Source of the DNA: Streptococcus ruminantium
Lineage (GTDB): Bacteria > Bacillota > Bacilli > Lactobacillales > Streptococcaceae
Assembly (NCBI RefSeq): GCF_003609975.1
Contig: NZ_AP018400.1
Span: 1,128,501 to 1,192,500, forward strand
DNA: 64,000 nt
Direction: 5' to 3'
The notes beneath the pieces are model-generated. The model was given only the letters and a program-made list of their open reading frames with translations. It was not told the origin of the DNA and ran no database searches. The first letter of the stretch is position 1; each line of letters starts with the position of its first letter. Shown here piece after piece: positions 1 to 64,000 of this stretch. A program made the translations under genes and the position numbers.

Positions 1-276
1 GACTTCTCCGTATTTTCCTTGAACGCTATAATAGGAACCATTAAAATGCGCTTTAGTCACTGTACCAGTATTTGTAGTTGTTTCTTCTTGGCTCTTCTCA
101 GTCGCTGTAGAATCACTAGTAGATTGCTCTGTGGTCGTTGTCGAGTTAGTAGTTGAAACAACCGCTGAAGAGCTACTATTTGTGGAGGAGCTACCAGTAG
201 TTGTCTGGCTTGCTTTTTGATTGCAGGCAGCCAATAATAGTACCATCGGAATCATCAATATAAAGCTACGTTTCAT
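1..276 (-). CDS. Secreted lipoprotein, N-terminal part only
   Basis: Only the first 92 codons are inside the window; the gene runs off the left edge. The product starts MKRSFILMIPMVLLLAAC, a short basic end, a hydrophobic core and a lipobox LAAC, so it should be lipidated at Cys18 and held on the outer face of the membrane. A Ser/Thr-rich linker of about 50 residues follows, then the beginning of a folded domain (GSYYSVQGKYGEV). The ATG at 276 is the only possible start nearby, because the next upstream ATG meets a stop after three codons. An AAGGAG lies about 18 bases upstream, farther than usual. Function cannot be told from this part. Confidence 0.7.
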   Translation of the reverse strand, partial: MKRSFILMIPMVLLLAACNQKASQTTTGSSSTNSSSSAVVSTTNSTTTTEQSTSDSTATEKSQEETTTNTGTVTKAHFNGSYYSVQGKYGEV

Positions 277-379
277 TTCTATAAACACCCCATTCTCCTT
301 CATATCTATGTCTATTGTATCACAATCCAACAAAATAATCAGAATTTCCCTTAGTCTCCACTTCCTTTACATAAGGTTA

Positions 380-1063
380 TTATAATAACTCTAAGAGTTC
401 TTGATAACTATAGATAATGTAAGTCGGGACAGCCTTACTTTCGTTCATTAGTCTGGTTGGATTGTACCAAACTGTATCAATACCTGCATTATTTCCTCCT
501 TGAACATCTGCAGTTAAGCTATCTCCTATCATCAAAGCTTTGTCAGGACGAAAATCGGGTATCTGCTCTGCTATTTTTTCATAAAAAGCAGCCTCAGGTT
601 TCTGTATCCCCATCTGCTCGGAAATAAAAACTTCTTTGAAATAAGAGCCAAGAGATGAGTGAAACAAACGATTTTTCTGAATATAGGTAACACCATTAGT
701 AGCAGCATAAACATGATAACCACGCTCAGTAAGTTCTTGTAAAAGTGTGTCCGCTCCTGTAAAAATCTGCCCCTGCCGCCCAATGAACTCTTGATAACGA
801 AGAGCCATTTCAGCCCCATCCACTTGATGTCCAAAGTGTGCAAAGACACGAGAAAAGCGAGTGTTAACCAACTCTTTCTTGGTAATCTTCCCCTTTTCCA
901 AGTCCTTCCACATGGCCTGATTTATGGGACGATAAATATCTTTAAAGGTTTGAATATCATCTACAGCCATTGACGTCAGAAACTCCGTTAGAGCCACTTC
1001 TTCTCCGCGGGTAAAATCAAGGAGTGTGTGGTCAAGATCGAAAAGTAGAAATTTGTAAGACAA
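380..1063 (-). CDS. HAD hydrolase, YjjG-type pyrimidine nucleotidase
   Basis: A 227-residue cytosolic haloacid-dehalogenase-fold phosphatase. HAD motif I is at residues 9-13 (DLDHT, nucleophile Asp9 and acid Asp11), motif II at about 120 (ATNGV), motif III at Lys154 (QKPE) and motif IV at about 178 (IGDSLTADV). Length and the DLDHTLLDF start fit the YjjG family, which dephosphorylates non-canonical pyrimidine nucleoside monophosphates; the substrate is inferred from the family. The start is a TTG at 1063 preceded by GAAAGGA. This start region and its ribosome site are duplicated at 2463-2508, on the far side of the alkD islet, so the gene's original upstream region now lies beyond that islet. 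Confidence 0.85.
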   Translation of the reverse strand: MSYKFLLFDLDHTLLDFTRGEEVALTEFLTSMAVDDIQTFKDIYRPINQAMWKDLEKGKITKKELVNTRFSRVFAHFGHQVDGAEMALRYQEFIGRQGQIFTGADTLLQELTERGYHVYAATNGVTYIQKNRLFHSSLGSYFKEVFISEQMGIQKPEAAFYEKIAEQIPDFRPDKALMIGDSLTADVQGGNNAGIDTVWYNPTRLMNESKAVPTYIIYSYQELLELL

Positions 1064-1083
1064 TTTAGGATTTTTCCTTTCTA
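1038..1083. repeat. 46-bp direct repeat, copy 1 (inside HAD gene 5' end)
   Basis: Identical to 2463-2508. It contains the TTG start, ribosome site and first codons of the HAD gene. The two copies bracket the alkD islet, as expected when an incoming segment duplicates its target or restores the gene end at which it integrates. Confidence 0.9.
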
Positions 1084-1159
1084 GGGGGGGTGCAAATGGC
1101 TTTAAGGGGGTGCAAAATTACCCGACCCATTCTATAACTTCATTATACCACAAAACAAA

Positions 1160-1200
1160 AAAAGCGGTCACACCTACTAATGTATGACCGCTTCCCTTTT
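1160..1200. terminator. Rho-independent terminator, possibly bidirectional
   Basis: Stem AAGCGGTCA / TGACCGCTT around a loop of about 14 bases. An A-run on the left gives a T-tract for minus-strand transcripts, and CCCTTTT follows on the plus strand. It lies between alkD and the HAD gene. Confidence 0.75.
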
Positions 1201-1280
1201 CTATGCTACAATATCTAATCTTGACTTAAATCTAATGAATATTATATGCTATTTACCAATACAAAAGGGCCCCTCCAGGA

Positions 1281-1315
1281 TCACAAGGGGACGGTTTGAA
1301 GTGACCCCCTTGTGT
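1281..1315 (-). terminator. GC-rich hairpin after alkD
   Basis: CACAAGGGG and CCCCTTGTG form a nine-pair stem directly downstream of the alkD stop codon. No good T-tract follows, so it may be a 3'-end stabiliser that works together with the terminator at 1160-1200. Confidence 0.5.
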
Positions 1316-1320
1316 TGTAA

Positions 1321-2052
1321 CTATGGTTTTAGCTTCATATAATAATCCCTTTGCTCTGGATCTAGTTTTTCTATTGCCATCCGGAGGGTCACCCGGGGCA
1401 TGGACTTCCCGTGTTGATCTAGAAATGCCAACAATTTCTCCCTGTCCTTCTTGCCTGCTTCTCTAATCCAGCTACCTACAGCCTTGTTGATGAGTTCATG
1501 TTCATCGTATAAGAGAATTTCAGCAATCTTAAAGGTATCCTCCACCTGTCCTTTCTTAATGAAGGCGTAGGTGCTGACAATTGCCGTTCTTCTCTCCCAG
1601 GGGTCATCAGATTCGGCAAGCTGATATAGGATTTTTCTATCCTTATCAATCAGATACTCTCCAATTATGTTATAGGCTCCCCGATCTACAAAATCCCAAT
1701 TGTTAAGTCGATCATGTCTTCTTAAATAGAGATCAAAGAGTTCTTTTTTCTTCTCGGGTGTAGTCTTCTTGTCCTTGGCTTGATAATCCATAATGCTTAC
1801 TGCACCCATTCGGATTTCGTAGTATTTGCTTTCGAGAAGCTTTTCAATTTCTTCAATAGACATAGACTTATACTTTTTAGCGATTTTAAATACATCCCCA
1901 AATTTCACCCCAAAGGCTTGAGTCTCCTTGTCTTCTCCTTTGAAATACTTCTCGAGCTTCTTGAGCTCTTTTTCCGTCTTAAGCTCCTTTAGGGTATCGA
2001 TAAAAGCCTCGGCTGTAAGCACTATATCTTGATTTTCTTGCTTCTTAACCAT
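1321..2052 (-). CDS. DNA alkylation repair protein (AlkD-like)
   Basis: A 243-residue all-helical protein of the AlkD/ALK family, HEAT-like repeat DNA glycosylases that remove positively charged alkylpurines. Family features visible are the segment around ESKYYEIRMGAVSIMDYQA (residues 69-87), the LNNWDFVDRGA block (about 116-126), where W and D belong to the DNA-binding cleft, and DPWERRTAIVSTYAFIKKG (150-168). The ATG at 2052 has AGAAAGGAT just upstream. The gene is the only intact one in a segment flanked by a 46-bp duplication of the HAD gene start, which suggests lateral acquisition. A second, only distantly similar AlkD-like gene lies at 28578-29231. Confidence 0.85.
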   Translation of the reverse strand: MVKKQENQDIVLTAEAFIDTLKELKTEKELKKLEKYFKGEDKETQAFGVKFGDVFKIAKKYKSMSIEEIEKLLESKYYEIRMGAVSIMDYQAKDKKTTPEKKKELFDLYLRRHDRLNNWDFVDRGAYNIIGEYLIDKDRKILYQLAESDDPWERRTAIVSTYAFIKKGQVEDTFKIAEILLYDEHELINKAVGSWIREAGKKDREKLLAFLDQHGKSMPRVTLRMAIEKLDPEQRDYYMKLKP

Positions 2053-2095
2053 ATCCTTTCTCTCCTTTTTTCATTTTTATTTTTATTTTTTACCC

Positions 2096-2453
2096 TCAGT
2101 TATAAGCTTTATTCAACTGTTCAATCTCAAGCTTCTTCATCTTTAAATCAATATCAATGACCCTTTTCACACGATCTTTGTCTTGGTCCTGAAGATATTC
2201 AAATAATACCTAAAGAAAAATTTTCCAACAGCACTTGTCTATCTGAAATAGTATACACTCGACATGATGTGTCTTTAGAGAATCAATGATACTATTTAAC
2301 GATTTGACACTTTCTAACGATTAATTTTGAATAAATATTATAAGATGTACTACCATTACAAAAAAGTTTCCTATCATCCTTAAGAACAGCTAAAAAGCCT
2401 TGAAACCAAGCTATTTCAATGGATTTTAATCGTTTATTTGTATCATTTAACTT
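2096..2453 (-). pseudogene. Decayed gene fragment upstream of alkD
   Basis: Reading the minus strand from 2453 gives an open stretch with LNDTNKRLKSIEIAWFQGF and onward to about 2320. The frame must then shift to continue with SLESVKSLNSIIDSLKTHH, pass one in-frame TAG just before VLFEYLQDQD, and end at TGA (2096-2098) after LEIEQLNKAYN. The coding character on both sides of the lesions supports a dead gene of at least about 115 codons with one frameshift and one nonsense codon. Its 5' end stops near the 46-bp repeat at 2463. I do not recognise the family; the tail is lysine-rich and helical. Confidence 0.45.
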
Positions 2454-2462
2454 CTACAAATT

Positions 2463-2508
2463 TCGAAAAGTAGAAATTTGTAAGACAATTTAGGATTTTT
2501 CCTTTCTA
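2463..2508. repeat. 46-bp direct repeat, copy 2 (orphan HAD gene start)
   Basis: Perfect copy of 1038-1083, carrying the HAD ribosome site and TTG start but followed at once by unrelated sequence. It marks the right edge of the alkD islet. Confidence 0.9.
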
Positions 2509-2638
2509 AAAGCATGACATGTTCATTTTATCAAACTATTGATCCTATTTACTTCTATTGCATAATATTCTGAAACTGTAATCTGTCCAAGGAAACTGAA
2601 GAGTTCAGACTTGCTTTTTAGAGTTACCCTCTCAAAAA

Positions 2639-4918
2639 CTATTCTTCCTTACTAATCGGCGCTAAACTTGCAAGAACTTTTTTAAGTCCCATTTCTGGGA
2701 AATTAATTTTCAATTCTTGATTGTTACCTGTGCCTAAAACTTCAAGGACTGTGCCAGGGCCCCATTTCTTATGGATAGCAATATCACCGACTGACCAGTT
2801 AATATCTGAATCTGATGTTGGATGATTGGAAGCAAAAGGCATGCTACCACCTAGCTTGGCAGACGGTTGTAGAGTCGCTTTTCGACTCTGCATGGCCTCC
2901 TGCAAACTCATCCCTTGTCCAAACTGAGAAGCTCTGCCATTGATATAGGATGCCTTAAAGCTAGTATTAGCTGGACGGGCTAGACCTTGATAGTCAAGGA
3001 GGTCACTGGAAATTTCACGGATAAAACGACTTGGTTGGTTGTAGTTGCTCCGCCCAAAGAGGAGACGAGAATTTGCATTCGTCAGGTAGAGTCGTTGCTC
3101 CGCCCGCGTAATACCAACATAGGCCAAACGGCGCTCCTCTTCCAGTTCTGCCTCTTCTTCTGCCGATCGGCTAAGAGGAAAGACATTTTCTTCCATACCA
3201 ATCAAGAAGACAACCGGAAACTCTAAACCTTTGGCTGCATGAAGGGTCATGAGAGTAACCTCTGAAGATTCCGTATTGCCATCGTCTGTATCCGCAATTA
3301 AGGCTAAGTCATTAAGAAATCGACTGAGCTTTTCAAGACCTGTCTCTTCTTCCTCTAAGCTTTTATCATCAAAATTTTTAGTTACAGATAGAAATTCCTG
3401 AATATTTTCAATACGAGCATTGGCTTCAAGCGTATTCTGAGTTGCAAGGAACTCTATATATCCTGTCTGATCCAGAACTGCTTCCACAACTTGGGTAACT
3501 GTTAAGGTATCCAATTGACTCCGAAGGTTATAAAGGAGATTGGCTAAGTTGTACACTGCTTGCGCTGCTTTACCCTTGATTGTTGACAGTAGAATATCTT
3601 GTGATGCTTCCAAAAGTGACTGCCCTCTGCTATTAGCAAAATCACGTATCTTGTCAACCGTTCCTGGTCCTACACCACGCTTAGGTTCATTAACAATGCG
3701 TGCATAAGAAATATTATCTGCTGGATTGGCAATGATGTTCAGATAGGAGATAACATCCCGAATCTCTTTACGACTGTAGAACTTAGTTCCACCAACCATG
3801 GTATAAGGAATATTCGATTTAAGCAAAGCTTCTTCAATCGTACGAGACTGAGCGTTGGTGCGATAAAGAACAGCAAAATCTTTATAACTTTTACCTTCTC
3901 TGAACAATCTATCAATCTGACTGGCCACAAAAATGGCTTCATCATTCTCATCCTTTGCTCGATAATAGGTAATCAAATCCCCTTGTGGATTTTGGGTCCA
4001 GAGTTTCTTAGGACGACGGTTGCGATTATTTTCAATCACTTCATTCGCAGCCTGTAGAACCGTCTTGGTTGAACGATAATTCTCCTCCAAGAGAACCACC
4101 TTACTTTCTGGATAGTCTTTCTCAAAATCAAGGATATTCTGCATATCTGCACCACGCCAACCATAGATAGATTGATCCGCATCACCGACCACACAAATAT
4201 TTTTAAATCGTGAGGCTAAGAGCTTGACTAACTGATACTGGGCATGATTGGTATCTTGGTATTCGTCAACATGAATATATTGAAATTTTTGCTGATAATA
4301 GGTGAGAATCTCTGGATTTTGGTCAAATAGGCGAAGCGTTAACATAATGAGATCATCAAAGTCAACAGCCTCTGACTGGCGCAGTTCTTTCTGGTAGGCG
4401 GTGTAACACTTGGCAACAATCTGTGCATAGGGATCACCTGCCTGAGCAGCGAAAGCTTTATCATCAATCAGATCATTTTTAGCATTGGAAATAGTGGCTA
4501 GGATGGATCGCTCACTCCATTTTTTAGGATCCAGATTGAGGTTCTTCAAAATACGCTTCATGAGACTACGTTGCTCACCAGGATCTACAATCGTAAAATT
4601 GCGATTATAGCCAATATGGTCGGCATCTCGTCGCAAAATCCGAACACACATGGAGTGGAAAGTTGCGATCAAACTGTCCTGAGTAGCTGGATTGAGGGCA
4701 TAAGCACGCTCTTTCATCTCACGTGCGGCCTTGTTTGTAAAGGTAATGGCAAGGATATTCCAAGGATTTATCATCTTCTCATCAATCAAGTAAGCAATCC
4801 GGTGTGTCAGCACTCTAGTCTTACCTGAGCCTGCCCCTGCCATAATCAAAAGCGGTCCCTCCGTTATCTGTACCGCTTCCGCTTGTCTGTCATTCATTCC
4901 TTTTAATAATGGATTCAT
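2639..4918 (-). CDS. pcrA: ATP-dependent DNA helicase PcrA (UvrD/Rep family)
   Basis: A 759-residue superfamily 1A 3'-5' helicase of the PcrA type, acting in the cytosol in nucleotide-excision repair, plasmid replication and removal of proteins from DNA. Visible motifs in order: Q-motif and N-terminus MNPLLKGMNDRQ; Walker A AGAGSGKT (28-35); motif Ia TFTNKAAREM; Walker B DEYQDTN (about 219); motif III GDADQSIYGWRGAD; motif IV ENYRS; motif V LMTLHAAKGLEFP; motif VI LAYVGITRAE (about 603). The C-terminal 60 residues form the usual WSVGDIAIHKKWGPG tail domain. Length is normal. The ATG at 4918 lacks a strong Shine-Dalgarno site, but the N-terminus matches the family well. Confidence 0.95.
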   Translation of the reverse strand: MNPLLKGMNDRQAEAVQITEGPLLIMAGAGSGKTRVLTHRIAYLIDEKMINPWNILAITFTNKAAREMKERAYALNPATQDSLIATFHSMCVRILRRDADHIGYNRNFTIVDPGEQRSLMKRILKNLNLDPKKWSERSILATISNAKNDLIDDKAFAAQAGDPYAQIVAKCYTAYQKELRQSEAVDFDDLIMLTLRLFDQNPEILTYYQQKFQYIHVDEYQDTNHAQYQLVKLLASRFKNICVVGDADQSIYGWRGADMQNILDFEKDYPESKVVLLEENYRSTKTVLQAANEVIENNRNRRPKKLWTQNPQGDLITYYRAKDENDEAIFVASQIDRLFREGKSYKDFAVLYRTNAQSRTIEEALLKSNIPYTMVGGTKFYSRKEIRDVISYLNIIANPADNISYARIVNEPKRGVGPGTVDKIRDFANSRGQSLLEASQDILLSTIKGKAAQAVYNLANLLYNLRSQLDTLTVTQVVEAVLDQTGYIEFLATQNTLEANARIENIQEFLSVTKNFDDKSLEEEETGLEKLSRFLNDLALIADTDDGNTESSEVTLMTLHAAKGLEFPVVFLIGMEENVFPLSRSAEEEAELEEERRLAYVGITRAEQRLYLTNANSRLLFGRSNYNQPSRFIREISSDLLDYQGLARPANTSFKASYINGRASQFGQGMSLQEAMQSRKATLQPSAKLGGSMPFASNHPTSDSDINWSVGDIAIHKKWGPGTVLEVLGTGNNQELKINFPEMGLKKVLASLAPISKEE

Positions 4919-5094
4919 ATAAGATACATGGGGCTATGAAACAACCAAAAAATGACTGTTTCAGGTTTGAAATAAGGAAAGCTAAACTCTCCTTAGTATT
5001 CGCCCGTGTTCAGTTCGTTAAACCAAACACTCCTTTCTTTTCATCATACCTCCCATTATACCAAATTTCACCCAATCTTGCTTCCAGAGACGAT

Positions 5095-5121
5095 AAAAGA
5101 CCGAGATTTCGCTCGGTCTTA
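5095..5121 (-). terminator. Terminator of nox
   Basis: AAGACCGAG / CTCGGTCTT, a perfect nine-pair stem with a six-base loop; the minus strand continues with TTTTATC. It follows the nox stop codon by about 55 bases. Confidence 0.8.
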
Positions 5122-5174
5122 GCTTTGTTATTCCTACCCTAATTTTGCATTTCTAGCATAGGGATGAGGTTCTT

Positions 5175-6545
5175 TTATTCTTTTGCTGAAAGTGCAGCCA
5201 TGGTGATGTAGTTATATGGCTTGTTGAAATGTGGCAAGAAGAGAATATCCAAAAGAGCTAATTTCTCAATTGTTACGCGCTCTTGGATTGCCAATGAAAA
5301 CATGTGCATACCCATAGAAATATCTTCTTTAGAAGCCATTTGAGCACCGAGAATAACACGAGTATCTTTATCATAAACGATACGGATTTTCACTTCGTGG
5401 TTGTCATGCTCTATGAACTCTGGTTTTTGCAAGTCTGAGAAGTCAGTTGCTACAGCATTGTAACCGAAACGTTTTGCTTTCTCTAAGGTCAAACCAGTTG
5501 AGACCATCTTAAGGTCGTAGATAGAGATACCGTTAGAACCTTGTACACCAGCAGTTTCAAGCTCAGTACCACATGCATTGTGAGCTGCAACGATGGCTGT
5601 ACGAACAGCATTAGTAGCTAAAGCAATGTAGTTTGTATCTTGAAGAGCGTTATCATAGACAGTTGCACAGTCACCGATGGCATACACATCAGGAATGCTT
5701 GTTTCGCCTTTTTTGTTTACAAGGAAGGCACCATTGCGGAAGAGTTCAATCTTACCAGCACCAAGCTCAGTGTTTGGACGGAAACCTACAGCCAAGATGA
5801 CCATGTCAACGTCAAAGGTTTCCTTGTCTGTCACAAGACGCTCAACTTTACCATTACCTTCAACCGCCTGTACAGTCTGACCAAATGCCAACTTGATCCC
5901 ATGCTCTTCCAAGTTTTTGTTCATCAAGTCTGTAAACTCTGGATCGTAGTAACCACCGAGTGATGATTGAGCAATATCCACCAAGATGACTTCTTTGTCA
6001 AGACGCTCAAACGCTTCAGCAAGCTCAACGCCGATATAACCAGCACCAACAACTGCAACACGTTTGATGTCTGGGTTATTGAGTTTCTCAATCACTTCTG
6101 CTGAGTTTTGGTACAATTTAACGAATTGGAGATTTTCAAGAGTTGCCTTAAATTCGCGTGAACCCTCTTGGATTTCTGCCCCCTTGATTGGTGGCAAGAT
6201 CGGCTGTGAACCAGTCGCTAAAATCAACTTATCATAGCTTTCAACATGCTTCTCACCGTTAACGATAGCTGTTACTTCTTTTTTATCATAATCAATAGAC
6301 TCAACTGGTGACTCCATGTAAACTTTTGCACCAGCTGCCTCCAATTTTTCTTTGTCTGAATAGAAAAGACCTTCTGGACCAGAAATTTGCTTACCAATCC
6401 ACAATGCCATACCACATCCCAAGAATGAGATGTTGTTGTTTTGGTCGAAAACGACAACTTCGTTTTCTGCACCATAATTGTTCAGGATCGTATTGATTGC
6501 TGAAGTACCGGCGTGGTTTGCACCGACAACAACGATTTTAGCCAT
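5175..6545 (-). CDS. nox: NADH oxidase (H2O-forming)
   Basis: A 456-residue flavoprotein of the CoA-disulfide reductase/NADH oxidase group, which reduces O2 to water with NADH and regenerates NAD+ during aerobic growth. It shows the FAD-binding start [14 protein letters not shown], the redox-active Cys in [10 protein letters not shown] (about residue 43), a second nucleotide fold [15 protein letters not shown] for NADH, and the FAD phosphate motif [10 protein letters not shown] near 280. I chose the ATG at 6545, preceded by GAAAGTGAGA, over the TTG at 6566, which lies upstream of this ribosome site. It is a single gene with its own promoter and terminator. Confidence 0.93.
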
Positions 6546-6588
6546 AATGTAAAATCTCACTTTCAAAAATAAATTTTTTCCAGTTTAT

Positions 6589-6618
6589 ATTATACAACAG
6601 GCTTGGTACCGATTTCAA
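6589..6618 (-). promoter_or_regulatory. Promoter of nox
   Basis: On the minus strand TTGAAA (6613-6618), 18-base spacer, TATAAT (6589-6594), about 45 bases before the nox start. Confidence 0.7.
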
Positions 6619-6699
6619 AAAATATGCTCAAAATATCACATTTTTTTATAAAAAACTTTTGATGGCCTAACAATGCTATAATAAAGGGTATTCACAAAA

Positions 6700-6726
6700 C
6701 AAAAAAACCTAGATTTCTCTAGGTTA
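6700..6726 (-). terminator. Terminator of the ATP-cone gene
   Basis: AACCTAGA / TCTAGGTT stem with a TTTC loop, followed on the minus strand by a run of T. Confidence 0.8.
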
Positions 6727-6730
6727 TAGC

Positions 6731-7069
6731 TTAGCGTACTTGCTCGAAACGCAGATGAACAATCATCTTATCAGCATAGCCATTGCGTTCCAAATCACGT
6801 TGCAAACGGTATGAAATATAGTGCTCAGCAATCGTAATATAACCAGCATCCAAAAGGCGATGCTCCACCTGCGACTGAACCATACTAATCGTTGGGCGCT
6901 CTGTATGAGCTTCTTCCAAGTCAAGCACTACCTTTTTCGTTACCTGAGCAAGATTTTTCCGCCAAGTCTCATCAATGACATAAACAGTCTGTGCTGCCTT
7001 TAGAATGGCTTGGTAGATTTTATCCGGGTCAAATTCAACAATCTCTCCACTACGTTTAATGACTTGCAT
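6731..7069 (-). CDS. Stand-alone ATP-cone domain protein
   Basis: A 112-residue protein made almost entirely of an ATP-cone, the nucleotide-sensing domain normally fused to ribonucleotide reductases or NrdR. The typical start is visible: MQVIKRSGEIVEFDPDKIYQ, then AILKAAQ, and the C-terminal half with VEHRLLDAGYITIAEHYISY. There is no reductase catalytic domain and no NrdR zinc ribbon. The ATG at 7069 has AAAGGAG seven bases upstream; a longer reading frame to 7129 has no ribosome site and would place the start inside the promoter region. It is likely a regulator responding to ATP/dATP, but the partner is unknown. It is divergent from pepF. Confidence 0.8.
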   Translation of the reverse strand: MQVIKRSGEIVEFDPDKIYQAILKAAQTVYVIDETWRKNLAQVTKKVVLDLEEAHTERPTISMVQSQVEHRLLDAGYITIAEHYISYRLQRDLERNGYADKMIVHLRFEQVR

Positions 7070-7111
7070 AAAAGCTCCTTTCTGGTTTTCAGTAAACCCT
7101 TTCATACTTCT

Positions 7112-7140
7112 ATTATCTAGGTTTTTCACGGTTTTGTCAA
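7112..7140 (-). promoter_or_regulatory. Promoter of the ATP-cone gene
   Basis: Minus strand TTGACA (7135-7140), 17-base spacer, GATAAT (7112-7117). It is close to the divergent pepF promoter. Confidence 0.75.
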
Positions 7141-7158
7141 GTTTCTTTTTCCATTCTA

Positions 7159-7167
7159 TGGTATAAT
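7159..7167 (+). promoter_or_regulatory. Extended -10 promoter of pepF
   Basis: TGGTATAAT (extended -10) 35 bases before the pepF ATG. The -35 region is poor, as is common with extended -10 promoters. Confidence 0.6.
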
Positions 7168-7201
7168 ATCACTATTAACTTAAAAGAAAAAGGAGAAGCC
7201 A

Positions 7202-8992
7202 ATGTCAAATGCAATGCCAAAGCGTCATGAAATAGACGTCCAGCTCACTTGGGATACCCATCTAATTTTCCCAGATAATCAAGCTTACAAGGATGCACTC
7301 GTATCCTACAAGACACAAACTGAACATTTTGAAAGAACCTATAAAGGAAATTTAACAAGTCTCGAAACAATCGTAGCAGCTCTCAAGGACTATGAAGGCC
7401 TCTCAATCCTCGTAAGCAAATTGTCTCACTATGCTTTTCTTCCGCTTGAAGTGGATAAGATGAATACTGAACTTGCTAGTTTATCTAATGATTTCGATTT
7501 AACACTCGCCTATACTACTCCTAAATTGTCCTTCCTTGAAACAGAATTAGGCTTGCTTGATCAAGAAGTTTTAGAAGATGTTATTACGAATCAACCGCAA
7601 TGGAAAGCCTATATTGAAAATATTATCCGTCAGAAACCACATCAGCTTCACCCGCTACAAGAAGAACTTTTGGCCAACTTTGCTCCAACTCTCACCCAAC
7701 CATATAACAACTATGGCGTAACCAAGTTTGAAGATATGACCTTTGATAGTTTCGAGGCTAACGGTGAAACATTGGGAAACAGCTATGTTTTATTTGAGAA
7801 TGACTACGAAATTAGCCACGATACGGAAGTCCGTCGTCGTTCTGCTGCTGGTTTCTATTCTACCTTGAAAAAGTACAAAAATACCACTGCTGCAACTTAC
7901 TTATCTCATATCAAAAACGAGCAAATTGAAGCTCGCCTGCGTGGATTTGATAATACGATTGACTTCCTTTTGCATCGTCAAAATGTGTCACGGGATTTGT
8001 TTGACCGCCAGATTGACATCATCATGAAAGAATTGGCTCCTCATATGCGCCGCTATGTGAAATTAGTTGCTAAGGCGCATGGTTTAGATAAAATTACCCA
8101 TGCCGACTTGAAAATCAGTATTCCATCTAAATTCAACCAGCGGATTACTCCAGAAGAGTCAAAACAATTTTTGATTGACTGTCTAGGTATCCTCGGTGAA
8201 GACTATGTTAAGATGATTGAACAATCATTTGATGAGCGCTGGATTGACTTTGCTCAAAATGAAGGCAAAGCGACAGGTGGTTTCTGCGCCACTCTTTACG
8301 ATGGACCATCTTATATTTTGCTTTCATGGACTGGTTTGATGAATGAAGTCTTGGTACTGGCTCATGAATTGGGGCATGCGGGTCATTTCCAATTGGCTAA
8401 AAAACAAAGTGTTCTTAGCTACGAACCATCACTTTATTTCATTGAGGCACCATCTACTGCCAACGAAGTCTTGACATGTAATACTCTTCTGAAAAATAAC
8501 CAAGATCCGAACTTCCAGGCATACTTGATTAGCGAATTGATTAGTCGCACTTACTTCCACAATATGGTTACCCATCTGCTTGAAGCAGCCTTCCAACGTG
8601 AAGTTTATACTCGTTTGGATAATGATGAATACCTCAATGGTGACATCCTCTGCCAAATCAAATTGGATATCATCAAAGAATTCTGGGGCGAAGACTTTGA
8701 AATCGGTGATGATGCTGGTCTTATTTGGATGCGCCAGCCACACTACTACATTGGTCTTTACCCATACACTTACTCAGCAGGTTTAACAATTGGTACTGCT
8801 ATGGCAAAACAACTGGAAAAAAATCCAGAAGAAGTCGTTGAGAAATGGCTTGAGACCCTTTCACTCGGAGCCAGTCTTTCAGCTCAAGACTTAGCAAAAC
8901 ATGCGGGTGTTGATGTTTCGACCGACAAACCACTAAAAGATACTATCGCCTATGTTGGCTCTTTGGTAGATAAATTAGAATGTTTAGTATAA
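7202..8992 (+). CDS. pepF: Oligoendopeptidase F (M3 metallopeptidase)
   Basis: A 596-residue cytosolic zinc endopeptidase of family M3B that cuts oligopeptides of roughly 7-17 residues during peptide nutrition and peptide turnover. The zinc site HELGHAGH (HExxH) is at about residue 388, and the third ligand Glu lies in EAPSTANEVLT about 25 residues later. The N-terminal helical PepF domain (about 1-110) and the C-terminal block with RQPHYYIGLYPYTYSAGL are also present. Length is normal for PepF. The ATG at 7202 follows AAAAGGAGAAGCC. Confidence 0.95.
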   Translation: MSNAMPKRHEIDVQLTWDTHLIFPDNQAYKDALVSYKTQTEHFERTYKGNLTSLETIVAALKDYEGLSILVSKLSHYAFLPLEVDKMNTELASLSNDFDLTLAYTTPKLSFLETELGLLDQEVLEDVITNQPQWKAYIENIIRQKPHQLHPLQEELLANFAPTLTQPYNNYGVTKFEDMTFDSFEANGETLGNSYVLFENDYEISHDTEVRRRSAAGFYSTLKKYKNTTAATYLSHIKNEQIEARLRGFDNTIDFLLHRQNVSRDLFDRQIDIIMKELAPHMRRYVKLVAKAHGLDKITHADLKISIPSKFNQRITPEESKQFLIDCLGILGEDYVKMIEQSFDERWIDFAQNEGKATGGFCATLYDGPSYILLSWTGLMNEVLVLAHELGHAGHFQLAKKQSVLSYEPSLYFIEAPSTANEVLTCNTLLKNNQDPNFQAYLISELISRTYFHNMVTHLLEAAFQREVYTRLDNDEYLNGDILCQIKLDIIKEFWGEDFEIGDDAGLIWMRQPHYYIGLYPYTYSAGLTIGTAMAKQLEKNPEEVVEKWLETLSLGASLSAQDLAKHAGVDVSTDKPLKDTIAYVGSLVDKLECLV

Positions 8993-9083
8993 ATGGAACA
9001 GGATATCCTGTATTTCAGATTGAAGACAAAGTCCATTTTGGACGAGTTCTTCAATCTTTTTCTTTGCAGCCAACAGCAAAAAA

Positions 9084-9124
9084 ACTCCCAGAAACGTCGA
9101 AATAATAGCGTTTCTAAGAGTTGA
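9084..9124. terminator. Hairpin between convergent pepF and dapA
   Basis: AACTC-CAGAAACG and CGTTTCT-AGAGTT form an imperfect stem of about 13 pairs around a 12-base loop. T/A runs on one side suggest a terminator serving dapA, and perhaps pepF. Confidence 0.45.
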
Positions 9125-9214
9125 AAGATGAACAACATTATCGTAGGTTTTCCAAAGTTATTACATTTTAAGGGTTTGTCTACGCGCTGAGTAGTTTTTC
9201 CTGCTCTTTATTTG

Positions 9215-10150
9215 TTAATAATCGGGTCTTACAACTCCAGTCACAGTCGCTTTTGTTGCTTCATAATCTCCATCAATCACAACCTTAATAATACGTTTGG
9301 CATCTTCTTCTGGACATGGAACCAAGGGCAGGCGAAGCGGACCAACTTCAAAGCCCATATAATTGAGAACCGCCTTAACTGGCGCAGGACTGGGATAAGA
9401 AAAGAGGGCATTAACCTTAGGAATGAACTTACGTTGAATGGCCGCTGCGGTTTTGATGTCCTGTTGCTCGATAGCCACAAACATGCGATGCATCTCATCT
9501 CCATTAGTATGAGATGCCACAGAAATAACACCATCTGCCCCAAGATTCATTGCATGAAAGGCGTCTCCATCTTCACCTGTATAAATTAAGAAATCTTCTG
9601 GTTTATGCTCAATTAAATAAGCCATATTGGCCAGACTGGTACACTCTTTGACCCCGATAATATTTGGATGCTCGGCTAAGCGAAGCATGGTTTCAGGAGT
9701 CATCTCTACTACAACACGACCCGGAATATTGTAGATGATAATCGGCAAATCCGATGCATCAGCGATGGCCTTAAAATGCTGGTACATCCCTTCTTGTGAT
9801 GGTTTATTGTAGTAGGGAACAATAGCAAGACCAGCAGCAAAACCACCAAAAGCTGCAACTTCTTTGGCAAATTCGATGGAATCACGTGTATCATTGGTTC
9901 CAATTCCAGCAATCAATGGCACGCGCCCCTTAACAATTTTTTGTACAGCAGCGAATAATTCTAATTCTTCCTCATGAGTCAAAGTGGGACTTTCAGCAGT
10001 TGTTCCGGCTAGTAGGATAGCCTCTGTATGGTGATCCAAGAGGTATTCAATCAGTTCGGGCAGAACCTCGTAATGGATAGAACCATCTTCTTTGAAGGGG
10101 GTAATCATAGCTGTGATGATTTTTACATTGCGTAATTCTTGGATGGACAT
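9215..10150 (-). CDS. dapA: 4-hydroxy-tetrahydrodipicolinate synthase
   Basis: A 311-residue class I aldolase that condenses pyruvate with aspartate semialdehyde, the first committed step towards diaminopimelate/lysine and thus peptidoglycan cross-links. Visible elements: the pyruvate-binding [14 protein letters not shown] block (48-61), Tyr in the IPYYNKP segment, [11 protein letters not shown] (about 138), and the Schiff-base lysine in IGVKECTS. Length is close to the usual 290-310. The ATG at 10150 has GGGAGG six bases upstream. It lies 72 bases downstream of asd, which makes its substrate, so the two genes are probably co-transcribed. Confidence 0.95.
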
Positions 10151-10222
10151 CGGTTTCCTCCCTTTTTTATTGCCCCAAAAGACTATTAAGAGCCTTTTTT
10201 ATGTTCATTTAATATGCCAGAC

Positions 10223-11299
10223 TTATTGCAATTCAAACTTTAATTCCATGGTTGGACGGACAAGACCACGTTCATGGAGGGTTTCAGCAATCTGTACAGA
10301 ATTCCAAGCAGCACCTTTGAGCAAATTATCTGAAACGACCCACATGTGGATCCCATTTTCCTTATCCAAATCTTTACGAATACGACCAACAAATGTATCA
10401 CGACTACCGACCGCATTGATGGCTTGTGGATAGATTTGATTAGCTACATCATCCTCCAAAACCGCACCTGGAAAGGCCGCAATAGCAGCTTTTACTTCAT
10501 CAATCGGTGCCACTTCCTTGGTTTCAATGTAGACAGACTCAGAGTGAGCTGACAAGACCGGAATACGGACACAGGTCGCAGAAACAGCAATGCTATCATC
10601 TTCCATGATTTTCTTAGTTTCTTTTGTCATCTTCATCTCTTCGTAGGTGTAGTCATTATCTGTAAAGAGGTCAATTTGTGGCAGAGCATTAAACCCGATT
10701 GGATAATGCTTCTTATCTCCACCTGAAGGTAAAATATTGGCTTCAACCGCTTTTGGTTCAACACCGTCACTCAAGATGGAACGAAGCTGATGTTGGGTTT
10801 CTAAAATAGCTCCCATACCTGCACCAGAAACTGCCTGATAGGTCGATACGATAATCCGCTCCAGTCCCCACTTCTGGCGAACTGGTTCCAAAGCTACCAT
10901 CATCTGGATGGTTGAACAATTTGGACAAGCAATGATACCATTATGCCCCTCAAGTGCATGAGCATTGACCTCTGGAACAACCAGAGGAACATCTGGATTT
11001 TGACGGAAATATGAGGTATTATCCACAACAACTGCTCCCGCTTTGACTGCATAGGGAGCATACTTAGCAGATGTAGATCCCCCCGCTGAAAAGAGAGCAA
11101 TATCAACACCTTCAAAAGCTGTTTCCTTTGTTTCTTCAATGACAATATCCTGACCTTTGAACTGTAAAGTCTTGCCCGCAGAACGTGCAGAAGCCAAGAA
11201 ACGAACTTGTTTAATCGGAAGTATTGATTCTTCCAACATTTTAATCATCTGAGCGCCAACTGCACCAGTCGCACCAACGACAGCCACTACATAGGCCAT
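10223..11299 (-). CDS. asd: Aspartate-semialdehyde dehydrogenase
   Basis: A 358-residue NADP-dependent oxidoreductase making L-aspartate semialdehyde from aspartyl phosphate, the branch point to lysine/diaminopimelate, threonine and methionine. The Rossmann start [13 protein letters not shown], the catalytic Cys in [11 protein letters not shown] (about 130), and the substrate-binding [13 protein letters not shown] block are all present. I chose the ATG at 11299 ([12 protein letters not shown]) because AAGGAGG precedes it by five bases; the longer frame to 11335 begins inside the leader. It is followed by dapA. The leader of about 200 nt is annotated separately. Confidence 0.95.
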
Positions 11300-11505
11300 A
11301 GTTACCTCCTTAAAAACAGCGTTGTGAAATCCCATGATAGGTCAGTACCTTCGTCTTACTCAAGACAAACACAAATAGTCTTGTCATATAAACTAGGTCC
11401 AGTTTACTTCCAGTCTCTTATACTCTATCACCAGACTATTAGAGCAAATCAGAAAGGTATTTCATCTAACTGAATCATTCTTCAAAATTTTCTAACTATT
11501 TATAC
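11300..11505 (-). ncRNA. asd mRNA leader, candidate structured RNA
   Basis: An extended -10 promoter at 11512-11520 predicts transcription from about 11505, leaving roughly 205 nt before the asd ATG. The segment contains repeated pairing-prone pieces such as GACTGGAAGTAAACTGGACC and TATTTGTGTTTGTCTTGAGTAAGAC. A conserved 'asd RNA' motif upstream of asd is known from Lactobacillales; position and length fit, but I cannot verify the consensus by eye. A covariance-model search would settle this. Confidence 0.4.
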
Positions 11506-11511
11506 CTACTA

Positions 11512-11520
11512 AGTATATCA
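11512..11520 (-). promoter_or_regulatory. Extended -10 promoter of asd-dapA
   Basis: Minus-strand TGATATACT, an extended -10 with no clear -35 partner. It lies about 210 bases upstream of the asd start. Confidence 0.55.
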
Positions 11521-11658
11521 CAATTTTGCTAAATGAACAGTCCTAAAAAAGTATTTTCTCAAGTACAATCATTTTTTACGAATGAACATGGAGTTGATTT
11601 TCACTGAACATTAAATAATAAAAAGAGGCATTGAAGACATTACTCCTAAAACTAAGAT

Positions 11659-11817
11659 GAGCTTGGGACAAAAAGATTTTCAATTTTGAAAATCTCAATT
11701 ATCAAGTCCTTTAGATCTATAATTGAACAAAAAAGGCGAACAAACCAAGATTCTGATTGTCAGAAAACTGATTTTGTTCGCTTTTTATATATGAAATTGG
11801 ACTATTGTCCCAACCTC
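11659..11817. repeat. 159-bp intergenic hairpin element, copy 1
   Basis: The ends are inverted repeats (GAGCTTGGGACAA and TTGTCCCAACCTC). Inside is a GATTTTCAATTTTGAAAATC palindrome and a 46-base core, 11736-11781, bounded by GCGAACAAA / TTTGTTCGC with an inner TTCTGA-TTG-TCAGAA hairpin. A second copy is at 61085-61242 with the core reversed. The element does not encode a protein; it resembles a small MITE-like or transcribed hairpin repeat and could end transcription in either direction. Confidence 0.8.
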
Positions 11818-11885
11818 ATGCTTAATGATTTATCTACCTCACAAAACCGGAAAAATACTATCGAAATATAGAGATTAACCCCTTA

Positions 11886-14800
11886 TTATTTTCCTTTTCG
11901 GCGATGCGAAACGGCTACGACTGTTCCTAGCAATGCCAATCCTACCAAGGAAAGTACGGAGATAGTCTCTCCTGTTTTAGGTAAAATTGCGGCTGTTTTA
12001 GGCAATTCTTTAGCTGCGCTAGCTACAGGTACACTTAAAACGCTATTTTGTGCTACTGCCAGAGATGATTCTTGTTCATCATTGATTGCTTTTGAAGTGC
12101 TATTGGTCTGCTCAATATTTTGTGCGGTTGCCTGATAGATAACAGCATAATCACTGAAACTTTTCGCAGTAAATTCGACAAAACGACCAGATTGTCCCAA
12201 ATCCTGAACAGTGAAATCAAGGGAATGAACTTGTCCTGATTGTGGCAAATAGAGTACTTGAGCGACTGCTTTATCGGTAGCAACCGGTAGAGATACTCTA
12301 GCAGTATAAGCCATCTTCACCACTTTTCCTCTGCTATCAATGAGATCAATATCATACATTTTATAATCTTTACCTGCTAAAACAGATTGGGTCGGCAAAG
12401 AAGAGAGTGATTTTGGAGTAACACGTAGAGCAACAATTTCAGATGATTCTTTCTCTGACAATACTACTCTAACACCAGTTGGTACATCAACCAATTCACG
12501 CTTAGTAGAACTAGTACTACCATCCTCATTTTTCAATGTTGGTGTATTATCCTTCTTGGTCTCTGAATTTGGAACTTCAGGATCTGGTTTATCTGCATCT
12601 TTTTCTGGTGTTGCATCTGATGGTTTATCAGGAGTAGATGGACTGCTACCTGAATCTGGTTTACCGTCTTCTTTCTCTGGTGTTACATCTGATGGTTTAT
12701 CAGGAGTAGATGGACTGCTACCTGAATCTGGCTTATCTACTTCTTTTTCTGGTGTTGTATCTGATGGTTTATCAGGAGTAGATGGACTGCTACCTGAATC
12801 TGGCTTACCGTCTTCTTTTTCTGGTGTTGTATCTGATGGTTTATCAGGAGTAGATGGACTGCTACCTGAATCTGGCTTATCTACTTCTTTTTCTGGTGTT
12901 GTATCTGATGGTTTATCAGGAGTAGATGGACTGCTACCTGAATCTGGTTTATCTACTTCTTTTTCTGGTGTTGTATCTGATGGTTTATCAGGAGTAGATG
13001 GACTGCTACCTGAATCTGGCTTATCTACTTCTTTTTCTGGTGTTGTATCTGATGGTTTATCAGGAGTAGATGAACTGCTACCTGAATCTGGTTTACCGTC
13101 TTCTTTTTCTGGTGTTACATCTGATGGTTTATCAGGAGTAGATGGACTGCTACCTGAATCTGGCTTATCGTCTTCTTTCTCTGGTGTTGTATCTGATGGT
13201 TTATCAGGAGTAGATGGAGTGTTATCAGAATCTGGCTTATCGTCTTCTTTCTCTGGTGTTACATCTGATGGTTTATCAGGAGTAGATGGAGTGTTATCAG
13301 AATCTGGTTTACCGTCTTCTTTCTCTGGTGTTGTATCTGATGGTTTATCAGGAGTAGATGGAGTGTTATCAGAATCTGGCTTAGTCGGTGGTTCCTCTTG
13401 CTTAGGCTCATCTTTTTCCATTGGCTCTTGAGTCTCTACCTTAGTATAAACCACTTGGAAAACTGCTGGGGTAGCAGAGAAATAACCTGCCATACCGGCC
13501 ATAGCTTCTGTCAGATTTGCTTTACCATTAACAGTATAAGTATAGCCTTCTCGTGCCAAATCAGTATCTGATACCGTAAAGCGAATTGCTTCTCCTTCTA
13601 GACCAATAGCTTGGTAAGTTCCACTAGCCTCACTAGCTGATTTCGGTAGTTTTTCCAATGGATCATTCTCAGACACAAGCTTGGCTGTCATTTCTTTAGC
13701 ATAAGTAACCTTGACCTCTTGACGAGCTGATTCCAATCCCAGCACACTACTTGTGACCTTCTCTTTATCTCCAGCCTTTTCTGGACTGATAGACTGAACC
13801 TTATGACCTGTTACTTCAGGATAAGAGACATCATCGGTCCTTTCCCATACTTGACTGAGCCACTTCTTCTTATCTGTTGTATAGTTTGATGGAACCTCAA
13901 CTCCCTCTGGTACCTCTTCAAGCAAGCCAAGCTGCGTTCTTTTTACCCATTTGACAGTATCAGAATCAACAGGTTTACCATCATCACCGATAGTCACATC
14001 AGAAAGATTGAGGTTTACTTCAATTGGTCGTCCATCCTTAGACGTAGCAACATAAACATACTTCACTGTTGGTAATGTTTTTGATACCTTATTAACAATA
14101 TTTGAAGCATGGCCTAAGTCGGTTGGTGCAACTGGAATTTGGGAGTTTTCAAAACCAAATTTCAAGTCTGGAGCTGGTTCTTCAACAGTTAAGAAGGTCA
14201 CTGCTTGTCTATGTGGATCCGATACCTGATTCCCCTGACGGTCAACATAACTTATCACACGTTCTACAGTTTTTAGCTCTGTTGCTTTAGCAGGAGCAGG
14301 AATAAAGAGAACCGTTGCAGACAGTGGATCAACTGTTAGCTCTTTTTGACCAACTTTTTGACCAATCTTGTCATAGAGACTCTTGGAATTCGAAGTCACG
14401 ATAAAAGCATTGCTGAAATCATTAGTGCTATTGATGCGCCCTCGATTTCCTTCCATATTTTTAAATTCATTGAGTTTCTCATTACCTCCATAATACCACT
14501 GGTTACCACCAAGCGTCAGTGAAGATTTATTATCGCCATTATTGTTATTGAAAATAACGAGATACTTACCATTTTTGTTTTCACCTTTACCATCGAGACG
14601 GAGTTCATAAGTGATGACACCTGAACTACCTTGGGCATTTGTAACAACCATCTTCTCGTTAATATCATTATAGTCAGATAGTTGGAAGAGCGGTTCTGCC
14701 AATCGTAATTGGGTAATTGCTTTGGAGAAATTCACTGCATCTGCATGAGTTTTCACCAAATTCCAATCAATTTTATTGTATTCATCACCGCTGTTATAAG

Positions 14801-17324
14801 TATTAACGGAATTATTTTTTGTTCTCAAAAATTCTTGTCCATGTTGCGAGAAATGAATCCCTTGCGCTAGGGCACTCATGGCTGTCGCCAACTCAACACG
14901 ATTCAGGTGGATCTTTGGATCACGTGTGTCAATGACATTGTAACGTTTCAAGAGGTCACTTAGAGTCATACCATCATGGCATTCCACATAGTTTAGTTGT
15001 TGAGAAGCGTTTGCATATTTCTTACGATCACCACCTAACAGACTGTCCGCTACCTGTGTTGCATTAGCAATGTTAGGATTGTTTTCTCCCTCATTGACAA
15101 ACCCTTTGGCATCTAGATGGTCATTGTGAGCATGTCCAACGATAGCATTGCGACTCGTTGCATCGAAGAAACCGTAAGTCGGGATTTTCTTACCTTGAAC
15201 ATCGCTACCTGCCTCGCCTTTCGGCAAGTAGGTTCCCATACTATCCCAACCTTCACCATAGGTCACTATATTAGGACCAACCTTATCTAGAGCCTTACGA
15301 ACTTCATTCAGTGTCGTTACATCAAGATCGCTCATGGCATCGAAACGGAAACCGTCCATACCATATTCTGCTGCCCAGAAAGCAGTTGAATTGACGATAT
15401 AGCGTCTCATCATTTCAGAATTAGAGCGCACCGCATTGCCCACAAAAATATCGTTATTCATCACATTGGCAGGTTGGTTGATGGCATAGTAATACCCAGG
15501 AACAGTCTGCTCAAAGACATTCTTTTGCCCATGATAAAGGTGGTTATAGACCACATCCAAGGTGACATTAAGCCCTGCATCATGAAGCTTTTGCATCATC
15601 TCTTTGAGTTCTTTGATACGGTTTTCTGGGTCGCTTGGATCTGTAGCATAAGATCCTTCTGGAACGTTGTAGTTCTTAGGGTCATAACCCCAGTTTTGTT
15701 GGTTATTATGAACACCATCTGGTTCTGCTTTTGATATAGTGGTATTTTCTGGATTGTCCTTATCTAACTCAGGAACAGTTTCAAAATCATTAAGAGGCAT
15801 CATTTGGAGATAATTGGTGCCACGATATTTTAGATAGTCCAAACCAGTCATCGTGCCATCGTTCGGATTTTTAGTACCTGACTGAACAAAACCAAGATAG
15901 TTCCCACGATCTTTTTTGTCAACACCAGATGATTCGTCAATAGAAAAATCACGGACATTGACTTCTAAAACACTAATTTCTGAATTCGTCTTAGCACGTT
16001 TATTGTTTGTCACCTGAACTTTTGGACCAACCTTGCTTGGGTCAAGAATGACAGACCGTGTGCCCCCTTGAATAACTGCTACAGAATACGGATCTTGAGT
16101 GGTGACCTCACGGTGATTGTGTTCCTTAACGACTATAGTATTATCACCATTCCCTTTTCGCTCAATTACATCCCCAGCGTAGAAGGCTGCTACTTCTTCA
16201 CGGGTAGCCTCGCCATTCTCATTCAAAACTTTACCACTGGCAGAATTTCGATAAATTTTAACTTTTTTATCTCCCTTTTGTTGCTCCTCTACTTGTATAA
16301 AGTGTGCATTTGGCAGACTAAGAGTATAATCATATGCTAATTTTTCAGCAGTATCTACACCCAGCTCTCCCAACAGTGATTTATCAAGTTTATAGGTCCA
16401 TACACCAACGGTATTTTGGGTATGGTCATCTGGATTAGCAACTGTCCCGCGGGTCATATTGACCGTTTTATCAGCATTCGCAGTAGGGGTTAGAGTCTTA
16501 TAAAGATTGAGTTTAACTTCCTTGGCTGTCGGTGCCCAGAGATTGATAGTCGCTGTGCCATCATCGTTTAAGGTCGAACCAAGTCGTCCCAAACTACCAA
16601 CTGTTTTGAACTTATCTGGCTCAGATGCATCTACAACCTTATCCTCATAGCCAAATTTTTTATCAAATTCAGGTGTTTGTATGTTGGAAATTTGTGAGTA
16701 AAAATTGTCTCCAACATAGATATTTGTTTCAGTGTAAGGATTGACCGTTGCAGTCATATCACCGGTCTTTTTATCATTCCATTGATCTTTTCCACCTTTT
16801 TTAATGATATAGTTAAAGAAAGTCGCATCAGCCTTAGGTGTAACCGTTACCTTCCACTGGTCACCCTCTTTTGTCATCGGTAAGTCAACTCCAGATTGCT
16901 CGAGTCCTCCCCCCCAAACATAAGCATAGTAGTCACCCGTATCTGTTGTCGGCTTGTAGTAAATATGAACTGGCTTAGCTGTTGTCACATCAACCTCATG
17001 CTGCGCTTGATGTTGATCATCCTTGACTGTCACATCTTGAGCCTGGTCTAAAAATGATGAATTAGACTCTTCAGCAGATTCAACACTAGAAGAGACACTA
17101 CTATCCTCTTCTGTCTTTGGTGCAGGTGGCTGCTCTTCTCCAGAATCCGTACTCCGCAATTCTGTTGAAATTGGTGATTCAACAGGTGTCTCCAGTGCAA
17201 GCGCTTGCATTTCGCCGCATAAAAAAATAGCTGTCATAGCTCCAAGACCAAATACCCATCGCTTCCCTGATTTCCACATTCTAAAACCTTTGGCTTTTAG
17301 AACAAGTTTTGGTTTCTGTTGCAT
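11886..17324 (-). CDS. pulA: Cell-wall-anchored type I pullulanase with C-terminal repeats
   Basis: An 1812-residue surface enzyme that cleaves alpha-1,6 links of pullulan, glycogen or starch and also serves as a surface adhesin in streptococci. In order: a KxGKxW-type signal peptide (WKSGKRW, about 14-20, then a hydrophobic stretch), a CBM41-like carbohydrate-binding module near 95-200 (VHIYYKPTTDTGDYYAYVWG), a pullulanase N-domain, and the GH13 core with NYNVPEGSYAT (type I signature), DVVYNHL, GFRFDAMSD (nucleophile Asp), GEGWD (acid Glu) and YVECHDGMT. Then come MucBP/G5-like beta modules, 11 repeats of 24 residues, a beta domain, and LPKTGE with a membrane helix and basic tail for sortase. 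Only one catalytic domain is visible, although some S. suis homologues are described as amylopullulanases. Confidence 0.9.
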   Translation of the reverse strand: MQQKPKLVLKAKGFRMWKSGKRWVFGLGAMTAIFLCGEMQALALETPVESPISTELRSTDSGEEQPPAPKTEEDSSVSSSVESAEESNSSFLDQAQDVTVKDDQHQAQHEVDVTTAKPVHIYYKPTTDTGDYYAYVWGGGLEQSGVDLPMTKEGDQWKVTVTPKADATFFNYIIKKGGKDQWNDKKTGDMTATVNPYTETNIYVGDNFYSQISNIQTPEFDKKFGYEDKVVDASEPDKFKTVGSLGRLGSTLNDDGTATINLWAPTAKEVKLNLYKTLTPTANADKTVNMTRGTVANPDDHTQNTVGVWTYKLDKSLLGELGVDTAEKLAYDYTLSLPNAHFIQVEEQQKGDKKVKIYRNSASGKVLNENGEATREEVAAFYAGDVIERKGNGDNTIVVKEHNHREVTTQDPYSVAVIQGGTRSVILDPSKVGPKVQVTNNKRAKTNSEISVLEVNVRDFSIDESSGVDKKDRGNYLGFVQSGTKNPNDGTMTGLDYLKYRGTNYLQMMPLNDFETVPELDKDNPENTTISKAEPDGVHNNQQNWGYDPKNYNVPEGSYATDPSDPENRIKELKEMMQKLHDAGLNVTLDVVYNHLYHGQKNVFEQTVPGYYYAINQPANVMNNDIFVGNAVRSNSEMMRRYIVNSTAFWAAEYGMDGFRFDAMSDLDVTTLNEVRKALDKVGPNIVTYGEGWDSMGTYLPKGEAGSDVQGKKIPTYGFFDATSRNAIVGHAHNDHLDAKGFVNEGENNPNIANATQVADSLLGGDRKKYANASQQLNYVECHDGMTLSDLLKRYNVIDTRDPKIHLNRVELATAMSALAQGIHFSQHGQEFLRTKNNSVNTYNSGDEYNKIDWNLVKTHADAVNFSKAITQLRLAEPLFQLSDYNDINEKMVVTNAQGSSGVITYELRLDGKGENKNGKYLVIFNNNNGDNKSSLTLGGNQWYYGGNEKLNEFKNMEGNRGRINSTNDFSNAFIVTSNSKSLYDKIGQKVGQKELTVDPLSATVLFIPAPAKATELKTVERVISYVDRQGNQVSDPHRQAVTFLTVEEPAPDLKFGFENSQIPVAPTDLGHASNIVNKVSKTLPTVKYVYVATSKDGRPIEVNLNLSDVTIGDDGKPVDSDTVKWVKRTQLGLLEEVPEGVEVPSNYTTDKKKWLSQVWERTDDVSYPEVTGHKVQSISPEKAGDKEKVTSSVLGLESARQEVKVTYAKEMTAKLVSENDPLEKLPKSASEASGTYQAIGLEGEAIRFTVSDTDLAREGYTYTVNGKANLTEAMAGMAGYFSATPAVFQVVYTKVETQEPMEKDEPKQEEPPTKPDSDNTPSTPDKPSDTTPEKEDGKPDSDNTPSTPDKPSDVTPEKEDDKPDSDNTPSTPDKPSDTTPEKEDDKPDSGSSPSTPDKPSDVTPEKEDGKPDSGSSSSTPDKPSDTTPEKEVDKPDSGSSPSTPDKPSDTTPEKEVDKPDSGSSPSTPDKPSDTTPEKEVDKPDSGSSPSTPDKPSDTTPEKEDGKPDSGSSPSTPDKPSDTTPEKEVDKPDSGSSPSTPDKPSDVTPEKEDGKPDSGSSPSTPDKPSDATPEKDADKPDPEVPNSETKKDNTPTLKNEDGSTSSTKRELVDVPTGVRVVLSEKESSEIVALRVTPKSLSSLPTQSVLAGKDYKMYDIDLIDSRGKVVKMAYTARVSLPVATDKAVAQVLYLPQSGQVHSLDFTVQDLGQSGRFVEFTAKSFSDYAVIYQATAQNIEQTNSTSKAINDEQESSLAVAQNSVLSVPVASAAKELPKTAAILPKTGETISVLSLVGLALLGTVVAVSHRRKGK
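12591..13382 (-). repeat. 11 tandem 72-bp repeats in pulA
   Basis: Eleven in-frame units of 72 bases encode 24-residue repeats of the form KPDSGSSPSTPDKPSD followed by a TPEKE block. Units differ mainly at two sites (DNT or GSS; EDG, EDD or EVD). The region forms an extended, acidic, proline-rich stalk between the enzyme and the wall anchor. Near-identical units suggest that copy number changes by recombination. The same bias keeps the opposite strand open for 291 codons, which is not a gene. Confidence 0.95.
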
Positions 17325-17357
17325 AACAAACTCCTTTTGTGTTATTTATTTATCTCT

Positions 17358-17386
17358 ATTATGCAACCGTTTTCCTAAAATGTCAA
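17358..17386 (-). promoter_or_regulatory. Promoter of pulA with cre site
   Basis: Minus strand TTGACA (17381-17386), 17-base spacer, CATAAT (17358-17363). AGGAAAACGGTTGCA at 17362-17376 matches the catabolite-responsive element consensus WTGNAANCGNWNNCW at all but one fixed position and sits between -35 and -10. This predicts CcpA repression on preferred sugars. Confidence 0.7.
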
Positions 17387-17455
17387 GTGTTTTACTAAGA
17401 TATATCAAACAAAAAGTACACAGGGTGTCGCCCACCTTGCCTCCAAGATTTAATA

Positions 17456-17516
17456 GACTGAGGTATAGCATATCAAGAAGATACCTATCTAAGTATCTTA
17501 CCACCTCAGTTTTAGC
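17456..17516. repeat. Nested inverted repeat upstream of pulA
   Basis: Outer arms ACTGAGGTA / TACC-CCTCAGT and inner arms AAGATAC / GTATCTT form a long imperfect hairpin. There is no T-tract. It may be a small degenerate repeat element; the role is unknown. Confidence 0.4.
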
Positions 17517-17759
17517 ATATTTCAAGCAGCATTCCAGTAGTTTAAATACTCCTCAAATTTTTTCCTATAGATGGAAAACAATAGTCTCAAAAACTTCACC
17601 TAAATAGATTATTAGATTGTTTGAATAGGTATCCACATCTTTAAACGGTAACGCTCTAAAAATCATAGCAAATGAATTCATAATCTCAAACAGCAGAAAA
17701 ACTCCTAGATAGCAATAAAAAATAGTTCATACCAACTATTAACCAAACTATAACCTGCA

Positions 17760-17790
17760 AAAAAGCCCACCTAAAGAGTGGGCGAGAGTA
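17760..17790 (-). terminator. Terminator of the PTS-pflD-gldA operon
   Basis: GCCCACCTAAAGAGTGGGC on the plus strand; the minus strand reads GCCCACTC-TTTA-GGTGGGC followed by TTTTTT. It lies about 150 bases beyond the gldA stop. The sequence just upstream is related to the small-RNA locus at 28301-28451. Confidence 0.8.
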
Positions 17791-17937
17791 CTATTTCCAG
17801 TAAAGATAACCTTTTAATTAAACGAAGGTCTTCCTAACTTTAGATGCGATGAGGTCAACACTTAATCGGGCATATAAGGCTGTTCCATCACACTTTCTAA
17901 TGTTAACTGAACTACTGCAATTTCTCAGAGCAATTGA

Positions 17938-19032
17938 TTATCTATCTAAAGAACGAACATAGTAGTCAACAGCCAAAAGAGCTTCTGCTACATCCTCGGC
18001 TGAAATAGCAAATGGCATACCATGGATAGTTTCCCCTGCGATAGTCGCCTGTTGCCCTACCTTCAGCAAATCTTCATAGCTAGCGTCTGCTAAATGCAAT
18101 TCTGCTAAGGTAGTCGGCAAATTCAAAGCTTGGTAGAATCGGATATATTTTTCCAATTCTGCTTTCGGACGATTTTCCAAGAAAAGTTGTGTCAGGGTAC
18201 CGTAGGCAACTTTTTCACCATGTGTTAAATGATGTATGTCACCTTCTAAAGCTGTGAAGCCATTATGGATAGCATGTGCTGCTGCCAGACCTGCACTCTC
18301 AAAGCCCAAACCACTTAATAGCGTATTAGCTTCAACAATATTTTCTAAGGCAGTGGTGACAACTTTAGCTTCACAACTTGCCATAGCTTGTAGTCCATAA
18401 TCAAAGAGCACCTTCTCACAGGTCTGTGCGATTGCAATGCCTGCAAGGGTTTGAGCACCACCAGCCATAGTAGAACCATTACTCTGCAAAATAGCACGTG
18501 CCTCCACCCAAGTTGCCAAACCATCGGCAATACCTGAAGCCAGTAAACGTGGTGGTGCTTGACAAATAATGGCTGTGTCTACCAGAACAAGATCTGGATT
18601 TTTCTTATAGAAAATATAGCGCTCAAATGCTCCTTCCTCAGAATAAATGACAGACAGAGCAGACGTTGGAGCATCTGTGGAAGCGATTGTTGGAGCAATG
18701 ACTACAGGAACCGCTAGCAAATCAGCAATAGCTTTAGCAGAATCAATTGTCTTGCCACCACCCAGGCCGATTACTACATCACTCATCTCCTTTTTTCCAA
18801 TTTCCACAACACGCTGGATTTCTTTGTCTGATGCTTCACCATTAAAAGCAACTCGACAAGCTTTCATGTCCTCTCCAGCTAGATAGGATAGAAATTTCTC
18901 TCCTACAATGCCATAAACCAAATCATCGCAAAGCACCAGGGGCTTATCCCCCAATTTTCCAATTGCTTCTGCACCTTGAAACAGGACATGTTTTCCCTGT
19001 ATATAACGTGATGGACTTGCGAATACTTTCAT
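17938..19032 (-). CDS. gldA: Glycerol dehydrogenase (Fe/Zn-dependent)
   Basis: A 364-residue NAD-dependent polyol dehydrogenase interconverting glycerol and dihydroxyacetone. The dinucleotide motif is GLGGGKTIDSAKA (about 90-102). The metal ligands expected for the family are present: Asp in SGIADGLATW (about 168), His in AAHAIHNGFTAL (about 252) and His in HLTHGEKVAYG (about 270). The ATG at 19032 follows AAGGAGG at good spacing. It is the last gene of the glycyl-radical operon, directly after the degenerate paralogue at 19075. Confidence 0.93.
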   Translation of the reverse strand: MKVFASPSRYIQGKHVLFQGAEAIGKLGDKPLVLCDDLVYGIVGEKFLSYLAGEDMKACRVAFNGEASDKEIQRVVEIGKKEMSDVVIGLGGGKTIDSAKAIADLLAVPVVIAPTIASTDAPTSALSVIYSEEGAFERYIFYKKNPDLVLVDTAIICQAPPRLLASGIADGLATWVEARAILQSNGSTMAGGAQTLAGIAIAQTCEKVLFDYGLQAMASCEAKVVTTALENIVEANTLLSGLGFESAGLAAAHAIHNGFTALEGDIHHLTHGEKVAYGTLTQLFLENRPKAELEKYIRFYQALNLPTTLAELHLADASYEDLLKVGQQATIAGETIHGMPFAISAEDVAEALLAVDYYVRSLDR

Positions 19033-19074
19033 AGGAATTCCTCCTTATTGTTAGATAATAACTATTTTTATAGA

Positions 19075-20079
19075 CTAATTCATCGCTAAAACTTGTTCAA
19101 TCGCACATTGAACTTCCTCATCCTTTATTCCTAGTGGTTTCAGGTCTTTTCTTATAACATTCAGCAGTTCTAAACGATCTATTTTGTTGGAGAATGGTAA
19201 TAAATGAAGCTGCTTGCACCATTGAATAATGGCTGTCATTTTCTCTTCTGACTCATGGTTCAAGTAAGTAAAAAGCAACAGGATAAATGCATTCCTTCTA
19301 AGCGATTCATCTAGCCAATTTAATTCTATTTTTGCGAGGTTTGCTCCTAGTTTCTCAACTAAAGACCAAGCATCTGTGCTCAGACAATATCCGTTTAGCA
19401 CCGTGAGAACCTCTAAAATATCTTTCAGCGCTCTTGATAATGTCGAATTTTCAAAATCAACTATAGCTTGAGAAGCATCTTTTAATAAAGCGCTTTCACA
19501 ACCTTTGATAAGAATACCATCTACCAAACTGGATAGATGATGATTGTTTATTTTTTTAATAACAGCTAGGTAAAGCAGAGAATTTATTATACCAGCCTTC
19601 AAATCTGAAACAGGCTGAGCCAGAAGCAAATCTCTATCCACTATAATGAGCCGAACTGACTCCTCCAGTAAGATTCGTGGATTTTTCCACTCCTCAGCTA
19701 CTACAAATGGCAAACTTGTAGAAGGAAGTGACAGAGAAGTCGGAATCAAGACAAATGGCAAGCCCAGCAGATTTGCAACAGCCTTCGCACACTCCATCGC
19801 GACATTGGTACCAAACCCAATAACAAGATCTGCACGGTGCTGAAACCCCATTTCTCCAACTTCTTCAATCAAGGCTTGACTCATCTCTGTCAGACAGGCT
19901 ACTTTGGTAATTAGCCCATGACAGGTTAGATGTTTCACCAAACCTTGTATATCTTTATTATACTCCCACTCTACACATAAAACAAGGGGACGATGACCTA
20001 TCTTCAAAATATCAACCGCACAATTTTCTAAGAGATTATTCCCCTGGATGCTGCGTGAAAGACTTGAGAATCGTTTCAT
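19075..20079 (-). CDS. Degenerate glycerol-dehydrogenase-like protein
   Basis: A 334-residue paralogue of the following gldA (compare SLSRSIQGNNLLENCA with the gldA start SPSRYIQGKHVLFQGA), with the same fold but without its chemistry. The nucleotide loop GGGxxxD is changed to GFGTNVAMECAKA, the metal-binding Asp is Asn (AGIINSLLY), and both metal-binding His positions are lost (WSLVEKLGA and SLRRNAFIL). The frame is intact over its whole length, so it is probably expressed. It may be a regulatory or structural pseudoenzyme, or an enzyme in early decay. It lies between talC and gldA in the same operon, 42 bases from each. Confidence 0.8.
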   Translation of the reverse strand: MKRFSSLSRSIQGNNLLENCAVDILKIGHRPLVLCVEWEYNKDIQGLVKHLTCHGLITKVACLTEMSQALIEEVGEMGFQHRADLVIGFGTNVAMECAKAVANLLGLPFVLIPTSLSLPSTSLPFVVAEEWKNPRILLEESVRLIIVDRDLLLAQPVSDLKAGIINSLLYLAVIKKINNHHLSSLVDGILIKGCESALLKDASQAIVDFENSTLSRALKDILEVLTVLNGYCLSTDAWSLVEKLGANLAKIELNWLDESLRRNAFILLLFTYLNHESEEKMTAIIQWCKQLHLLPFSNKIDRLELLNVIRKDLKPLGIKDEEVQCAIEQVLAMN

Positions 20080-20121
20080 AATGTCCCCCTTATTTTTTTA
20101 TTATATATAGCCTAAAAGTTC

Positions 20122-20790
20122 CTAGATGGATTTTTTTCCATAACTGGCTGACCAATCGCTGGCAAAGTCATCCACTGCCTTTTCAATAGCTGGCATAGCG
20201 AAAGCTGCTTCAAATATATCTACACCTGCTGTAACAGCCTGTGCACCGTGCGCAAATGCTTGATTGACTTGATGAACATTTTTAAATGAAGCTGCCAGGA
20301 TTTTACTTTTCGAACAATCTCGATCAATAGCCTCTGCTAGTTGAGCAATAACTGCATTCGAATCAATGTTCAGATTCGCCATACGATTATAATAGGGCGC
20401 TAAGTAATCTGCACCAGCTTCAATAGCCAACAAACCTTGAAAAACACTGTAGATGGCCGTTGCTGTAATCTTATACCCTTCTGCTTTCAAGATTTTCATA
20501 GCAGCTAAGCCAGCAGATGTTACTGGAACCTTAATATAGACATTTTCTGGTGCCAACTCACGAATTTTTTTAGCATCTGCCAAAATACCTTCGTAATCTT
20601 TTGCCACAACTTGTACATGCAGTGAAGCTGTTGGTCCGATTAGATCACGAATAAGGTGCAAATGTCCGAAAAAGTCAATGCCCCCCTCTTTCTTTGCAAT
20701 GGTCGGGTTTGAGGTCACTCCTGCAAGCGGAAGGACCTGAGCCCATTTTCTTATCTCCTCTATATTGAGGGTATCCAGCATAAATTCCAT
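20122..20790 (-). CDS. Transaldolase / fructose-6-phosphate aldolase-like protein
   Basis: A 222-residue small class I aldolase of the TalC/FSA group. The start [13 protein letters not shown], the phosphate/active-site region [18 protein letters not shown] (24-41) and the Schiff-base lysine in [12 protein letters not shown] (about 86) are visible. Members split or join C3 units, such as dihydroxyacetone plus an aldehyde phosphate; its position between pflD and gldA suggests it handles dihydroxyacetone from the dehydrogenase. Only 15 bases separate it from pflD, so they are co-transcribed. Confidence 0.88.
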
Positions 20791-20805
20791 AATAAGTAAC
20801 CTCTT

Positions 20806-23250
20806 TTACAATGTATGTTCTGTACGACCGATAATGTCGTCCTGCGTTGCTCTAGACAGTACATTGAAGAACGCTGAATAACCCGCCACACGGACAATCA
20901 GGTCACGGTGTTTTTCAGGATGCAACTGCGCATCAATCAAGGTTTCTCTAGAGACAACGTTGTATTGAATATGATAACCATGCAAGCGGTTAAAAAATGT
21001 CCGCAGTAGAGCAATCAATTTTTGTTTATCTTCTTCTTTTGCAAGAGTTTGTGGATTAACTTTCTGATTGAGCAAAACTCCTCCAACAATTTCATGTGTT
21101 GGTAATTTTGCAACAGACTTCAAAACGGATGTTGGTCCATTTTTATCCATATTATGAGATGGTGAGCAACCTTCTGCAAGTGGAGTCCCTGCATTCCGTC
21201 CGTCTGGAGTCGCTAGCGTGCCACGACCTTGTCCCACATTTGCAGAAATAGATGATGTACCTGAATAGCGAATACCACCAATAGGCCCCCTGCCAAAACG
21301 AGTATTTGGATACTTAGCAATCTCATCAATATAGATATCATAAGCTGCTGTCACCAACTGGTCTGCATAATCATCATCGTTACCATATTTTGGTGCATCC
21401 TCAATCAACATCTCTTGGATTTCTTTACCACGCTCACCAGCATAATCTGTTTCCAAAGCATACCACAACTCCTCTGGGGTCAGCCTTTCTTCTTCAAAGA
21501 CCAGTTTCTTGATGGCTGCTAGAGAGTCAGATAAATTAGCAATACCAACCTGCAAACCTGAAATATAATCGTAAATCGCTCCGCCTTCTTTCAAATGCTT
21601 GCCGCGACCAATGCAGTCATCTGTAAGGGCGGAGCACAGGATATCTGGTACCTCTCTTTCCAGAGCAAGGTCAATTGCATTTTCTACAATAACACTCATA
21701 CGTGTCAAGTGGCGGAGGGTTTCTTCCCAAGCAGCTTGCAACTCTTCAAAAGATTTCATATCTTTGAAGTGGCCAAAGGCAGGAGCAAAGCGTTTCCCAG
21801 ATGCCGGATCAATACCATTATTCATGGCAATCAACAATACTTTCGGGAAGTTCATGTAGCTCATCCCTGTACAACGATAGCCCCATTTCCCCGGAACTGC
21901 TGTTTCTACACAGCCAATGGCACTGTAATCATAGGCATCTTCTTCCAAGACACCTTTGTCGATAAAGGATGGAATGATAATCTCATCGTTATTAAAAGCT
22001 GGCATACCAAAGCCAAGTTTCATTACTTCTATACATTCATTCATGAAGCGAGCATCCAGACCTGCATGATAGCGAACCGTTAAGTTTGGTTGTGGTAAAT
22101 GCGTTTGGGCAACAGACTTCAATACCAGATAAGAAAGAGGATTGACCGCATCCTTCTTATCACGTGTCTGTCCGCCAATTGTGACATTTTGATACAACGG
22201 ACTACCTGCAGATGAGAAGGTGTGGGACTGACTGCGAACCTTGTTGATAGTGATGGTCTTAATCCACAAGTTGGTCAAGCGTTCAACAATACTATCTTCT
22301 GTTTCACGACCTGCTTCCAAATCTGCTTTTACATAAGGATACATGTACTGATCAAACCGTCCATAAGATAGAGAATGTCCATTTGACTCAATTTGTAAGA
22401 TACACTGAATAAACCAGACGGATTGTACCGCCTCTGCAAAGGTCTCAGCAGGCTCATATGGAACTTTAGAGCAAATGCGTGCAATTTCCAACAGCTCCTC
22501 ACGGCGTTTAGCTGTCGGTGCTTTTTCTGCTAATGCTGTCGCCAAGGTAACAAAACGATCTGCGTAGGCCTTTACAGCTTTAATGATGATGAAAATAGAG
22601 TCATAAAAGTGATACTTATCAATACTTGCCGGATCTGTCAAGTCAAGGTTTGACTTCGCTTTATGCACCCGTTCTTCAAAACCACGCAAACCCTGTTCTA
22701 ATACTTTTTGGTAATTGACAGCCAAGTGCGCATCACCTGAGTTCATCTTACCTTCCATACCAAAGAAGCCAGTTTCCATATACACCTGAACCTCTTCTGG
22801 AAGTAGAACCCCAGCTCGTGATCGAAGATTGTTCTTTTCCCAGAATGGCGCAATATTTCGTAACTGCTCCTTGGTTTCTTCCGTAATATAGAAGACATCC
22901 CCATCCCGTTTTTCAAATAAATCCAATTCATTCAAAACAAATTCCAAGGTATACTCAGGGAAAATCGGAGCATCTTTGTTGGAAGAAGCTTGGTTTCCTA
23001 CAATCAAACTTTCTTCTTCAATGTAGAGCGTCATGTTCTCCAATATTTCCTTGAGCATGTAAGCTCTTTTTAACACATTAGGCTTTTCTCTATGCTCTTG
23101 ATAAGCTCTTGTTGCTAGAACAGCTCGTTCTGCATCAATATAAGGTTTTTTATCAAGAACATCTTCTCTGTATTTGTTCATCCGATCTGTCAGACTTCCA
23201 AAATACTCTGTTTTAATGCTGGTGCTAGCTACTTCAGTTACTGTTTTCAT
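20806..23250 (-). CDS. pflD: Glycyl radical enzyme (PflD / glycerol dehydratase-like)
   Basis: An 814-residue anaerobic radical enzyme. The active-site thiyl Cys lies in SAIGCVETAVPGKWG (about 445), where a single Cys is followed by Val-Glu, and the glycyl radical site is RVAGYSAFFNVL (about 789). True pyruvate formate-lyase carries two adjacent active-site Cys, so this GCVE type belongs to the PFL2/diol-dehydratase/lyase branch even though it is usually called formate acetyltransferase 2. The substrate is unresolved. It has its own promoter and starts with ATG after AAAGGAT. The activase is the divergent gene at 27448. Confidence 0.88.
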   Translation of the reverse strand: MKTVTEVASTSIKTEYFGSLTDRMNKYREDVLDKKPYIDAERAVLATRAYQEHREKPNVLKRAYMLKEILENMTLYIEEESLIVGNQASSNKDAPIFPEYTLEFVLNELDLFEKRDGDVFYITEETKEQLRNIAPFWEKNNLRSRAGVLLPEEVQVYMETGFFGMEGKMNSGDAHLAVNYQKVLEQGLRGFEERVHKAKSNLDLTDPASIDKYHFYDSIFIIIKAVKAYADRFVTLATALAEKAPTAKRREELLEIARICSKVPYEPAETFAEAVQSVWFIQCILQIESNGHSLSYGRFDQYMYPYVKADLEAGRETEDSIVERLTNLWIKTITINKVRSQSHTFSSAGSPLYQNVTIGGQTRDKKDAVNPLSYLVLKSVAQTHLPQPNLTVRYHAGLDARFMNECIEVMKLGFGMPAFNNDEIIIPSFIDKGVLEEDAYDYSAIGCVETAVPGKWGYRCTGMSYMNFPKVLLIAMNNGIDPASGKRFAPAFGHFKDMKSFEELQAAWEETLRHLTRMSVIVENAIDLALEREVPDILCSALTDDCIGRGKHLKEGGAIYDYISGLQVGIANLSDSLAAIKKLVFEEERLTPEELWYALETDYAGERGKEIQEMLIEDAPKYGNDDDYADQLVTAAYDIYIDEIAKYPNTRFGRGPIGGIRYSGTSSISANVGQGRGTLATPDGRNAGTPLAEGCSPSHNMDKNGPTSVLKSVAKLPTHEIVGGVLLNQKVNPQTLAKEEDKQKLIALLRTFFNRLHGYHIQYNVVSRETLIDAQLHPEKHRDLIVRVAGYSAFFNVLSRATQDDIIGRTEHTL

Positions 23251-23298
23251 AGTTTTATCCTTTCTTTAGAAACAGTATTTAGTTTCGTTTGTAAGAAT

Positions 23299-23328
23299 AG
23301 TATACTCTGTAATAGAGCCTATTGTCAA
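23299..23328 (-). promoter_or_regulatory. Promoter of pflD-talC-gldA
   Basis: Minus strand TTGACA (23323-23328), 18-base spacer, TATACT (23299-23304), about 50 bases before pflD. A CTTACAAACGAAAC word overlaps the start region and resembles the TTACGAA words at the other promoters of this cluster. Confidence 0.8.
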
Positions 23329-23401
23329 TTATAGTTAGTTAAAGCTAGGATTTCTGAGGCAACTTGCACATTCTTGCAAACTTTTTAAGTAGCATTCTTG
23401 G

Positions 23402-24703
23402 CTAAACTGCTTCTTTCGTCTCATTATCACAAGCTATCTTATCTTGAATCTTAAAGAATGGAAAATAAACAAGTGTTGATACTGCTAAAATAAGAATCTG
23501 AACAACCGCTCCCTGCCAGCCACCAACCATAAAACCAGAGATGATGGCAGGAGTGGACCAAGGCAAGGTGACACCTGAGAATGGCTGCATAAAGCCAATT
23601 GAAATAGCACCATAGACAATGAAGGCTGCCAAGATTGGCACCAAGACAAACGGCAAGAACATCACCGGATTCATCACAATTGGGAAGCCAAATACAACCG
23701 GTTCATTCACATTAAAGAGTGCAGGAAAAGCTGCTACTTTACCGAGTGCTTTATACTGTTTTGACTTCGCTGCAAATAACATGGAAAACACGATACCAAA
23801 CGTAATACCTGAACCTGACATAATCAAAAAACTATCTAAAAACTGCTGGGTCACAATATGAGCTCCATTTTCTAAAGATAGCTTATCTGCTGCTAGAAGA
23901 GCCTTATTAGCATCAAGGTTTGATAGAAGCAAAGCGGTAACAACACCATTCACAACTGACTGTCCGTGTACACCAAACCACCATAGGAAAGAAATGAAGA
24001 AGGCAATCCCGATGGCACCTGGCAATGAACCTGTTAGCCCTTGAAGAGGCACTTGGATTACATCGTAAATCATTTCAATGAAAGTACCACCATTTGTCAC
24101 TATCTTAGAAATGATATAGACAATCATAGACAATGAGAATATAACAAAGGCAGGGATCATCGCCTCAAACTGTTTAGCAATCGCCTGAGGTACTTGTTCA
24201 GGCATTTTAATAACAATATGACGCTGAATAAAGGTCGTATAAATAGCACCTACTACCAATCCGATGATAATTGCACCGATAATCCCCTGACCACCAAACC
24301 AAACTTTTGCAACAGCATCACTAATAGGTTCACCGATTGCTGGAACATAAGAGGATTTCAAAAGAATAAAGAATGAAGAAACTGATAGCACACCGGCTGG
24401 AAGCGGTTCTACACCACTATTTTTCGCATAAGAGTAACCGATTGCAAAACAAGAAATCAAACCCATGATTGCAAATGTTCCACTATAAACCTGCATGAAA
24501 GGCTCTGTCCAATTAGGACCAAATAAAGAAGCAATTGCAGCATTCAAATCTGCAAAAGGTAATTGCCCTAAAATCAAGAAAATACTACCAACAACTGTCA
24601 AAGGCAAGATGGCTAACATACCATCTTTTAGAGCAATAATTCCTTTCATATTTACAAATTTCATGATTGGGACAATAATTTTTTGTGTATCAATTTTGGA
24701 CAT
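23402..24703 (-). CDS. PTS sugar permease, cellobiose/lichenan type, IIC
   Basis: A 433-residue integral membrane permease with about ten hydrophobic segments, beginning MSKIDTQKIIVPIMKFVNMKG and including the family block FNVNEPVVFGFPIVMNPVMF (about 335), which carries the conserved NEP and H/E region of the lactose/cellobiose IIC family. It imports and phosphorylates a beta-linked sugar or related polyol together with the IIB and IIA below. The ATG at 24703 is preferred over that at 24709 because AAAGGAG then has correct spacing. The sugar is not determined by sequence; the cluster suggests a precursor for the glycyl radical pathway. Confidence 0.92.
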   Translation of the reverse strand: MSKIDTQKIIVPIMKFVNMKGIIALKDGMLAILPLTVVGSIFLILGQLPFADLNAAIASLFGPNWTEPFMQVYSGTFAIMGLISCFAIGYSYAKNSGVEPLPAGVLSVSSFFILLKSSYVPAIGEPISDAVAKVWFGGQGIIGAIIIGLVVGAIYTTFIQRHIVIKMPEQVPQAIAKQFEAMIPAFVIFSLSMIVYIISKIVTNGGTFIEMIYDVIQVPLQGLTGSLPGAIGIAFFISFLWWFGVHGQSVVNGVVTALLLSNLDANKALLAADKLSLENGAHIVTQQFLDSFLIMSGSGITFGIVFSMLFAAKSKQYKALGKVAAFPALFNVNEPVVFGFPIVMNPVMFLPFVLVPILAAFIVYGAISIGFMQPFSGVTLPWSTPAIISGFMVGGWQGAVVQILILAVSTLVYFPFFKIQDKIACDNETKEAV

Positions 24704-24715
24704 GACCATACTCCT

Positions 24716-25021
24716 TTATGAAACCATGCTGAGCGCTAATTGCAGAACTTTTTTACCATCCAACATACCGTAGTCTGCCATTGGAATTACGGCAATCGGA
24801 ATCTGTTTCTCATCGCAGAGAGCTTTTGATTTATCAAGTGTATAAGCCACCTGCGGGCCCAACAAAGCAATGTCAATTTTATCAAGGTAATCTGCAATTT
24901 TCCCTTGAGAGTGTGCAGTAATTTCAACCTCCACACCAGCATCCGCTGCAGCAATTTTCATGTTGTTGACCAACATACCTGTAGAAAAGCCAGCAGCACA
25001 AAAAAGAGCAATTTTAACCAT
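24716..25021 (-). CDS. PTS sugar subunit IIB, lactose/cellobiose family
   Basis: A 101-residue cytosolic phosphocarrier. The phosphocysteine is Cys8 in IALFCAAGFSTGMLV, followed by the small phosphate-binding loop of IIB-cellobiose proteins. It receives phosphate from IIA and passes it to the sugar bound by IIC. The ATG at 25021 follows AGGAGGAAACCGAA. It sits 35 bases after the IIA stop and about 12 bases before IIC. Confidence 0.92.
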   Translation of the reverse strand: MVKIALFCAAGFSTGMLVNNMKIAAADAGVEVEITAHSQGKIADYLDKIDIALLGPQVAYTLDKSKALCDEKQIPIAVIPMADYGMLDGKKVLQLALSMVS

Positions 25022-25056
25022 TTCGGTTTCCTCCTAAATATAAAATATATTTTGTT

Positions 25057-25380
25057 TTAATTAACTTTTTGTAGTTCTTTTCTCAAATCAATAATTTCTT
25101 TAATTAAATTGATTTCCGTAATGGATGTCATCAAATGGTCTTGAGAGTGGACAAATAAGGCAGTAATATCTGATTTTGAACCTCCTGCTTCTTGTGCAAG
25201 GAACTTGGTTTGCATATTGTGAGCTTCCAATAGTGCTGCATCTGCAAGTCTCAATTCTTCTTCAGCCCCTTCCTCCTCACCAGCTTTGACAAGTGAAAGA
25301 GCTTGATAGGCATGACTCTTTGCATCTCCAGCATAAATAATCAATCCCATGATCAATTGATCAGCAACAATCATTTCCAT
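25057..25380 (-). CDS. PTS sugar subunit IIA, lactose/cellobiose family
   Basis: A 107-residue trimeric helical phosphocarrier. The phosphohistidine is in FVHSQDHLMTSI (about residue 78 from the chosen start), and the helix with AGDAKSHAYQALSLVKAG is typical of the family. The ATG at 25380 is preferred to the TTG at 25395 because GGAGGAAAAAACA directly precedes it. It is the first gene of the PTS operon, under the promoter at 25437-25465. Confidence 0.92.
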   Translation of the reverse strand: MEMIVADQLIMGLIIYAGDAKSHAYQALSLVKAGEEEGAEEELRLADAALLEAHNMQTKFLAQEAGGSKSDITALFVHSQDHLMTSITEINLIKEIIDLRKELQKVN

Positions 25381-25436
25381 TGTTTTTTCCTCCAACTTGT
25401 TTTATTTGTAAGTAAATATTTTTCTTTCGTAACCAA

Positions 25437-25465
25437 ATCATATCATTTTCTATAAATGGAGTAAA
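25437..25465 (-). promoter_or_regulatory. Promoter of the PTS operon
   Basis: Minus strand TTTACT (25460-25465), 17-base spacer ending in TGA, then TATGAT (25437-25442). Confidence 0.8.
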
Positions 25466-25478
25466 CATATTTATGGAA
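25448..25478. promoter_or_regulatory. Candidate operator palindrome over the PTS promoter
   Basis: TTCCATAAAT-N11-ATTTATAGAA (minus strand), 9 of 10 symmetric positions, covering the -35 box. The size and spacing fit a dimeric or tetrameric regulator such as the SorC-type protein encoded just upstream. Confidence 0.5.
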
Positions 25479-25524
25479 CATTTTCTGTTTTTATATATTT
25501 ACGCACTTTTGTGCAATATTAAGT

Positions 25525-25571
25525 AATTAAAAAACACCCAAATCACATCTATAGTTGATTTAGGTGTTTTA
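25525..25571 (-). terminator. Terminator of the regulator pair
   Basis: Minus strand AAACACCTAAATCA / TGATTTGGGTGTTT stem followed by TTTTTT. It separates the regulator genes from the PTS promoter. Confidence 0.85.
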
Positions 25572-25588
25572 AAGGTTACTCTTGCCTA

Positions 25589-26560
25589 CTACTCCAACTG
25601 AAAGTTGGAAGCTTGATCAAGTTCCAAAACTTTCACTATTGTTCGTTCATCTGTCACCAAATGATGAATATATCCAGCACGTAAAACCGCTAGAATAGCT
25701 TGAGCTTTTTGATCTCCGTATGCCAACGCCATCGTGTCTGGAACCTCTTTCAAATCTTCTAAGGATATAGCAATGGTTCTTTTTTGCAAATCTTCAACAA
25801 CTTGTTTCCCCTGTTGGTCAAAACAACGACAACAAGTTTCACCAACTGCTTTTTCAACTGATAATTGCTGGAAATCGTCCGCTGTCAACATATCTAACCA
25901 CTGGCGATTTTTTTCATCAACCCCACCGCCAATTCCTACTACTGCAACATCCAACTGTTTCCAATCTGCCCGTAATTCCTCAAAATATTTAGAAGACAGA
26001 ATACCATTAGCAAGTTCTTGATTTTCTTGAATGATAGTTGCATTGATAAAACGACATTCTCCGCGAAATTTGCTAGCCATGTTATAAATCAAGGTATTGA
26101 CATGATAACGTGCGTGAATATGACTAGGCCCACCAGCAATAGGAACAAACTTGACTCCTTTCATGCGATGATGCCCGATTTTATCTACGATAAGACTAAG
26201 ACTTCTTCCCCATGAAAATCCAACCTTCTTCTCATCATCAATCAGATTGGTTAGCATATCCGCAGCTGCTTGAGCCAAGCGATTTTCCAGATCAAACAGA
26301 TCCTCATCTGTACTATTTTCAACCAGTTCAAGGCCTTTCAGACCATACCTATTCTGCACATACTTCTCTAGTTGATAAAGCCGCCTATCAAAATCTTGAA
26401 TTTCAATCTTTACAATACCTTCCGACTTAGCCTTGGTCAGCATTCTACTGACCGTTGTTCGATAAATCCCTGTTTCAGTAGCAATTTCTGCCTGACTTTT
26501 TCCCTCTACATAATAAAGATAGGCGATTTTGGCTAGCTGCCTTCTTTTTTCTTGTTTCAT
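25589..26560 (-). CDS. SorC-family sugar-binding transcription regulator
   Basis: A 323-residue regulator. An N-terminal helix-turn-helix (about 8-45: RRQLAKIAYLYYVEGKSQAEIATETG, TVSRMLTKAKSEG) precedes a SorC sugar-phosphate-binding domain with GFSWGRSL (about 110), the VVGIGGGVDE loop (about 210) and a C-terminal segment LAYGDQKAQAILAVLRAGYIHHLVTDE typical of the family. It probably senses a phosphorylated intermediate of the PTS sugar and controls the operon downstream, where a palindrome overlaps the promoter. It starts 12 bases after the DeoR-type gene. Confidence 0.88.
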   Translation of the reverse strand: MKQEKRRQLAKIAYLYYVEGKSQAEIATETGIYRTTVSRMLTKAKSEGIVKIEIQDFDRRLYQLEKYVQNRYGLKGLELVENSTDEDLFDLENRLAQAAADMLTNLIDDEKKVGFSWGRSLSLIVDKIGHHRMKGVKFVPIAGGPSHIHARYHVNTLIYNMASKFRGECRFINATIIQENQELANGILSSKYFEELRADWKQLDVAVVGIGGGVDEKNRQWLDMLTADDFQQLSVEKAVGETCCRCFDQQGKQVVEDLQKRTIAISLEDLKEVPDTMALAYGDQKAQAILAVLRAGYIHHLVTDERTIVKVLELDQASNFQLE

Positions 26561-26572
26561 CCTACCCTCGCA

Positions 26573-27316
26573 CTAAACTATTGTTACCTTTACATGAGCT
26601 TGCTGTAATTCAGTTAGGACTGTTTCGGTGATAGAAGTATCTGTAATCACCTGCGCAACTTGACTCAAGCTAAATCTATGTACGGTTCCACGCTTTGTAA
26701 ATTTACTAGCATCTGTCAGGACAATCATCTCTTCAGCAACCTCTGACATATATTGAACAACTTCACTCCGCATTAAATTCTTTCCAGTGAAGCCATGCTC
26801 GCTATCAAAACCATCTGCTCCTACAAAAGCTTTGTCAACATGGAAAAACTGAATCATTTTACGCAAGAGTGGCCCAACCGTCACTTGAGAATCTTTCTGA
26901 AATTCCCCACCTAGTAAAATAATCTGACAGCTATCATATTGTCGTACGAAATTCGCGATAAAATATGAATTTGTAATAATGGTGACATTCCTCTTGGTTT
27001 TACAAATCTCCTCAGCTAAAAGTGCACAAGTCGAACCAGACTCTATCATTATCGTATCGTTATCTGCAACCAAGTTAGAAGCTTCCTTAGCAATGCGTTT
27101 TTTCACATCATAGCGAAAAGACATACGAATATTGAGATCATCTCCACTATTTAAAACAGCATAACCATGCTCTCTCCGCAATAATCCTTTCGATTCTAGC
27201 TTATCTAAATCCTTACGGATGGTCACCTTAGAAACTTCCAACTGCTCTGCCAAACTGTTAACATCAATTTTCTCATGCTGTGATACTAACTGTATAATTT
27301 TATCTAAACGTTCCAT
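26573..27316 (-). CDS. DeoR-family transcription regulator
   Basis: A 247-residue regulator with a DeoR-type winged helix (about 1-55: KIDVNSLAEQLEVSKVTIRKDLDKLESKGLLRREHG) and a sugar-phosphate sensor domain with ESGSTCALLAEEI (about 90) and VGADGFDSEHGFTG. Members are usually repressors released by sugar phosphates. The start ATG at 27316 has GAGGTGAT upstream; the GTG at 27325 overlaps that site. It is divergent from the activase gene and first in the two-gene regulator operon. Confidence 0.88.
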   Translation of the reverse strand: MERLDKIIQLVSQHEKIDVNSLAEQLEVSKVTIRKDLDKLESKGLLRREHGYAVLNSGDDLNIRMSFRYDVKKRIAKEASNLVADNDTIMIESGSTCALLAEEICKTKRNVTIITNSYFIANFVRQYDSCQIILLGGEFQKDSQVTVGPLLRKMIQFFHVDKAFVGADGFDSEHGFTGKNLMRSEVVQYMSEVAEEMIVLTDASKFTKRGTVHRFSLSQVAQVITDTSITETVLTELQQAHVKVTIV

Positions 27317-27334
27317 TTTTATCACCTCATATTC

Positions 27335-27362
27335 ATTCTACCAAATTTTTGCTCTTTTTCAA
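27335..27362 (-). promoter_or_regulatory. Promoter of the regulator pair
   Basis: Minus strand TTGAAA (27357-27362), 16-base spacer, TAGAAT (27335-27340). Confidence 0.6.
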
Positions 27363-27380
27363 CTATTAGCAGTCTTTTTG

Positions 27381-27421
27381 TTACGTTCGTAATTGTAAAA
27401 CTTTCTTTTATGTGATAAAAT
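27381..27421 (+). promoter_or_regulatory. Promoter of the activase gene with TTACG palindrome
   Basis: TTGTAA (27393-27398), 17-base spacer, TGATAAAAT extended -10 (TAAAAT 27416-27421). The palindrome TTACGTTCGTAA (27381-27392) touches the -35 box and is a candidate operator. Confidence 0.7.
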
Positions 27422-27447
27422 CAAATTAAATCGAAAAGGAGTACGTC

Positions 27448-28224
27448 ATGAACATAAGAAAAGGTATTATTTTTAACATCCAGCATTTTTCCCTCCATGA
27501 TGGACCCGGTATTCGGACAACTGTTTTCTTAAAGGGTTGTCCCTTACACTGTCCTTGGTGTGCAAACCCAGAATCTCAAAAGCGAAAACCCGAGCCTATG
27601 TTAGATGCTATTAGTAAAAAAACAACTATCATGGGAGAGGAAAAGACAGTTGACGACATTATGATAGAGGTCATGAAAGATATTGATTTCTATGAAGAAT
27701 CTGGAGGTGGTTTAACACTTTCTGGTGGAGAAATTTTTGCCCAGTACGAATTTGCTAAAGCCATTCTAAAAGAGGCAAAGTCACACGGTCTTCATACTGC
27801 TATTGAAACAACTGCCTTTGTTGAGCACCATAAGTTTGTTGATCTCATTCAATACGTTGACTTTATTTACACAGATTTGAAACACTATGATACTATATCC
27901 CATCGGAAAGTAACTGGGGTCAATAATAATCTTATCATCCAAAATATCCAATATGCCTTTTCTAGTGGAAAAGAAATTGTCCTTCGCATTCCTGTTATCC
28001 CTGAGTTCAATAACTCATTAGAAGATGCCGAAGAATTTGCTCAGCTCTTCAATCAACTCAATATAGACAAAGTTCAACTCCTCCCTTTCCATCAATTTGG
28101 TGAAAACAAATATAAGCTCTTACATCGTACATATAGTATGTCTAATGTTAAAGCTCTTCATCCTGAGGAATTGAAGGAATACCAATCTATCTTCATAAAG
28201 CACAATATCAACTGTTACTTCTAG
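27448..28224 (+). CDS. Glycyl-radical enzyme activating enzyme (radical SAM)
   Basis: A 258-residue radical SAM protein that installs the glycyl radical on the PflD-type enzyme. The 4Fe-4S motif is CPLHCPWC (CxxxCxxC, residues 31-38), followed by the SAM-binding GGE motif in LTLSGGEIFAQYEF and the DLKHYD segment (about 147). No extra ferredoxin-like Cys cluster is inserted, so it is of the short, PflA-like size. The ATG at 27448 follows AAAAGGAGTACGTC. It is divergent from the regulators, with its own promoter. Confidence 0.9.
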   Translation: MNIRKGIIFNIQHFSLHDGPGIRTTVFLKGCPLHCPWCANPESQKRKPEPMLDAISKKTTIMGEEKTVDDIMIEVMKDIDFYEESGGGLTLSGGEIFAQYEFAKAILKEAKSHGLHTAIETTAFVEHHKFVDLIQYVDFIYTDLKHYDTISHRKVTGVNNNLIIQNIQYAFSSGKEIVLRIPVIPEFNNSLEDAEEFAQLFNQLNIDKVQLLPFHQFGENKYKLLHRTYSMSNVKALHPEELKEYQSIFIKHNINCYF

Positions 28225-28300
28225 CAGTTAGGATGGAAAAATTACCATTCTACTACCTTGATACACTGCATCATCCTTGCTGGTCAAATCTTTCTCAATA

Positions 28301-28451
28301 AAAAAAAGCCCACCTAAAAGGTGGAACGGGGCATCGTATCCGATGAGAACAGAAGGTTCACACAACTATTCAAGGTCCGCTCCTGCGTTTCAATTAAATG
28401 AAGACCTCCCCAGCGTCGAACATGACAAAGTCACTATTCGGCTCATCGCAT
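28301..28451 (-). ncRNA. Probable small RNA, about 150 nt
   Basis: A complete minus-strand transcription unit without an open reading frame: -35 TTTACA, 17-base spacer, extended -10 TGATAAAAT, then about 150 nt ending in the terminator stem CCACC-TTTT-AGGTGG plus eight T. The predicted 5' GATGAG can pair with CTCATC 100 nt later, and CATCG-N4-CGATG forms another stem. Part of the sequence is related to 17763-17905 (shared ATTAAA-GAAG and the terminator stem). I do not recognise the family. Confidence 0.6.
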
Positions 28452-28457
28452 AAAATC

Positions 28458-28486
28458 ATTTTATCATATCTCAAGATGGTTGTAAA
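28458..28486 (-). promoter_or_regulatory. Promoter of the small RNA
   Basis: Minus strand TTTACA (28481-28486), 17 bases, TAAAAT (28458-28463) with TG one base upstream of the -10. Confidence 0.75.
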
Positions 28487-28577
28487 CTAAACTGATCTCT
28501 AAAATATCATCTGCTTATTTGATTACTACCTATTTTCCATATTGATGACATGTCCGTTATCATAGTCACAGGTTTAT

Positions 28578-29231
28578 CTAAATATATTTGGAAGCCTCAC
28601 GAATCGAAAGACTTGCCATCTGATTACGGTACTTATTGATAAACATCCGTACCCAATCGGGATTCGTTTTGGAATAATCTCGCAGACTCCAACCGATTGC
28701 CTTATTGATAAAAAATTCTGTTTGGTTGAGATTGTTGACAAGGATCTGTTCCAAAAGTTCTGTATCTGTATTCTCCTTTTCCAGTAACTGATGGTCAATC
28801 GCAAGCCGTCTCAACCAGAAATCATCATCCACACTCCAATCCAAAATAACCGTTTTAGCCTCTGGATGATTCAAAACAATCTTTCCGACCAGTTTGTCTA
28901 GTCCATCAATACTATCCCACCAAGATTTAGTTTGAGCCAATTTTTTTAAACGTGGTAAATCCTTCAGGGCTAGATCCTTCTTTTTTATCACCAAATAGTC
29001 AATCGCCACATATTGAAATTCACGATAAGGCTTGTCCCAACAAGCCTCTACAAAATCCCAATCAATCCCTTGACTCTTGTTTTTTTTAAACAATTCCCTT
29101 GTAACCTTGCGGCGATCTGGCGTGCGGACACCTAGGAAATCAAAATTGTTTTTCATATACGCTCTCATCGGCTGAACCTGATGAAAATCCGCAACAGCCA
29201 GTAACTGCTCTTCTAATTCTGCAATATTCAT
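28578..29231 (-). CDS. DNA alkylation repair protein (AlkD2-like)
   Basis: A 217-residue HEAT-repeat protein of the AlkD superfamily. Recognisable blocks are GVRTPDRRKVTREL (about 34-47), REFQYVAIDYLV (70-81), KSWWDSIDGLDKLVG (about 102-116), where the W and D residues form part of the alkyl-base cleft, and FFINKAIGWSLRDYSKTNPDWV near the C-terminus. It likely removes or recognises alkylated purines. It differs strongly from the islet-borne AlkD at 1321-2052, so the two are not a recent duplication. The ATG at 29231 is preceded by AAAGGAATGTAAA. Confidence 0.85.
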   Translation of the reverse strand: MNIAELEEQLLAVADFHQVQPMRAYMKNNFDFLGVRTPDRRKVTRELFKKNKSQGIDWDFVEACWDKPYREFQYVAIDYLVIKKKDLALKDLPRLKKLAQTKSWWDSIDGLDKLVGKIVLNHPEAKTVILDWSVDDDFWLRRLAIDHQLLEKENTDTELLEQILVNNLNQTEFFINKAIGWSLRDYSKTNPDWVRMFINKYRNQMASLSIREASKYI

Positions 29232-29282
29232 TTTACATTCCTTTTTGTAGTTTTTGTCTGTGCAGGGTACTTCTTTGTTTTT

Positions 29283-29425
29283 GGGCGACCAGCTGAAACA
29301 GTCTAACCCCAGACTGTATGGGCGCTTCCTTATTTTCGGGCGACCAGCTGAAACAGTCTAACCCCAGACTGTATGGGCGCTTCCCTATTTTCGGGCGACC
29401 AGCTGAAACAGTCTAACCCCAGACT
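29283..29425. repeat. Tandem 55-bp hairpin repeats (2.6 copies)
   Basis: Period 55: GGGCGACCAGCTGAAACAGTC begins at 29283, 29338 and 29393. Each unit contains the perfect inverted repeat ACAGTCT-AACCCC-AGACTGT, and the last copy extends it to CTGAAACAGTCT / AGACTGTTTCAG. The array follows directly on the acetyltransferase stop codon. Confidence 0.85.
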
Positions 29426-29428
29426 GTT

Positions 29429-29926
29429 TCAGTCCTCCACCAACGATTTTTGAAGCCAGACAATATCATGCCAGTTCCCAAACTTATAACCGACTTTCTT
29501 TAAATGAGCTACCTGTTTATAGCCCATTTTTTCATGTAGAGCAAGAGAAGCAGGATTAGGTAGGGATATACAAGCCAAGAAATTCTTAAAACCACGCGCA
29601 ATTAGCTCTTTCTCCAAGTGACTATAAAGCAAATTTCCAATTCCCTGACCACGTGCCTTTTGACTAATATAGATTGACAACTCAACAGTCCAATCATAAG
29701 CTGCACGAGGGTAGTAAGTTGAAGCGTAAGCATAACCTAAGATTCTACCTTCCTCTTCCGCTACTAGATAAGGAAATTTTTCCAAAATCTTCTCTATCCG
29801 ATCTGCAAATTCGGTAGCTGTAGGAACTTGCGTTTCAAAGGTAATAACTGTTTCTTCAACATAAGGAGAATAAATAGCAACCAGCTCTTCTACATCAGAT
29901 GGTCGTACTGAACGAATTTCAATCAT
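29429..29926 (-). CDS. GNAT family N-acetyltransferase (phosphinothricin-type)
   Basis: A 165-residue acetyl-CoA-dependent acetyltransferase. The start MIEIRSVRPSDVEELVAIYS, the VEETVITFETQVP block (25-37) and the acetyl-CoA motif QKARGQGIGNLLY (about 89-101) match the PAT/YwnH group acting on phosphinothricin, methionine sulfone or similar amino-acid analogues. True substrates in streptococci are unknown. The start abuts the lipoprotein stop codon at 29927, so the two genes are co-transcribed. The tandem repeat array begins right at the stop codon. Confidence 0.85.
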   Translation of the reverse strand: MIEIRSVRPSDVEELVAIYSPYVEETVITFETQVPTATEFADRIEKILEKFPYLVAEEEGRILGYAYASTYYPRAAYDWTVELSIYISQKARGQGIGNLLYSHLEKELIARGFKNFLACISLPNPASLALHEKMGYKQVAHLKKVGYKFGNWHDIVWLQKSLVED

Positions 29927-30544
29927 TTATTTCTCCAACAATGCACGATCATAAATCGTATAATCACAACGATAAATAATCAATCGCTTGCCATCAATCA
30001 ATAATTCAGATGTTTTGGGTGCATCTGAAGCGTATAAAGACACCTTATCACCTGCGTAAGTCGCAAGCGGTGTCCCATTTTGCGAACGAATCAAAACAAC
30101 CTTTGCCTTTCCTGTAAAATCATTTTGTAGGCTAGATACCATTCGATTAACAAGGGGAATTGCACGGTCGTAATTAGCAATGTTCACCGTGGTCTGATAC
30201 TTGGCATATAGGTCTTCTAAACCTTCTTCTGCTGCAATCAATGACGAACCTACGTGATCAATCTCATATTTTCCAAGTGTTACTTTCAAAACAGAAGAGT
30301 CTGCCTTCGAGTTCCCTTCCCTATCAACAGAATCAAATTCTGCATTCCTTGAAATGGAGAGAGACTTACCAGCCATCTCGTCAATCAATTGGGAATTTTC
30401 ATCAAAAGTTCGAACTGTCATCTCCAGACCAATCCACTCTTCCTTTGTATTCTTCCACCAGTTGGAGATAGATTGACAAGCTGATAAACTTATCAGGCAC
30501 AGACTAAAGACTGTTAACACAGCCAACTTCTTTTTCAGTTTCAT
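29927..30544 (-). CDS. Lipoprotein, DUF5052-like
   Basis: A 205-residue lipoprotein. The signal peptide MKLKKKLAVLTVFSLCLISL ends in the lipobox LSAC (Cys23). The mature part begins SISNWWKNTKEEWIGLEMTVRTFDE and contains GKSLSISRNAEFD, features I associate with the streptococcal DUF5052 family of unknown function. The protein should sit on the outer face of the membrane. The ATG at 30544 has GGGAGGTG upstream, and a good promoter lies at 30571-30600. Confidence 0.8.
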   Translation of the reverse strand: MKLKKKLAVLTVFSLCLISLSACQSISNWWKNTKEEWIGLEMTVRTFDENSQLIDEMAGKSLSISRNAEFDSVDREGNSKADSSVLKVTLGKYEIDHVGSSLIAAEEGLEDLYAKYQTTVNIANYDRAIPLVNRMVSSLQNDFTGKAKVVLIRSQNGTPLATYAGDKVSLYASDAPKTSELLIDGKRLIIYRCDYTIYDRALLEK

Positions 30545-30570
30545 ATAACACCTCCCAAGTGTGATACCTT

Positions 30571-30600
30571 ATTGTATCATGGAACAAGAAAAAATTCCAA
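30571..30600 (-). promoter_or_regulatory. Promoter of the lipoprotein-acetyltransferase operon
   Basis: Minus strand TTGGAA (30595-30600), 18-base spacer, TACAAT (30571-30576). Confidence 0.6.
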
Positions 30601-30905
30601 ATCCAGTAACTCCTATAATGAGAGACACATCCAAACAACAAGGGTCTAAAATATAGTGTTATAATTATGTACAAAGCTTTTCAATTCATCGTCAATTAAA
30701 TGATATTTTAGCTAGCATCATCGTCTTATTTAATTTAGAAAAATAATGCAAAAAAACGCACTCCAAACTTTGACGAGTAAGGATTACGGTTTTACTATTT
30801 TTTACTCTACTAACTTTGCGTCAGCATTGAGAAGAGGCAAATTCCAGTAGGATTTTACAAGAGTTGACAGCTTTCCTTTAAAAGATAATTAGCACAAAAT
30901 CTTCT
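30601..30905. other. Gene-free stretch
   Basis: About 300 bases of AT-rich sequence between the rclA-like gene and the lipoprotein promoter. I see no open frame with a ribosome site, no clear terminator and no repeat. Confidence 0.5.
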
Positions 30906-32222
30906 TTAGAAATTGAACACATCATTCAAATTCTCAGCCATGGTTGGATGGGTAAAGATTTGCGTTTTAAAATATGTATACGGAATCTTGTTATCAATTG
31001 CCATAGCAATTAAATTTATCAATTCCTCCGAATTGCGACCAAAAAGGGTCGCTCCCAGAACCAGCTTAGTTTCCTTATCAACAATTACCTTGAAGATCCC
31101 CTTTAAATCATTGTTGACATGGGCGCGTGGCATATTGATTACTGGAAGCTCATTGGTAATATAGTCATATCCTGCTTCTTTAGCCTCATTCTCCGTCAGA
31201 CCAACACGTGAGAGAACCGGTGTGATGAAGACGCTCGTTGGAATAGACTTACGCTGACTTAGACAATAGTTACCAGTGCCAGTTAACTTACCAAAGACAA
31301 TACGAAAATCATCTAGAGAAGTATAGGTGAATTGTGGACCACCGTTGACATCTCCAACAGCATAGACACCTGATACAGTCGTTTCACAGTAGTCATCCAC
31401 TTTGATGGCTCCATTTTCTGACACGGCAATGGTAGTATTCTCCAAACCCAAGTCAGCGGTATTTGGCACACGTCCTGTTGCATAGAGGACTGCATCAAAG
31501 ACGGTTTCTTCCCCCTTAATCGTCACAGCGACCTGTTCTCCTTTTGCTTCCACTCGCTCAATGCGTGCATTCATCTCAAAAGTCACACCGGCCTCTTCCA
31601 TGTATTCTTTTGCTAATTTAGCGACTACTTCTTCTTCCTTTGGCAAAATGGTAGGACTAGCTTCATATACCGTTACCTGACTGCCTAACTTGTTATAAAG
31701 TCCGGCAAATTCTAAACCAATATTTCCGCCACCAATAATAGCTAGTTTATCAGGGCACGTTTTTAAGTTCTGGATGCCTGTACTATCATAAACATGGGGC
31801 GTATCAAGCAATCCAGGAATCGGAAGAACGCGAGATTTAGCACCCGTATTGATAACAATAGTTTCTGCGGTCAACTGAATTGATTCACTTCCTGCAGACA
31901 CTTCCACAATCTTATCTGCCACAAAACGAGCATGACCTTGGTAGAGATTTGCACCACTACCTTTTAAAACCGCTTCATTTTTATTACGCAGTCGAGTGGT
32001 AACCGTTTCTTTTTGATCCATAACCTGCTCAAAAGTCCAATTTTTATCCGCAGCTACTAAAAGTGTCTTGGTGGGAATACACCCAATATTGATACAAGTG
32101 CCACCAAACATTGCAGGATTTTCCTCAACCAGAGCGACCTTTTTGCCTGCCGCCGCTAACTTACCTGCTAGAGTCTTACCAGCTTTACCAAAGCCAATTA
32201 CTAATAAGTCATATTGTTTCAT
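30906..32222 (-). CDS. RclA/Har-like flavoprotein disulfide reductase
   Basis: A 438-residue class I pyridine-nucleotide disulfide oxidoreductase. FAD motif VIGFGKAGKTLAGKLAAAG (8-26), redox pair in GGTCINIGCIPTK (CxxxxC, 42-47), NAD(P)H motif IIGGGNIGLEFAG (about 163), second FAD motif VYAVGDVNGG (about 288) and a dimerisation domain ending in IFTHPTMAENLND. The GCIPTK form and 438-residue length match RclA and the pneumococcal hypothiocyanous acid reductase Har, which protect against host-made oxidants. That substrate is inferred; a generic thiol-disulfide reductase role remains possible. Confidence 0.85.
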   Translation of the reverse strand: MKQYDLLVIGFGKAGKTLAGKLAAAGKKVALVEENPAMFGGTCINIGCIPTKTLLVAADKNWTFEQVMDQKETVTTRLRNKNEAVLKGSGANLYQGHARFVADKIVEVSAGSESIQLTAETIVINTGAKSRVLPIPGLLDTPHVYDSTGIQNLKTCPDKLAIIGGGNIGLEFAGLYNKLGSQVTVYEASPTILPKEEEVVAKLAKEYMEEAGVTFEMNARIERVEAKGEQVAVTIKGEETVFDAVLYATGRVPNTADLGLENTTIAVSENGAIKVDDYCETTVSGVYAVGDVNGGPQFTYTSLDDFRIVFGKLTGTGNYCLSQRKSIPTSVFITPVLSRVGLTENEAKEAGYDYITNELPVINMPRAHVNNDLKGIFKVIVDKETKLVLGATLFGRNSEELINLIAMAIDNKIPYTYFKTQIFTHPTMAENLNDVFNF

Positions 32223-32323
32223 ACTATATTCCTCTTGTAATCTATTTTATTACTCAGTGTATCACAAACGGATATTTTTAGCACAATTCTGCTACGGTAA
32301 AGACTAGAGGGGCAAAAAGACTG

Positions 32324-33994
32324 CTAGAACAGACCAATGGCTACTCCATTCTCTGCCACATCCATATTGAGAGCAGCAGGGGCTTTGGGAAGTCCTGGCA
32401 TCGTCATAACATCACCTGTTAGTGCGACAATAAAACCAGCTCCCAATTTGGGAACAAACTCGCGTACAGTAATATCGAAATCAGTCGGAGCACCAAGAGC
32501 GAATGGATCATCCGAAAAACTGTATTGCGTTTTAGCCATACAGACCGGTAAGAAGTCCCAGCCATTCTTAGCAAATTCAACCAATTGGTTACGCGCTTTC
32601 TTCTCAAAAACAACACCTGAACCACCGTAGATTTCTGTAACAATCTTGGTCACTTTTTCTTCCAGACTATCTTCTAATTTGTAGAGCCCCTGATAGCTAG
32701 CAATCTGATTGTCAATAGTTGCAACAACTGTCTCAGCTAATTCGACACCTCCATCAGCACCATTTGCCCAAACACTAGCCAGTTCAACAGGCACACCGAT
32801 TTCTTCACAAAGTGCTTTTAAGGTCATAATTTCATCTTCTGTATCTGATACAAATTCATTGATAGCAACCACTGCTGGAATGCCATATTTCTGTACATTT
32901 TCTACATGGCGTTTCAAGTTGACAAAACCAGCTTTTACAGCTTCTACATTCTCAGTCAAAAGCTCAGTTTTAGCTACACCACCATGCATTTTCAAAGCTC
33001 TCAAGGTCGCAACAATCACCACTGCATCGGGAGCCTTAGGTAGATTTGGCACCTTAATATCAAGGAACTTCTCTGCTCCAAGATCAGCTCCAAATCCTGC
33101 TTCTGTCACAGTGTAGTCCGCCAATCGCAGAGCTGTTGTGGTGGCAAGAACTGAATTACATCCATGTGCGATATTAGCAAATGGCCCACCATGAACAAAG
33201 GCTGGCGTACCATAAATAGTTTGAACAAGGTTTGGTTTTAAGGCGTCTTTCAAAATGAGGGCAAGAGCACCCTCTACAGCCAAATCACGCACATAGACAG
33301 GACTGCGATCAAAACGATAGCCAATCACAATATTGGCCAAACGCTCTTTCAAATCATTGAGATCAGTTGCCAAACAAAGAATTGCCATCATTTCAGAGGC
33401 TACAGTGATGTCAAATCCATCTTCTCGTGGAATGCCATTGAGCGGTCCACCCAAACCAACTGTAACCTTACGCAGAGCACGATCATTCAGATCCACCACG
33501 CGCTTCCAAATAATACGGCGTGGATCAATTCCAATGACATTCCCTTGATGGATATGATTATCAATCAGAGCAGAAAGAGCATTGTTTGCAGTTGTGATAG
33601 CATGCATATCACCTGTAAAATGTAGATTGATATCTTCCATCGGCAGAACCTGAGCAAAACCGCCACCAGCAGCTCCACCTTTAATCCCCATCACAGGCCC
33701 TAGAGAAGGTTCACGAAGGGCGACCATGGTCTTTTTGCCAATCTTTGAAAGAGCATCTGCTAAACCAATGGTAATCGTAGATTTTCCTTCACCAGCAGGA
33801 GTCGGGTTAATAGCCGTCACGAGAATTAACTTGCCGAGTTTGTTTTTCTTAACTGCATTGATTTTTTCAAAAGATAATTTTGCCTTATATTTCCCATATA
33901 ATTCAATATCATCAAAATGAATTCCTACTGTTTCAACAATATCCGTAATGGGTTTCAAGGTAATACTTTGAGCAATTTCTATATCTGATTTCAT
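32324..33994 (-). CDS. fhs: Formate-tetrahydrofolate ligase
   Basis: A 556-residue cytosolic enzyme that makes 10-formyl-tetrahydrofolate from formate, ATP and tetrahydrofolate, feeding purine synthesis and formyl-methionine. The P-loop is [18 protein letters not shown] (about 65-82); [14 protein letters not shown] (about 100) and the C-terminal [15 protein letters not shown] are family signatures. Length is normal. The ATG at 33994 is preceded by TTAGGAATTCTC, and an extended -10 TGATATAAT lies at 34028-34036. Formate from the glycyl-radical or PFL pathways is a plausible source of substrate. Confidence 0.96.
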
Positions 33995-34027
33995 GAGAAT
34001 TCCTAATTTCTTTATTATTTTGATATT

Positions 34028-34036
34028 ATTATATCA
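34028..34036 (-). promoter_or_regulatory. Extended -10 promoter of fhs
   Basis: Minus strand TGATATAAT, about 35 bases before the fhs start; no clear -35. Confidence 0.55.
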
Positions 34037-34197
34037 CACAAAACTTATTTTCGCACGTTATTTGTATTTTTTTAAAAAACGTACGGTTTTTTGTAATTAT
34101 TTGCTAATTTATTACCCTAATATAAGAAAAAACACTCTATTTTTCTGTTTTCGCATATAAATCAATTATTTTGAATGCAAAATAGTATTCCGTAAGC

Positions 34198-34226
34198 TTT
34201 ACGAAAAATCAAAATTCTAGTACAAT
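34198..34226 (+). promoter_or_regulatory. Promoter of coaB-coaC-ECF, placed against the start codon
   Basis: TTTACG (34198-34203), 17-base spacer, TACAAT (34221-34226). Transcription should start about seven bases later, at 34233, which is the A of an ATG in frame with coaB. Confidence 0.7.
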
Positions 34227-34232
34227 ATGAGC

Positions 34233-34919
34233 ATGAAACTATTGATTACATCCGGCGGGACAAGCGAAGCAATCGATCAGGTCCGCGCCATTACCAATCA
34301 TGCCTCAGGTAGCTTAGGAAAAATCATTGCGGAACAGGCTCTAAAACGCGGTCATCAAGTCACTCTAGTTACGACAAAACAAGCTCTTAAGCCTGACCCA
34401 CAGGATTGTTTAACCATCATTCAAATCACAGATGTAGACAGTCTGAAGACAACGTTGGAACCCTTGGTCAAGTCCCATCAGGTTCTCATTCACAGCATGG
34501 CTGTATCTGACTATACACCGATTTACATGACCAGTTTGGAGGAATTAGAAAAAACGGACGACCTCTCTTGTTTACTCCATAAAAAAAATACCGAACATAA
34601 AATTTCTTCAAAAGAGGACTATCAAGTTCTCTTTCTAAAAAAAACTCCAAAGATTATCTCCTATGTCAAGGAGTGGAATCCAGCAATTCGACTCATCGGT
34701 TTTAAGCTATTGGTTGCTGTCTCAAAAGAAGAATTATTGGCAGTTGCTCGGCATAGCCTTGAAAAAAATCAAGCCGATTATATTTTGGCTAACGATTTGG
34801 TAGACATAGAAGAAAACAAACATGTTGCCTACCTCGTTGATCATGCTACAGAAACACAGGCAAACACTAAAGATGAAATTGCCCAGCTCATCTTAGAAAC
34901 CTTAGAAAAAGGAGGTTAG
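34233..34919 (+). CDS. coaB: Phosphopantothenate-cysteine ligase
   Basis: A 228-residue CTP-dependent ligase of coenzyme A synthesis, encoded apart from coaC as in other streptococci. The start MKLLITSGGTSEAIDQVRAITNHASGSLG carries the dinucleotide-fold and substrate-binding residues; the ILANDLVDIE segment (about 187) holds the conserved Asn-Asp of CoaB. I chose the ATG at 34233 because the -10 box ends at 34226 and no ribosome site exists, implying a leaderless messenger; the ATG at 34227 would lie upstream of the predicted transcript start. It is followed by coaC after one base. Confidence 0.9.
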   Translation: MKLLITSGGTSEAIDQVRAITNHASGSLGKIIAEQALKRGHQVTLVTTKQALKPDPQDCLTIIQITDVDSLKTTLEPLVKSHQVLIHSMAVSDYTPIYMTSLEELEKTDDLSCLLHKKNTEHKISSKEDYQVLFLKKTPKIISYVKEWNPAIRLIGFKLLVAVSKEELLAVARHSLEKNQADYILANDLVDIEENKHVAYLVDHATETQANTKDEIAQLILETLEKGG

Positions 34920-34920
34920 A

Positions 34921-35469
34921 ATGGCTAATATTACCCTCGCAGTAACCGGATCCATCTCAGCCTATAAGGCTGCCGATCTGACTAGTCAACTGACTAAGCT
35001 TGGACATCAAGTAACCGTCCTCATGAGTCAATCTGCCATGGACTTTATCACCCCCTTAACTTTCCAATCTCTGTCAAAAAATCTAGTCCATACAGATGTA
35101 ATGATTGAAGAAAACCCCAGTCTGATTAAACACATTGATATAGCAAAAGAAACAGACCTCTTCCTAGTCGCGCCTGCTTCTGCCAACACCATTGCAAAAC
35201 TAGCAAACGGTCTGGCAGATAATATTATAACAGCAACAGCTCTTGCTCTTCCCGATAGAACGAAGAAATTAGTTGCACCAGCCATGAATACCAATATGTA
35301 CCTCAACCCTGCTACCCAGAAAAATCTAAGCAGATTAGCGGATTACGGATTTGAGGAAATCAAACCACGTAAAGCCTTACTCGCCTGTGGTGATTTCGGA
35401 ACAGGAGCTTTAGCAGAAACTGAATATATCTTGGAGAAAGTGAGTCAAACCCTTTATGAAAAACAATAA
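34921..35469 (+). CDS. coaC: Phosphopantothenoylcysteine decarboxylase
   Basis: A 182-residue FMN-dependent decarboxylase making 4'-phosphopantetheine. Visible: AVTGSISAYKAADL (6-19, flavin phosphate site), the catalytic His in IKHIDIAKETD (about 74), APASANTIAKLANGLADN (83-100), and the substrate clamp PAMNTNMYLNPATQ (about 118). The ATG at 34921 follows AAAGGAGG located in the coaB tail. It overlaps the next gene by 14 bases. Confidence 0.93.
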   Translation: MANITLAVTGSISAYKAADLTSQLTKLGHQVTVLMSQSAMDFITPLTFQSLSKNLVHTDVMIEENPSLIKHIDIAKETDLFLVAPASANTIAKLANGLADNIITATALALPDRTKKLVAPAMNTNMYLNPATQKNLSRLADYGFEEIKPRKALLACGDFGTGALAETEYILEKVSQTLYEKQ

Positions 35470-36037
35470 ATCCAATTTTGTAGCAACTATTGCAATTTTC
35501 TTTGCTGTCATGCTAGTAGTCCATTTATCTAGCTCTATCATTTTTAATCTTCTACCCTTTCCAATCAAACCTACCTTGATACACATTCCTGTGATAATCG
35601 CCTCCATTCTTTATGGTCCTCGAATCGGAGCCACACTCGGTGGCTTGATGGGGATGATTAGCGTTGTGACAAATACCGTGATTCTCTTACCAACTAGCTA
35701 CCTCTTCACTCCTTTTGTTCCCAATGGAAATATTTTGTCGCTTATCATTGCCATCGTACCACGTATTTTGATTGGTATAACACCCTATTTTGTACACCAA
35801 TTTATCAAAAATAAATTAGGATTATTGATTGCTGGTGCAATTGGTTCTATGACGAATACTGTTTTTGTATTGGGAGGAATCTTTGTTTTCTTCTCATCAG
35901 TTTACAACGCTAACATCCAGCTTATGCTAGCTGGAATTATAGGTACAAATGCTATTGCTGAGATGGTTATTTCATCTATCTTAGCACTTATAATCGTCCC
36001 AAGAATATTAAAATTAAAAAATCAGCACACATCTTAA
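35456..36037 (+). CDS. ECF transporter S component (likely pantothenate)
   Basis: A 193-residue membrane protein with about six hydrophobic segments and the S-component features of energy-coupling factor vitamin transporters (FPIKPTLIHIPVIIASILYG, about 37-56, and GPRIGATLGGLMGMIS). Co-transcription and overlap with coaC point to pantothenate or a related CoA precursor as substrate, as proposed for PanT. It needs the general EcfA/A'/T module encoded elsewhere. The substrate is inferred from context only. Confidence 0.82.
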   Translation: MKNNKSNFVATIAIFFAVMLVVHLSSSIIFNLLPFPIKPTLIHIPVIIASILYGPRIGATLGGLMGMISVVTNTVILLPTSYLFTPFVPNGNILSLIIAIVPRILIGITPYFVHQFIKNKLGLLIAGAIGSMTNTVFVLGGIFVFFSSVYNANIQLMLAGIIGTNAIAEMVISSILALIIVPRILKLKNQHTS

Positions 36038-36077
36038 ACCATGTTTGTGTAGCCATCATCCATAAATCAAACAGTAA

Positions 36078-36125
36078 AACTCTTGAAAAGTTTAATAGAT
36101 AAGCAATATCAAGAGTTTTTTTATC
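36078..36125 (+). terminator. Terminator of the coaB-coaC-ECF operon
   Basis: AACTCTTGA / TCAAGAGTT stem with a long loop, followed by TTTTTT. Confidence 0.7.
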
Positions 36126-36129
36126 TGTA

Positions 36130-36158
36130 AAAAAGAAACCCAAGTCAAACTTGAGTCT
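36130..36158 (-). terminator. Terminator of the polysaccharide-type operon
   Basis: Minus strand ACTCAAG-TTTGA-CTTGGGT followed by TTCTTTTTT, just beyond the glycosyltransferase stop. Confidence 0.8.
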
Positions 36159-36167
36159 CTGTATGCT

Positions 36168-37562
36168 TTAAGTAGTGTACTCTGTTCTTTTAATTTCGCC
36201 CCATACCTTCTTCTTTTTTTTATAGCCAATAAAGCTTGTCAGACGAACGTAATTTAAAATCCAGTGTAAGCAACAATATCTAAAAATAGAAACAATCGCT
36301 GCCTTACATAAATCAATGGGAGTAATAAACAAATCTTGAGAATAGGCGCGTTGCAAGAATGATGTGAAGGTCACAAGAGAGCAAAAAACAATATGGAGAC
36401 AGAATAACGATACTAAAAACGAAGTATTTAATTGGTGAGAAAAGAAAGATAGCAAGATAATAAAACAACCAAATGTTTCTATAAATGGAGCCAAAAATTC
36501 AAACAGCAAGTAGTAGATATATGCAAAATATCCCACCACACCAAATTTTACTCTTGACAACATTTTATAGTATTTCTTCAAGCATTGATATAGACCTAAA
36601 AACCATCTGCGACGTTGCTGGCATAAATCTCCTAGAGAATTTGGAGCTTGACTCCAGCAAATAGCGCTTGTCTCATAGCAAATACGATAAGAAATATTAT
36701 TATTACGACAAAAATAGTGCAATTTCATAACCAGTTCCATATCTTCCCCGAGAGTTTGCGTATCATAACCACCAACAGCTATTACATACTCTTTATGAAA
36801 TAAGCCGAATGCACCTGATATAATTAAGTTAGATTGTAGATAATCAAATAAAATTCGTGTCCCTAAAAATGCACAGTCATATTCAATGGCTTGAGCACAT
36901 GGCAGTAATGACCAAGGTAGTTGATAATTGTTGACTTGACCATCAACAATTCGCACTCCTTGTGCTACTTGAACGACTCCTCCAACAGAAATAACATTGT
37001 CCCACTTCTGCATTGGACGAACCAATTTTTTCAAGGAATCTTTTTGGAGTATAGAATCTGCATCAATACACAAAAAATAATCATGGTTTGCTGCATTAAT
37101 TCCAAGATTCAGAACATCCCCCTTGCCTCCATTCTCCTTTTCGATTAAGGTCAGATGTACGGAACCAAACCACTTCTCTGATATTCTATGATAAGGACGA
37201 CAGGATAAGCGATACTTGATTTCACAATGACATTCTTCTAGTTGAAAATACTCGCGTACTAATTTAGCCGTTTTATCTTTCGAACCATCATCTAACACAA
37301 TAATCTCATAAACAGGATAATCCAACTTGAGCAATGATTGTATAGAAGAAATGATTGTCACCTCTTCATTATAGGCTGGTACCAATATAGAGATGGGAGG
37401 GTAACTCTTTTTACTTTTCTCATATTTCTCACGATTTTTATAGCGCTCGTGGAGATGGACTCCTCCAGCAATGACCGAAAACATAAGAAAACTAGCATAT
37501 ATAGTGAGGTGTCCCAAAAACAAAGTTTGTGAAACCGTTAAAAAACCTTTTAACCAAACCAT
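36168..37562 (-). CDS. Membrane glycosyltransferase, family 2 (processive type)
   Basis: A 464-residue GT2 enzyme with one N-terminal membrane helix (about 10-32) and four or so C-terminal ones. Catalytic signatures: SILVPAYNEEVTI (57-69), LDDGSKDKT (about 95), DADSI (DxD, about 167), GEDMELVMKLH (TED-like base, about 274) and QQRRRWFLG (Q(Q/R)xRW, about 315). This set is typical of processive synthases such as poly-N-acetylglucosamine, hyaluronan or cellulose synthases. The polymer made here is unknown. It is the last gene of the VTC-DUF4956-CotH operon. The ATG at 37562 follows GGGGAG. Confidence 0.88.
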   Translation of the reverse strand: MVWLKGFLTVSQTLFLGHLTIYASFLMFSVIAGGVHLHERYKNREKYEKSKKSYPPISILVPAYNEEVTIISSIQSLLKLDYPVYEIIVLDDGSKDKTAKLVREYFQLEECHCEIKYRLSCRPYHRISEKWFGSVHLTLIEKENGGKGDVLNLGINAANHDYFLCIDADSILQKDSLKKLVRPMQKWDNVISVGGVVQVAQGVRIVDGQVNNYQLPWSLLPCAQAIEYDCAFLGTRILFDYLQSNLIISGAFGLFHKEYVIAVGGYDTQTLGEDMELVMKLHYFCRNNNISYRICYETSAICWSQAPNSLGDLCQQRRRWFLGLYQCLKKYYKMLSRVKFGVVGYFAYIYYLLFEFLAPFIETFGCFIILLSFFSHQLNTSFLVSLFCLHIVFCSLVTFTSFLQRAYSQDLFITPIDLCKAAIVSIFRYCCLHWILNYVRLTSFIGYKKKKKVWGEIKRTEYTT

Positions 37563-37580
37563 TTCCTTTTCTCCCCTTAA

Positions 37581-37691
37581 CTAATGTTTTTTCTTCCATT
37601 GAACATAGGAGCGCTTGATAATGTAGGACATATTAAAAATAAAAATTGCGATACAAATAATGATATAAAAATACAAAAGATTATGAACCAT
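37581..37691 (-). CDS. 36-residue single-pass membrane peptide
   Basis: A small gene between the glycosidase-like and glycosyltransferase genes. It reads MVHNLLYFYIIICIAIFIF, then NMSYIIKRSYVQWKKKH: one membrane helix followed by a strongly basic tail. AAGGAG lies eight bases before the ATG at 37691, inside the end of the upstream gene; the two frames overlap by 11 bases, which indicates translational coupling. It probably assists the glycosyltransferase in the membrane, as small subunits do in other synthase complexes. No family is recognised. Confidence 0.7.
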   Translation of the reverse strand: MVHNLLYFYIIICIAIFIFNMSYIIKRSYVQWKKKH

Positions 37692-39828
37692 CTTTATTCT
37701 CCTTCCAATAGTTTTTCAATATCGTATACGATTCCTTTAGAACACCAGTGACATTAGGTTTATTCCATTTATTGATACGATAAAACGCTATCGGTATATT
37801 ATTATTTTGTCTCAACTGGCCAATTCCAATTCCAATCTGGTCAATGCGCATTTCGGAAACACCGTAATGCATGTAGTAATCATCGTGGATTTTCCCTTGA
37901 GCAGGATTTGAAAAATTTAATAACTGCCATGGAATTCGTACTTCTACCACATCTTTACCAAAATAAATATCTGACCGTGAATCAAAATCCTCAGCCCCTC
38001 TTTGGCTATTTCCAACTCGTAGCTTACCAGTTTCAAAAACAGGATTCCATTTGTCTTGACGTGCCGCTTTCTCTAAATCATCAAAGATGCGATTATGCTT
38101 TAAAAGTAATGAGACAGGATGAAAATGTGACGAATCTGACTCAGGGATATCTACAAATGGATCTATTCCCTTTATTTGTTTTAGGTAATTAGCTCGAACA
38201 GCATCGTATCTATTTTGCACTAATAAATGACTACCATTTGTACCATCTATACTCAGGATAAAATCCACCTTACTTTGGAAGTTCAACTTTCCATGTTCCC
38301 AATACAAGCTCCCTGTCTTAGGTGTTATATCCAATGGAAGAGTCCATTTATCTTGTGGTGTTAAACCTTCTTTTTTGATAGCAAAATACAGATAATTTTC
38401 ATCACTATCTACACTTAGTTTAGCTCCATCATGCTCTATTAAAGGCTGAATATTCCACTCTGTCAACTTTCCATCAATCACATGATTCTTGACTTGATTT
38501 TCAAAAGCTAATAATCCAAATCCTTGATTATTGGATTGAACATCCCCCCATTGGAAACGACTGTGTCTATTTGTCGTAAAGGAGGTGTTCCAAGTACGAG
38601 CTCCCCAATCATCTTGCCACGTTTCAACGAGAGCACCAACTGTCCCTGCTTTTAGAAATGATTGATAGTCTCGAACTAATAACTCACCTTGTTGTTTTTC
38701 TGATAATGGTCCTTCAATTCCTTCCTGACTAAGCGCAGTAATACCTCTGGAAGTTGAATACCCATAAGAGGAGATTAATACAGGAACACGATGATGACTT
38801 TTTAGAAGATGAGTATAGTTCTCTGGGTAATTTTTTTGTTTTGCCACTTCTATTACTTCTTGAGAAAGATTTGAACGATCCGCAATCACATAATCCAAGG
38901 CCTTTGGATGGTAGTCCAGTAACTGATAGGAAGCAAATAAACCTGTCTTCAAACGGCTAGTTGGAACTATATGTTCAATATCTAGCTGGGCATATTTTGA
39001 AGTCTGAGCTGCAAATGGTTTTTGATATATAAATGGATCTGTCAACGCGGAGCTGCCAAAGGTGATTAGGTGTTGCCAACCATATTTCTTTGATTCATAC
39101 GCTACCATCTCATCCATAACTTGTGCTAGCATCACTTCAAAAGGTGTCACTTCTTTGATAGTACGAATATATTTTCCCTCATATGCTTCCTTCTTGACTT
39201 GATGATTTGTATAAGCAATTGTTGAACTATTCCACTGATCTCCAACTGCAAAACCAAGTACCCATTTTGAAACATCTTTTTTATAATACTGACTACCTAG
39301 ATTTGTATTCCACACTTTTCTTCTACCATGTATTATATCTACTGCATCCTTTACATCGTGTAGCAGTTGTCCACGATAGTACTCATGAAAAGCATCAATA
39401 GCACTATTGTCTCGATAATCATCTATACGTACTCCTTGCAAAAGATACAGAGGATACTTTGAACGATTATTGTGTTCATCTAGCGCTTCATAGAAAGCAA
39501 CATCCATAATCGATTTTACACGGATTGTATTGGCTCCCATCTCAGAAATTTTCTGCATCCAAGAAAGATATCTTTCCTTTCCTATCGCAAAGTCGTTCTC
39601 ATGATAGCCTGCTATGCCGCTCCCCATATTTACTCCTTTGACGATGAAGGGACTATTACCTTGTTTTGTTTTTTGAATCAACTTCTGATTTTGAATTTGA
39701 AAAGTATACTGAATTTGACTATCTGAATACATTTGAGGCAAATATAAACTTCCATCAAAATAATAGAAATAATATCCAATACTTAAAAGGGCTGTTAGTA
39801 AACTAACTACAATAAGATATTTTTTCAC
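37681..39828 (-). CDS. Membrane-anchored glycosidase-like protein
   Basis: A 715-residue protein with an N-terminal signal anchor (about 5-25), so it faces outward. Residues about 60-430 look like a TIM-barrel glycosidase fold: VKGVNMGSGIAGYHENDFAI, MGANTIRVKSIMD, VPVLISSYGYSTSRG (about 350) and TWQDDWGARTW (about 405), with acidic residues at strand ends. Residues about 455-690 resemble a CBM9/DOMON-like beta domain (KLTEWN, WTLPLDITPKTGS, VVEVRIPWQLLNFS). Activity is not established. The GTG start at 39828 has AGGAGG five bases upstream. It lies nine bases after the CotH-like gene in the same operon. Confidence 0.75.
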   Translation of the reverse strand: MKKYLIVVSLLTALLSIGYYFYYFDGSLYLPQMYSDSQIQYTFQIQNQKLIQKTKQGNSPFIVKGVNMGSGIAGYHENDFAIGKERYLSWMQKISEMGANTIRVKSIMDVAFYEALDEHNNRSKYPLYLLQGVRIDDYRDNSAIDAFHEYYRGQLLHDVKDAVDIIHGRRKVWNTNLGSQYYKKDVSKWVLGFAVGDQWNSSTIAYTNHQVKKEAYEGKYIRTIKEVTPFEVMLAQVMDEMVAYESKKYGWQHLITFGSSALTDPFIYQKPFAAQTSKYAQLDIEHIVPTSRLKTGLFASYQLLDYHPKALDYVIADRSNLSQEVIEVAKQKNYPENYTHLLKSHHRVPVLISSYGYSTSRGITALSQEGIEGPLSEKQQGELLVRDYQSFLKAGTVGALVETWQDDWGARTWNTSFTTNRHSRFQWGDVQSNNQGFGLLAFENQVKNHVIDGKLTEWNIQPLIEHDGAKLSVDSDENYLYFAIKKEGLTPQDKWTLPLDITPKTGSLYWEHGKLNFQSKVDFILSIDGTNGSHLLVQNRYDAVRANYLKQIKGIDPFVDIPESDSSHFHPVSLLLKHNRIFDDLEKAARQDKWNPVFETGKLRVGNSQRGAEDFDSRSDIYFGKDVVEVRIPWQLLNFSNPAQGKIHDDYYMHYGVSEMRIDQIGIGIGQLRQNNNIPIAFYRINKWNKPNVTGVLKESYTILKNYWKENKDGS

Positions 39829-39837
39829 AAGTCCCTC

Positions 39838-41277
39838 CTAATCTACTAATGTATTTGTGTTTTTTGATGGTGCACAATATTGATAAAGAGTATCAATGTG
39901 CTTGTCTAACCATTTTCCTCTATCTTCAATGAACTTCTTTAAAACATGAACAGACTCTCCGTAGCTAGTTTGATTTCTTTCAGGAGGCTGTAAATAATTC
40001 CTAGAGTCTACTTTTTGTACTTGAAATACATACCCCCACTTTTCATTATTGCGTTGGATAGCTGAACCTAAAAAATCGACAGTCTGATCAATATAATTTT
40101 GAAGTCTTTGTGTACTTAATTGATTTTTTCGCAAATGATGATATTTCTGAACCACTAGATCTACAAATTCTTTATCCTTCAACATCATGTTAAACCATGG
40201 AACATCTAGCATGGAAAAGCCAGCTTGGTCATAACTGACATCAATATGGTTATCAAAAGCATTATTAAAATCCCAGACAGCTATCTTCATTTTATCGCGC
40301 AAATCCTTATAAAGATAGGTTGAAAAAATCCCTGCATCCGTATTACGAAAGAACTCATTAATAATAAAATAGGTCGCAAATGCATTTCTATCAATGTATT
40401 GAGAGTATTTCTTTAAATCATACGAATACAGGATTCGTTCAATTTTACTAATATCTCGTTGAATAAAATCCTTTTGTTCTTTTGTGATATTTCTAATATT
40501 TGGATAGCGAATATCTAATGCTGAAATACCAGCCTGGTGAGTATAGCCAACAAAGTTATCAACAGGATTTTTTGCCTTATGTGGCCGATCCCAGACAGCA
40601 ATATAGGATGTTAGAACCGCACGTTTATTACTTTTTTCAATAGCTATGCGATAAGGACCTTGTTCTATGCTTTCAACAATCAAATAAAGACCTTGGTACT
40701 CCCCATTTACAATCAATTCACAATAGCGAACATTTGGCGCATACTCCATTAGCTCTCCTGATATATTGTAAGAAAGATAATTCCGCACCAAAGTTCTGTC
40801 TAGAAATGGACCGTGCAATACCCACTCTGATTCTTTTGGCATACCAGCCACTGTATGAGCTACATCTTCACCATTTTTATTAACAAAACGCAACTTGATT
40901 GATTTTTTATCAAAATGTCGTGAAGAATTTCCACGATAGGCAACATCTGCCAAAGATTCTATACGAGCTTTTGTTGCCAGAGTATTTTTTTGATAAAGAT
41001 CATCATGTAGACGGATTGTGCTACGAACAGATTGTTGCCGAGTAGAACCTTCATTGAGACCTCTGTCTTGAGGGATTTCTTGCTTATTTTCCGTATCAAT
41101 TTCAACAATTGGTAAATGACTTGTTAGATATTCGGTAGAGTTGATAGGTTTATGAGAAACAGCTATTGTATGATGATGAAATCGTTCCTTAGATGGACGA
41201 AATTGAGCCACGTATAAATAGAAAATTCCTATTATCAAGCAACTTAAGGTCAGCAAATACATTAACTTTAACTTCAT
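39838..41277 (-). CDS. CotH-kinase-like protein, membrane-anchored
   Basis: A 479-residue protein with a signal anchor (about 4-24) and a CotH domain. CotH proteins have an atypical kinase fold; the typical run is visible: RGNSSRHFDKKSIKLRF (about 110), WVLHGPFLDRTLVRNYLSY (about 148), the lysine-bearing strand around GLYLIVESIEQGPYRIAIEK, and VWDFNNAFDNH (about 335), where D-N-D residues bind metal. The acceptor is unknown; an exported kinase acting on a surface polymer or protein is plausible. I chose the ATG at 41277, preceded by GGGTGAG in the DUF4956 tail, over the GTG at 41286. Confidence 0.82.
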   Translation of the reverse strand: MKLKLMYLLTLSCLIIGIFYLYVAQFRPSKERFHHHTIAVSHKPINSTEYLTSHLPIVEIDTENKQEIPQDRGLNEGSTRQQSVRSTIRLHDDLYQKNTLATKARIESLADVAYRGNSSRHFDKKSIKLRFVNKNGEDVAHTVAGMPKESEWVLHGPFLDRTLVRNYLSYNISGELMEYAPNVRYCELIVNGEYQGLYLIVESIEQGPYRIAIEKSNKRAVLTSYIAVWDRPHKAKNPVDNFVGYTHQAGISALDIRYPNIRNITKEQKDFIQRDISKIERILYSYDLKKYSQYIDRNAFATYFIINEFFRNTDAGIFSTYLYKDLRDKMKIAVWDFNNAFDNHIDVSYDQAGFSMLDVPWFNMMLKDKEFVDLVVQKYHHLRKNQLSTQRLQNYIDQTVDFLGSAIQRNNEKWGYVFQVQKVDSRNYLQPPERNQTSYGESVHVLKKFIEDRGKWLDKHIDTLYQYCAPSKNTNTLVD

Positions 41278-41282
41278 GTTTC

Positions 41283-41960
41283 TCACCCATTTATATCATC
41301 ACTTTGTGTCACGATATTAAAATATTCAACTTCACCAAGTCGATAAACTTGATCAACCAATCCTTCCTCCTTTGTACAAGATTTATCATATACTCTTCGA
41401 TTTACCTCAAATATTAACTCTACCATATCAGATTTAGTGTTTTTTACACGCTGAACTATTTGTCCACTAAAATATCGGAAAAAAAGTCCTTCCAAAGAAA
41501 CCTCCAAATCCCGAGTAGCTCGTACAATCAATAACATACGATTCTCATTTTTTACCCTTCCCCAGAATAGTAATAATAAGAAAATCACACTACTACCAAT
41601 CATTGCAACAATGTAATCACCAACTCCACAACAAATACCCACTACAATAGTCCAAAAAATATAAGTAGTATCACGAGAATCTTTCACGGCTGTTCTAAAG
41701 CGAACAACAGAAAGGGCACCGACCATACCTAGAGACAAGGCAACATTATTTCCAATAACGGTCATAACAGTGGCAGTTAGTACAGTAAGAGTCATAAGAG
41801 AAATGTTAAATTTCTTACTGTAAGTGGTACCTACATGAGTATAAGCATAGGAAATATAAATAACCCCACCTAAAAGCGCTGCTACTAAAATATGCATAAA
41901 CATATCTTGTATCGTCAAAGTTCCGTTATGTTCTAAAATCTTTCGTAACAAGTCTTTCAT
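41283..41960 (-). CDS. DUF4956 membrane protein
   Basis: A 225-residue membrane protein. Four hydrophobic segments (about 22-42, 53-75, 78-88 and 101-133) are followed by a cytosolic alpha/beta tail. The signature ALSVVRFRTAVKDSRDT (about 82-98) identifies the DUF4956 family, which regularly accompanies VTC-domain and CotH proteins. Its role is unknown; the conserved Arg-rich loop next to the membrane could bind phosphate groups. The gene lies 17 bases after the VTC gene, and its stop overlaps the ribosome site of the CotH gene. Confidence 0.85.
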   Translation of the reverse strand: MKDLLRKILEHNGTLTIQDMFMHILVAALLGGVIYISYAYTHVGTTYSKKFNISLMTLTVLTATVMTVIGNNVALSLGMVGALSVVRFRTAVKDSRDTTYIFWTIVVGICCGVGDYIVAMIGSSVIFLLLLFWGRVKNENRMLLIVRATRDLEVSLEGLFFRYFSGQIVQRVKNTKSDMVELIFEVNRRVYDKSCTKEEGLVDQVYRLGEVEYFNIVTQSDDING

Positions 41961-41977
41961 TTTTAACCTTTTCCTAT

Positions 41978-42676
41978 TTAAAATTGATAATGTTTACTAA
42001 TCATTCTTCCCATACAATACTTGCTAGCACTTAGTTCACTACGATCCACCTCAGCTAGAAGATCTTTTATATAAGACAACAAAAAGCCATTAAACTTTAC
42101 TTCTAGAATTACCAAGTGAGGGTCTAATAGCGTATATTGCAATAAATCATCATCGAAAATATCATGGGACGCTTCGGTTCCTTTTACTTGCCAATCAAAA
42201 GTGACACGGATGTCATTTTCAGGTGCAAAAAATGCTTTACGTCTGTACTCAATAATAGTTTTAGGTCGGTAACAATACTGATTCATACGATAATAAGACT
42301 CAAGAGCCAGTTGTTCAGAATGGCATAACAGTACAGAAGTATCCCCTAAAATTAGAGCCTGAGCTTCATCTTTCGGCAACAAAAGAGAGCGCTTTCTTTG
42401 ACTATCTCCTTGTTTCTGCTTCATTTCTAATTTTGCATACGGTGAATTACCACCGTAGTTTCTCAGACGAATTTTGCGCCGAACTTCAAGGCCGTCCTCT
42501 TTTTCTTGCCAATCCACATCCTCAAGCGAATCAAAATAAAGAGAACGTACACGGTAACCATCTCCTTTTCCATGGCTATCTGTCTGCATTATTCTTTCTA
42601 GTTTTAATGACAAATAATAATAAGCTTCTAACGGAATCAGGTATTTTTTTTCTTTCCGCAAGACTTCATTAATCAC
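41978..42676 (-). CDS. VTC-domain protein (polyphosphate-polymerase-like)
   Basis: A 232-residue cytosolic protein with the triphosphate-tunnel fold of yeast Vtc4. The basic and acidic tunnel residues are all present: KEKKYLI (about 6-12), RVRSLYFDS (36-44), RRKIRLRNYG, AKLEMKQKQGDSQRKR, TIIEYRRKAF, IRVTFDWQV, VILEVKFNGF and SASKYCMGR. It could polymerise, bind or sense polyphosphate or nucleoside triphosphates. The start is the GTG at 42676 with AAAGGAG six bases upstream; longer reading extends through this site. It is the first large gene of the operon. Confidence 0.85.
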   Translation of the reverse strand: MINEVLRKEKKYLIPLEAYYYLSLKLERIMQTDSHGKGDGYRVRSLYFDSLEDVDWQEKEDGLEVRRKIRLRNYGGNSPYAKLEMKQKQGDSQRKRSLLLPKDEAQALILGDTSVLLCHSEQLALESYYRMNQYCYRPKTIIEYRRKAFFAPENDIRVTFDWQVKGTEASHDIFDDDLLQYTLLDPHLVILEVKFNGFLLSYIKDLLAEVDRSELSASKYCMGRMISKHYQF

Positions 42677-42723
42677 TGCATACTCCTTTCTAATAATACA
42701 CATGCACAAAGAGAAAACAAAAT

Positions 42724-42846
42724 TTACTTTCTAGTGCTTAGCTTTTTATCTAACTCACTAGAGACGGCTAAGGCTTGCTTCTGGTTGGCTGAGAAATCTT
42801 TTTTCTCAGATTTAAATATTAAAAAAATTTCTAGGTTCATTTTCAT
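42724..42846 (-). CDS. Possible 40-residue peptide
   Basis: Open frame MKMNLEIFLIFKSEKKDF continuing to KKLSTRK, lysine-rich, directly before the VTC gene on the same strand. Its ribosome site is weak (AGAAGATA). It may be translated as a leader of the operon or be chance. Confidence 0.25.
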   Translation of the reverse strand: MKMNLEIFLIFKSEKKDFSANQKQALAVSSELDKKLSTRK

Positions 42847-42888
42847 TATCTTCTAGTGTGTTTTGATTGCTGCAACAACAACAAATTC

Positions 42889-42945
42889 CTATCGATAACA
42901 TTCATCACATCCTACAAATGTTGTTGAGACATTTTCAATTGCCAT
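42889..42945 (-). CDS. Possible 18-residue Cys-containing peptide
   Basis: MAIENVSTTFVGCDECYR, with a strong AAGGAGGA eight bases before the ATG at 42945. It is in frame with a second ATG at 42972 (27 residues) that also has GGAG upstream. It lies on the same strand as the VTC operon, about 210 bases before it. The ribosome site is better than that of most genes here, so translation is likely, but the role (leader peptide, secreted signal or modified peptide) is unknown. Confidence 0.4.
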   Translation of the reverse strand: MAIENVSTTFVGCDECYR

Positions 42946-43495
42946 CACATATTCCTCCTTTATTATTCTCATAATAAATGTCTCCAATAGATATTATCCC
43001 CAAAAATCAACTACTTCTTCTTGTTTTTTATTTGTTTTTAATTAGATTTTAATTAAAAATAGTGCAATAAGTTACTTACAGTATGATAACATATAGCTCT
43101 AAACATGAGAATCATACCTATTTTGTATCGAACCCTTAAATTCACACAATCCAAACATCGATGAAAAATATTATTGTAAAATTGATTTCAATGATATGAC
43201 ATTATGCATTTCTCTATCTTCATTATCTTAATCTTGAATGAATAACCTGAAAACTGATTTTTCTTTTTTGCAATTTATAAAACTTCTCTTTGCTCAAATA
43301 TAAAAATTTATTCAAATGAATCGCAAGATTGAACTTATAAATTTAGATGTAAAGATCACTTTGCTGCAGACAATGGCGATAGGAAATTTTGAAGATTTAA
43401 AACCTTAAAAATAAAGAAAAAATCACATATAAACGTGCTTTTTCATTGAAATGATATAGAAAGCGATTAACAAGATTTTTCAGAAGGAGAAATAT

Positions 43496-45214
43496 ATGAC
43501 CTATATAAACAACTACCAAAAATGGCTCGATTTTGCAGAACTTCCGGACTACTTGCGCAAAGAATTGGTCGCAATGGATGAAAAGACAAAGGAAGATGCC
43601 TTCTATACAAACCTTGAGTTCGGTACAGCAGGTATGCGCGGCTATATTGGTGCTGGTACCAACCGTATCAATATCTTTGTTGTCCGTCAAGCTACCGAAG
43701 GCTTGGCTAAATTGGTAGAATCCAAAGGTGAAGAAGCAAAACAACGCGGTATTGCTATCGCTTACGACTCTCGTCACTTCTCACCAGAATTTGCCTTTGA
43801 ATCCGCTCAAGTCTTGGCTGCACATGGTATCAAATCATACGTGTTTGAGAGCCTCCGTCCAACACCTGAATTATCTTTTGCAGTTCGCCATTACAATGCC
43901 ATTGCAGGTATTATGATAACTGCTAGTCACAACCCTAAAGAGTTCAATGGTTACAAAGTCTATGGCGAAGACGGTGGACAAATGCCTCCAGCAGATGCTG
44001 ATGCCTTAACCAATTACATCCGTGCTATTGATAACCCCTTCGCTGTAGAATTAGCCGATCTGGAAGCAAGCAAGGAAAATGGACTTATCACCATTCTCGG
44101 TGAAGAAACAGACCTAAAATACCTTGAGGAACTCAAAGACCTCACCATCAACTCTGACCTGATTGCCGAATATGGTAGAGACATGAAGATTGTCTATACC
44201 CCCCTTCATGGTACAGGAGAGATGCTGGCTCGTCGTGCACTTGCTCAAGCTGGTTTTGAGTCCGTACAAGTTGTCGAAGCACAGGCAACACCAGACCCAG
44301 ACTTCTCAACAGTTGCCTCTCCAAATCCAGAAAGTCAGGCCGCCTTTGCCCTTGCTGAGGAATTGGGACGTCAGGTTGATGCCGATGTTCTATTAGCCAC
44401 TGACCCTGACGCTGATCGTGTTGGTGTAGAAGTTCGCCATGCTGATGGTTCTTACTGGAATCTTTCCGGCAACCAGATCGGTGCAATCATTGCAAAATAT
44501 ATTTTGGAAGCTCACAAACAAGCTGGTACCCTCCCTGCTAACGCTGCTCTCGCCAAGTCAATCGTATCAACTGAACTAGTTACCAAAATTGCTGAAAGCT
44601 ATGGTGCAACTATGTTTAACGTTTTGACTGGTTTCAAATTTATTGCTGAAAAAATTCAAGAATTTGAAGAAAAACACAATCATACTTACATGTTTGGTTT
44701 TGAAGAAAGCTTCGGCTACTTAGTTAAACCATTCGTTCGCGACAAGGATGCTATTCAAGCTGTACTGATGGTTGCGGAAATCGCTGCCTACTACCGCTCA
44801 CGTGGCATGACCTTAGCAGATGGTATTGAGGAAATCTTCAAAGAATACGGCTACTTTGCTGAAAAAACCATCTCTGTTACCCTTTCTGGTAAAGATGGTG
44901 CTGAACAAATCAAGGCAATCATGGCGAAATTCCGTGAAAACTCTCCAGAACAATTTAACTCAACGGATGTTACAGTCTTTGAAGACTTTGCCCTCCAAAC
45001 CAAAACGGACAAGACTGGTAATGTAACAGCTCTGACAACTCCTCCATCTGACGTTTTAAAATATACACTTGCTGATGATTCTTGGTTTGCGGTTCGTCCT
45101 TCCGGAACAGAGCCAAAAATCAAATTCTACATCGCAACTGTTGGTGAAACCTTAGCTCAAGCAGAAGAAAAGATTGCCAACATTGAAAAAGAAATCAACG
45201 AATTTGTTGGGTAA
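43496..45214 (+). CDS. pgm: Phosphoglucomutase / phosphomannomutase
   Basis: A 572-residue alpha-D-phosphohexomutase interconverting glucose-6-phosphate and glucose-1-phosphate, the entry to UDP-glucose and capsule precursors. Phosphoserine loop TASHNPKEFNGYK (about 141-153), metal loop DPDADRVGVE (about 302), sugar loop GFEESFGYL (about 398) and phosphate-binding RPSGTEPKIKFY (about 537) are all present. Length is that of the Gram-positive PgcA type. The ATG at 43496 follows AGAAGGAGAAATAT. Codon use is strongly biased, as expected for a well-expressed gene. Confidence 0.95.
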   Translation: MTYINNYQKWLDFAELPDYLRKELVAMDEKTKEDAFYTNLEFGTAGMRGYIGAGTNRINIFVVRQATEGLAKLVESKGEEAKQRGIAIAYDSRHFSPEFAFESAQVLAAHGIKSYVFESLRPTPELSFAVRHYNAIAGIMITASHNPKEFNGYKVYGEDGGQMPPADADALTNYIRAIDNPFAVELADLEASKENGLITILGEETDLKYLEELKDLTINSDLIAEYGRDMKIVYTPLHGTGEMLARRALAQAGFESVQVVEAQATPDPDFSTVASPNPESQAAFALAEELGRQVDADVLLATDPDADRVGVEVRHADGSYWNLSGNQIGAIIAKYILEAHKQAGTLPANAALAKSIVSTELVTKIAESYGATMFNVLTGFKFIAEKIQEFEEKHNHTYMFGFEESFGYLVKPFVRDKDAIQAVLMVAEIAAYYRSRGMTLADGIEEIFKEYGYFAEKTISVTLSGKDGAEQIKAIMAKFRENSPEQFNSTDVTVFEDFALQTKTDKTGNVTALTTPPSDVLKYTLADDSWFAVRPSGTEPKIKFYIATVGETLAQAEEKIANIEKEINEFVG

Positions 45215-45277
45215 AATTGGGAAAGAGTCCGAGAAAAGATCCGTTCTTAGTCCAAAATAGATAACCAACTGTACTAT

Positions 45278-45330
45278 AAAAGACTTGAAATCAAGGTTTG
45301 TTTAAACCAAATTTCAAGTCTTTTCGTTAT
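45278..45330 (+). terminator. Terminator of pgm
   Basis: AAAGACTTGAAAT / ATTTCAAGTCTTT long stem with an inner GGTTTG-TTTAAACC hairpin, followed by TTTTCGTTATTTT. Confidence 0.85.
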
Positions 45331-45690
45331 TTTATTAATTTTGGCAGCCTCTTTTTCTAAATCATTTCCCCTTAATATCTTAGACTGCTGCCCTGCCACT
45401 TAGTTTTACAAGTTTGATAATCATATCAAACTCTATAAAATCAATGCCATTTTTTATGATGAATTAACAACTTTACTACTCATTTACTTCTGCCATACCA
45501 GCCAATTGCTTCACGGACTATAAATCAGTAATATACTCACTCACAACCAGCAAAACTTTCCATCGTCTAGCGTTTGACTAAACTAGAGAATATACCTTTG
45601 TTTTGCCCACTATCTTTTAATCAATACAGATATATCATAACTAAAAAATTTATTTATTTTTTAACATAGAAAATAGCGGAATCAATTATT
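45331..45690. other. Gene-free stretch before the invertible module
   Basis: About 360 bases, AT-rich, without an open frame that has a ribosome site, and without visible repeats. It probably marks the left border region of acquired DNA. Confidence 0.45.
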
Positions 45691-45691
45691 T

Positions 45692-45701
45692 GTGATATAC
45701 T
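45692..45701 (+). promoter_or_regulatory. Extended -10 promoter facing the invertible module
   Basis: TGATATACT just outside the left inverted repeat, with transcription expected from about 45708, inside the repeat. The -35 region is weak. Confidence 0.5.
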
Positions 45702-45730
45702 AGTGATAATAAAATGTTATCGGTAGGAGA
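45701..45730 (+). repeat. 30-bp inverted repeat, left arm
   Basis: Identical to the reverse complement of 49237-49266. It carries an ATG (45714) and the ribosome site GGTAGGAGA used by the gene to its right. Sequence outside and inside the arm differs from the other arm immediately beyond the 30 bases. Confidence 0.95.
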
Positions 45731-47984
45731 AAGTAAATTGATTAAAGATTTAGAGGAGTTGTTAGAAAAATATCCCAATTTTTCTCAAATTTTCATTCCA
45801 ATAATTTTATCAATCATATTATCGGTTATTCTGTTCATAGCCAAGATTCCACAAAGGTGTTTACAAAAATATAAAAAACGCCAGAAAATTTTTCAGAAAA
45901 AGCAATACATACAGGATAGTGCTTATTTAAAACGGGAATTGGAAATCCAAGAAATTCTTCAGGAACTCATCAAAGAACAGGACCTGACTATTGTATATGG
46001 TGCTCTAGGGCGTGGTAAGACAATTATACTTAAAAAGTTACATGATAGAGTTCTTGATAAAAAAGAAAAATCCCTTAAATTTTCATTGTATATCGATTTA
46101 GAAAAGAAAAATTTAATTAATGAACTGGAGAGAATTACTGAAATAAAGATAGTCAGTCCACTTGATTTTTATAATTGGCTTGATAATCTCCTTTGTCGTA
46201 AAAAATGTCTGATTATCCTAGATAATATTGCTCCGGCACAATACGCCAATATAATCAATTTTTTCCTTGATAATTATCACGTTCAATATAAGGTTATTCT
46301 GGGATTAAATTATATTAATCCTAAGGAATCTTCTCAAATAGAAATAAAGAATTTTGATGCGAAACAAGTTACTGAACTAGCAAAGCTACGTAGATTGGAC
46401 ATTGATGAAGACAATCTTTCAAGAGTGTTTACCTTGACTCAAGGTATTCCTGTCTATGTAGACTATCTTTTTAAAACTAATCGCCGTCCGCTTAACTTTG
46501 AACTCGTGGAGGTTATAACATCTCAATTAGCTATTTGCACTACTGAAGAGAAAGACCTCTTGCAGTCAATCGCTTTGAATAAAGTTCTATATCATGACTT
46601 TACCGAGGAATTATTCTCCACTTTTGATATTGGTCTAATAATGTCTTTGTCATCAAAAGGGTTGATTCAATTTGAAAAAATCACAAAGAATATTGAATTA
46701 AATTCGCTCATTGCTGAACAGTATCTCTCGCATTTAAAGAATGATTACGTGTACGTAAAATTACTGGAGTATTATAAAATACATAGTCAGGAAAATTTTT
46801 TAGAATTATCACTACGAGTGCCTATTGCAATAAAAAATGATTACTCAACTTTTAAGCAAATATTAAAACAATTGTACAACGATGAAAAATATCAATATCT
46901 ACTATATTTGGGTGAGATAATTTTACAAAATGGACCTCAAGTTTTTTTTGATTTTGATAACATTATTGATACTTTTTTTGACTGTTTTATTTCTTCTCTA
47001 TTAAAAATAGGAGATTACAACTACGCGAAAGATATTATCGATAAGATAAATGATTGCGACGTTTTTAATAGCAACCTAATCTATAGAAATGTTCGAACCG
47101 AAGCGATATCTTATAAGATAAATTTCTGTGATCTCTTACATTTAACGAATTCATTCCAAGATGCTATTGAAAACTTAGAATTATTATTGGCAACAAGTAC
47201 CGTATCCTCTGAACAACAAGAACGTTGTAACTATTTAATCTTGCATTGTAAGAGACACATCGGTGAGGACTTAAGCCAAATATCCAAGAACTTTCGTAAA
47301 CTTTCCAACAATAGTCAAGAAATCTATTATCAAATTCGTTCGCTATATTCAGCCTTTTCAATTGATATGTTTCAAAGGAAAAAACACCTGAAAAGAAAAT
47401 TTGCAGAATTGGAAAATAAAATAGATAGTTTACAGCCTAATAACGAGATAGTATTGTTCGCACAGCGTCATTATATTATTTTTTATCGTAAATATTGCAA
47501 TGACTTAGAAAAAGCAGAAAAACTCTTAATAAAAAATATTAAGAGTTTAGAGAATAGCAAATTAAGAATTTTATATGATTATTATTTTGAAGCTGGGGAA
47601 TTATACCGCGAGAAATTCTATTTCCAATCTTCTAAAAAGAATTATAAAGCGAGTGATGATTTCTATGAAAAAGCTATTGCATTTTCAAAAAATGTTGGAG
47701 ATACTAATTTATATCACAACGCCATGATTGGAAGGATATTATTGCAGGAGCAAACTACTAAAGTTACACAAGAAGATTTGAATTTCATTCATCGAGCTAT
47801 TCAAACAAATCCTTTGCTGAATAAAATGCAATTCCAATTAGCTTATTATTATCTAACACATGACTATGGCATGCTTGATGAACTCTCTAAGTATGCTAGG
47901 CTGTTAGAGTATGATGATACTTCTAATATTGCCCAAAAATTATCGAAAAAACAGTCTTGTTTTATACCTTTAACTGTCATGTAA
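45714..47984 (+). CDS. Membrane-anchored STAND-like NTPase with helical repeats
   Basis: A 756-residue protein. One membrane helix (about 24-43: FIPIILSIILSVILFIA) is followed by a basic stretch and a P-loop domain with Walker A IVYGALGRGKT (about 92-102) and Walker B KCLIILDN (about 162). The rest is an NB-ARC/AAA-like continuation (ILGLNYINPKE, LTQGIPVYVDYLF) and about 450 residues of helical TPR-like repeats with many Tyr, Leu and Lys. This is the build of signal-transducing STAND ATPases, including some phage-defence proteins. ATG at 45714 lies in the inverted repeat; the TTG at 45738 fits the ribosome site GGTAGGAGA better. GC content is much lower than in flanking genes. The 3' end overlaps the convergent gene by 15 bases. 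Confidence 0.75.
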   Translation: MLSVGESKLIKDLEELLEKYPNFSQIFIPIILSIILSVILFIAKIPQRCLQKYKKRQKIFQKKQYIQDSAYLKRELEIQEILQELIKEQDLTIVYGALGRGKTIILKKLHDRVLDKKEKSLKFSLYIDLEKKNLINELERITEIKIVSPLDFYNWLDNLLCRKKCLIILDNIAPAQYANIINFFLDNYHVQYKVILGLNYINPKESSQIEIKNFDAKQVTELAKLRRLDIDEDNLSRVFTLTQGIPVYVDYLFKTNRRPLNFELVEVITSQLAICTTEEKDLLQSIALNKVLYHDFTEELFSTFDIGLIMSLSSKGLIQFEKITKNIELNSLIAEQYLSHLKNDYVYVKLLEYYKIHSQENFLELSLRVPIAIKNDYSTFKQILKQLYNDEKYQYLLYLGEIILQNGPQVFFDFDNIIDTFFDCFISSLLKIGDYNYAKDIIDKINDCDVFNSNLIYRNVRTEAISYKINFCDLLHLTNSFQDAIENLELLLATSTVSSEQQERCNYLILHCKRHIGEDLSQISKNFRKLSNNSQEIYYQIRSLYSAFSIDMFQRKKHLKRKFAELENKIDSLQPNNEIVLFAQRHYIIFYRKYCNDLEKAEKLLIKNIKSLENSKLRILYDYYFEAGELYREKFYFQSSKKNYKASDDFYEKAIAFSKNVGDTNLYHNAMIGRILLQEQTTKVTQEDLNFIHRAIQTNPLLNKMQFQLAYYYLTHDYGMLDELSKYARLLEYDDTSNIAQKLSKKQSCFIPLTVM

Positions 47985-49232
47985 ACTTTGTTTAAATTGG
48001 TTAACTTGTGCTTCTGAAAAAGTATAGTTCAGAGTTCGTTTTGCTTTTAAAAAGTTATCAACATGCTTAGTGATTTCATCGCTAGGCATATTATTTTTTA
48101 TTGCCGTTAGTATCGTGACTATAGTACCAATGATATCGATTTCCCAATTATAGCGTGCAATCTCTTGTAAACCAATCCTAATTCCAAAATCATTATAGAT
48201 TTTCTTTTCTCGCTTTGTTACGGATATGCCATAGTGGCAACATGCTTCAAAAAACGCATCTAATTCAATTTGATTAGGAAAAGAGAGCCAAATTTGGTGA
48301 GTTTCAGAATACCGTTCATCACCTACTAAGGTAAAGCCGTTCCTTAGTAACTTTTTAGAAAGGTCTTTGACCATTTGCCGAATATTTTGAGAATAGGCAT
48401 TGCCAAATTTTTCAAATTCAATCAACGTTGTTATCAGACTGAGTATGTGATGAAAATGGGTATTTCTTAAGAAGTCAGGATTGATTGCTTCATATTTTTG
48501 AAGTAACAATCGATTATTTGTCAATATAAGACCACATGTCACCCCTGGAAGAGTTTTATGAGCAGCACCAAACATAATGAAATTATCATCGCTTTTGTTA
48601 AAATATTCAAAGGGATTTTTATTCTCTTTACCAGCAATCAGACCCAGAGTCTGAGTTGCATCGTATAATAAGATACAGTCTTTCGGCAAAATAATCTTTT
48701 CTAAATTAGGTTGGAATAAAATATCAGAAAGACAAACCAATATCCCTTTGGCACTTTCCTCTATAAGTGCTTTATTTAATTGGTCGTAATCAAAATCTAA
48801 TTTATTGTAGTCATAAGGAATATATCTAGTAATTATCCCTAATCTTCGACATATTTTCTTTATTGAGGTATGTCCACCATATTCATCACTTGAAATATAT
48901 ACAATGTCCCCTTCCTCAAATAAAGTCATTAATAACGACGTAACAGCATTAATACCAGATAAGGTGCGTGCATCAGCATATTGTGCACCATATAATTCAA
49001 GACATAGTTCGTTTAAAAAAAGATTAAATTCAAAGAGCTTGCTACTCCCTAAAAAATTATTTTCTTGGTAGGTAGAACTTGCTCCTAGAAGATATTTCTC
49101 TTGCAATGATGAAGAGAGCATAATTTTAGAAAAAGGTGATACAACATTCTCTGCTGCGCATAGAGGAAGTTGATTCTGGTATGTAAAGATTGCATCATTG
49201 TATAGCTGTTTAAATTTCCACAAGGTATCCAT
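47970..49232 (-). CDS. PLP-dependent enzyme resembling serine hydroxymethyltransferase
   Basis: A 420-residue fold-type I PLP enzyme. SHMT-like features: LCAAENVVSPFSKIML (about 24-39), DARTLSGINAVTSLL (about 86), the PLP-binding Asp in LLYDATQTLGLIAG, and the Schiff-base lysine in AAHKTLPGVTCGLIL (about 225), equivalent to the THKT motif of GlyA. The whole is too divergent for housekeeping GlyA, and it lacks folate-pathway neighbours. The ATG at 49232 is preceded by TAGGAGA, which belongs to the right inverted repeat. It could act on an amino acid or on a modified metabolite; the function is unknown. Confidence 0.72.
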   Translation of the reverse strand: MDTLWKFKQLYNDAIFTYQNQLPLCAAENVVSPFSKIMLSSSLQEKYLLGASSTYQENNFLGSSKLFEFNLFLNELCLELYGAQYADARTLSGINAVTSLLMTLFEEGDIVYISSDEYGGHTSIKKICRRLGIITRYIPYDYNKLDFDYDQLNKALIEESAKGILVCLSDILFQPNLEKIILPKDCILLYDATQTLGLIAGKENKNPFEYFNKSDDNFIMFGAAHKTLPGVTCGLILTNNRLLLQKYEAINPDFLRNTHFHHILSLITTLIEFEKFGNAYSQNIRQMVKDLSKKLLRNGFTLVGDERYSETHQIWLSFPNQIELDAFFEACCHYGISVTKREKKIYNDFGIRIGLQEIARYNWEIDIIGTIVTILTAIKNNMPSDEITKHVDNFLKAKRTLNYTFSEAQVNQFKQSLHDS

Positions 49233-49236
49233 AATC

Positions 49237-49266
49237 TCTCCTACCGATAACATTTTATTATCACTA
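49237..49266 (-). repeat. 30-bp inverted repeat, right arm
   Basis: Perfect inverted copy of 45701-45730, giving the PLP-enzyme gene the same ATG and ribosome site as the NTPase gene. The two arms enclose 3506 bases (45731-49236). Confidence 0.95.
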
Positions 49267-49324
49267 TACAAGCACTTTAAATAAGTCTATAATAGCAGCG
49301 TAACAATTTGAAAAGGAGACATTC

Positions 49325-50215
49325 ATGAATTACACTATTATTTCTACTTACTTGGACTACTGCAAAAACCATAGACGTTTAAGCCAACATACTATCCGAG
49401 CATATAAAAATGACCTCAATCAATTTTACAATTCCAAACAGGAAAATATAGAAAATTATGTCGAATACTTAACAAAATCAGATATTAAAACAAGTACCTT
49501 ACGACGAAAAATCGCGTGTCTAAAAGTTTTCTATAACTATCTAAAGTCCCAAAATATAATCAAAGAGAACCCCTTTAGTAAGTTACGCTTTCAATTTCGA
49601 CCGGAAAAATCCTTGCCCAAAACTATTCCTTGTAGGGAATTAAAAAAGATTTATCTATATCTAAGCAAGAGGTGTCTAACTACCAAAACACCTTATCAGA
49701 GACAAAAAGCCGAGCGAAACTTACTTATTATCTCTCTCCTACTATCAACTGGCATAAGGATTTCAGAACTTTGTCATATTCAAATTTCAAGTATCAATCT
49801 CTCAAATCGTACTCTACATATTATGGGTAAAGGAAAAAAAGAACGAATAATATTTTTAGGGGACAATACCACTTTTATCCTATTAAAATCATACATAACA
49901 GCATATTGTAATGAGTCGGATAAGTTTTTATTTCCTGGTAATACTCCACACAGGCCACTATCCGATCAAAGTATCCGCTTAATCTTAAAAAATATTCGAG
50001 AGCATATTCATCTGAATATTCCTATTACACCTCATATGTTTCGACATAGCTTTGCTACGATGTTATTAGATAACGATGTAGATATTCGTTACATCCAACA
50101 AATACTTGGACACAGTTCTATTTCTATAACCCAAATCTACACCCACGTATCACAATCGAAGCAAAAAGAAATCTTAAGTTTATACAATCCAATCACCTCT
50201 ATTCTTCCCAAATAA
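49325..50215 (+). CDS. Tyrosine recombinase (XerC/integrase family)
   Basis: A 296-residue site-specific recombinase. The N-terminal SAM-like DNA-binding domain (about 1-85) is followed by a catalytic domain with all active residues: Arg in STGIRISELCH (about 145), Lys in MGKGKKERIIF (about 172), His-x-x-Arg in TPHMFRHSFATMLL (about 240), His in LGHSSISITQIYTHV (about 263) and the nucleophile Tyr in the same segment. It starts 58 bases outside the right inverted repeat, points away from it, and has AAAAGGAG before the ATG and TATAAT at about 49288. It is the obvious candidate to invert the neighbouring segment. Confidence 0.9.
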   Translation: MNYTIISTYLDYCKNHRRLSQHTIRAYKNDLNQFYNSKQENIENYVEYLTKSDIKTSTLRRKIACLKVFYNYLKSQNIIKENPFSKLRFQFRPEKSLPKTIPCRELKKIYLYLSKRCLTTKTPYQRQKAERNLLIISLLLSTGIRISELCHIQISSINLSNRTLHIMGKGKKERIIFLGDNTTFILLKSYITAYCNESDKFLFPGNTPHRPLSDQSIRLILKNIREHIHLNIPITPHMFRHSFATMLLDNDVDIRYIQQILGHSSISITQIYTHVSQSKQKEILSLYNPITSILPK

Positions 50216-50535
50216 CATGCTTAAGCTGGCGTGAAAAACTTTGAGCAAACTCTATTGTAGAGCCTTTTTAAGCATAGAAAAAACTTACGGACTAACCAAA
50301 CTCCATTAGAAAATTATATGGAATTTAAAATGTTCTACAGCATAGGCGCGCGTTAAACTTGAAATCTCCTATTCGATGAACTGATTCCTCTAAAAAACTA
50401 TGATGCTAAACATAAATGTCGCGTAAACAAAGGAAATAACTACGATGATTGCTCACTCCATCTCAAGAGTAAGTTACTCTCTGTTGACTAGCAACTAACT
50501 AATTCGTGACATCCGTTATTATAAGTATAAAATAT
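50216..50535. other. Gene-free stretch after the recombinase
   Basis: About 320 bases without a credible gene. It contains one inverted repeat, ATGCTTAA (50217-50224) and TTAAGCAT (50268-50275), just after the recombinase stop, without a T-tract. Confidence 0.4.
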
Positions 50536-50582
50536 TAAAAAAGGCATGAATCCCATGGAATATGGAAAAACATACCTTTTAA
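50536..50582 (-). terminator. Terminator of the gls24 operon
   Basis: Minus strand AAAAGGTATG ... CATGCCTTTTTT, a seven-pair stem with a large loop and a six-T tail. Confidence 0.6.
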
Positions 50583-50660
50583 CTATCTAATTTAATTGAA
50601 ACTTAGCAGATAACCTTTCTTGTTTTCCACCAGAGACTTTCATCTCTGTGCTCTTTCAAT

Positions 50661-51203
50661 CTACTGAACTCGACTTTCCTCTACAGCACCCCTAACTTGT
50701 TCTGCTGTCTGCCCTAAAACCTCTCCAGCCTTGGCCGCTTGTTCAGAGACAAAATCAGTCGTTGCCTTCCCTGCCTCTGTTACACGATCCTGAATTGTTA
50801 TGGATTCTTTTTCAAATTCACCACGTGTCTTAATATCTACAACATGGACATTAACTTCAATGACTTCTAGATGGGTCATACGAGCGACTTCTTCACTGAT
50901 AATTAACTTGATTGTATCAACAATTTCCGGAATATCACGACCGTATTCTACAACAATTCGCAAATCAGTTGCAACTTGCTTTGTTCCAACTTCAACATTA
51001 ACCCCTTCAGTAACATCATCACTGTTAATAATTTTGTTTTTAAAATCCGTCAGGAATCCACCACTTACCGAAAGTAGACCTGGTACTGTCTCCAATGATT
51101 TACCAATGATTTTTTCAATAACCCTGTCACTGTACGTGATGTCTCCTTTAAGACCTGCTGCTTCATGTTGTTGCGTCAAGTTGTTAGTTGTTTGATTTGA
51201 CAT
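50661..51203 (-). CDS. Asp23/Gls24 family envelope stress protein (second copy)
   Basis: A 180-residue alkaline-shock protein. The family core runs from ITYSDRVIEKIIGKSLETVPG (about 21-41) through GVNVEVGTKQVATDLRIVVEYG to VIEVNVHVVDIKTR (about 116-129). The C-terminal 50 residues are a variable tail rich in Ala, Glu and Gln. Asp23 proteins form a layer beneath the membrane bound to AmaP and are linked to envelope stress, bile resistance and virulence in streptococci and enterococci. It is a paralogue of the gene at 51490 and last in the six-gene operon. Confidence 0.9.
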   Translation of the reverse strand: MSNQTTNNLTQQHEAAGLKGDITYSDRVIEKIIGKSLETVPGLLSVSGGFLTDFKNKIINSDDVTEGVNVEVGTKQVATDLRIVVEYGRDIPEIVDTIKLIISEEVARMTHLEVIEVNVHVVDIKTRGEFEKESITIQDRVTEAGKATTDFVSEQAAKAGEVLGQTAEQVRGAVEESRVQ

Positions 51204-51234
51204 AATGAGTTCCTCCGCCTATTTCTTTAATGTA

Positions 51235-51450
51235 TTACTTTCCTGCTTCATCATTGTCCGTGTGTTTTTTGACACCATCAATGATGCCTTCGACAGTACC
51301 CTTGACATCCGCTGCTACTTCCTTGATCTTACCGGCCACCTTATCAACAACACCTTCTGCCTCAATCTTTTTATCATCAGTCAGTTTTCCGACAGTCTCT
51401 TTGATAGTGCCCTTTGCTTGATCCAATTTTGCATCGATTTTTTCAGTCAT
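51235..51450 (-). CDS. CsbD family stress protein
   Basis: A 71-residue highly charged protein starting MTEKIDAKLDQAKGTIKETV, with the repeated pattern KL/KGxIKExxGK of CsbD-like proteins. These small helical, probably partly disordered proteins are induced by general stress; the mechanism is unknown. It lies between the two gls24-type genes. The ATG follows AAAGAGGAAATTAT. Confidence 0.88.
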   Translation of the reverse strand: MTEKIDAKLDQAKGTIKETVGKLTDDKKIEAEGVVDKVAGKIKEVAADVKGTVEGIIDGVKKHTDNDEAGK

Positions 51451-51489
51451 ATAATTTCCTCTTTCTACTTTTAACCTAGCTTATTACTA

Positions 51490-52002
51490 CTAAATTACAC
51501 GTGGTTCATCTGATTCTGTTAGGTTTTGGATTCCCTTAGCAGCTTTGTTATAATGGGCTGAGGCAAACTCACCAGTTGTTTGAGCAACTTCAGTGATTCG
51601 TTCCTGCAAACTAATCTTTTCTTCTTCATACTGCTGGCGGGTCTTAATATCTACGACGTTAACATTAACTTCTACGACATCTAAGTTTGTCATTCCCTTA
51701 ACTTCTGTTTCGATGACCTTTTTAATATCTTCGAAAATTGTTGGAACATGTTTTTTGTACTCAGCCACAATATTCAAATCCACTGCAACTTGTTTTTTCC
51801 CAACTTCAACATTCACACCATCTCTGGTTGAGTCTGTATTAACCAATTTTTCTTTAATATTGGATAAGAAACCACCATCCACTCCCAAAAGACCATCTAC
51901 GGATTCGAGAGCTAGTCCGATGATTTTTTCAATAACTTTATCATCATAAGTTAAATCACCACGGATAGTTTTTGCTTTTGTTAGTTCTACTGCTTGAGTC
52001 AT
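51490..52002 (-). CDS. Asp23/Gls24 family envelope stress protein (first copy)
   Basis: A 170-residue alkaline-shock protein with the family core LTYDDKVIEKIIGLALES (17-34), GVNVEVGKKQVAVDLNIVAEY and VVEVNVNVVDIKTRQQYEEEK. It is about half identical by eye to the copy at 50661, but its tail differs. It follows the DUF2273 gene and belongs to the AmaP-anchored envelope stress layer. The ATG at 52002 has AGAGAGG upstream. Confidence 0.9.
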   Translation of the reverse strand: MTQAVELTKAKTIRGDLTYDDKVIEKIIGLALESVDGLLGVDGGFLSNIKEKLVNTDSTRDGVNVEVGKKQVAVDLNIVAEYKKHVPTIFEDIKKVIETEVKGMTNLDVVEVNVNVVDIKTRQQYEEEKISLQERITEVAQTTGEFASAHYNKAAKGIQNLTESDEPRVI

Positions 52003-52040
52003 ACATTATACCTCTCTTTATTAGTTTATGTTTGCACTAC

Positions 52041-52232
52041 TTATTTGAACAACTGTTTCAAAAGCTGTGTTTTTTGTAAGTAATTAGCAATGAAGATACC
52101 GCTTAGCATAAAAGCTACAATTAGTAACGTTTTTAAAAATCCAATTTGTATCAATAGTACTGCCACGAGTAAACCGACTAATGCACCTGTTATTGAGTAT
52201 TGATAATGACTAAACCATTTTTTCCAGTTCAT
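52041..52232 (-). CDS. DUF2273 small membrane protein
   Basis: A 63-residue protein with two hydrophobic segments (about 13-31 and 34-50) and a basic C-terminus. It begins MNWKKWFSHYQYSITGALVG and has the usual size and operon position, between amaP and gls24, of DUF2273 proteins. Likely a membrane partner of the Asp23 layer. The ATG at 52232 follows AGGAGGCATT. Confidence 0.85.
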   Translation of the reverse strand: MNWKKWFSHYQYSITGALVGLLVAVLLIQIGFLKTLLIVAFMLSGIFIANYLQKTQLLKQLFK

Positions 52233-52240
52233 AATGCCTC

Positions 52241-52816
52241 CTATTCTACACGACTAGACGTTACTTTCTGCTTAGGCTCGATATGAGTGACAGCTACATG
52301 GTAGTCTAATTTCTTGGCAATACCAAAGAATTGCTCCAATCCTGCCCGAATTTCTTTCTCTAGGGCTGCTAGTTTTGCGGGAACATCAACCTTTGGAACA
52401 ATTCGTCCACTCGCGTAAACCTTGAAGCGATTACGAAACATCTTCACTTTGACAGCAGGTGAAGGCATGATTCCTTCTTCCTGAATCAAAGTACGAATAT
52501 AAGATTCAATAGCATCTTTTTTGATTTCTAATCGTCCAGATTCTGTATCCTCCAATTCAACCTCTGTATAAAGTCTTGGATAAAATATCACTACCAGAAT
52601 GAACATTAGGAGAAAGATTAGCACCGCCGTTGCCGTCCAAAAGATATAGGGAGCTAAGGTACTTTGTAAAGCTGGCTTGAGATATAAGGAAGTTATTAGA
52701 TTAGATACTTGATCCGGAAACCTTACCTTATCCACAGTCATTAGAGCCAATATTCCAACTAGAAGACTTAGAAGAAATCCGAAACTAACGAAACTTATTT
52801 TTTTGACCCTATTCAT
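52241..52816 (-). CDS. amaP: Alkaline shock membrane anchor protein AmaP
   Basis: A 191-residue membrane protein with two helices (about 9-28 and 56-81) and a cytosolic beta-rich domain containing VKMFRNRFKVYASGRIVPKV (about 124-143), related in pattern to the Asp23 core. In staphylococci AmaP anchors Asp23 to the membrane. It lies between the GlsB-like and DUF2273 genes, each within about 12 bases. The ATG at 52816 follows GAGGGAGAAATTT. Confidence 0.88.
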   Translation of the reverse strand: MNRVKKISFVSFGFLLSLLVGILALMTVDKVRFPDQVSNLITSLYLKPALQSTLAPYIFWTATAVLIFLLMFILVVIFYPRLYTEVELEDTESGRLEIKKDAIESYIRTLIQEEGIMPSPAVKVKMFRNRFKVYASGRIVPKVDVPAKLAALEKEIRAGLEQFFGIAKKLDYHVAVTHIEPKQKVTSSRVE

Positions 52817-52828
52817 AAATTTCTCCCT

Positions 52829-53068
52829 CTAGCGAGATTTTCCTAGAAAGAAGGAAACGACTGCGACTACAATAACAGCTCCAAGAATTGAAGGAATTAA
52901 AGCCATGCCTGCTAAAGTTGGTCCCCAAACACCAAAGAGTGATTGGCCAACCGAGGCACCAATGAGCCCAGCCAGAATATTAGCTATCCATCCCATAGAG
53001 CCACCTTTTTTTGTTACAGCTCCAGCAACAACTCCGATAAATGCACCTACAATAATTGACCACAACAT
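52829..53068 (-). CDS. glsB: GlsB/YeaQ/YmgE family membrane protein
   Basis: A 79-residue, very hydrophobic protein with three short helices rich in Gly (VGAFIGVVAGAVTKKGGSMG, LAGLIGASVGQSLFG, GAVIVVAVVSFFLG). This is the transglycosylase-associated-protein/YeaQ family of stress proteins. It is first in the gls24 operon, about 65 bases from the promoter. The ATG at 53068 follows AGAAAGGAACATAGAAT. Confidence 0.9.
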   Translation of the reverse strand: MLWSIIVGAFIGVVAGAVTKKGGSMGWIANILAGLIGASVGQSLFGVWGPTLAGMALIPSILGAVIVVAVVSFFLGKSR

Positions 53069-53101
53069 ATTCTATGTTCCTTTCTGTATAGTTGCTAAAA
53101 C

Positions 53102-53204
53102 TGACAACTATTTTTTTAATATATATTGTCATTTTACAGATTTTGAAGATAGTTGTCAACACTTTTGCTCATAGTTGCAACATTTTTTAAAAAACAAGTT
53201 GTCA
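53102..53204. promoter_or_regulatory. Four TGACAAC-type repeats around the gls24 promoter
   Basis: TGACAACTA (53102-53110), TAGTTGTCA (53150-53158, over the -35), TAGTTGCAA (53172-53180) and AAGTTGTCA (53196-53204). The first is inverted relative to the others. The arrangement suggests a multi-site operator. Confidence 0.5.
53131..53159 (-). promoter_or_regulatory. Promoter of the gls24 operon
   Basis: Minus strand TTGACA (53154-53159), 17-base spacer, TAAAAT (53131-53136): a near-consensus housekeeping promoter. Confidence 0.85.
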
Positions 53205-53227
53205 AGTTTAGATAAAATAAATATCTC

Positions 53228-53266
53228 AAAAAAAAAAAAAGACTAGGACACAAATCCTAATCTCAA
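53228..53266 (-). terminator. Terminator of the lipid kinase gene
   Basis: Minus strand GATTAGGA-TTTGTG-TCCTAGTC followed by thirteen T. Confidence 0.9.
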
Positions 53267-53270
53267 CTCC

Positions 53271-54167
53271 TTAGGGAACCATCACCCTGATCCCTTCAGG
53301 CAGTACAGTCAATTTAACAGGTAAATAATCACTTTTATCTCCATCAATTCTTGTTCGAGCACTTCTGTAGCGTCGCTTGTATTGTTTAATCGATAGTTCT
53401 GAAGTACGAAAATGTTGAAGCTCTTGTAGTTGAGCGACTTCCCCTCTGAAAATACGAGGCAGACGAAGCAACCATCGCCACAAAGAAACATCTGAGAAGA
53501 GATAAACACTCATCAAACCATCGTCAAATTCAGAAACGGTATCAAATTGGGTTATGCCACCGATTGACTTGGTCAAAGTAATGAGCAAAATCTTAGTTTT
53601 ATACCTGACGAGCTCTTGCCCATATCTTAACTCCAGATAATAATTCCTATTTCTAAAAAGAACCCGTATCGTATCCTTAAGATAGGCTAACGGTCCCCAT
53701 TTTCTTTTTTGTGCCGATGTTACCTTAGCTGCAATATCTGCCATAATGCCCAGAGTCAAACTCGAAATGGCGTATTGCTGGTTGACCTGGCATAGTTTTA
53801 CAGCTTTAACCTGCCCCTTCAAAAGGTTTGGAATAGCTGCTTCTCCAATAGGAATTCCCAAGGATTTAGCAAAATTATTAACAGTCCCTGAGGGTAATAT
53901 TCCCAGAACAGAATGGCCACCACCTTCATAGATACCACCTGCTATTTTATTTATCGTACCATCACCACCCATGGTAACCACCAAATCAACCCGTTCTTCA
54001 GAAGCTTGTTTGGCCAGAGCTACCGCTTCTTCAATACTTTTAGGTTCATGCAAGCAGATATTTTTTTCTTCTACCCCCTCACCTGCCAGATAGGTTGTCA
54101 ATGTTTTGATTAAGCTTGTTTTATCACCAGAACCTGACTTAGAATTGTAAAGAACCAATACTTTCAT
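53271..54167 (-). CDS. Diacylglycerol/lipid kinase family protein
   Basis: A 298-residue kinase of the DagK/YegS/BmrU family, phosphorylating diacylglycerol or a related lipid at the membrane. Visible: the N-terminal KVLVLYNSKSGSGDKTSL (2-19), nucleotide motif VTMGGDGTINKIAGG (about 66-80), GILPSGTVNNFAKSLGIP (about 90-107) and the C-terminal ARTRIDGDKSDYLPVKLTV, with the conserved Asp-Gly. The start ATG at 54167 follows GGGAGGAAGCAG. It is a single gene with its own terminator. Confidence 0.88.
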   Translation of the reverse strand: MKVLVLYNSKSGSGDKTSLIKTLTTYLAGEGVEEKNICLHEPKSIEEAVALAKQASEERVDLVVTMGGDGTINKIAGGIYEGGGHSVLGILPSGTVNNFAKSLGIPIGEAAIPNLLKGQVKAVKLCQVNQQYAISSLTLGIMADIAAKVTSAQKRKWGPLAYLKDTIRVLFRNRNYYLELRYGQELVRYKTKILLITLTKSIGGITQFDTVSEFDDGLMSVYLFSDVSLWRWLLRLPRIFRGEVAQLQELQHFRTSELSIKQYKRRYRSARTRIDGDKSDYLPVKLTVLPEGIRVMVP

Positions 54168-54410
54168 CTGCTTCCTCCCTTTCCTATCATTTATTATAAC
54201 AAAATTTAGAAGAAGTTAGGAATCTAGTATTTCGCTTAGCGTTATTAGTAAGATATGAAAAGGGAGAATAGATGAGGACAAGGGAGGCTTCTCATTGGAA
54301 TGAAGCAGGGTAATTGCTATGAACTTAAAAAGACACTGTTTTTTATTTTTTATATTGTCTATTTTTAAAAATATCACTATATCAATAAGAAAAATAACTA
54401 TAAATCACAA
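54168..54410. other. Divergent intergenic region
   Basis: AT-rich sequence between the divergent lipid kinase and busR-like genes. A 32-codon frame from 54320 has no convincing ribosome site. Nothing else is identifiable. Confidence 0.4.
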
Positions 54411-54446
54411 AAAGTGACAACAACAAATAAAAATATTGTAGCTTAT

Positions 54447-54476
54447 TTTACTTTTCTAATCAATCCATGATATAAT
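54447..54476 (+). promoter_or_regulatory. Promoter of the busR-like gene
   Basis: TTTACT (54447-54452), 18-base spacer, extended -10 TGATATAAT (TATAAT 54471-54476). A TGACAAC word like those at the gls24 promoter lies upstream at 54415-54421. Confidence 0.65.
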
Positions 54477-54513
54477 AATCGTAAAATCAGAAAATAAGAA
54501 AACGGAGGTTATA

Positions 54514-55143
54514 ATGCCTAACAGAAAATTGATTAAAACATCAAAATTTCAGAAAATCGCTGTTGAAGTGGCTAAAAAAATCGCTATCGGTGATTACCCC
54601 GTAGGTTCAAGTATAAAATCTCGCTCAACACTCTCAGCCACTTTCGGCGTTTCTCATGAGACCATCAGGAAAGCTATGAATATCTTAGCCGACCTCCACA
54701 TTGTAACCCTTAAACAAGGTAGTGGGGCAACTATATTATCAAAGGAGCGCGCAATTGAGTTTCTTGATGATTTTGAAAGTACTAATGATATCGAAACTCA
54801 AAAAAATAATATTCTAGAACAAATCAAAGAACAAGAAAGGCACCTAAAAAAATTATCCGGCTTGGTTTCTATCTATCTGGAACAGACTAAATTAGTCAAC
54901 AAAAAATATCCCCTTGATCCCTATGGTCTCCGTTTATCAGCGGATTCTGAATTTATAGGAATGCAGCTCCTTGATGCTCAGATTTGGCATAAGACAGGGG
55001 CCACAATAGTGGCTATCGAGCGAAATAACGAACTCCTTCTCTCACCTAGTCCTTATCAGACATTCCAGAAGAATGATACAATCTACTTTATTGGTGAAGA
55101 ACCTAGCTATGCTCGCATGGCTAATATCTTTAACCTTTCATAG
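54514..55143 (+). CDS. busR: GntR-type regulator with TrkA_C domain (BusR-like)
   Basis: A 209-residue regulator: GntR winged helix (about 9-75: FQKIAVEVAKKIAIGDYPVGSS, ATFGVSHETIRKAMNILADL), a coiled linker (about 88-125, QKNNILEQIKEQERHLKKLS) and a TrkA_C/RCK_C domain (about 130-205, GATIVAIERNNELLLSPSP, FQKNDTIYFIGE). This is exactly the layout of BusR, which binds cyclic di-AMP through RCK_C and represses the busAB osmolyte transporter. No busAB genes are in the window, so its local target is open. ATG at 54514 follows ACGGAGGTTATA. Confidence 0.8.
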   Translation: MPNRKLIKTSKFQKIAVEVAKKIAIGDYPVGSSIKSRSTLSATFGVSHETIRKAMNILADLHIVTLKQGSGATILSKERAIEFLDDFESTNDIETQKNNILEQIKEQERHLKKLSGLVSIYLEQTKLVNKKYPLDPYGLRLSADSEFIGMQLLDAQIWHKTGATIVAIERNNELLLSPSPYQTFQKNDTIYFIGEEPSYARMANIFNLS

Positions 55144-55286
55144 TTTCACCTATGCTAAGAGCACAGTATAGAATTTCTCAGCTACTGATGAAGCCGAGAC
55201 CAAACAAAAATTTTCAACTTTTGGCCCCCTTCTTCACCTATTGCTGTTCAATGAAATGACATACATAAAAATAAACAAAAAATGTG

Positions 55287-55356
55287 AAAAGAACCACTTA
55301 TAATGCCCAGTATAAAAATTATATACTGTGCTTATCCAGAGGTTCTTTTTTCATAG
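55287..55356 (+). terminator. Terminator of the busR-like gene
   Basis: AAAAGAACC / GGTTCTTTTTT outer stem with an inner CAGTATA / TATACTG stem, followed by a T-run. Confidence 0.65.
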
Positions 55357-55734
55357 CTGAGAAAGTTTACAATGTATTCGCCCATCTTCACTCTGTATTC
55401 CCTAATTAAAATGAGGAACTGTCTATCCCAATCATTTGATAGACTGCTATTGACCTACTGGTGAAGCTTGTCAAAAACCATTAAGGCGATAAAAAGATAC
55501 AAACAGGCCATATCTATTTACTCTGCCACTATTAGTCTTAGAAATCAAAGGTTAACAATAATTTTCATCTAGAAACTCCATTGCGACAGAAAAATTTAGA
55601 TTTGATAACTATTTATATTTTTCTATACTTCTACTTCTGTTCCTTCAAGAAATCAAACGGTGATGTCTTCATCAAGACCAATGGTTATATGGTCTAGCAT
55701 TCAACACAGATCAAGTGCCAAACTCTATTTGGTT

Positions 55735-55957
55735 CTACTTAAATACCAGGCTGTAGTGTCTATCAAGCAGGCGATTTTCTTCTAATATTCTCTCCCACTT
55801 ATCATCAAGCAATTCAATGTTCTCACTTAAAAGCTCCAGTGCCTTAGAGTATTTCTTTGTACAAGTAGCTACTTCCTCCTAATATGATAACAACTGTTAC
55901 AAATCTATCTATCCTTAGGGGAGAGACACCATCTTCTGAAATGACTAGATTTTTATC
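55735..55957 (-). pseudogene. Frameshifted gene remnant
   Basis: Minus strand from 55957: DKNLVISEDGVSPLRIDRF, then VTVVIILGGSSYLYKE. After a frameshift it continues KYSKALELLSENIELLDDKW and ERILEENRLLDRHYSLVFK to a TAG at 55735. Both parts look coding (amphipathic helix, biased codons), so this is a dead 3' gene end. The family is not recognised. The surrounding 55364-56009 holds no other gene. Confidence 0.4.
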
Positions 55958-56009
55958 AATGAATCCCAGCCTCTATCTAATTTATATAAAATAATTATAC
56001 TCTCTATGC

Positions 56010-56798
56010 TTATGTAAATTCCAGTTTTCCAGTTATACGTGACTTTCTTTCCATAAATTTCAATAGAAGAGAAGTTACGAATATGAAAGAAAAACCTAAG
56101 GCTAACTCTTCATAAATTAGTCCATAATATTTAGAAAGGCTATTTCCTTCTACTAAACCTTGAGCAATCTGAATAGATCTTGTCAAAGGTAGAATATTAG
56201 AAAACCATTGTAAAATATGAGGTAATTTACTAATTGGAAAATTAGCACCGGTAAAAATCAACAACAATCGACTTGCTAAATTCAATACAAGATTTGTCTC
56301 ACTGGTAATTAAAATAAAACATGAAAATATATATCCAAAACTCATGGCTACAAAAGAGGAGAGAAAAAGAACTACAACAAACGAAGAAATCATTCTTATA
56401 TTCCAACTAATTCCTAAAATAAAACTAACTAATGTCACTCCTATAGTTACAGATAGCATACTCGTAATCATTGTGCTAATGGCACTGGAAAACAAGATTG
56501 AGCTTAACTTAGTTTTGGAAGCCATTAGAAAACTCAGTGTCCCATTGTATTTCTCTACCATCAGTTGTGTTCCAACACCAAACAAAGCGCCAAAAGAGGC
56601 AATGAGTATCGCATTTCCAATCATCCACTTTTGAATGTAATCCGTTCCGTAAATGTATCCGGCAACCATAGAGAAAAACAAGGTTTGTGAAATGGGAGGA
56701 ATCAAGTCAAACATCATGTATGTTTTCCAATCCGACATTATTGAGGATTGTTTGTAAGAAAAGACAATCCTTCTAAAAAATCTTAAAATACTTTCCAT
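56010..56798 (-). CDS. ABC-2 type transporter permease (second)
   Basis: A 262-residue membrane protein with six hydrophobic segments and the N-terminal pattern of ABC-2 permeases (FFRRIVFSYKQSSIMSDWKTYM, then FDLIPPISQTLFFSMVAGYIYG). It has LRLLLIFTGANFPISKLP-like spacing before the last loop, as in DrrB/NodJ-type exporters. With the permease encoded just upstream and the ATPase at 57578 it should form an exporter; the substrate is unknown. The start directly abuts the stop of the preceding gene (56799). Confidence 0.85.
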   Translation of the reverse strand: MESILRFFRRIVFSYKQSSIMSDWKTYMMFDLIPPISQTLFFSMVAGYIYGTDYIQKWMIGNAILIASFGALFGVGTQLMVEKYNGTLSFLMASKTKLSSILFSSAISTMITSMLSVTIGVTLVSFILGISWNIRMISSFVVVLFLSSFVAMSFGYIFSCFILITSETNLVLNLASRLLLIFTGANFPISKLPHILQWFSNILPLTRSIQIAQGLVEGNSLSKYYGLIYEELALGFSFIFVTSLLLKFMERKSRITGKLEFT

Positions 56799-57569
56799 TT
56801 AATACACCTCCAAAGTTGCGTCAATTCTACTTTTTTTCTCTACACTGACAAAGGCAAAGTAAGCAATTATAAAATTAAATACGGTAAGTAAGGAGAGAAT
56901 TGATATAACAATAAATATCTCTTTTAAATTCCCACCGTATACAGCCAGTTCAAATCCTTCCATTACCCATGTTGGAGATAAAATATACGAAAACCACTTA
57001 ACATATTGAGGGATAACATCTAAGGAAAAAACCATTCCGGTTACTAACAGTAGCGGATACTCTATTAAGTTCATTAACAACCGAGCACTTCTTGATAAAG
57101 TAAATGCTGAACACATTAGCATCCCTATACTGACAAAAGTCAGTACTGCCAAGACAATCACAATTACTAATAAGCTAAAATTTTTAACAACCAAAAAACG
57201 ATTAAATAATATGGTCACAAAAAATACATTCAACAAAAATGCTATTACTCCCCAAAGACTGTTACCAAGTAATTTACCAAAAATAATCTTTTTAAAACCT
57301 GACGGTGATGTGAATAAAATAGGTAACGTCCCTAAATACTTTTCTCTGTTTATATCTGCCGCTGATGAAAAACAAATAATCGTCCAAAATGAAGATAGAG
57401 AGGTTCCCAAAATAGCATATAAAGTAAATTCTTGATTGGATCTATTACTATACATTAGCCCTAAGAGAACAGCATTACACAGAGGATTTAAAAATAGACA
57501 ATAGCGAAACATACTTCTTGCTATCGCTTGCTTCATATGTACAAGAGCACTAGAAATAATAACTTTCAT
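56799..57569 (-). CDS. ABC-2 type transporter permease (first)
   Basis: A 256-residue membrane protein with six predicted helices, starting MKVIISSALVHMKQAIARSM. The loop AADINREKYLGTLPILFTSP (about 70-89) is the coupling-type segment of ABC-2 permeases. It pairs with the 56010 gene as a heterodimeric channel. It lies eight bases after the ATPase gene in a three-gene operon. Confidence 0.85.
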   Translation of the reverse strand: MKVIISSALVHMKQAIARSMFRYCLFLNPLCNAVLLGLMYSNRSNQEFTLYAILGTSLSSFWTIICFSSAADINREKYLGTLPILFTSPSGFKKIIFGKLLGNSLWGVIAFLLNVFFVTILFNRFLVVKNFSLLVIVIVLAVLTFVSIGMLMCSAFTLSRSARLLMNLIEYPLLLVTGMVFSLDVIPQYVKWFSYILSPTWVMEGFELAVYGGNLKEIFIVISILSLLTVFNFIIAYFAFVSVEKKSRIDATLEVY

Positions 57570-57577
57570 ACTCCTGT

Positions 57578-58390
57578 CTACCTCACCAAATTCAAATAAA
57601 TGTCTTCCAGTGTTACATCTATTTCTTTTTGTTCTTTCACTTTATCTTGAAGAATTTTTGTTCTATCTTCATCTGAAATTAATGATGCAATTTCTGGTAA
57701 TGTACCACAGGTTACAATTTCGCCTCGATTAATGATTGCAATTCTATCACAAAGTTCCTCAGCTTCAGCCATATAATGAGTTGTTAAAAGAATTGTTTTC
57801 CCATTTTTAGCTAGCTCTTTTATGATGTTTCTCAACTCAAGTGCTCCTACTGGATCAAGACCAATACTCGGTTCATCTAAAAAAATTATCTCAGGATCAT
57901 TTAACAATGCTCTAGCAATCTGAAGACGCTGCTTCATACCTTTTGAGAATGTCTCTACTCTACGTTTTGCAACACTATTCAACCCAACCTGTTTAAGTAA
58001 AGCTGGAATCAAAATCAGTTGCTTCTTTCGAGGTATCTTATATAAATCTGCAAAATAAAACAAATTATCCTCAGCAGAAAGTCTAAAATATAAACTTCTT
58101 TCTCCTCCAAAAATGAAATTTATTCTCTCGCGAATTTGTTGCTCATCTTTATAGATATCAAATCCAGATATTTCTACTTCACCTGATGTAGGAAGAAGCA
58201 TTGTTGAAAGAATTTTTATTGTAGTTGACTTGCCTGCACCATTCGGACCTAATAAGCCAAAAATTTCTCCTGGATAGATTTCAAAGGAGAGGTCCTCAAC
58301 TGCTTTAACAACACTAGGACTCTGTTTAAAGAAACTCTTCTTTTCTGAATATTCTCTGCTCAACTGTTGAACTTTAACTACTGAATCCAT
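57578..58390 (-). CDS. ABC transporter ATP-binding protein
   Basis: A 270-residue ATPase of an ABC-2 exporter. Walker A GLLGPNGAGKST (about 45-56), Q-loop INFIFGGERSLYFRLSAEDN, signature TFSKGMKQRLQIARAL (about 147), Walker B EIIFLDEPSIGLD (about 167) and switch His in LLTTHYMAEAEELC are complete. A C-terminal extension of about 45 residues (VKEQKEIDVTLEDIYLNLV) is typical of DrrA/NatA-like subunits. Its promoter at 58437-58465 follows the upstream regulator gene's terminator. Confidence 0.92.
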   Translation of the reverse strand: MDSVVKVQQLSREYSEKKSFFKQSPSVVKAVEDLSFEIYPGEIFGLLGPNGAGKSTTIKILSTMLLPTSGEVEISGFDIYKDEQQIRERINFIFGGERSLYFRLSAEDNLFYFADLYKIPRKKQLILIPALLKQVGLNSVAKRRVETFSKGMKQRLQIARALLNDPEIIFLDEPSIGLDPVGALELRNIIKELAKNGKTILLTTHYMAEAEELCDRIAIINRGEIVTCGTLPEIASLISDEDRTKILQDKVKEQKEIDVTLEDIYLNLVR

Positions 58391-58436
58391 AAAACCTCTT
58401 TTCTATCTTTATCAAAATCGATACACATCTAATTCG

Positions 58437-58465
58437 ATTTTAATAGAATTTTATTTTTATGTCAA
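58437..58465 (-). promoter_or_regulatory. Promoter of the ABC exporter operon
   Basis: Minus strand TTGACA (58460-58465), 17-base spacer, TAAAAT (58437-58442). Strong consensus boxes imply control by a repressor, plausibly the ArsR-type protein encoded next door. Confidence 0.8.
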
Positions 58466-58493
58466 TAAAAAAATGTGGCTGTTACACCACATT
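58466..58493 (-). terminator. Terminator of the ArsR-like gene
   Basis: Minus strand AATGTGG-TGTAACAG-CCACATT followed by TTTTTTA. Confidence 0.8.
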
Positions 58494-58501
58494 CTTTATA
58501 T

Positions 58502-59548
58502 TTACAGGTCAATCGAAAAGTCCTCAAGTAATTTCTTTAGTACTTCTTTCATTTTTGTTTCTGATATAGAATAATACTTTGAATTTTTAACCGGCTCCTC
58601 ATTGATCAAGCCTACGTCTTTCAAAAGTGAGATATGATGTGAAACGGTTGAAGGTGCTAGTTGCAACTCACGACTGAGCTCCTTACTATTCAAAGGAGAG
58701 GTGTGTTGCAATAGCTTCAAGATTTGATACCTGGTCTCATCAGAAATTATTTTGAGAACAGGCAATAAAGAAATCGTACTAAACTGAGGCTGACTGATAT
58801 TATAAATCAAGATTTGCTTATTATTGCTAGTTCCATCATTATAGAATAATCTTACACATTTCCTAAAAAGTAAAAGTGTTGGTACAAAATAATAATGGTC
58901 ATAAGGGCCTACGTTTTTAAACTTTTTTCCCATCATGCGTTGTGACACTTCAAATGGACTTTCATTTTGAAGATCCTGTATTAAGTTGTTTTTAAAGTCC
59001 CAAAACTGTTTTTCACTAGAGACCAGTTTTTCTCTCAAGGCATCATTTATCAACTCTCTTGATAAATCGAAAAATTCATTCAAGTAGCGGTCATTTTCTC
59101 GTAAAAAACAAGAAAAACCTAAAAAGTTAGAGCAACTTTCTTGCACAGTAAAAAATAGACTATTTAAAATTCCATCGTCGCTAAGAGCCTTTAAAATGGT
59201 TTCCGAAGCTATGCCACAATCATATGGCCAATCAATTAAACGGTAAATTCTTTCTCCCTTATTTAACCTAGCAATACTTGATTGAATCGAGTCTAGACTA
59301 AGCTCTTCCGAAATGCTATCAAGTAAAAAATCAAGAATGGAAATATTTGTTAAATCCTTTACCGCATGAAAGGTTTCAAATAAAAAGCGATAACGTTTTT
59401 TCCAATCTTCAATTTGGGCTTTAGAATAAAGATTTAGAGCAAGAAAATCATCTTCATCGTGCAACAAATAAAGACAGGCTAACATTGCCTCTATATCCTC
59501 AGAAACTGTATAGATTGCCTTATCCGACATCACTTGATAATCAGTCAT
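58502..59548 (-). CDS. ArsR-type helix-turn-helix regulator with large N-terminal domain
   Basis: A 348-residue regulator. The C-terminal 85 residues are an ArsR winged helix: LKIISDETRYQILKLLQHT (about 262-280), then NSKELSRELQLAPSTVSHHISLLKDVGLINE. The first 250 residues form a helical domain of unknown ligand, seen in streptococcal regulators that sit beside ABC exporters. No metal-binding Cys pair is visible, so it is not a metal sensor. It lies immediately before the exporter operon on the same strand and most probably controls it. The ATG at 59548 follows CATGGAGGAAAA. Confidence 0.8.
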   Translation of the reverse strand: MTDYQVMSDKAIYTVSEDIEAMLACLYLLHDEDDFLALNLYSKAQIEDWKKRYRFLFETFHAVKDLTNISILDFLLDSISEELSLDSIQSSIARLNKGERIYRLIDWPYDCGIASETILKALSDDGILNSLFFTVQESCSNFLGFSCFLRENDRYLNEFFDLSRELINDALREKLVSSEKQFWDFKNNLIQDLQNESPFEVSQRMMGKKFKNVGPYDHYYFVPTLLLFRKCVRLFYNDGTSNNKQILIYNISQPQFSTISLLPVLKIISDETRYQILKLLQHTSPLNSKELSRELQLAPSTVSHHISLLKDVGLINEEPVKNSKYYSISETKMKEVLKKLLEDFSIDL

Positions 59549-59628
59549 TTTTCCTCCATGTAACCCTCAAAGCAAGAGTCTCATTTCAATTATACCACCT
59601 TTTCTCTATCTATACATATAAAAATCAC

Positions 59629-60312
59629 TTAGTCATTTTCTCTTCCCCCATACGCACAAATTGTTCCTTTCTTGATTAGTCGTCTGATAGTTTGATTGTT
59701 GGCATCATAAGTCTCTATCTCAGTATCCTTAAAGATCATCTTACCAAAAATGGAAAAGTCAGAAGAGAGCTTGGTTTCAATGACGGTAAGCCCCATAGCA
59801 GCTACAAGCTCTGTCACGTCAATCTTGGTAGGTGACTTGAGGGCTTGTGGGTAGTATTTGGCTAGAAAGGCATTGGCCAACTCATCAAAGTCTGCCTTTT
59901 TGATGTAGGGGACACCTGACCGACTAAGGGCTCGGCTACACCTTCTATTTTGTTCTTTCAGGTCAACTGACTGAATAACAAAAGACTGAATACCATTGTC
60001 TAGGACAACTTCTGTGACCAGCGAGAGCCAGATGGTTTTCTCATCTACCTCTAACTCTCCCTTATACCGCTCGCTCACTTCCACAAAGTCAGTTACCACA
60101 ATCTCCATCTCCAAACGGTTATTGTCTAACATAGAGGTGTAAATAGCATAGACATCAATATCTATCAACTCGATATAATTTCTGGGATTTCGGATATTTC
60201 TAGTTGATAAATCAATCTCCTCTTTGTGTTCAATCAAAAATGCCCTGGCCTTAGCAAAAAGGAGGTTATAATACTTCTTTTAGATATGGGTTTCAAGAGA
60301 TGGTCTGGACAT
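59629..60312 (-). pseudogene. Broken ImmA/IrrE-like gene
   Basis: A reading frame of 228 codons from the ATG at 60312 (after AAGGAGTCCTGCC), interrupted by a TAA at codon 11 (60280-60282): MSRPSLETHI-stop-KKYYNLLFAKARAFLIEH and onward. An intact 202-residue frame remains from 60237. The sequence looks like the N-terminal part of an ImmA/IrrE-type peptidase partner of an XRE repressor, but it ends at ICAYGGREND before any HExxH zinc motif. So both ends are damaged. It is divergent from the XRE/S24 gene, with the shared promoter region between them. Confidence 0.55.
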
Positions 60313-60333
60313 GGCAGGACTCCTTTTCTTTTA

Positions 60334-60392
60334 TCTTAAATTCTATTATAGCCTATGGCACAATTTGTCAAGTTATAAAATGACAAATGAGA
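60334..60392. promoter_or_regulatory. Divergent promoter/operator of the XRE and ImmA-like genes
   Basis: A TTTGTCA-N10-TGACAAA palindrome (about 60367-60390) covers the plus-strand TATAAAAT and the minus-strand TTGACA, with the minus-strand TATAAT at about 60346-60351. It is a plausible autoregulatory operator of the XRE repressor. Confidence 0.5.
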
Positions 60393-60408
60393 AAAAGAGG
60401 AATTACTG

Positions 60409-61082
60409 ATGTTCTCACCCAGTAAACTAAAACACTATCGATTAGCTAATAACCTATCTCAGACGGCTATCGCAAATAAACTAGGTGTCACCAGAGCAAC
60501 TCTCTCAGCTTGGGAAACAGGCAAAACTGTTCCCAATAAAAAACACCTTCAAGAACTAGTTCAACTCCTACACACTCACCCAGATAACCTGCAGGAAGAA
60601 CACCCTCATCTCACTCTTTATAAACAGCTCAACAAGACAAACAAAAAAAGGTCGATGAACTCACTCATGACCTTCTCATGAAACAAAAAGTTGTCCCACT
60701 CTTCTCTGTTCATGTCCTTGACAACGTGGCTCTATCAGCTGGGTACGGTAACGATATCTGGGATGAATACGAAACTAAGGAAGTTTTCACAGATAGGGAA
60801 TACCTCTACGATGTAGCGACATGGATTGACGGTCACTCTATGGAACCAGTTTATCAAGATGGAGAGGTCGCTCTTATAAGAGAAGGTGGTTTTGATTACG
60901 ACGGTGCAGTCTACGCCATAGCCTGGAACGACCAATTATACATCAAGAAAGTTTATCTTGAAGAAGATGGCTATCGACTAGTTTCAATCAATGACTCCTA
61001 TCCAGATAAGTTTGCACCAGCCGAGGATAATCCAAGAATTGTAGGGAAAATAGTTGGAAACTTTATGCCTATAGAACAGTAA
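60409..61082 (+). pseudogene. XRE/S24 repressor, split by a one-base frameshift
   Basis: The first frame (60409-60681) encodes an XRE helix-turn-helix: KLKHYRLANNLSQTAIANKL, then GVTRATLSAWETGKTVP. The second (60678-61082) encodes a LexA-like S24 domain: DNVALSAGYG, DGHSMEPVYQDGEVALI (active Ser in GHSMEP) and IAWNDQLYIKKVYLE (lysine). Between them is a run of seven A (60643-60649). Eight A would restore KKKVDELTHDLLMKQKVVP and one continuous repressor of about 224 residues. It is therefore either a frameshift mutant, a phase-variable tract or a -1 slippage site. It resembles HdiR-type SOS-responsive repressors. Confidence 0.65.
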
Positions 61083-61084
61083 AG

Positions 61085-61242
61085 AGCTTGGGACAAAAAG
61101 ATTTTCAATTTTGAAAATCTCAATTATCAAGTCCTTTAGATCTAGAATTGAACAAAAAAAGCGAACAAAACTAGTTTTCTGACAATCAGAATCTTGGTTT
61201 GTTCGCTTTTTATATATGAGATTGGACTATTGTCCCAACCTC
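61085..61242. repeat. Intergenic hairpin element, copy 2 (core inverted)
   Basis: Same outer sequence as 11659-11817 in the same orientation, but the 46-base core (61161-61206) is the reverse complement of the core at 11736-11781, apart from small changes. It lies two bases after the XRE/S24 stop codon and may serve as its terminator. Confidence 0.8.
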
Positions 61243-61277
61243 TTTTGAGTACTGCTAGTATTTCTTATAGCACATAA

Positions 61278-61695
61278 CTAAATGGTACTTATTTCAAAAG
61301 GTTTTTCCACTGAAATTGCATGTTCAAACACCCTAATCATCACATCCAGTAAATTACTACCATTTAAAGTGATGAAATAATCCGATAGTAGTTTAATTTC
61401 CGAGCAAATTTGATTTCCCCAAGGAGCAGATTCTTCTAAGTTCTCAAAATCCCAAACATTGTCATAAGACGACAACTTGCTAAACTCTATTCGAATATTC
61501 TGCAGTTCAAGCAGACAATCCTTTAAATTATACACTGAAACTCTACCATAATACAATTCATTCATAAGGATTGGATATCGACTACCCCATTTTGAATTTT
61601 CAAGGCGTATAAATACAGTTGAAAAAAAATGAATTAAAGAACCCAACTGATCCAACAGTGTAATAGCGCAGACCAACTTTTAATGCAACTGACAT
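61278..61695 (-). pseudogene. Immunity-protein-like gene (Imm70-like) with frameshift
   Basis: The true start is the ATG at 61695 after AAAGGAGAATGAG: MSVALKVGLRYYTVGSVGFF. At a run of eight T on the coding strand (61622-61629) the frame must shift to continue STVFIRLENSKWGSRYPILM, NELYYGRVSVYNLKDCL and onward to 61278; seven T would make one protein of about 138 residues. The pattern, with NELYYG, the WDFENLEESAPWG block and the SDYF segment, recalls the Imm70 family, which protects against polymorphic toxins. No toxin gene is nearby. Confidence 0.55.
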
Positions 61696-61743
61696 CTCAT
61701 TCTCCTTTAAAGCGCTATTTTTAAAATGGTATATTAAACAAGA

Positions 61744-61917
61744 CTAAACATTTTTGCTTTGATATTTTTTCTTAGATATAAAAGATGACACCAAGAACAC
61801 TATGAACAACAGAACATCAACAACGTACAAAGACCTACTCTCAAGATATATTCGGATAGCATTGACCAAAAAAGCTATTGATAGAACGAGAAAAACGTAC
61901 GGTATGGATTTTTTCAT
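61744..61917 (-). CDS. Small membrane protein, 57 residues
   Basis: MKKSIPYVFLVLSIAFLVNA followed by a short polar loop and VVDVLLFIVFLVSSFISKKK: two membrane helices with a basic end. The ATG at 61917 has GAGGAGG ten bases upstream; a longer frame to 61968 lacks such a site. It follows the response regulator gene after about 65 bases on the same strand and may be controlled by it. The function is unknown. Confidence 0.65.
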   Translation of the reverse strand: MKKSIPYVFLVLSIAFLVNAIRIYLESRSLYVVDVLLFIVFLVSSFISKKKYQSKNV

Positions 61918-61983
61918 GAATTTCAACCTCCTCAATATCAGTATACTGAAGTCGTAGTAAAGAATCATGAGTAAAAAGGGTAA

Positions 61984-62583
61984 TTATTTGATATATCCTA
62001 ACTTTTGAGCCTTTATAACCGCCTTTAAAGTTGAATCCACTTCAAGTTTTTCTAATATATTTTGGATATGGTTTGTTAAAGTCCTATCAGAAATATAAAG
62101 AGATTTCGCAATATCTTTTCGTTTTTCACCATTGCCTAAGTGCATAAGAATCTCTTTTTCACGTTCTGTTAGTCCATCTATAAAATAATTCTGATTGGGA
62201 AAATAGTCTTTCTCGCAGGAGATATCTTTAATAATTTGAATTAATTTTTTAGAACTTATATTTTTAGGAACAAATCCTTTTACCCCAATTCGTTGAGCTT
62301 GATATTCATATACAGGTAAATCAAAGCCTGTTAATAGTGCAATCTTACAGTCGCTGTATTTCTCTAAAATATCTTGAGCTATTTCAAAACCATCTGAACT
62401 AAATTTATTGTCTAAGTTAATGTCTAACAATATCACTCGATATTCTGTCAAAGTTGAAAACAATTTTTTAAAATCATCCTCATTAGTCACAATATCAATG
62501 TGAATGTCTGACTGATACTGATGTATAGCTAAGGCTAAACTCTCTGCAAACAGGCTATGGTCATCTATTAATAAAATTTTCAA
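61984..62583 (-). CDS. NarL/FixJ-family response regulator
   Basis: A 199-residue regulator: receiver domain (about 1-118) with acidic pair DDH (7-9), phospho-Asp in RVILLDINLDN (about 55) and Lys in GFVPKNISSK (about 104), then a LuxR-type HTH (about 135-195) with LTEREKEILMHLGNGEKRKD and SDRTLTNHIQNILEKL. It is phosphorylated by the kinase encoded just upstream, whose gene overlaps it by 23 bases. Targets are unknown; the small membrane protein gene downstream is one candidate. Confidence 0.9.
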   Translation of the reverse strand: MKILLIDDHSLFAESLALAIHQYQSDIHIDIVTNEDDFKKLFSTLTEYRVILLDINLDNKFSSDGFEIAQDILEKYSDCKIALLTGFDLPVYEYQAQRIGVKGFVPKNISSKKLIQIIKDISCEKDYFPNQNYFIDGLTEREKEILMHLGNGEKRKDIAKSLYISDRTLTNHIQNILEKLEVDSTLKAVIKAQKLGYIK

Positions 62584-64000
62584 TCGCTTTCTCTCCTTCC
62601 ATCATCAGTTTGATATCAACTTGCAATCCATTAGAATCAGCTTGTTGAAAGGTAATAGCTCCTCCTACTGCCTTTACTTGTTCTTCCAAAACTGACAACC
62701 CGTGTCCGTGTTTAAAAGGCTTTAGCTTTTGATAACAACCATCATCAATGACCGACAAAGAGAGCTCCCGTCCATCTCTAACCAATGTAACAGTAATCGT
62801 TTGGCCTCTGGAGTATTTATAGGAGTTATTAACGAGCTCTCTTAGCCATCTGTAAATTAGAAAATCATAAGGAGGGTAGATTACTAAATCTTTTGCTGAA
62901 TAAAATGCTAGAGAAATAGCCGTTTCAGGATAACGTTTTTCAAACGATTTTAGCACCATACGATAATTGTCATATAATGATAACCCTTTGAGTAACTGAG
63001 GACTATACTGATTCATTCGCTCACGGACAAAAATATTGAGATACTCTAATCTTTCTTCTATCGTTTTGACAGCGATACTTGGATTATCCAATCGAGATAA
63101 CTGAATCAAAGCGTTTATATCCTGAAGAATATTATCATGCAAGAAATTCGCAAACTCTTGATTCAAAGCTTCCTCTTTCAAAACTGAACTAATCCCTACA
63201 TAATCAGAATACGTACTTCCAGTTATTAGTCTGTAACTTTCTCCAAGTAACTGTAAGAAGTACTGAGTATATACAATAATTGTTACAATTTCAAGAACAA
63301 CTAAACTCCTTCTATTTAAAATTAGAATAAACAGAACAATATAAAATAAAACTAGAAAGATAATCGTTAGCAATTGTTCTTTTTGCCTAAATACTGCGTC
63401 ATTATGATAAAACAAGATGAGTACTAATCCTGCAATTAGAGCTAAAAAATAAAATAGCCATAAACCAGAAAATAAAACTGATGATTGAAAAAAAATGAAA
63501 CCGATAGAAGTGAAACAAATTATGAGATAAGAGATTAACACCATTAACCAATAAAATCTATTGGAATCATTTCTATAAAACGTTTGCTTGCTCCTTAGAA
63601 AAACAATTAAGAGAGCCATCACGAAAGTGACAACCAAATAAAGCGAAAAGGCAAGACTAGTCAATTCTGGAAAAAATAAGCTTGTACCAGATAAAAGTCC
63701 TACTATCATCATGAACAGATAAAATGAAGTCTGTAACTTTTGAAAAAACAAGCTAAGAGATATGGATATTAATGAAGAATAGATTATGATGCCAGTTAAA
63801 TATTGTAACCAAATAGGAACTGCAGTCCCCCCTATGACAAATAAAATAGAGTGACACTGACCAAATCTAACTAACCATACAATAAATTTGCTAATTTTAG
63901 ACCTAATAGAAATTGTTCTATGCAAAATAAAATCCAATAGTAATAATACATTTAAAACAAGCAAAAGCAAGCTAGTTTCGATGTTATCTAGAAATCCTTT
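62561..64000 (-). CDS. Sensor histidine kinase, NarL-partner type (5' end outside window)
   Basis: At least 479 codons; the frame stays open to the window edge, and the TTG at 63970 is not a convincing start, so the gene is partial. About ten membrane helices in the first 250 residues are followed by a HisKA_3-like dimerisation segment (NQEFANFLHDNILQDINALI, phospho-His in FLHDN) and a HATPase domain with the N-box WLRELVNNSYKYSRG and the G-box DDGCYQ ... HGHGLSVLEEQVKAVGG. A multi-helix sensor without an extracellular domain suggests detection of membrane stress or of a peptide. It is paired with the overlapping response regulator. Confidence 0.88.
   Translation of the reverse strand, partial: KGFLDNIETSLLLLVLNVLLLLDFILHRTISIRSKISKFIVWLVRFGQCHSILFVIGGTAVPIWLQYLTGIIIYSSLISISLSLFFQKLQTSFYLFMMIVGLLSGTSLFFPELTSLAFSLYLVVTFVMALLIVFLRSKQTFYRNDSNRFYWLMVLISYLIICFTSIGFIFFQSSVLFSGLWLFYFLALIAGLVLILFYHNDAVFRQKEQLLTIIFLVLFYIVLFILILNRRSLVVLEIVTIIVYTQYFLQLLGESYRLITGSTYSDYVGISSVLKEEALNQEFANFLHDNILQDINALIQLSRLDNPSIAVKTIEERLEYLNIFVRERMNQYSPQLLKGLSLYDNYRMVLKSFEKRYPETAISLAFYSAKDLVIYPPYDFLIYRWLRELVNNSYKYSRGQTITVTLVRDGRELSLSVIDDGCYQKLKPFKHGHGLSVLEEQVKAVGGAITFQQADSNGLQVDIKLMMEGEKAIENFINR

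Follow-up and report, generated by a model that had tools for sequence, protein, structure and literature searches.

A tyrosine recombinase gene that lies beside two convergent genes enclosed by inverted repeats raises the question of whether the enclosed DNA is inverted and what such an inversion would serve. This arrangement is found in the window, the 64,000-nucleotide stretch of Streptococcus ruminantium DNA analyzed here. Comparison of sequences makes it probable that the two genes form a cassette that can be inverted and whose cargo can be exchanged, acting as a recombinase-run phase switch for immune pairs. In agreement with the initial annotation, the cassette is bounded by a perfect pair of 30-bp inverted repeats (arms), its genes converge with a 15-bp overlap, and an intact tyrosine recombinase gene starts 58 bp beyond the right arm (Table 1). 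In an inverted-repeat search, the arm pair stretched to 35 nt at 94%, and the remaining inverted pairs within 11 kb were weaker (e.g., 42 nt at 71%, 19 nt at 95%, and 16 nt at 100%). A 32-bp arm pattern with at most 3 mismatches was present in 53 of 284 Streptococcus genomes and a reversed-pattern control in 0 of 284, which excludes a chance origin of the arms.

Table 1. Features of the invertible locus, in window coordinates; distal and proximal refer to the recombinase.
Feature	Position	Strand	Remarks
Extended -10 promoter TGTGATATACT	45691..45701	+	Final base is base 1 of the left (distal) arm; from sequence
Left (distal) inverted arm	45701..45730	+	Recombination site and ribosome site GGTAGGAGA
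7-bp core, left copy	45710..45716	+	Flanked by GATAA and TTATC; proposed strand-exchange overlap
NTPase-like gene	45738..47984	+	Frame open from 45714
SHMT-like PLP-dependent enzyme gene, 420 aa	47970..49232	-	
Right (proximal) inverted arm	49237..49266	-	
7-bp core, right copy	49251..49257	-	
Possible recombinase promoter TATACA-17-TATAAT	49265..49293	+	-35 overlaps arm edge; consensus match alone
XerC/XerD-like tyrosine recombinase gene, 296 aa	49325..50215	+	Presumed invertase

The same arms and recombinase position define 53 two-arm loci, 52 of them in Streptococcus, each with exactly two inverted arms around two convergent genes or gene groups. Seven further loci with one arm, mostly at contig ends (L042, L122, L126, L130, L133, L142, and L143), one partly masked locus (L053), three loci without arms (L072, L090, and L091), five plasmid loci, and L174 were kept outside this set. 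Arms conserved without the recombinase had been named as evidence against a switch, and the proposal withstood this check; in 47 of the 53 loci a recombinase reading frame of at least 285 aa is present, starting 55 bp (46 loci) or 58 bp (the window) past the proximal arm, and the other six comprise L125, truncated by a contig end, and five with shortened frames at the recombinase place. Relatives of the recombinase at E≤1e-50 occur in 16 of 246 genomes of the order, and no arms were found with those of G614 and G812 (39-40% identity). The 17-kb contig of G006 (59%) likewise contains no arms. Among 398 genomes of the phylum, the recombinase (E≤1e-55) and the SHMT-like profile each matched one, the source genome itself, and the profile of the 766-aa protein matched none, a count that is uninformative by the tool's own statement. 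The 766-aa protein had no plasmid relative at E≤1e-30, the window locus had no near DNA match among plasmids, and two scans of viral contigs gave no matches. Three phage records matched the recombinase at E≤1e-50 (40-43% identity) and 786 at E≤1e-5, one of the latter at 60-80% identity; this record is probably a short piece, since it is absent from the 20 matches listed and at the stricter limit.

The recombinase matches Phage_integrase (PF00589, 1.4e-40 over residues 126-277), placing it among the XerC/XerD-like tyrosine site-specific recombinases. It was not named a housekeeping XerC or XerD because its scores against these models (9e-64 and 8e-62, respectively) fall below the model cut-offs. 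Its motifs GIRISELC, GKGKKER, HMFRHSF, LGHSS, and QIYTHV were read from the sequence against R-K-HxxR-H-Y, the catalytic set of tyrosine recombinases. The PLP enzyme has the serine hydroxymethyltransferase (SHMT) fold, with matches to SHMT (PF00464, 9e-13, 48 bits against a cut-off of 27) and to the SHMT chain 4bhd (3e-50, alignment A1), and its presumed PLP-site lysine, K226, is invariant in 12 sequences. Its PRK00011 score (126) is under the cut-off of 335, and its activity may differ from that of a true SHMT. The NTPase-like protein has an N-terminal hydrophobic stretch and a P-loop, GALGRGKT, by sequence reading, with weak STAND/AAA matches only (nSTAND6, E 0.0044, 17.5 bits, under the cut-off of 27.7) and a helical C-terminal half in a low-confidence structure model (mean pLDDT 55).

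That the cassette is an invertible switch with a promoter outside its left arm and an adjoining recombinase, as first proposed, is strongly supported by the comparison of loci. Relative to the recombinase, the window and L010 carry the cassette in one orientation and the related L009 and L011 in the opposite one; such an alignment is one of the checks that had been suggested. Among the two-arm loci, seven of ten cargo types occur in both orientations; Thoeris becomes the eighth through the one-arm locus L042, and a single orientation is seen for the GT2 type, the mini type, and all five two-arm Thoeris loci. Cassette pairs, which share members and are not independent, divide into 31 in the same and 31 in opposite orientation at ≥95% identity, and into 6 and 5, respectively, at ≥99.5%. 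In L049/L051 the cassette is inverted at 99.7% identity between flanks that are 98.9% (left, over 10 kb) and 97.9% (right) identical, in L085/L086 it is inverted at 99.97% between like-oriented flanks, and the orientation breakpoints of near-identical cassettes fall at the arms. The 7-bp core is identical between both arms in all 53 loci, yet variable across loci, as site-specific recombination predicts; none of 100000 permutations was as concordant. Paired inverted sites by a recombinase, both orientations, and identical cores, the marks of site-specific inversion, are thus all found here. At the level of sequence, crossover inside the arms and the existence of both orientations are shown by this comparison; that the adjoining recombinase performs the inversion is what we infer.

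The arms could instead be static duplicated leaders, the orientation differences reflecting old rearrangements or assembly errors, and contigs do end at arms in several draft genomes (G886, G854, and G846). Some protein clusters also derive from contigs of cassette size (3301 bp for the top cluster of the 766-aa protein; 3551-3566 bp for 4 of 15 clusters of the window NTPase). A perfect 30-bp repeat is enough to break an assembly built from short k-mers, and contig ends were therefore dropped as evidence of mixed orientation; they support only the presence of repeats at the cassette ends. This explanation is highly improbable given that cassettes of ≥99.9% identity still differ in orientation in 4 pairs and agree in 5, that the single-contig genomes G191 and G623 are each opposite to a near-identical cassette elsewhere, and that the cores are concordant throughout the two-arm loci. 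The G838 assembly contains both proximal junctions, which overlap by 425 bp and differ by 2 bp in the inner arm half, where the differing bases match the other arm. This is only suggestive of both orientations in one strain, as a strain mixture or a second copy of the locus could also give such an assembly.

The initial annotation further noted an ATG in each arm, in frame with both genes, which could serve as a shared start codon. The in-frame ATG is real at the window, but its role as a start was rejected: it sits within the core TAAAATG, present in 1 of 53 loci, while the other cores, TAAATAG (31), TAAATTG (19), TAAGTAG (1), and TTAATAG (1), lack an ATG, so that it looks incidental. What the arm contributes to each gene is the ribosome site GGTAGGAGA, as had also been noted. 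The PLP enzyme likely starts at the ATG at 49232 and the NTPase-like protein likely at the TTG at 45738, the first start in the corresponding frames of the relatives L010 and L011.

The promoter placed outside the left arm is borne out by the sequence TGNTATACT, which stands at this place in 52 of the 53 distal arms and in none of the 53 proximal ones. Since a strong extended -10 lies only outside the recombinase-distal arm, a flip would change the gene served by the promoter. It is proposed that the tyrosine recombinase acts at the GATAA-7 bp-TTATC cores of both arms and flips the intervening DNA, which would swap the convergent gene that stands, with its arm-borne ribosome site, behind the fixed promoter; the transcript would continue antisense through the other gene because the window genes converge and overlap. 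One gene only, or mainly, would presumably be transcribed at a time. It is possible, though somewhat unlikely, that the inversion is real and both genes are co-expressed through a weaker recombinase-side promoter, the flip tuning the ratio of the partners. Next to the arm, the proximal flank retains TTGTA at 52 of the 53 loci and TTTGTATAGT at 47, possibly a weak inward promoter with a poor -10, and Thoeris, in the passages of PMC12847820 that describe it, combines an effector with a TIR protein that produces the signal, the two being usually encoded in one operon. Against ratio tuning stand the confinement of the extended -10 to distal arms, the antisense course of the strong transcript in the window, and the recombinase's own promoter, which may account for the proximal conservation; the candidate for the latter in Table 1 is to be read against 37 consensus-type promoter sites in the region, where 29.8 are expected.

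Ten types of gene pair occupy this frame, and on comparison of the loci the cargo is shown to be interchangeable. Thoeris, taken as a TIR protein with a SIR2-STALD (type I) or caspase (type IV) effector, is represented by ThsA plus TIR in five two-arm loci and L042 (ThsA, E 2e-153); a caspase with a ThsB-type TIR protein forms the module in five two-arm loci, and the mini type is its relative. In five types, the window's among them, a biosynthetic-type enzyme is combined with a large protein whose NTPase-like character is weakly supported, and the cargo enzymes include SHMT-like proteins, an ATP-grasp protein, a prenyl synthase, a glycosyltransferase, and a methyltransferase. In 38 locus pairs, which are not independent, like flanks enclose different cargo with boundaries at the arms, and four Streptococcus salivarius megaplasmid records carry three cargo types adjoining pezAT. 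Such exchange would fit a recombinase that mainly captures or replaces cassettes, in an integron-like manner or by recombinase-mediated cassette exchange, with flipping as a by-product of inverted sites. This is distinctly unlikely: the swap between L054 and L055 changed the core as well (TTAATAG versus TAAATTG), which should not be possible by recombinase exchange but would be by homologous recombination within the flanks, all 53 loci have exactly two inverted sites and no array, and the layout of promoter and ribosome site is that of a switch.

The preferred reading of an invertible switch for immune pairs further proposes that the cargo works as an antiphage system of two components, with flipping imposing phase variation on its activity. 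PADLOC gave no notable hit for the window pair, which is not Thoeris, neither a TIR protein nor a SIR2-STALD or caspase effector being among its domain matches; we nevertheless infer that the NTPase-like and SHMT-like proteins form a predicted antiphage pair, because they share the frame with Thoeris and follow the large-protein-plus-enzyme pattern. The enzymes might rather synthesize or alter a small molecule or surface structures and be phase-varied like other surface traits, in keeping with the five enzyme-plus-large-protein types and with the lack of a PADLOC hit of note for 7 of the 10 cargo types. This alternative is unlikely in view of Thoeris, the caspase-TIR module, and the related mini type in the same frame, and of the plasmid or ICE-like setting of several loci, with pezAT as a neighbor. 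The description of the cassette as two alternative genes is probably wrong, as the proteins of Thoeris act together: a TIR-made signal activates the effector in the account given in PMC12847820, and a review reverses the two roles in its relevant passage, yet has both proteins acting together (PMC10952713). More likely, the two genes of the cassette encode partners, and the flip switches how strongly each is expressed relative to the other.

Immunity is costly to bacteria, and little is understood about how it is restrained; this frame is probably an instance of phase variation in immune systems that are not restriction-modification. We suggest tentatively, and with considerable doubt, that the immune pair is split, with only one half strongly transcribed at a time and both halves present in a cell only for some generations after a flip. 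Any population would then always include a minority of armed cells that had recently flipped, autoimmunity being avoided in the majority, the frame would be a general socket for immune pairs in streptococci and gut relatives, and undescribed immune pairs would include SHMT-like plus NTPase-like proteins, ATP-grasp plus large protein, and prenyl synthase plus membrane protein. The frame also offers a search handle, anything between the arms being a candidate two-gene defense system (seven types are without a PADLOC hit of note), and a natural test bed for the weight of each half of two-component immune systems.

No description of this frame was found in open PubMed Central texts, a body mostly without subscription papers and preprints. 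The phase-variable hsdS loci with PsrA likewise have a streptococcal recombinase inverting DNA between repeats by its own gene. As far as described in the passages of PMC12324116, the repeats lie inside hsdS coding regions and inversion creates new specificity alleles. In the present frame, by contrast, short leader sites serve as the repeats, and inversion replaces one complete gene by an unrelated one behind the promoter; no hsdS-like family was among the matches of the window cassette or of 20 cargo proteins from other loci. Thoeris types I and IV are, or resemble, some of the cargo, but described Thoeris genes share one operon, whereas here they converge within an invertible cassette. The G segment of phage Mu, inverted by the serine recombinase Gin, holds tail-fiber genes as fixed cargo; common to both are two alternative, convergent sets of genes that invert as a single segment next to an external promoter, whereas the present system has a tyrosine recombinase and exchangeable cargo. 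Integrons combine a tyrosine recombinase with exchangeable cargo behind a fixed promoter, as here, but hold an array of single-gene cassettes with attC sites, in contrast to the one inverted site pair, without an array, at each of the 53 loci. Invertible promoters of Bacteroidales, Clostridioides difficile, and others, as far as the texts available describe them, likewise vary phase by site-specific inversion; in these the promoter or switch sequence flips, whereas here the promoter is fixed, a two-gene cassette flips, and its cargo is exchanged between strains.

The perfect 30-bp inverted arms, the convergent NTPase and PLP enzyme genes with their 15-base overlap, and the complete tyrosine recombinase outside the right arm, all described in the initial annotation, were confirmed. 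The window genome is a Streptococcus assembled as a single 2.09-Mb contig, in which the frame lies between a phosphoglucomutase gene and what we take to be a cluster of Asp23/Gls24-like stress genes. The gene read as phosphoglucomutase is 83-84% identical to those of G064, G022 and G120 and 73-77% identical to those of five other compared genomes, so that the window lies closer to S. suis (G120) than to those five; in flank clustering, the window's left flank stands apart from those of all 52 other loci. The PLP protein matches SHMT (PF00464, 9e-13) and, below that model's cut-off, fluorothreonine transaldolase (6e-35), and the AAA/STAND matches of the NTPase are weak, every one below cut-off.

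Table. Coordinates of the frame and its relatives, and gene pairs carried by the two-arm loci.
Feature	Position	Where	Detail or number of two-arm loci
Phosphoglucomutase (as read)	43496-45214	window
Left flank	45215-45700	window
Inverted arms, perfect	outer limits 45701 and 49266	window	30 bp
NTPase-like gene + SHMT-like PLP gene		between arms of window	convergent, 15-bp overlap
XerC/XerD-like recombinase, intact		outside right arm of window
Right flank	50216-50660	window
Frame-like locus	5537-8870	L174
Inverted repeats GATGATAACTATAAATTAT	5537-5555 and 7684-7702	L174
ATP-grasp A + 766-aa protein			8
ATP-grasp B + 780-aa protein			4
Polyprenyl synthase + 330-aa protein, membrane-bound in appearance			10
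SHMT-like 413 + 759-aa TPR protein			8
SHMT-like 420 + 756-aa NTPase-like (window's type)			3
329-aa protein (GNAT-like by eye) + methyltransferase			5
Glycosyltransferase 2 + 1014-aa protein			2
ThsA + TIR (Thoeris)			5
Caspase + TIR module			5
Small relative of caspase + TIR module			3

A scan of the genome collection with the PLP protein retrieved three relatives, from Streptococcus sp. DD10 (L009; genome G090, recurring as L053), S. parasanguinis 512 (L010; G097, L071) and S. suis 10581 (L011; G120, L054). The search for opposite orientations in related genomes, proposed as a check in the initial annotation, succeeded: the recombinase lies beside the PLP gene in L010, like the window, and beside the NTPase in L009 and L011, which, judged from sequence, is the expected product of inversion between the arms. 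Orientation was the same in 6 and opposite in 5 cassette pairs of at least 99.5% identity, 13 and 12 at 99% or more, and 31 and 31 at 95% or more, members recurring so that pairs are non-independent; inversion is thus frequent over evolutionary time. In L049/L051, an inverted cassette (99.7%) sits between like-oriented flanks (left 98.9% over 10 kb, right 97.9% over 5 kb), as also in L048/L123 (cassette 99.94%; flanking identity 98.1% across 5.5 kb and 99.8% across 2.7 kb, rising to 100% in the nearest 1.2 kb of each side) and L085/L086 (99.97%; 97.1% and 99.8%). Within the single assembly G838, contigs C8 and C3 hold the two proximal junctions, with 166 bp of the other gene inverted and two indels in homopolymers close to the end of the contig; a mixed strain or a second copy may account for this pair. 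Inversion at loci of this type is almost certainly real.

The arm consensus, from which the 53 two-arm loci deviate little, is TAGT-GATAA-[TAAATWG]-TTATC-GGTAGGAGA. The 7-bp core varies between loci (TAAATAG in 31, TAAATTG in 19, and three singletons including the window's TAAAATG) and is identical in both arms of each locus (53/53), a concordance matched by none of 100000 permutations. In 52 of 53 loci the distal arm, on the side away from the recombinase, is preceded by TGNTATAC, and in 52 of 53 the proximal arm by TTGTA. The outer half of the distal arm, TATACTAGTGATAA, and its inner half (reverse complement TCTCCTACCGATAA) match at 10 of 14 places, as for two putative recombinase half-sites flanking a spacer. 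The two G838 contigs differ at 2 positions in 425 bp; these positions fall within the inner half of the arm and match the other arm. Since inner-arm bases 22-23 travelled together with the gene, the crossover is placed inside the arm.

Among 197 genomes examined, 29 others have a full-length recombinase relative (59-74%), whereas the copies of G010 and G022 are broken. In 27 of the 29 loci retrieved, the recombinase start is preceded at about 85 bp by the same arm, the exceptions being one partly masked locus and G006; only 3 of the 29 carry the window's genes behind that arm. Longer stretches yielded the 53 two-arm loci, 52 from Streptococcus and one, L089, from another family in the same order, and of 284 Streptococcus genomes, 53 had the arm pattern and none the reversed-pattern control. 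In 47 of the 53 loci, a recombinase frame 285 aa or longer begins past the proximal arm, at a distance of 55 bp (46 loci) or 58 bp (the window). Three frame copies share one genome, G869 (L138-L140), their recombinase frames at the proximal arm all short; L142 (G872) is a decayed frame, in which a single distal arm with its promoter remains and pieces of recombinase lie in other parts of the genome. Outside Streptococcus, the frame's plan is shared by L174, a human-gut scaffold (MT835475.1) filed as phage whose genes look bacterial by eye: beside a 40%-identical recombinase, its inverted repeats enclose a convergent pair of ThsA- and TIR-like genes (identity 26-34%), each gene starting just inside a repeat, and the repeats follow GATAA-7 bp-TTAT with the next base C in one and G in the other. 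Among 56 clusters of proteins related to the 766-aa protein at about 42-55%, the longest contig measures 3277-3560 bp in 24, near cassette length, which is silent on inversion; for SHMT-like relatives (44-55%) it is 3.5-3.9 kb in 30 of 120 listed clusters. A few are named Lachnospiraceae (one among the 766-aa relatives), Lacrimispora or Clostridiaceae, as if similar cassettes occurred in gut Clostridia.

Flanks and cargo part company in 38 locus pairs (members recurring), in which the left 600 bp and the recombinase side are both at least 92% identical and the cargo differs. Examples are L069/L070 (ATP-grasp vs Thoeris; right side 98-99.9%) and L064/L068 (Thoeris vs caspase; left 98.7% over 3 kb). 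In L054/L055, with like flanks and different cargo, the core differs too, so the arms moved along with the cargo, which points in that case to homologous recombination in the flanks. Exchange is also seen within one species: among S. salivarius megaplasmids, methyltransferase cargo is present on SALI-10 and LAB813 (which are identical over 16.9 kb), the polyprenyl synthase type on NU10, and a PLP enzyme with a TPR protein on ICDC2. S. equinus FDAARGOS_251 has polyprenyl-type cargo, and pezT adjoins the frame in all five. The pezAT toxin-antitoxin genes adjoin 5/5 plasmid loci (L167-L171), and several chromosomal loci read as beside pezAT too (e.g. the flanks of L137 and L085).

The cargo falls into ten gene-pair types, with both orientations in seven and one only in two; Thoeris shows both once the one-arm L042 is included. 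PADLOC recovered ThsA (1.8e-153 in L070, 8e-100 in L042), their TIR partners as ThsB (1e-7 and 6e-7) and the caspase (1e-23), and nothing of note for the other seven of the nine types scanned, which were all but the small caspase-module relative. Pfam matches above cut-off were STALD with SIR2_2, TIR_2, Peptidase_C14, ThsB_TIR, Dala_Dala_lig_C, polyprenyl_synt, SHMT, Glycos_transf_2 and, in the 759-aa protein, TPR. That protein matches nSTAND6 (7e-6) at 26.5 bits, just below the 27.7-bit cut-off, as the window NTPase does at 0.0044, also below cut-off; the 1014-aa protein gives only AAA_22 (0.018), and the domain scan gives nothing useful for the 766-aa and 780-aa proteins. The label NTPase/STAND-like is above cut-off for no cargo protein and is otherwise a by-eye reading. 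The small 1.9-kb cassettes L131, L136 and L138 hold relatives of the caspase module's two outer genes only and might represent that system in minimal form.

The promoter that the initial annotation had noticed outside the left arm recurs: TGNTATACT, a match to the extended -10 type known in streptococci, occurs at the distal arm in 52 of 53 loci and at the proximal arm in none of the 53. It has no -35 and is missing from the list of a consensus promoter scan; that scan proposed a recombinase promoter, TATACA-17-TATAAT, with its -35 touching the arm, which is weak evidence because 37 promoter-like sites were found vs 29.8 expected. Given this distribution, the distal gene is probably strongly transcribed and the proximal gene weakly or not at all, and a strong distal transcript would cross the proximal gene antisense. 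Inversion is likely to switch a strong promoter bias.

Comparison across the loci establishes a common frame with crossover in the arm, both orientations and exchangeable cargo. In the proposed mechanism, the adjacent recombinase would act as invertase, the distal gene would be on and the proximal gene low, and the paired genes would work as partners, so that flipping would vary immunity between cells. The low gene may be off, both proteins then coexisting only following a flip, or may be merely lower. An immune role is probable for the frame's cargo in general and somewhat favored for the window's own pair. According to PMC12847820, TIR proteins of Thoeris produce a nucleotide signal by which the effector is activated, both genes lying in one operon; PMC10952713 gives the roles in reverse. 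A survey of S. suis defense systems puts Thoeris at under 5% of genomes and covers phase-variable restriction-modification, its main text holding no 'inver...' or 'recombinase' words in a word search (PMC12813430). Searches of open PubMed Central texts turned up no account of an immune cassette that is both invertible and exchangeable. The frame is not an hsdS inverton; in PsrA, the repeats lie within hsdS coding regions (PMC12324116). It differs from an integron in layout, and the window's pair does not belong to Thoeris. The frame works like tyrosine-recombinase phase switches in general, and its plan is like that of the Mu G segment, with two gene sets behind one promoter.
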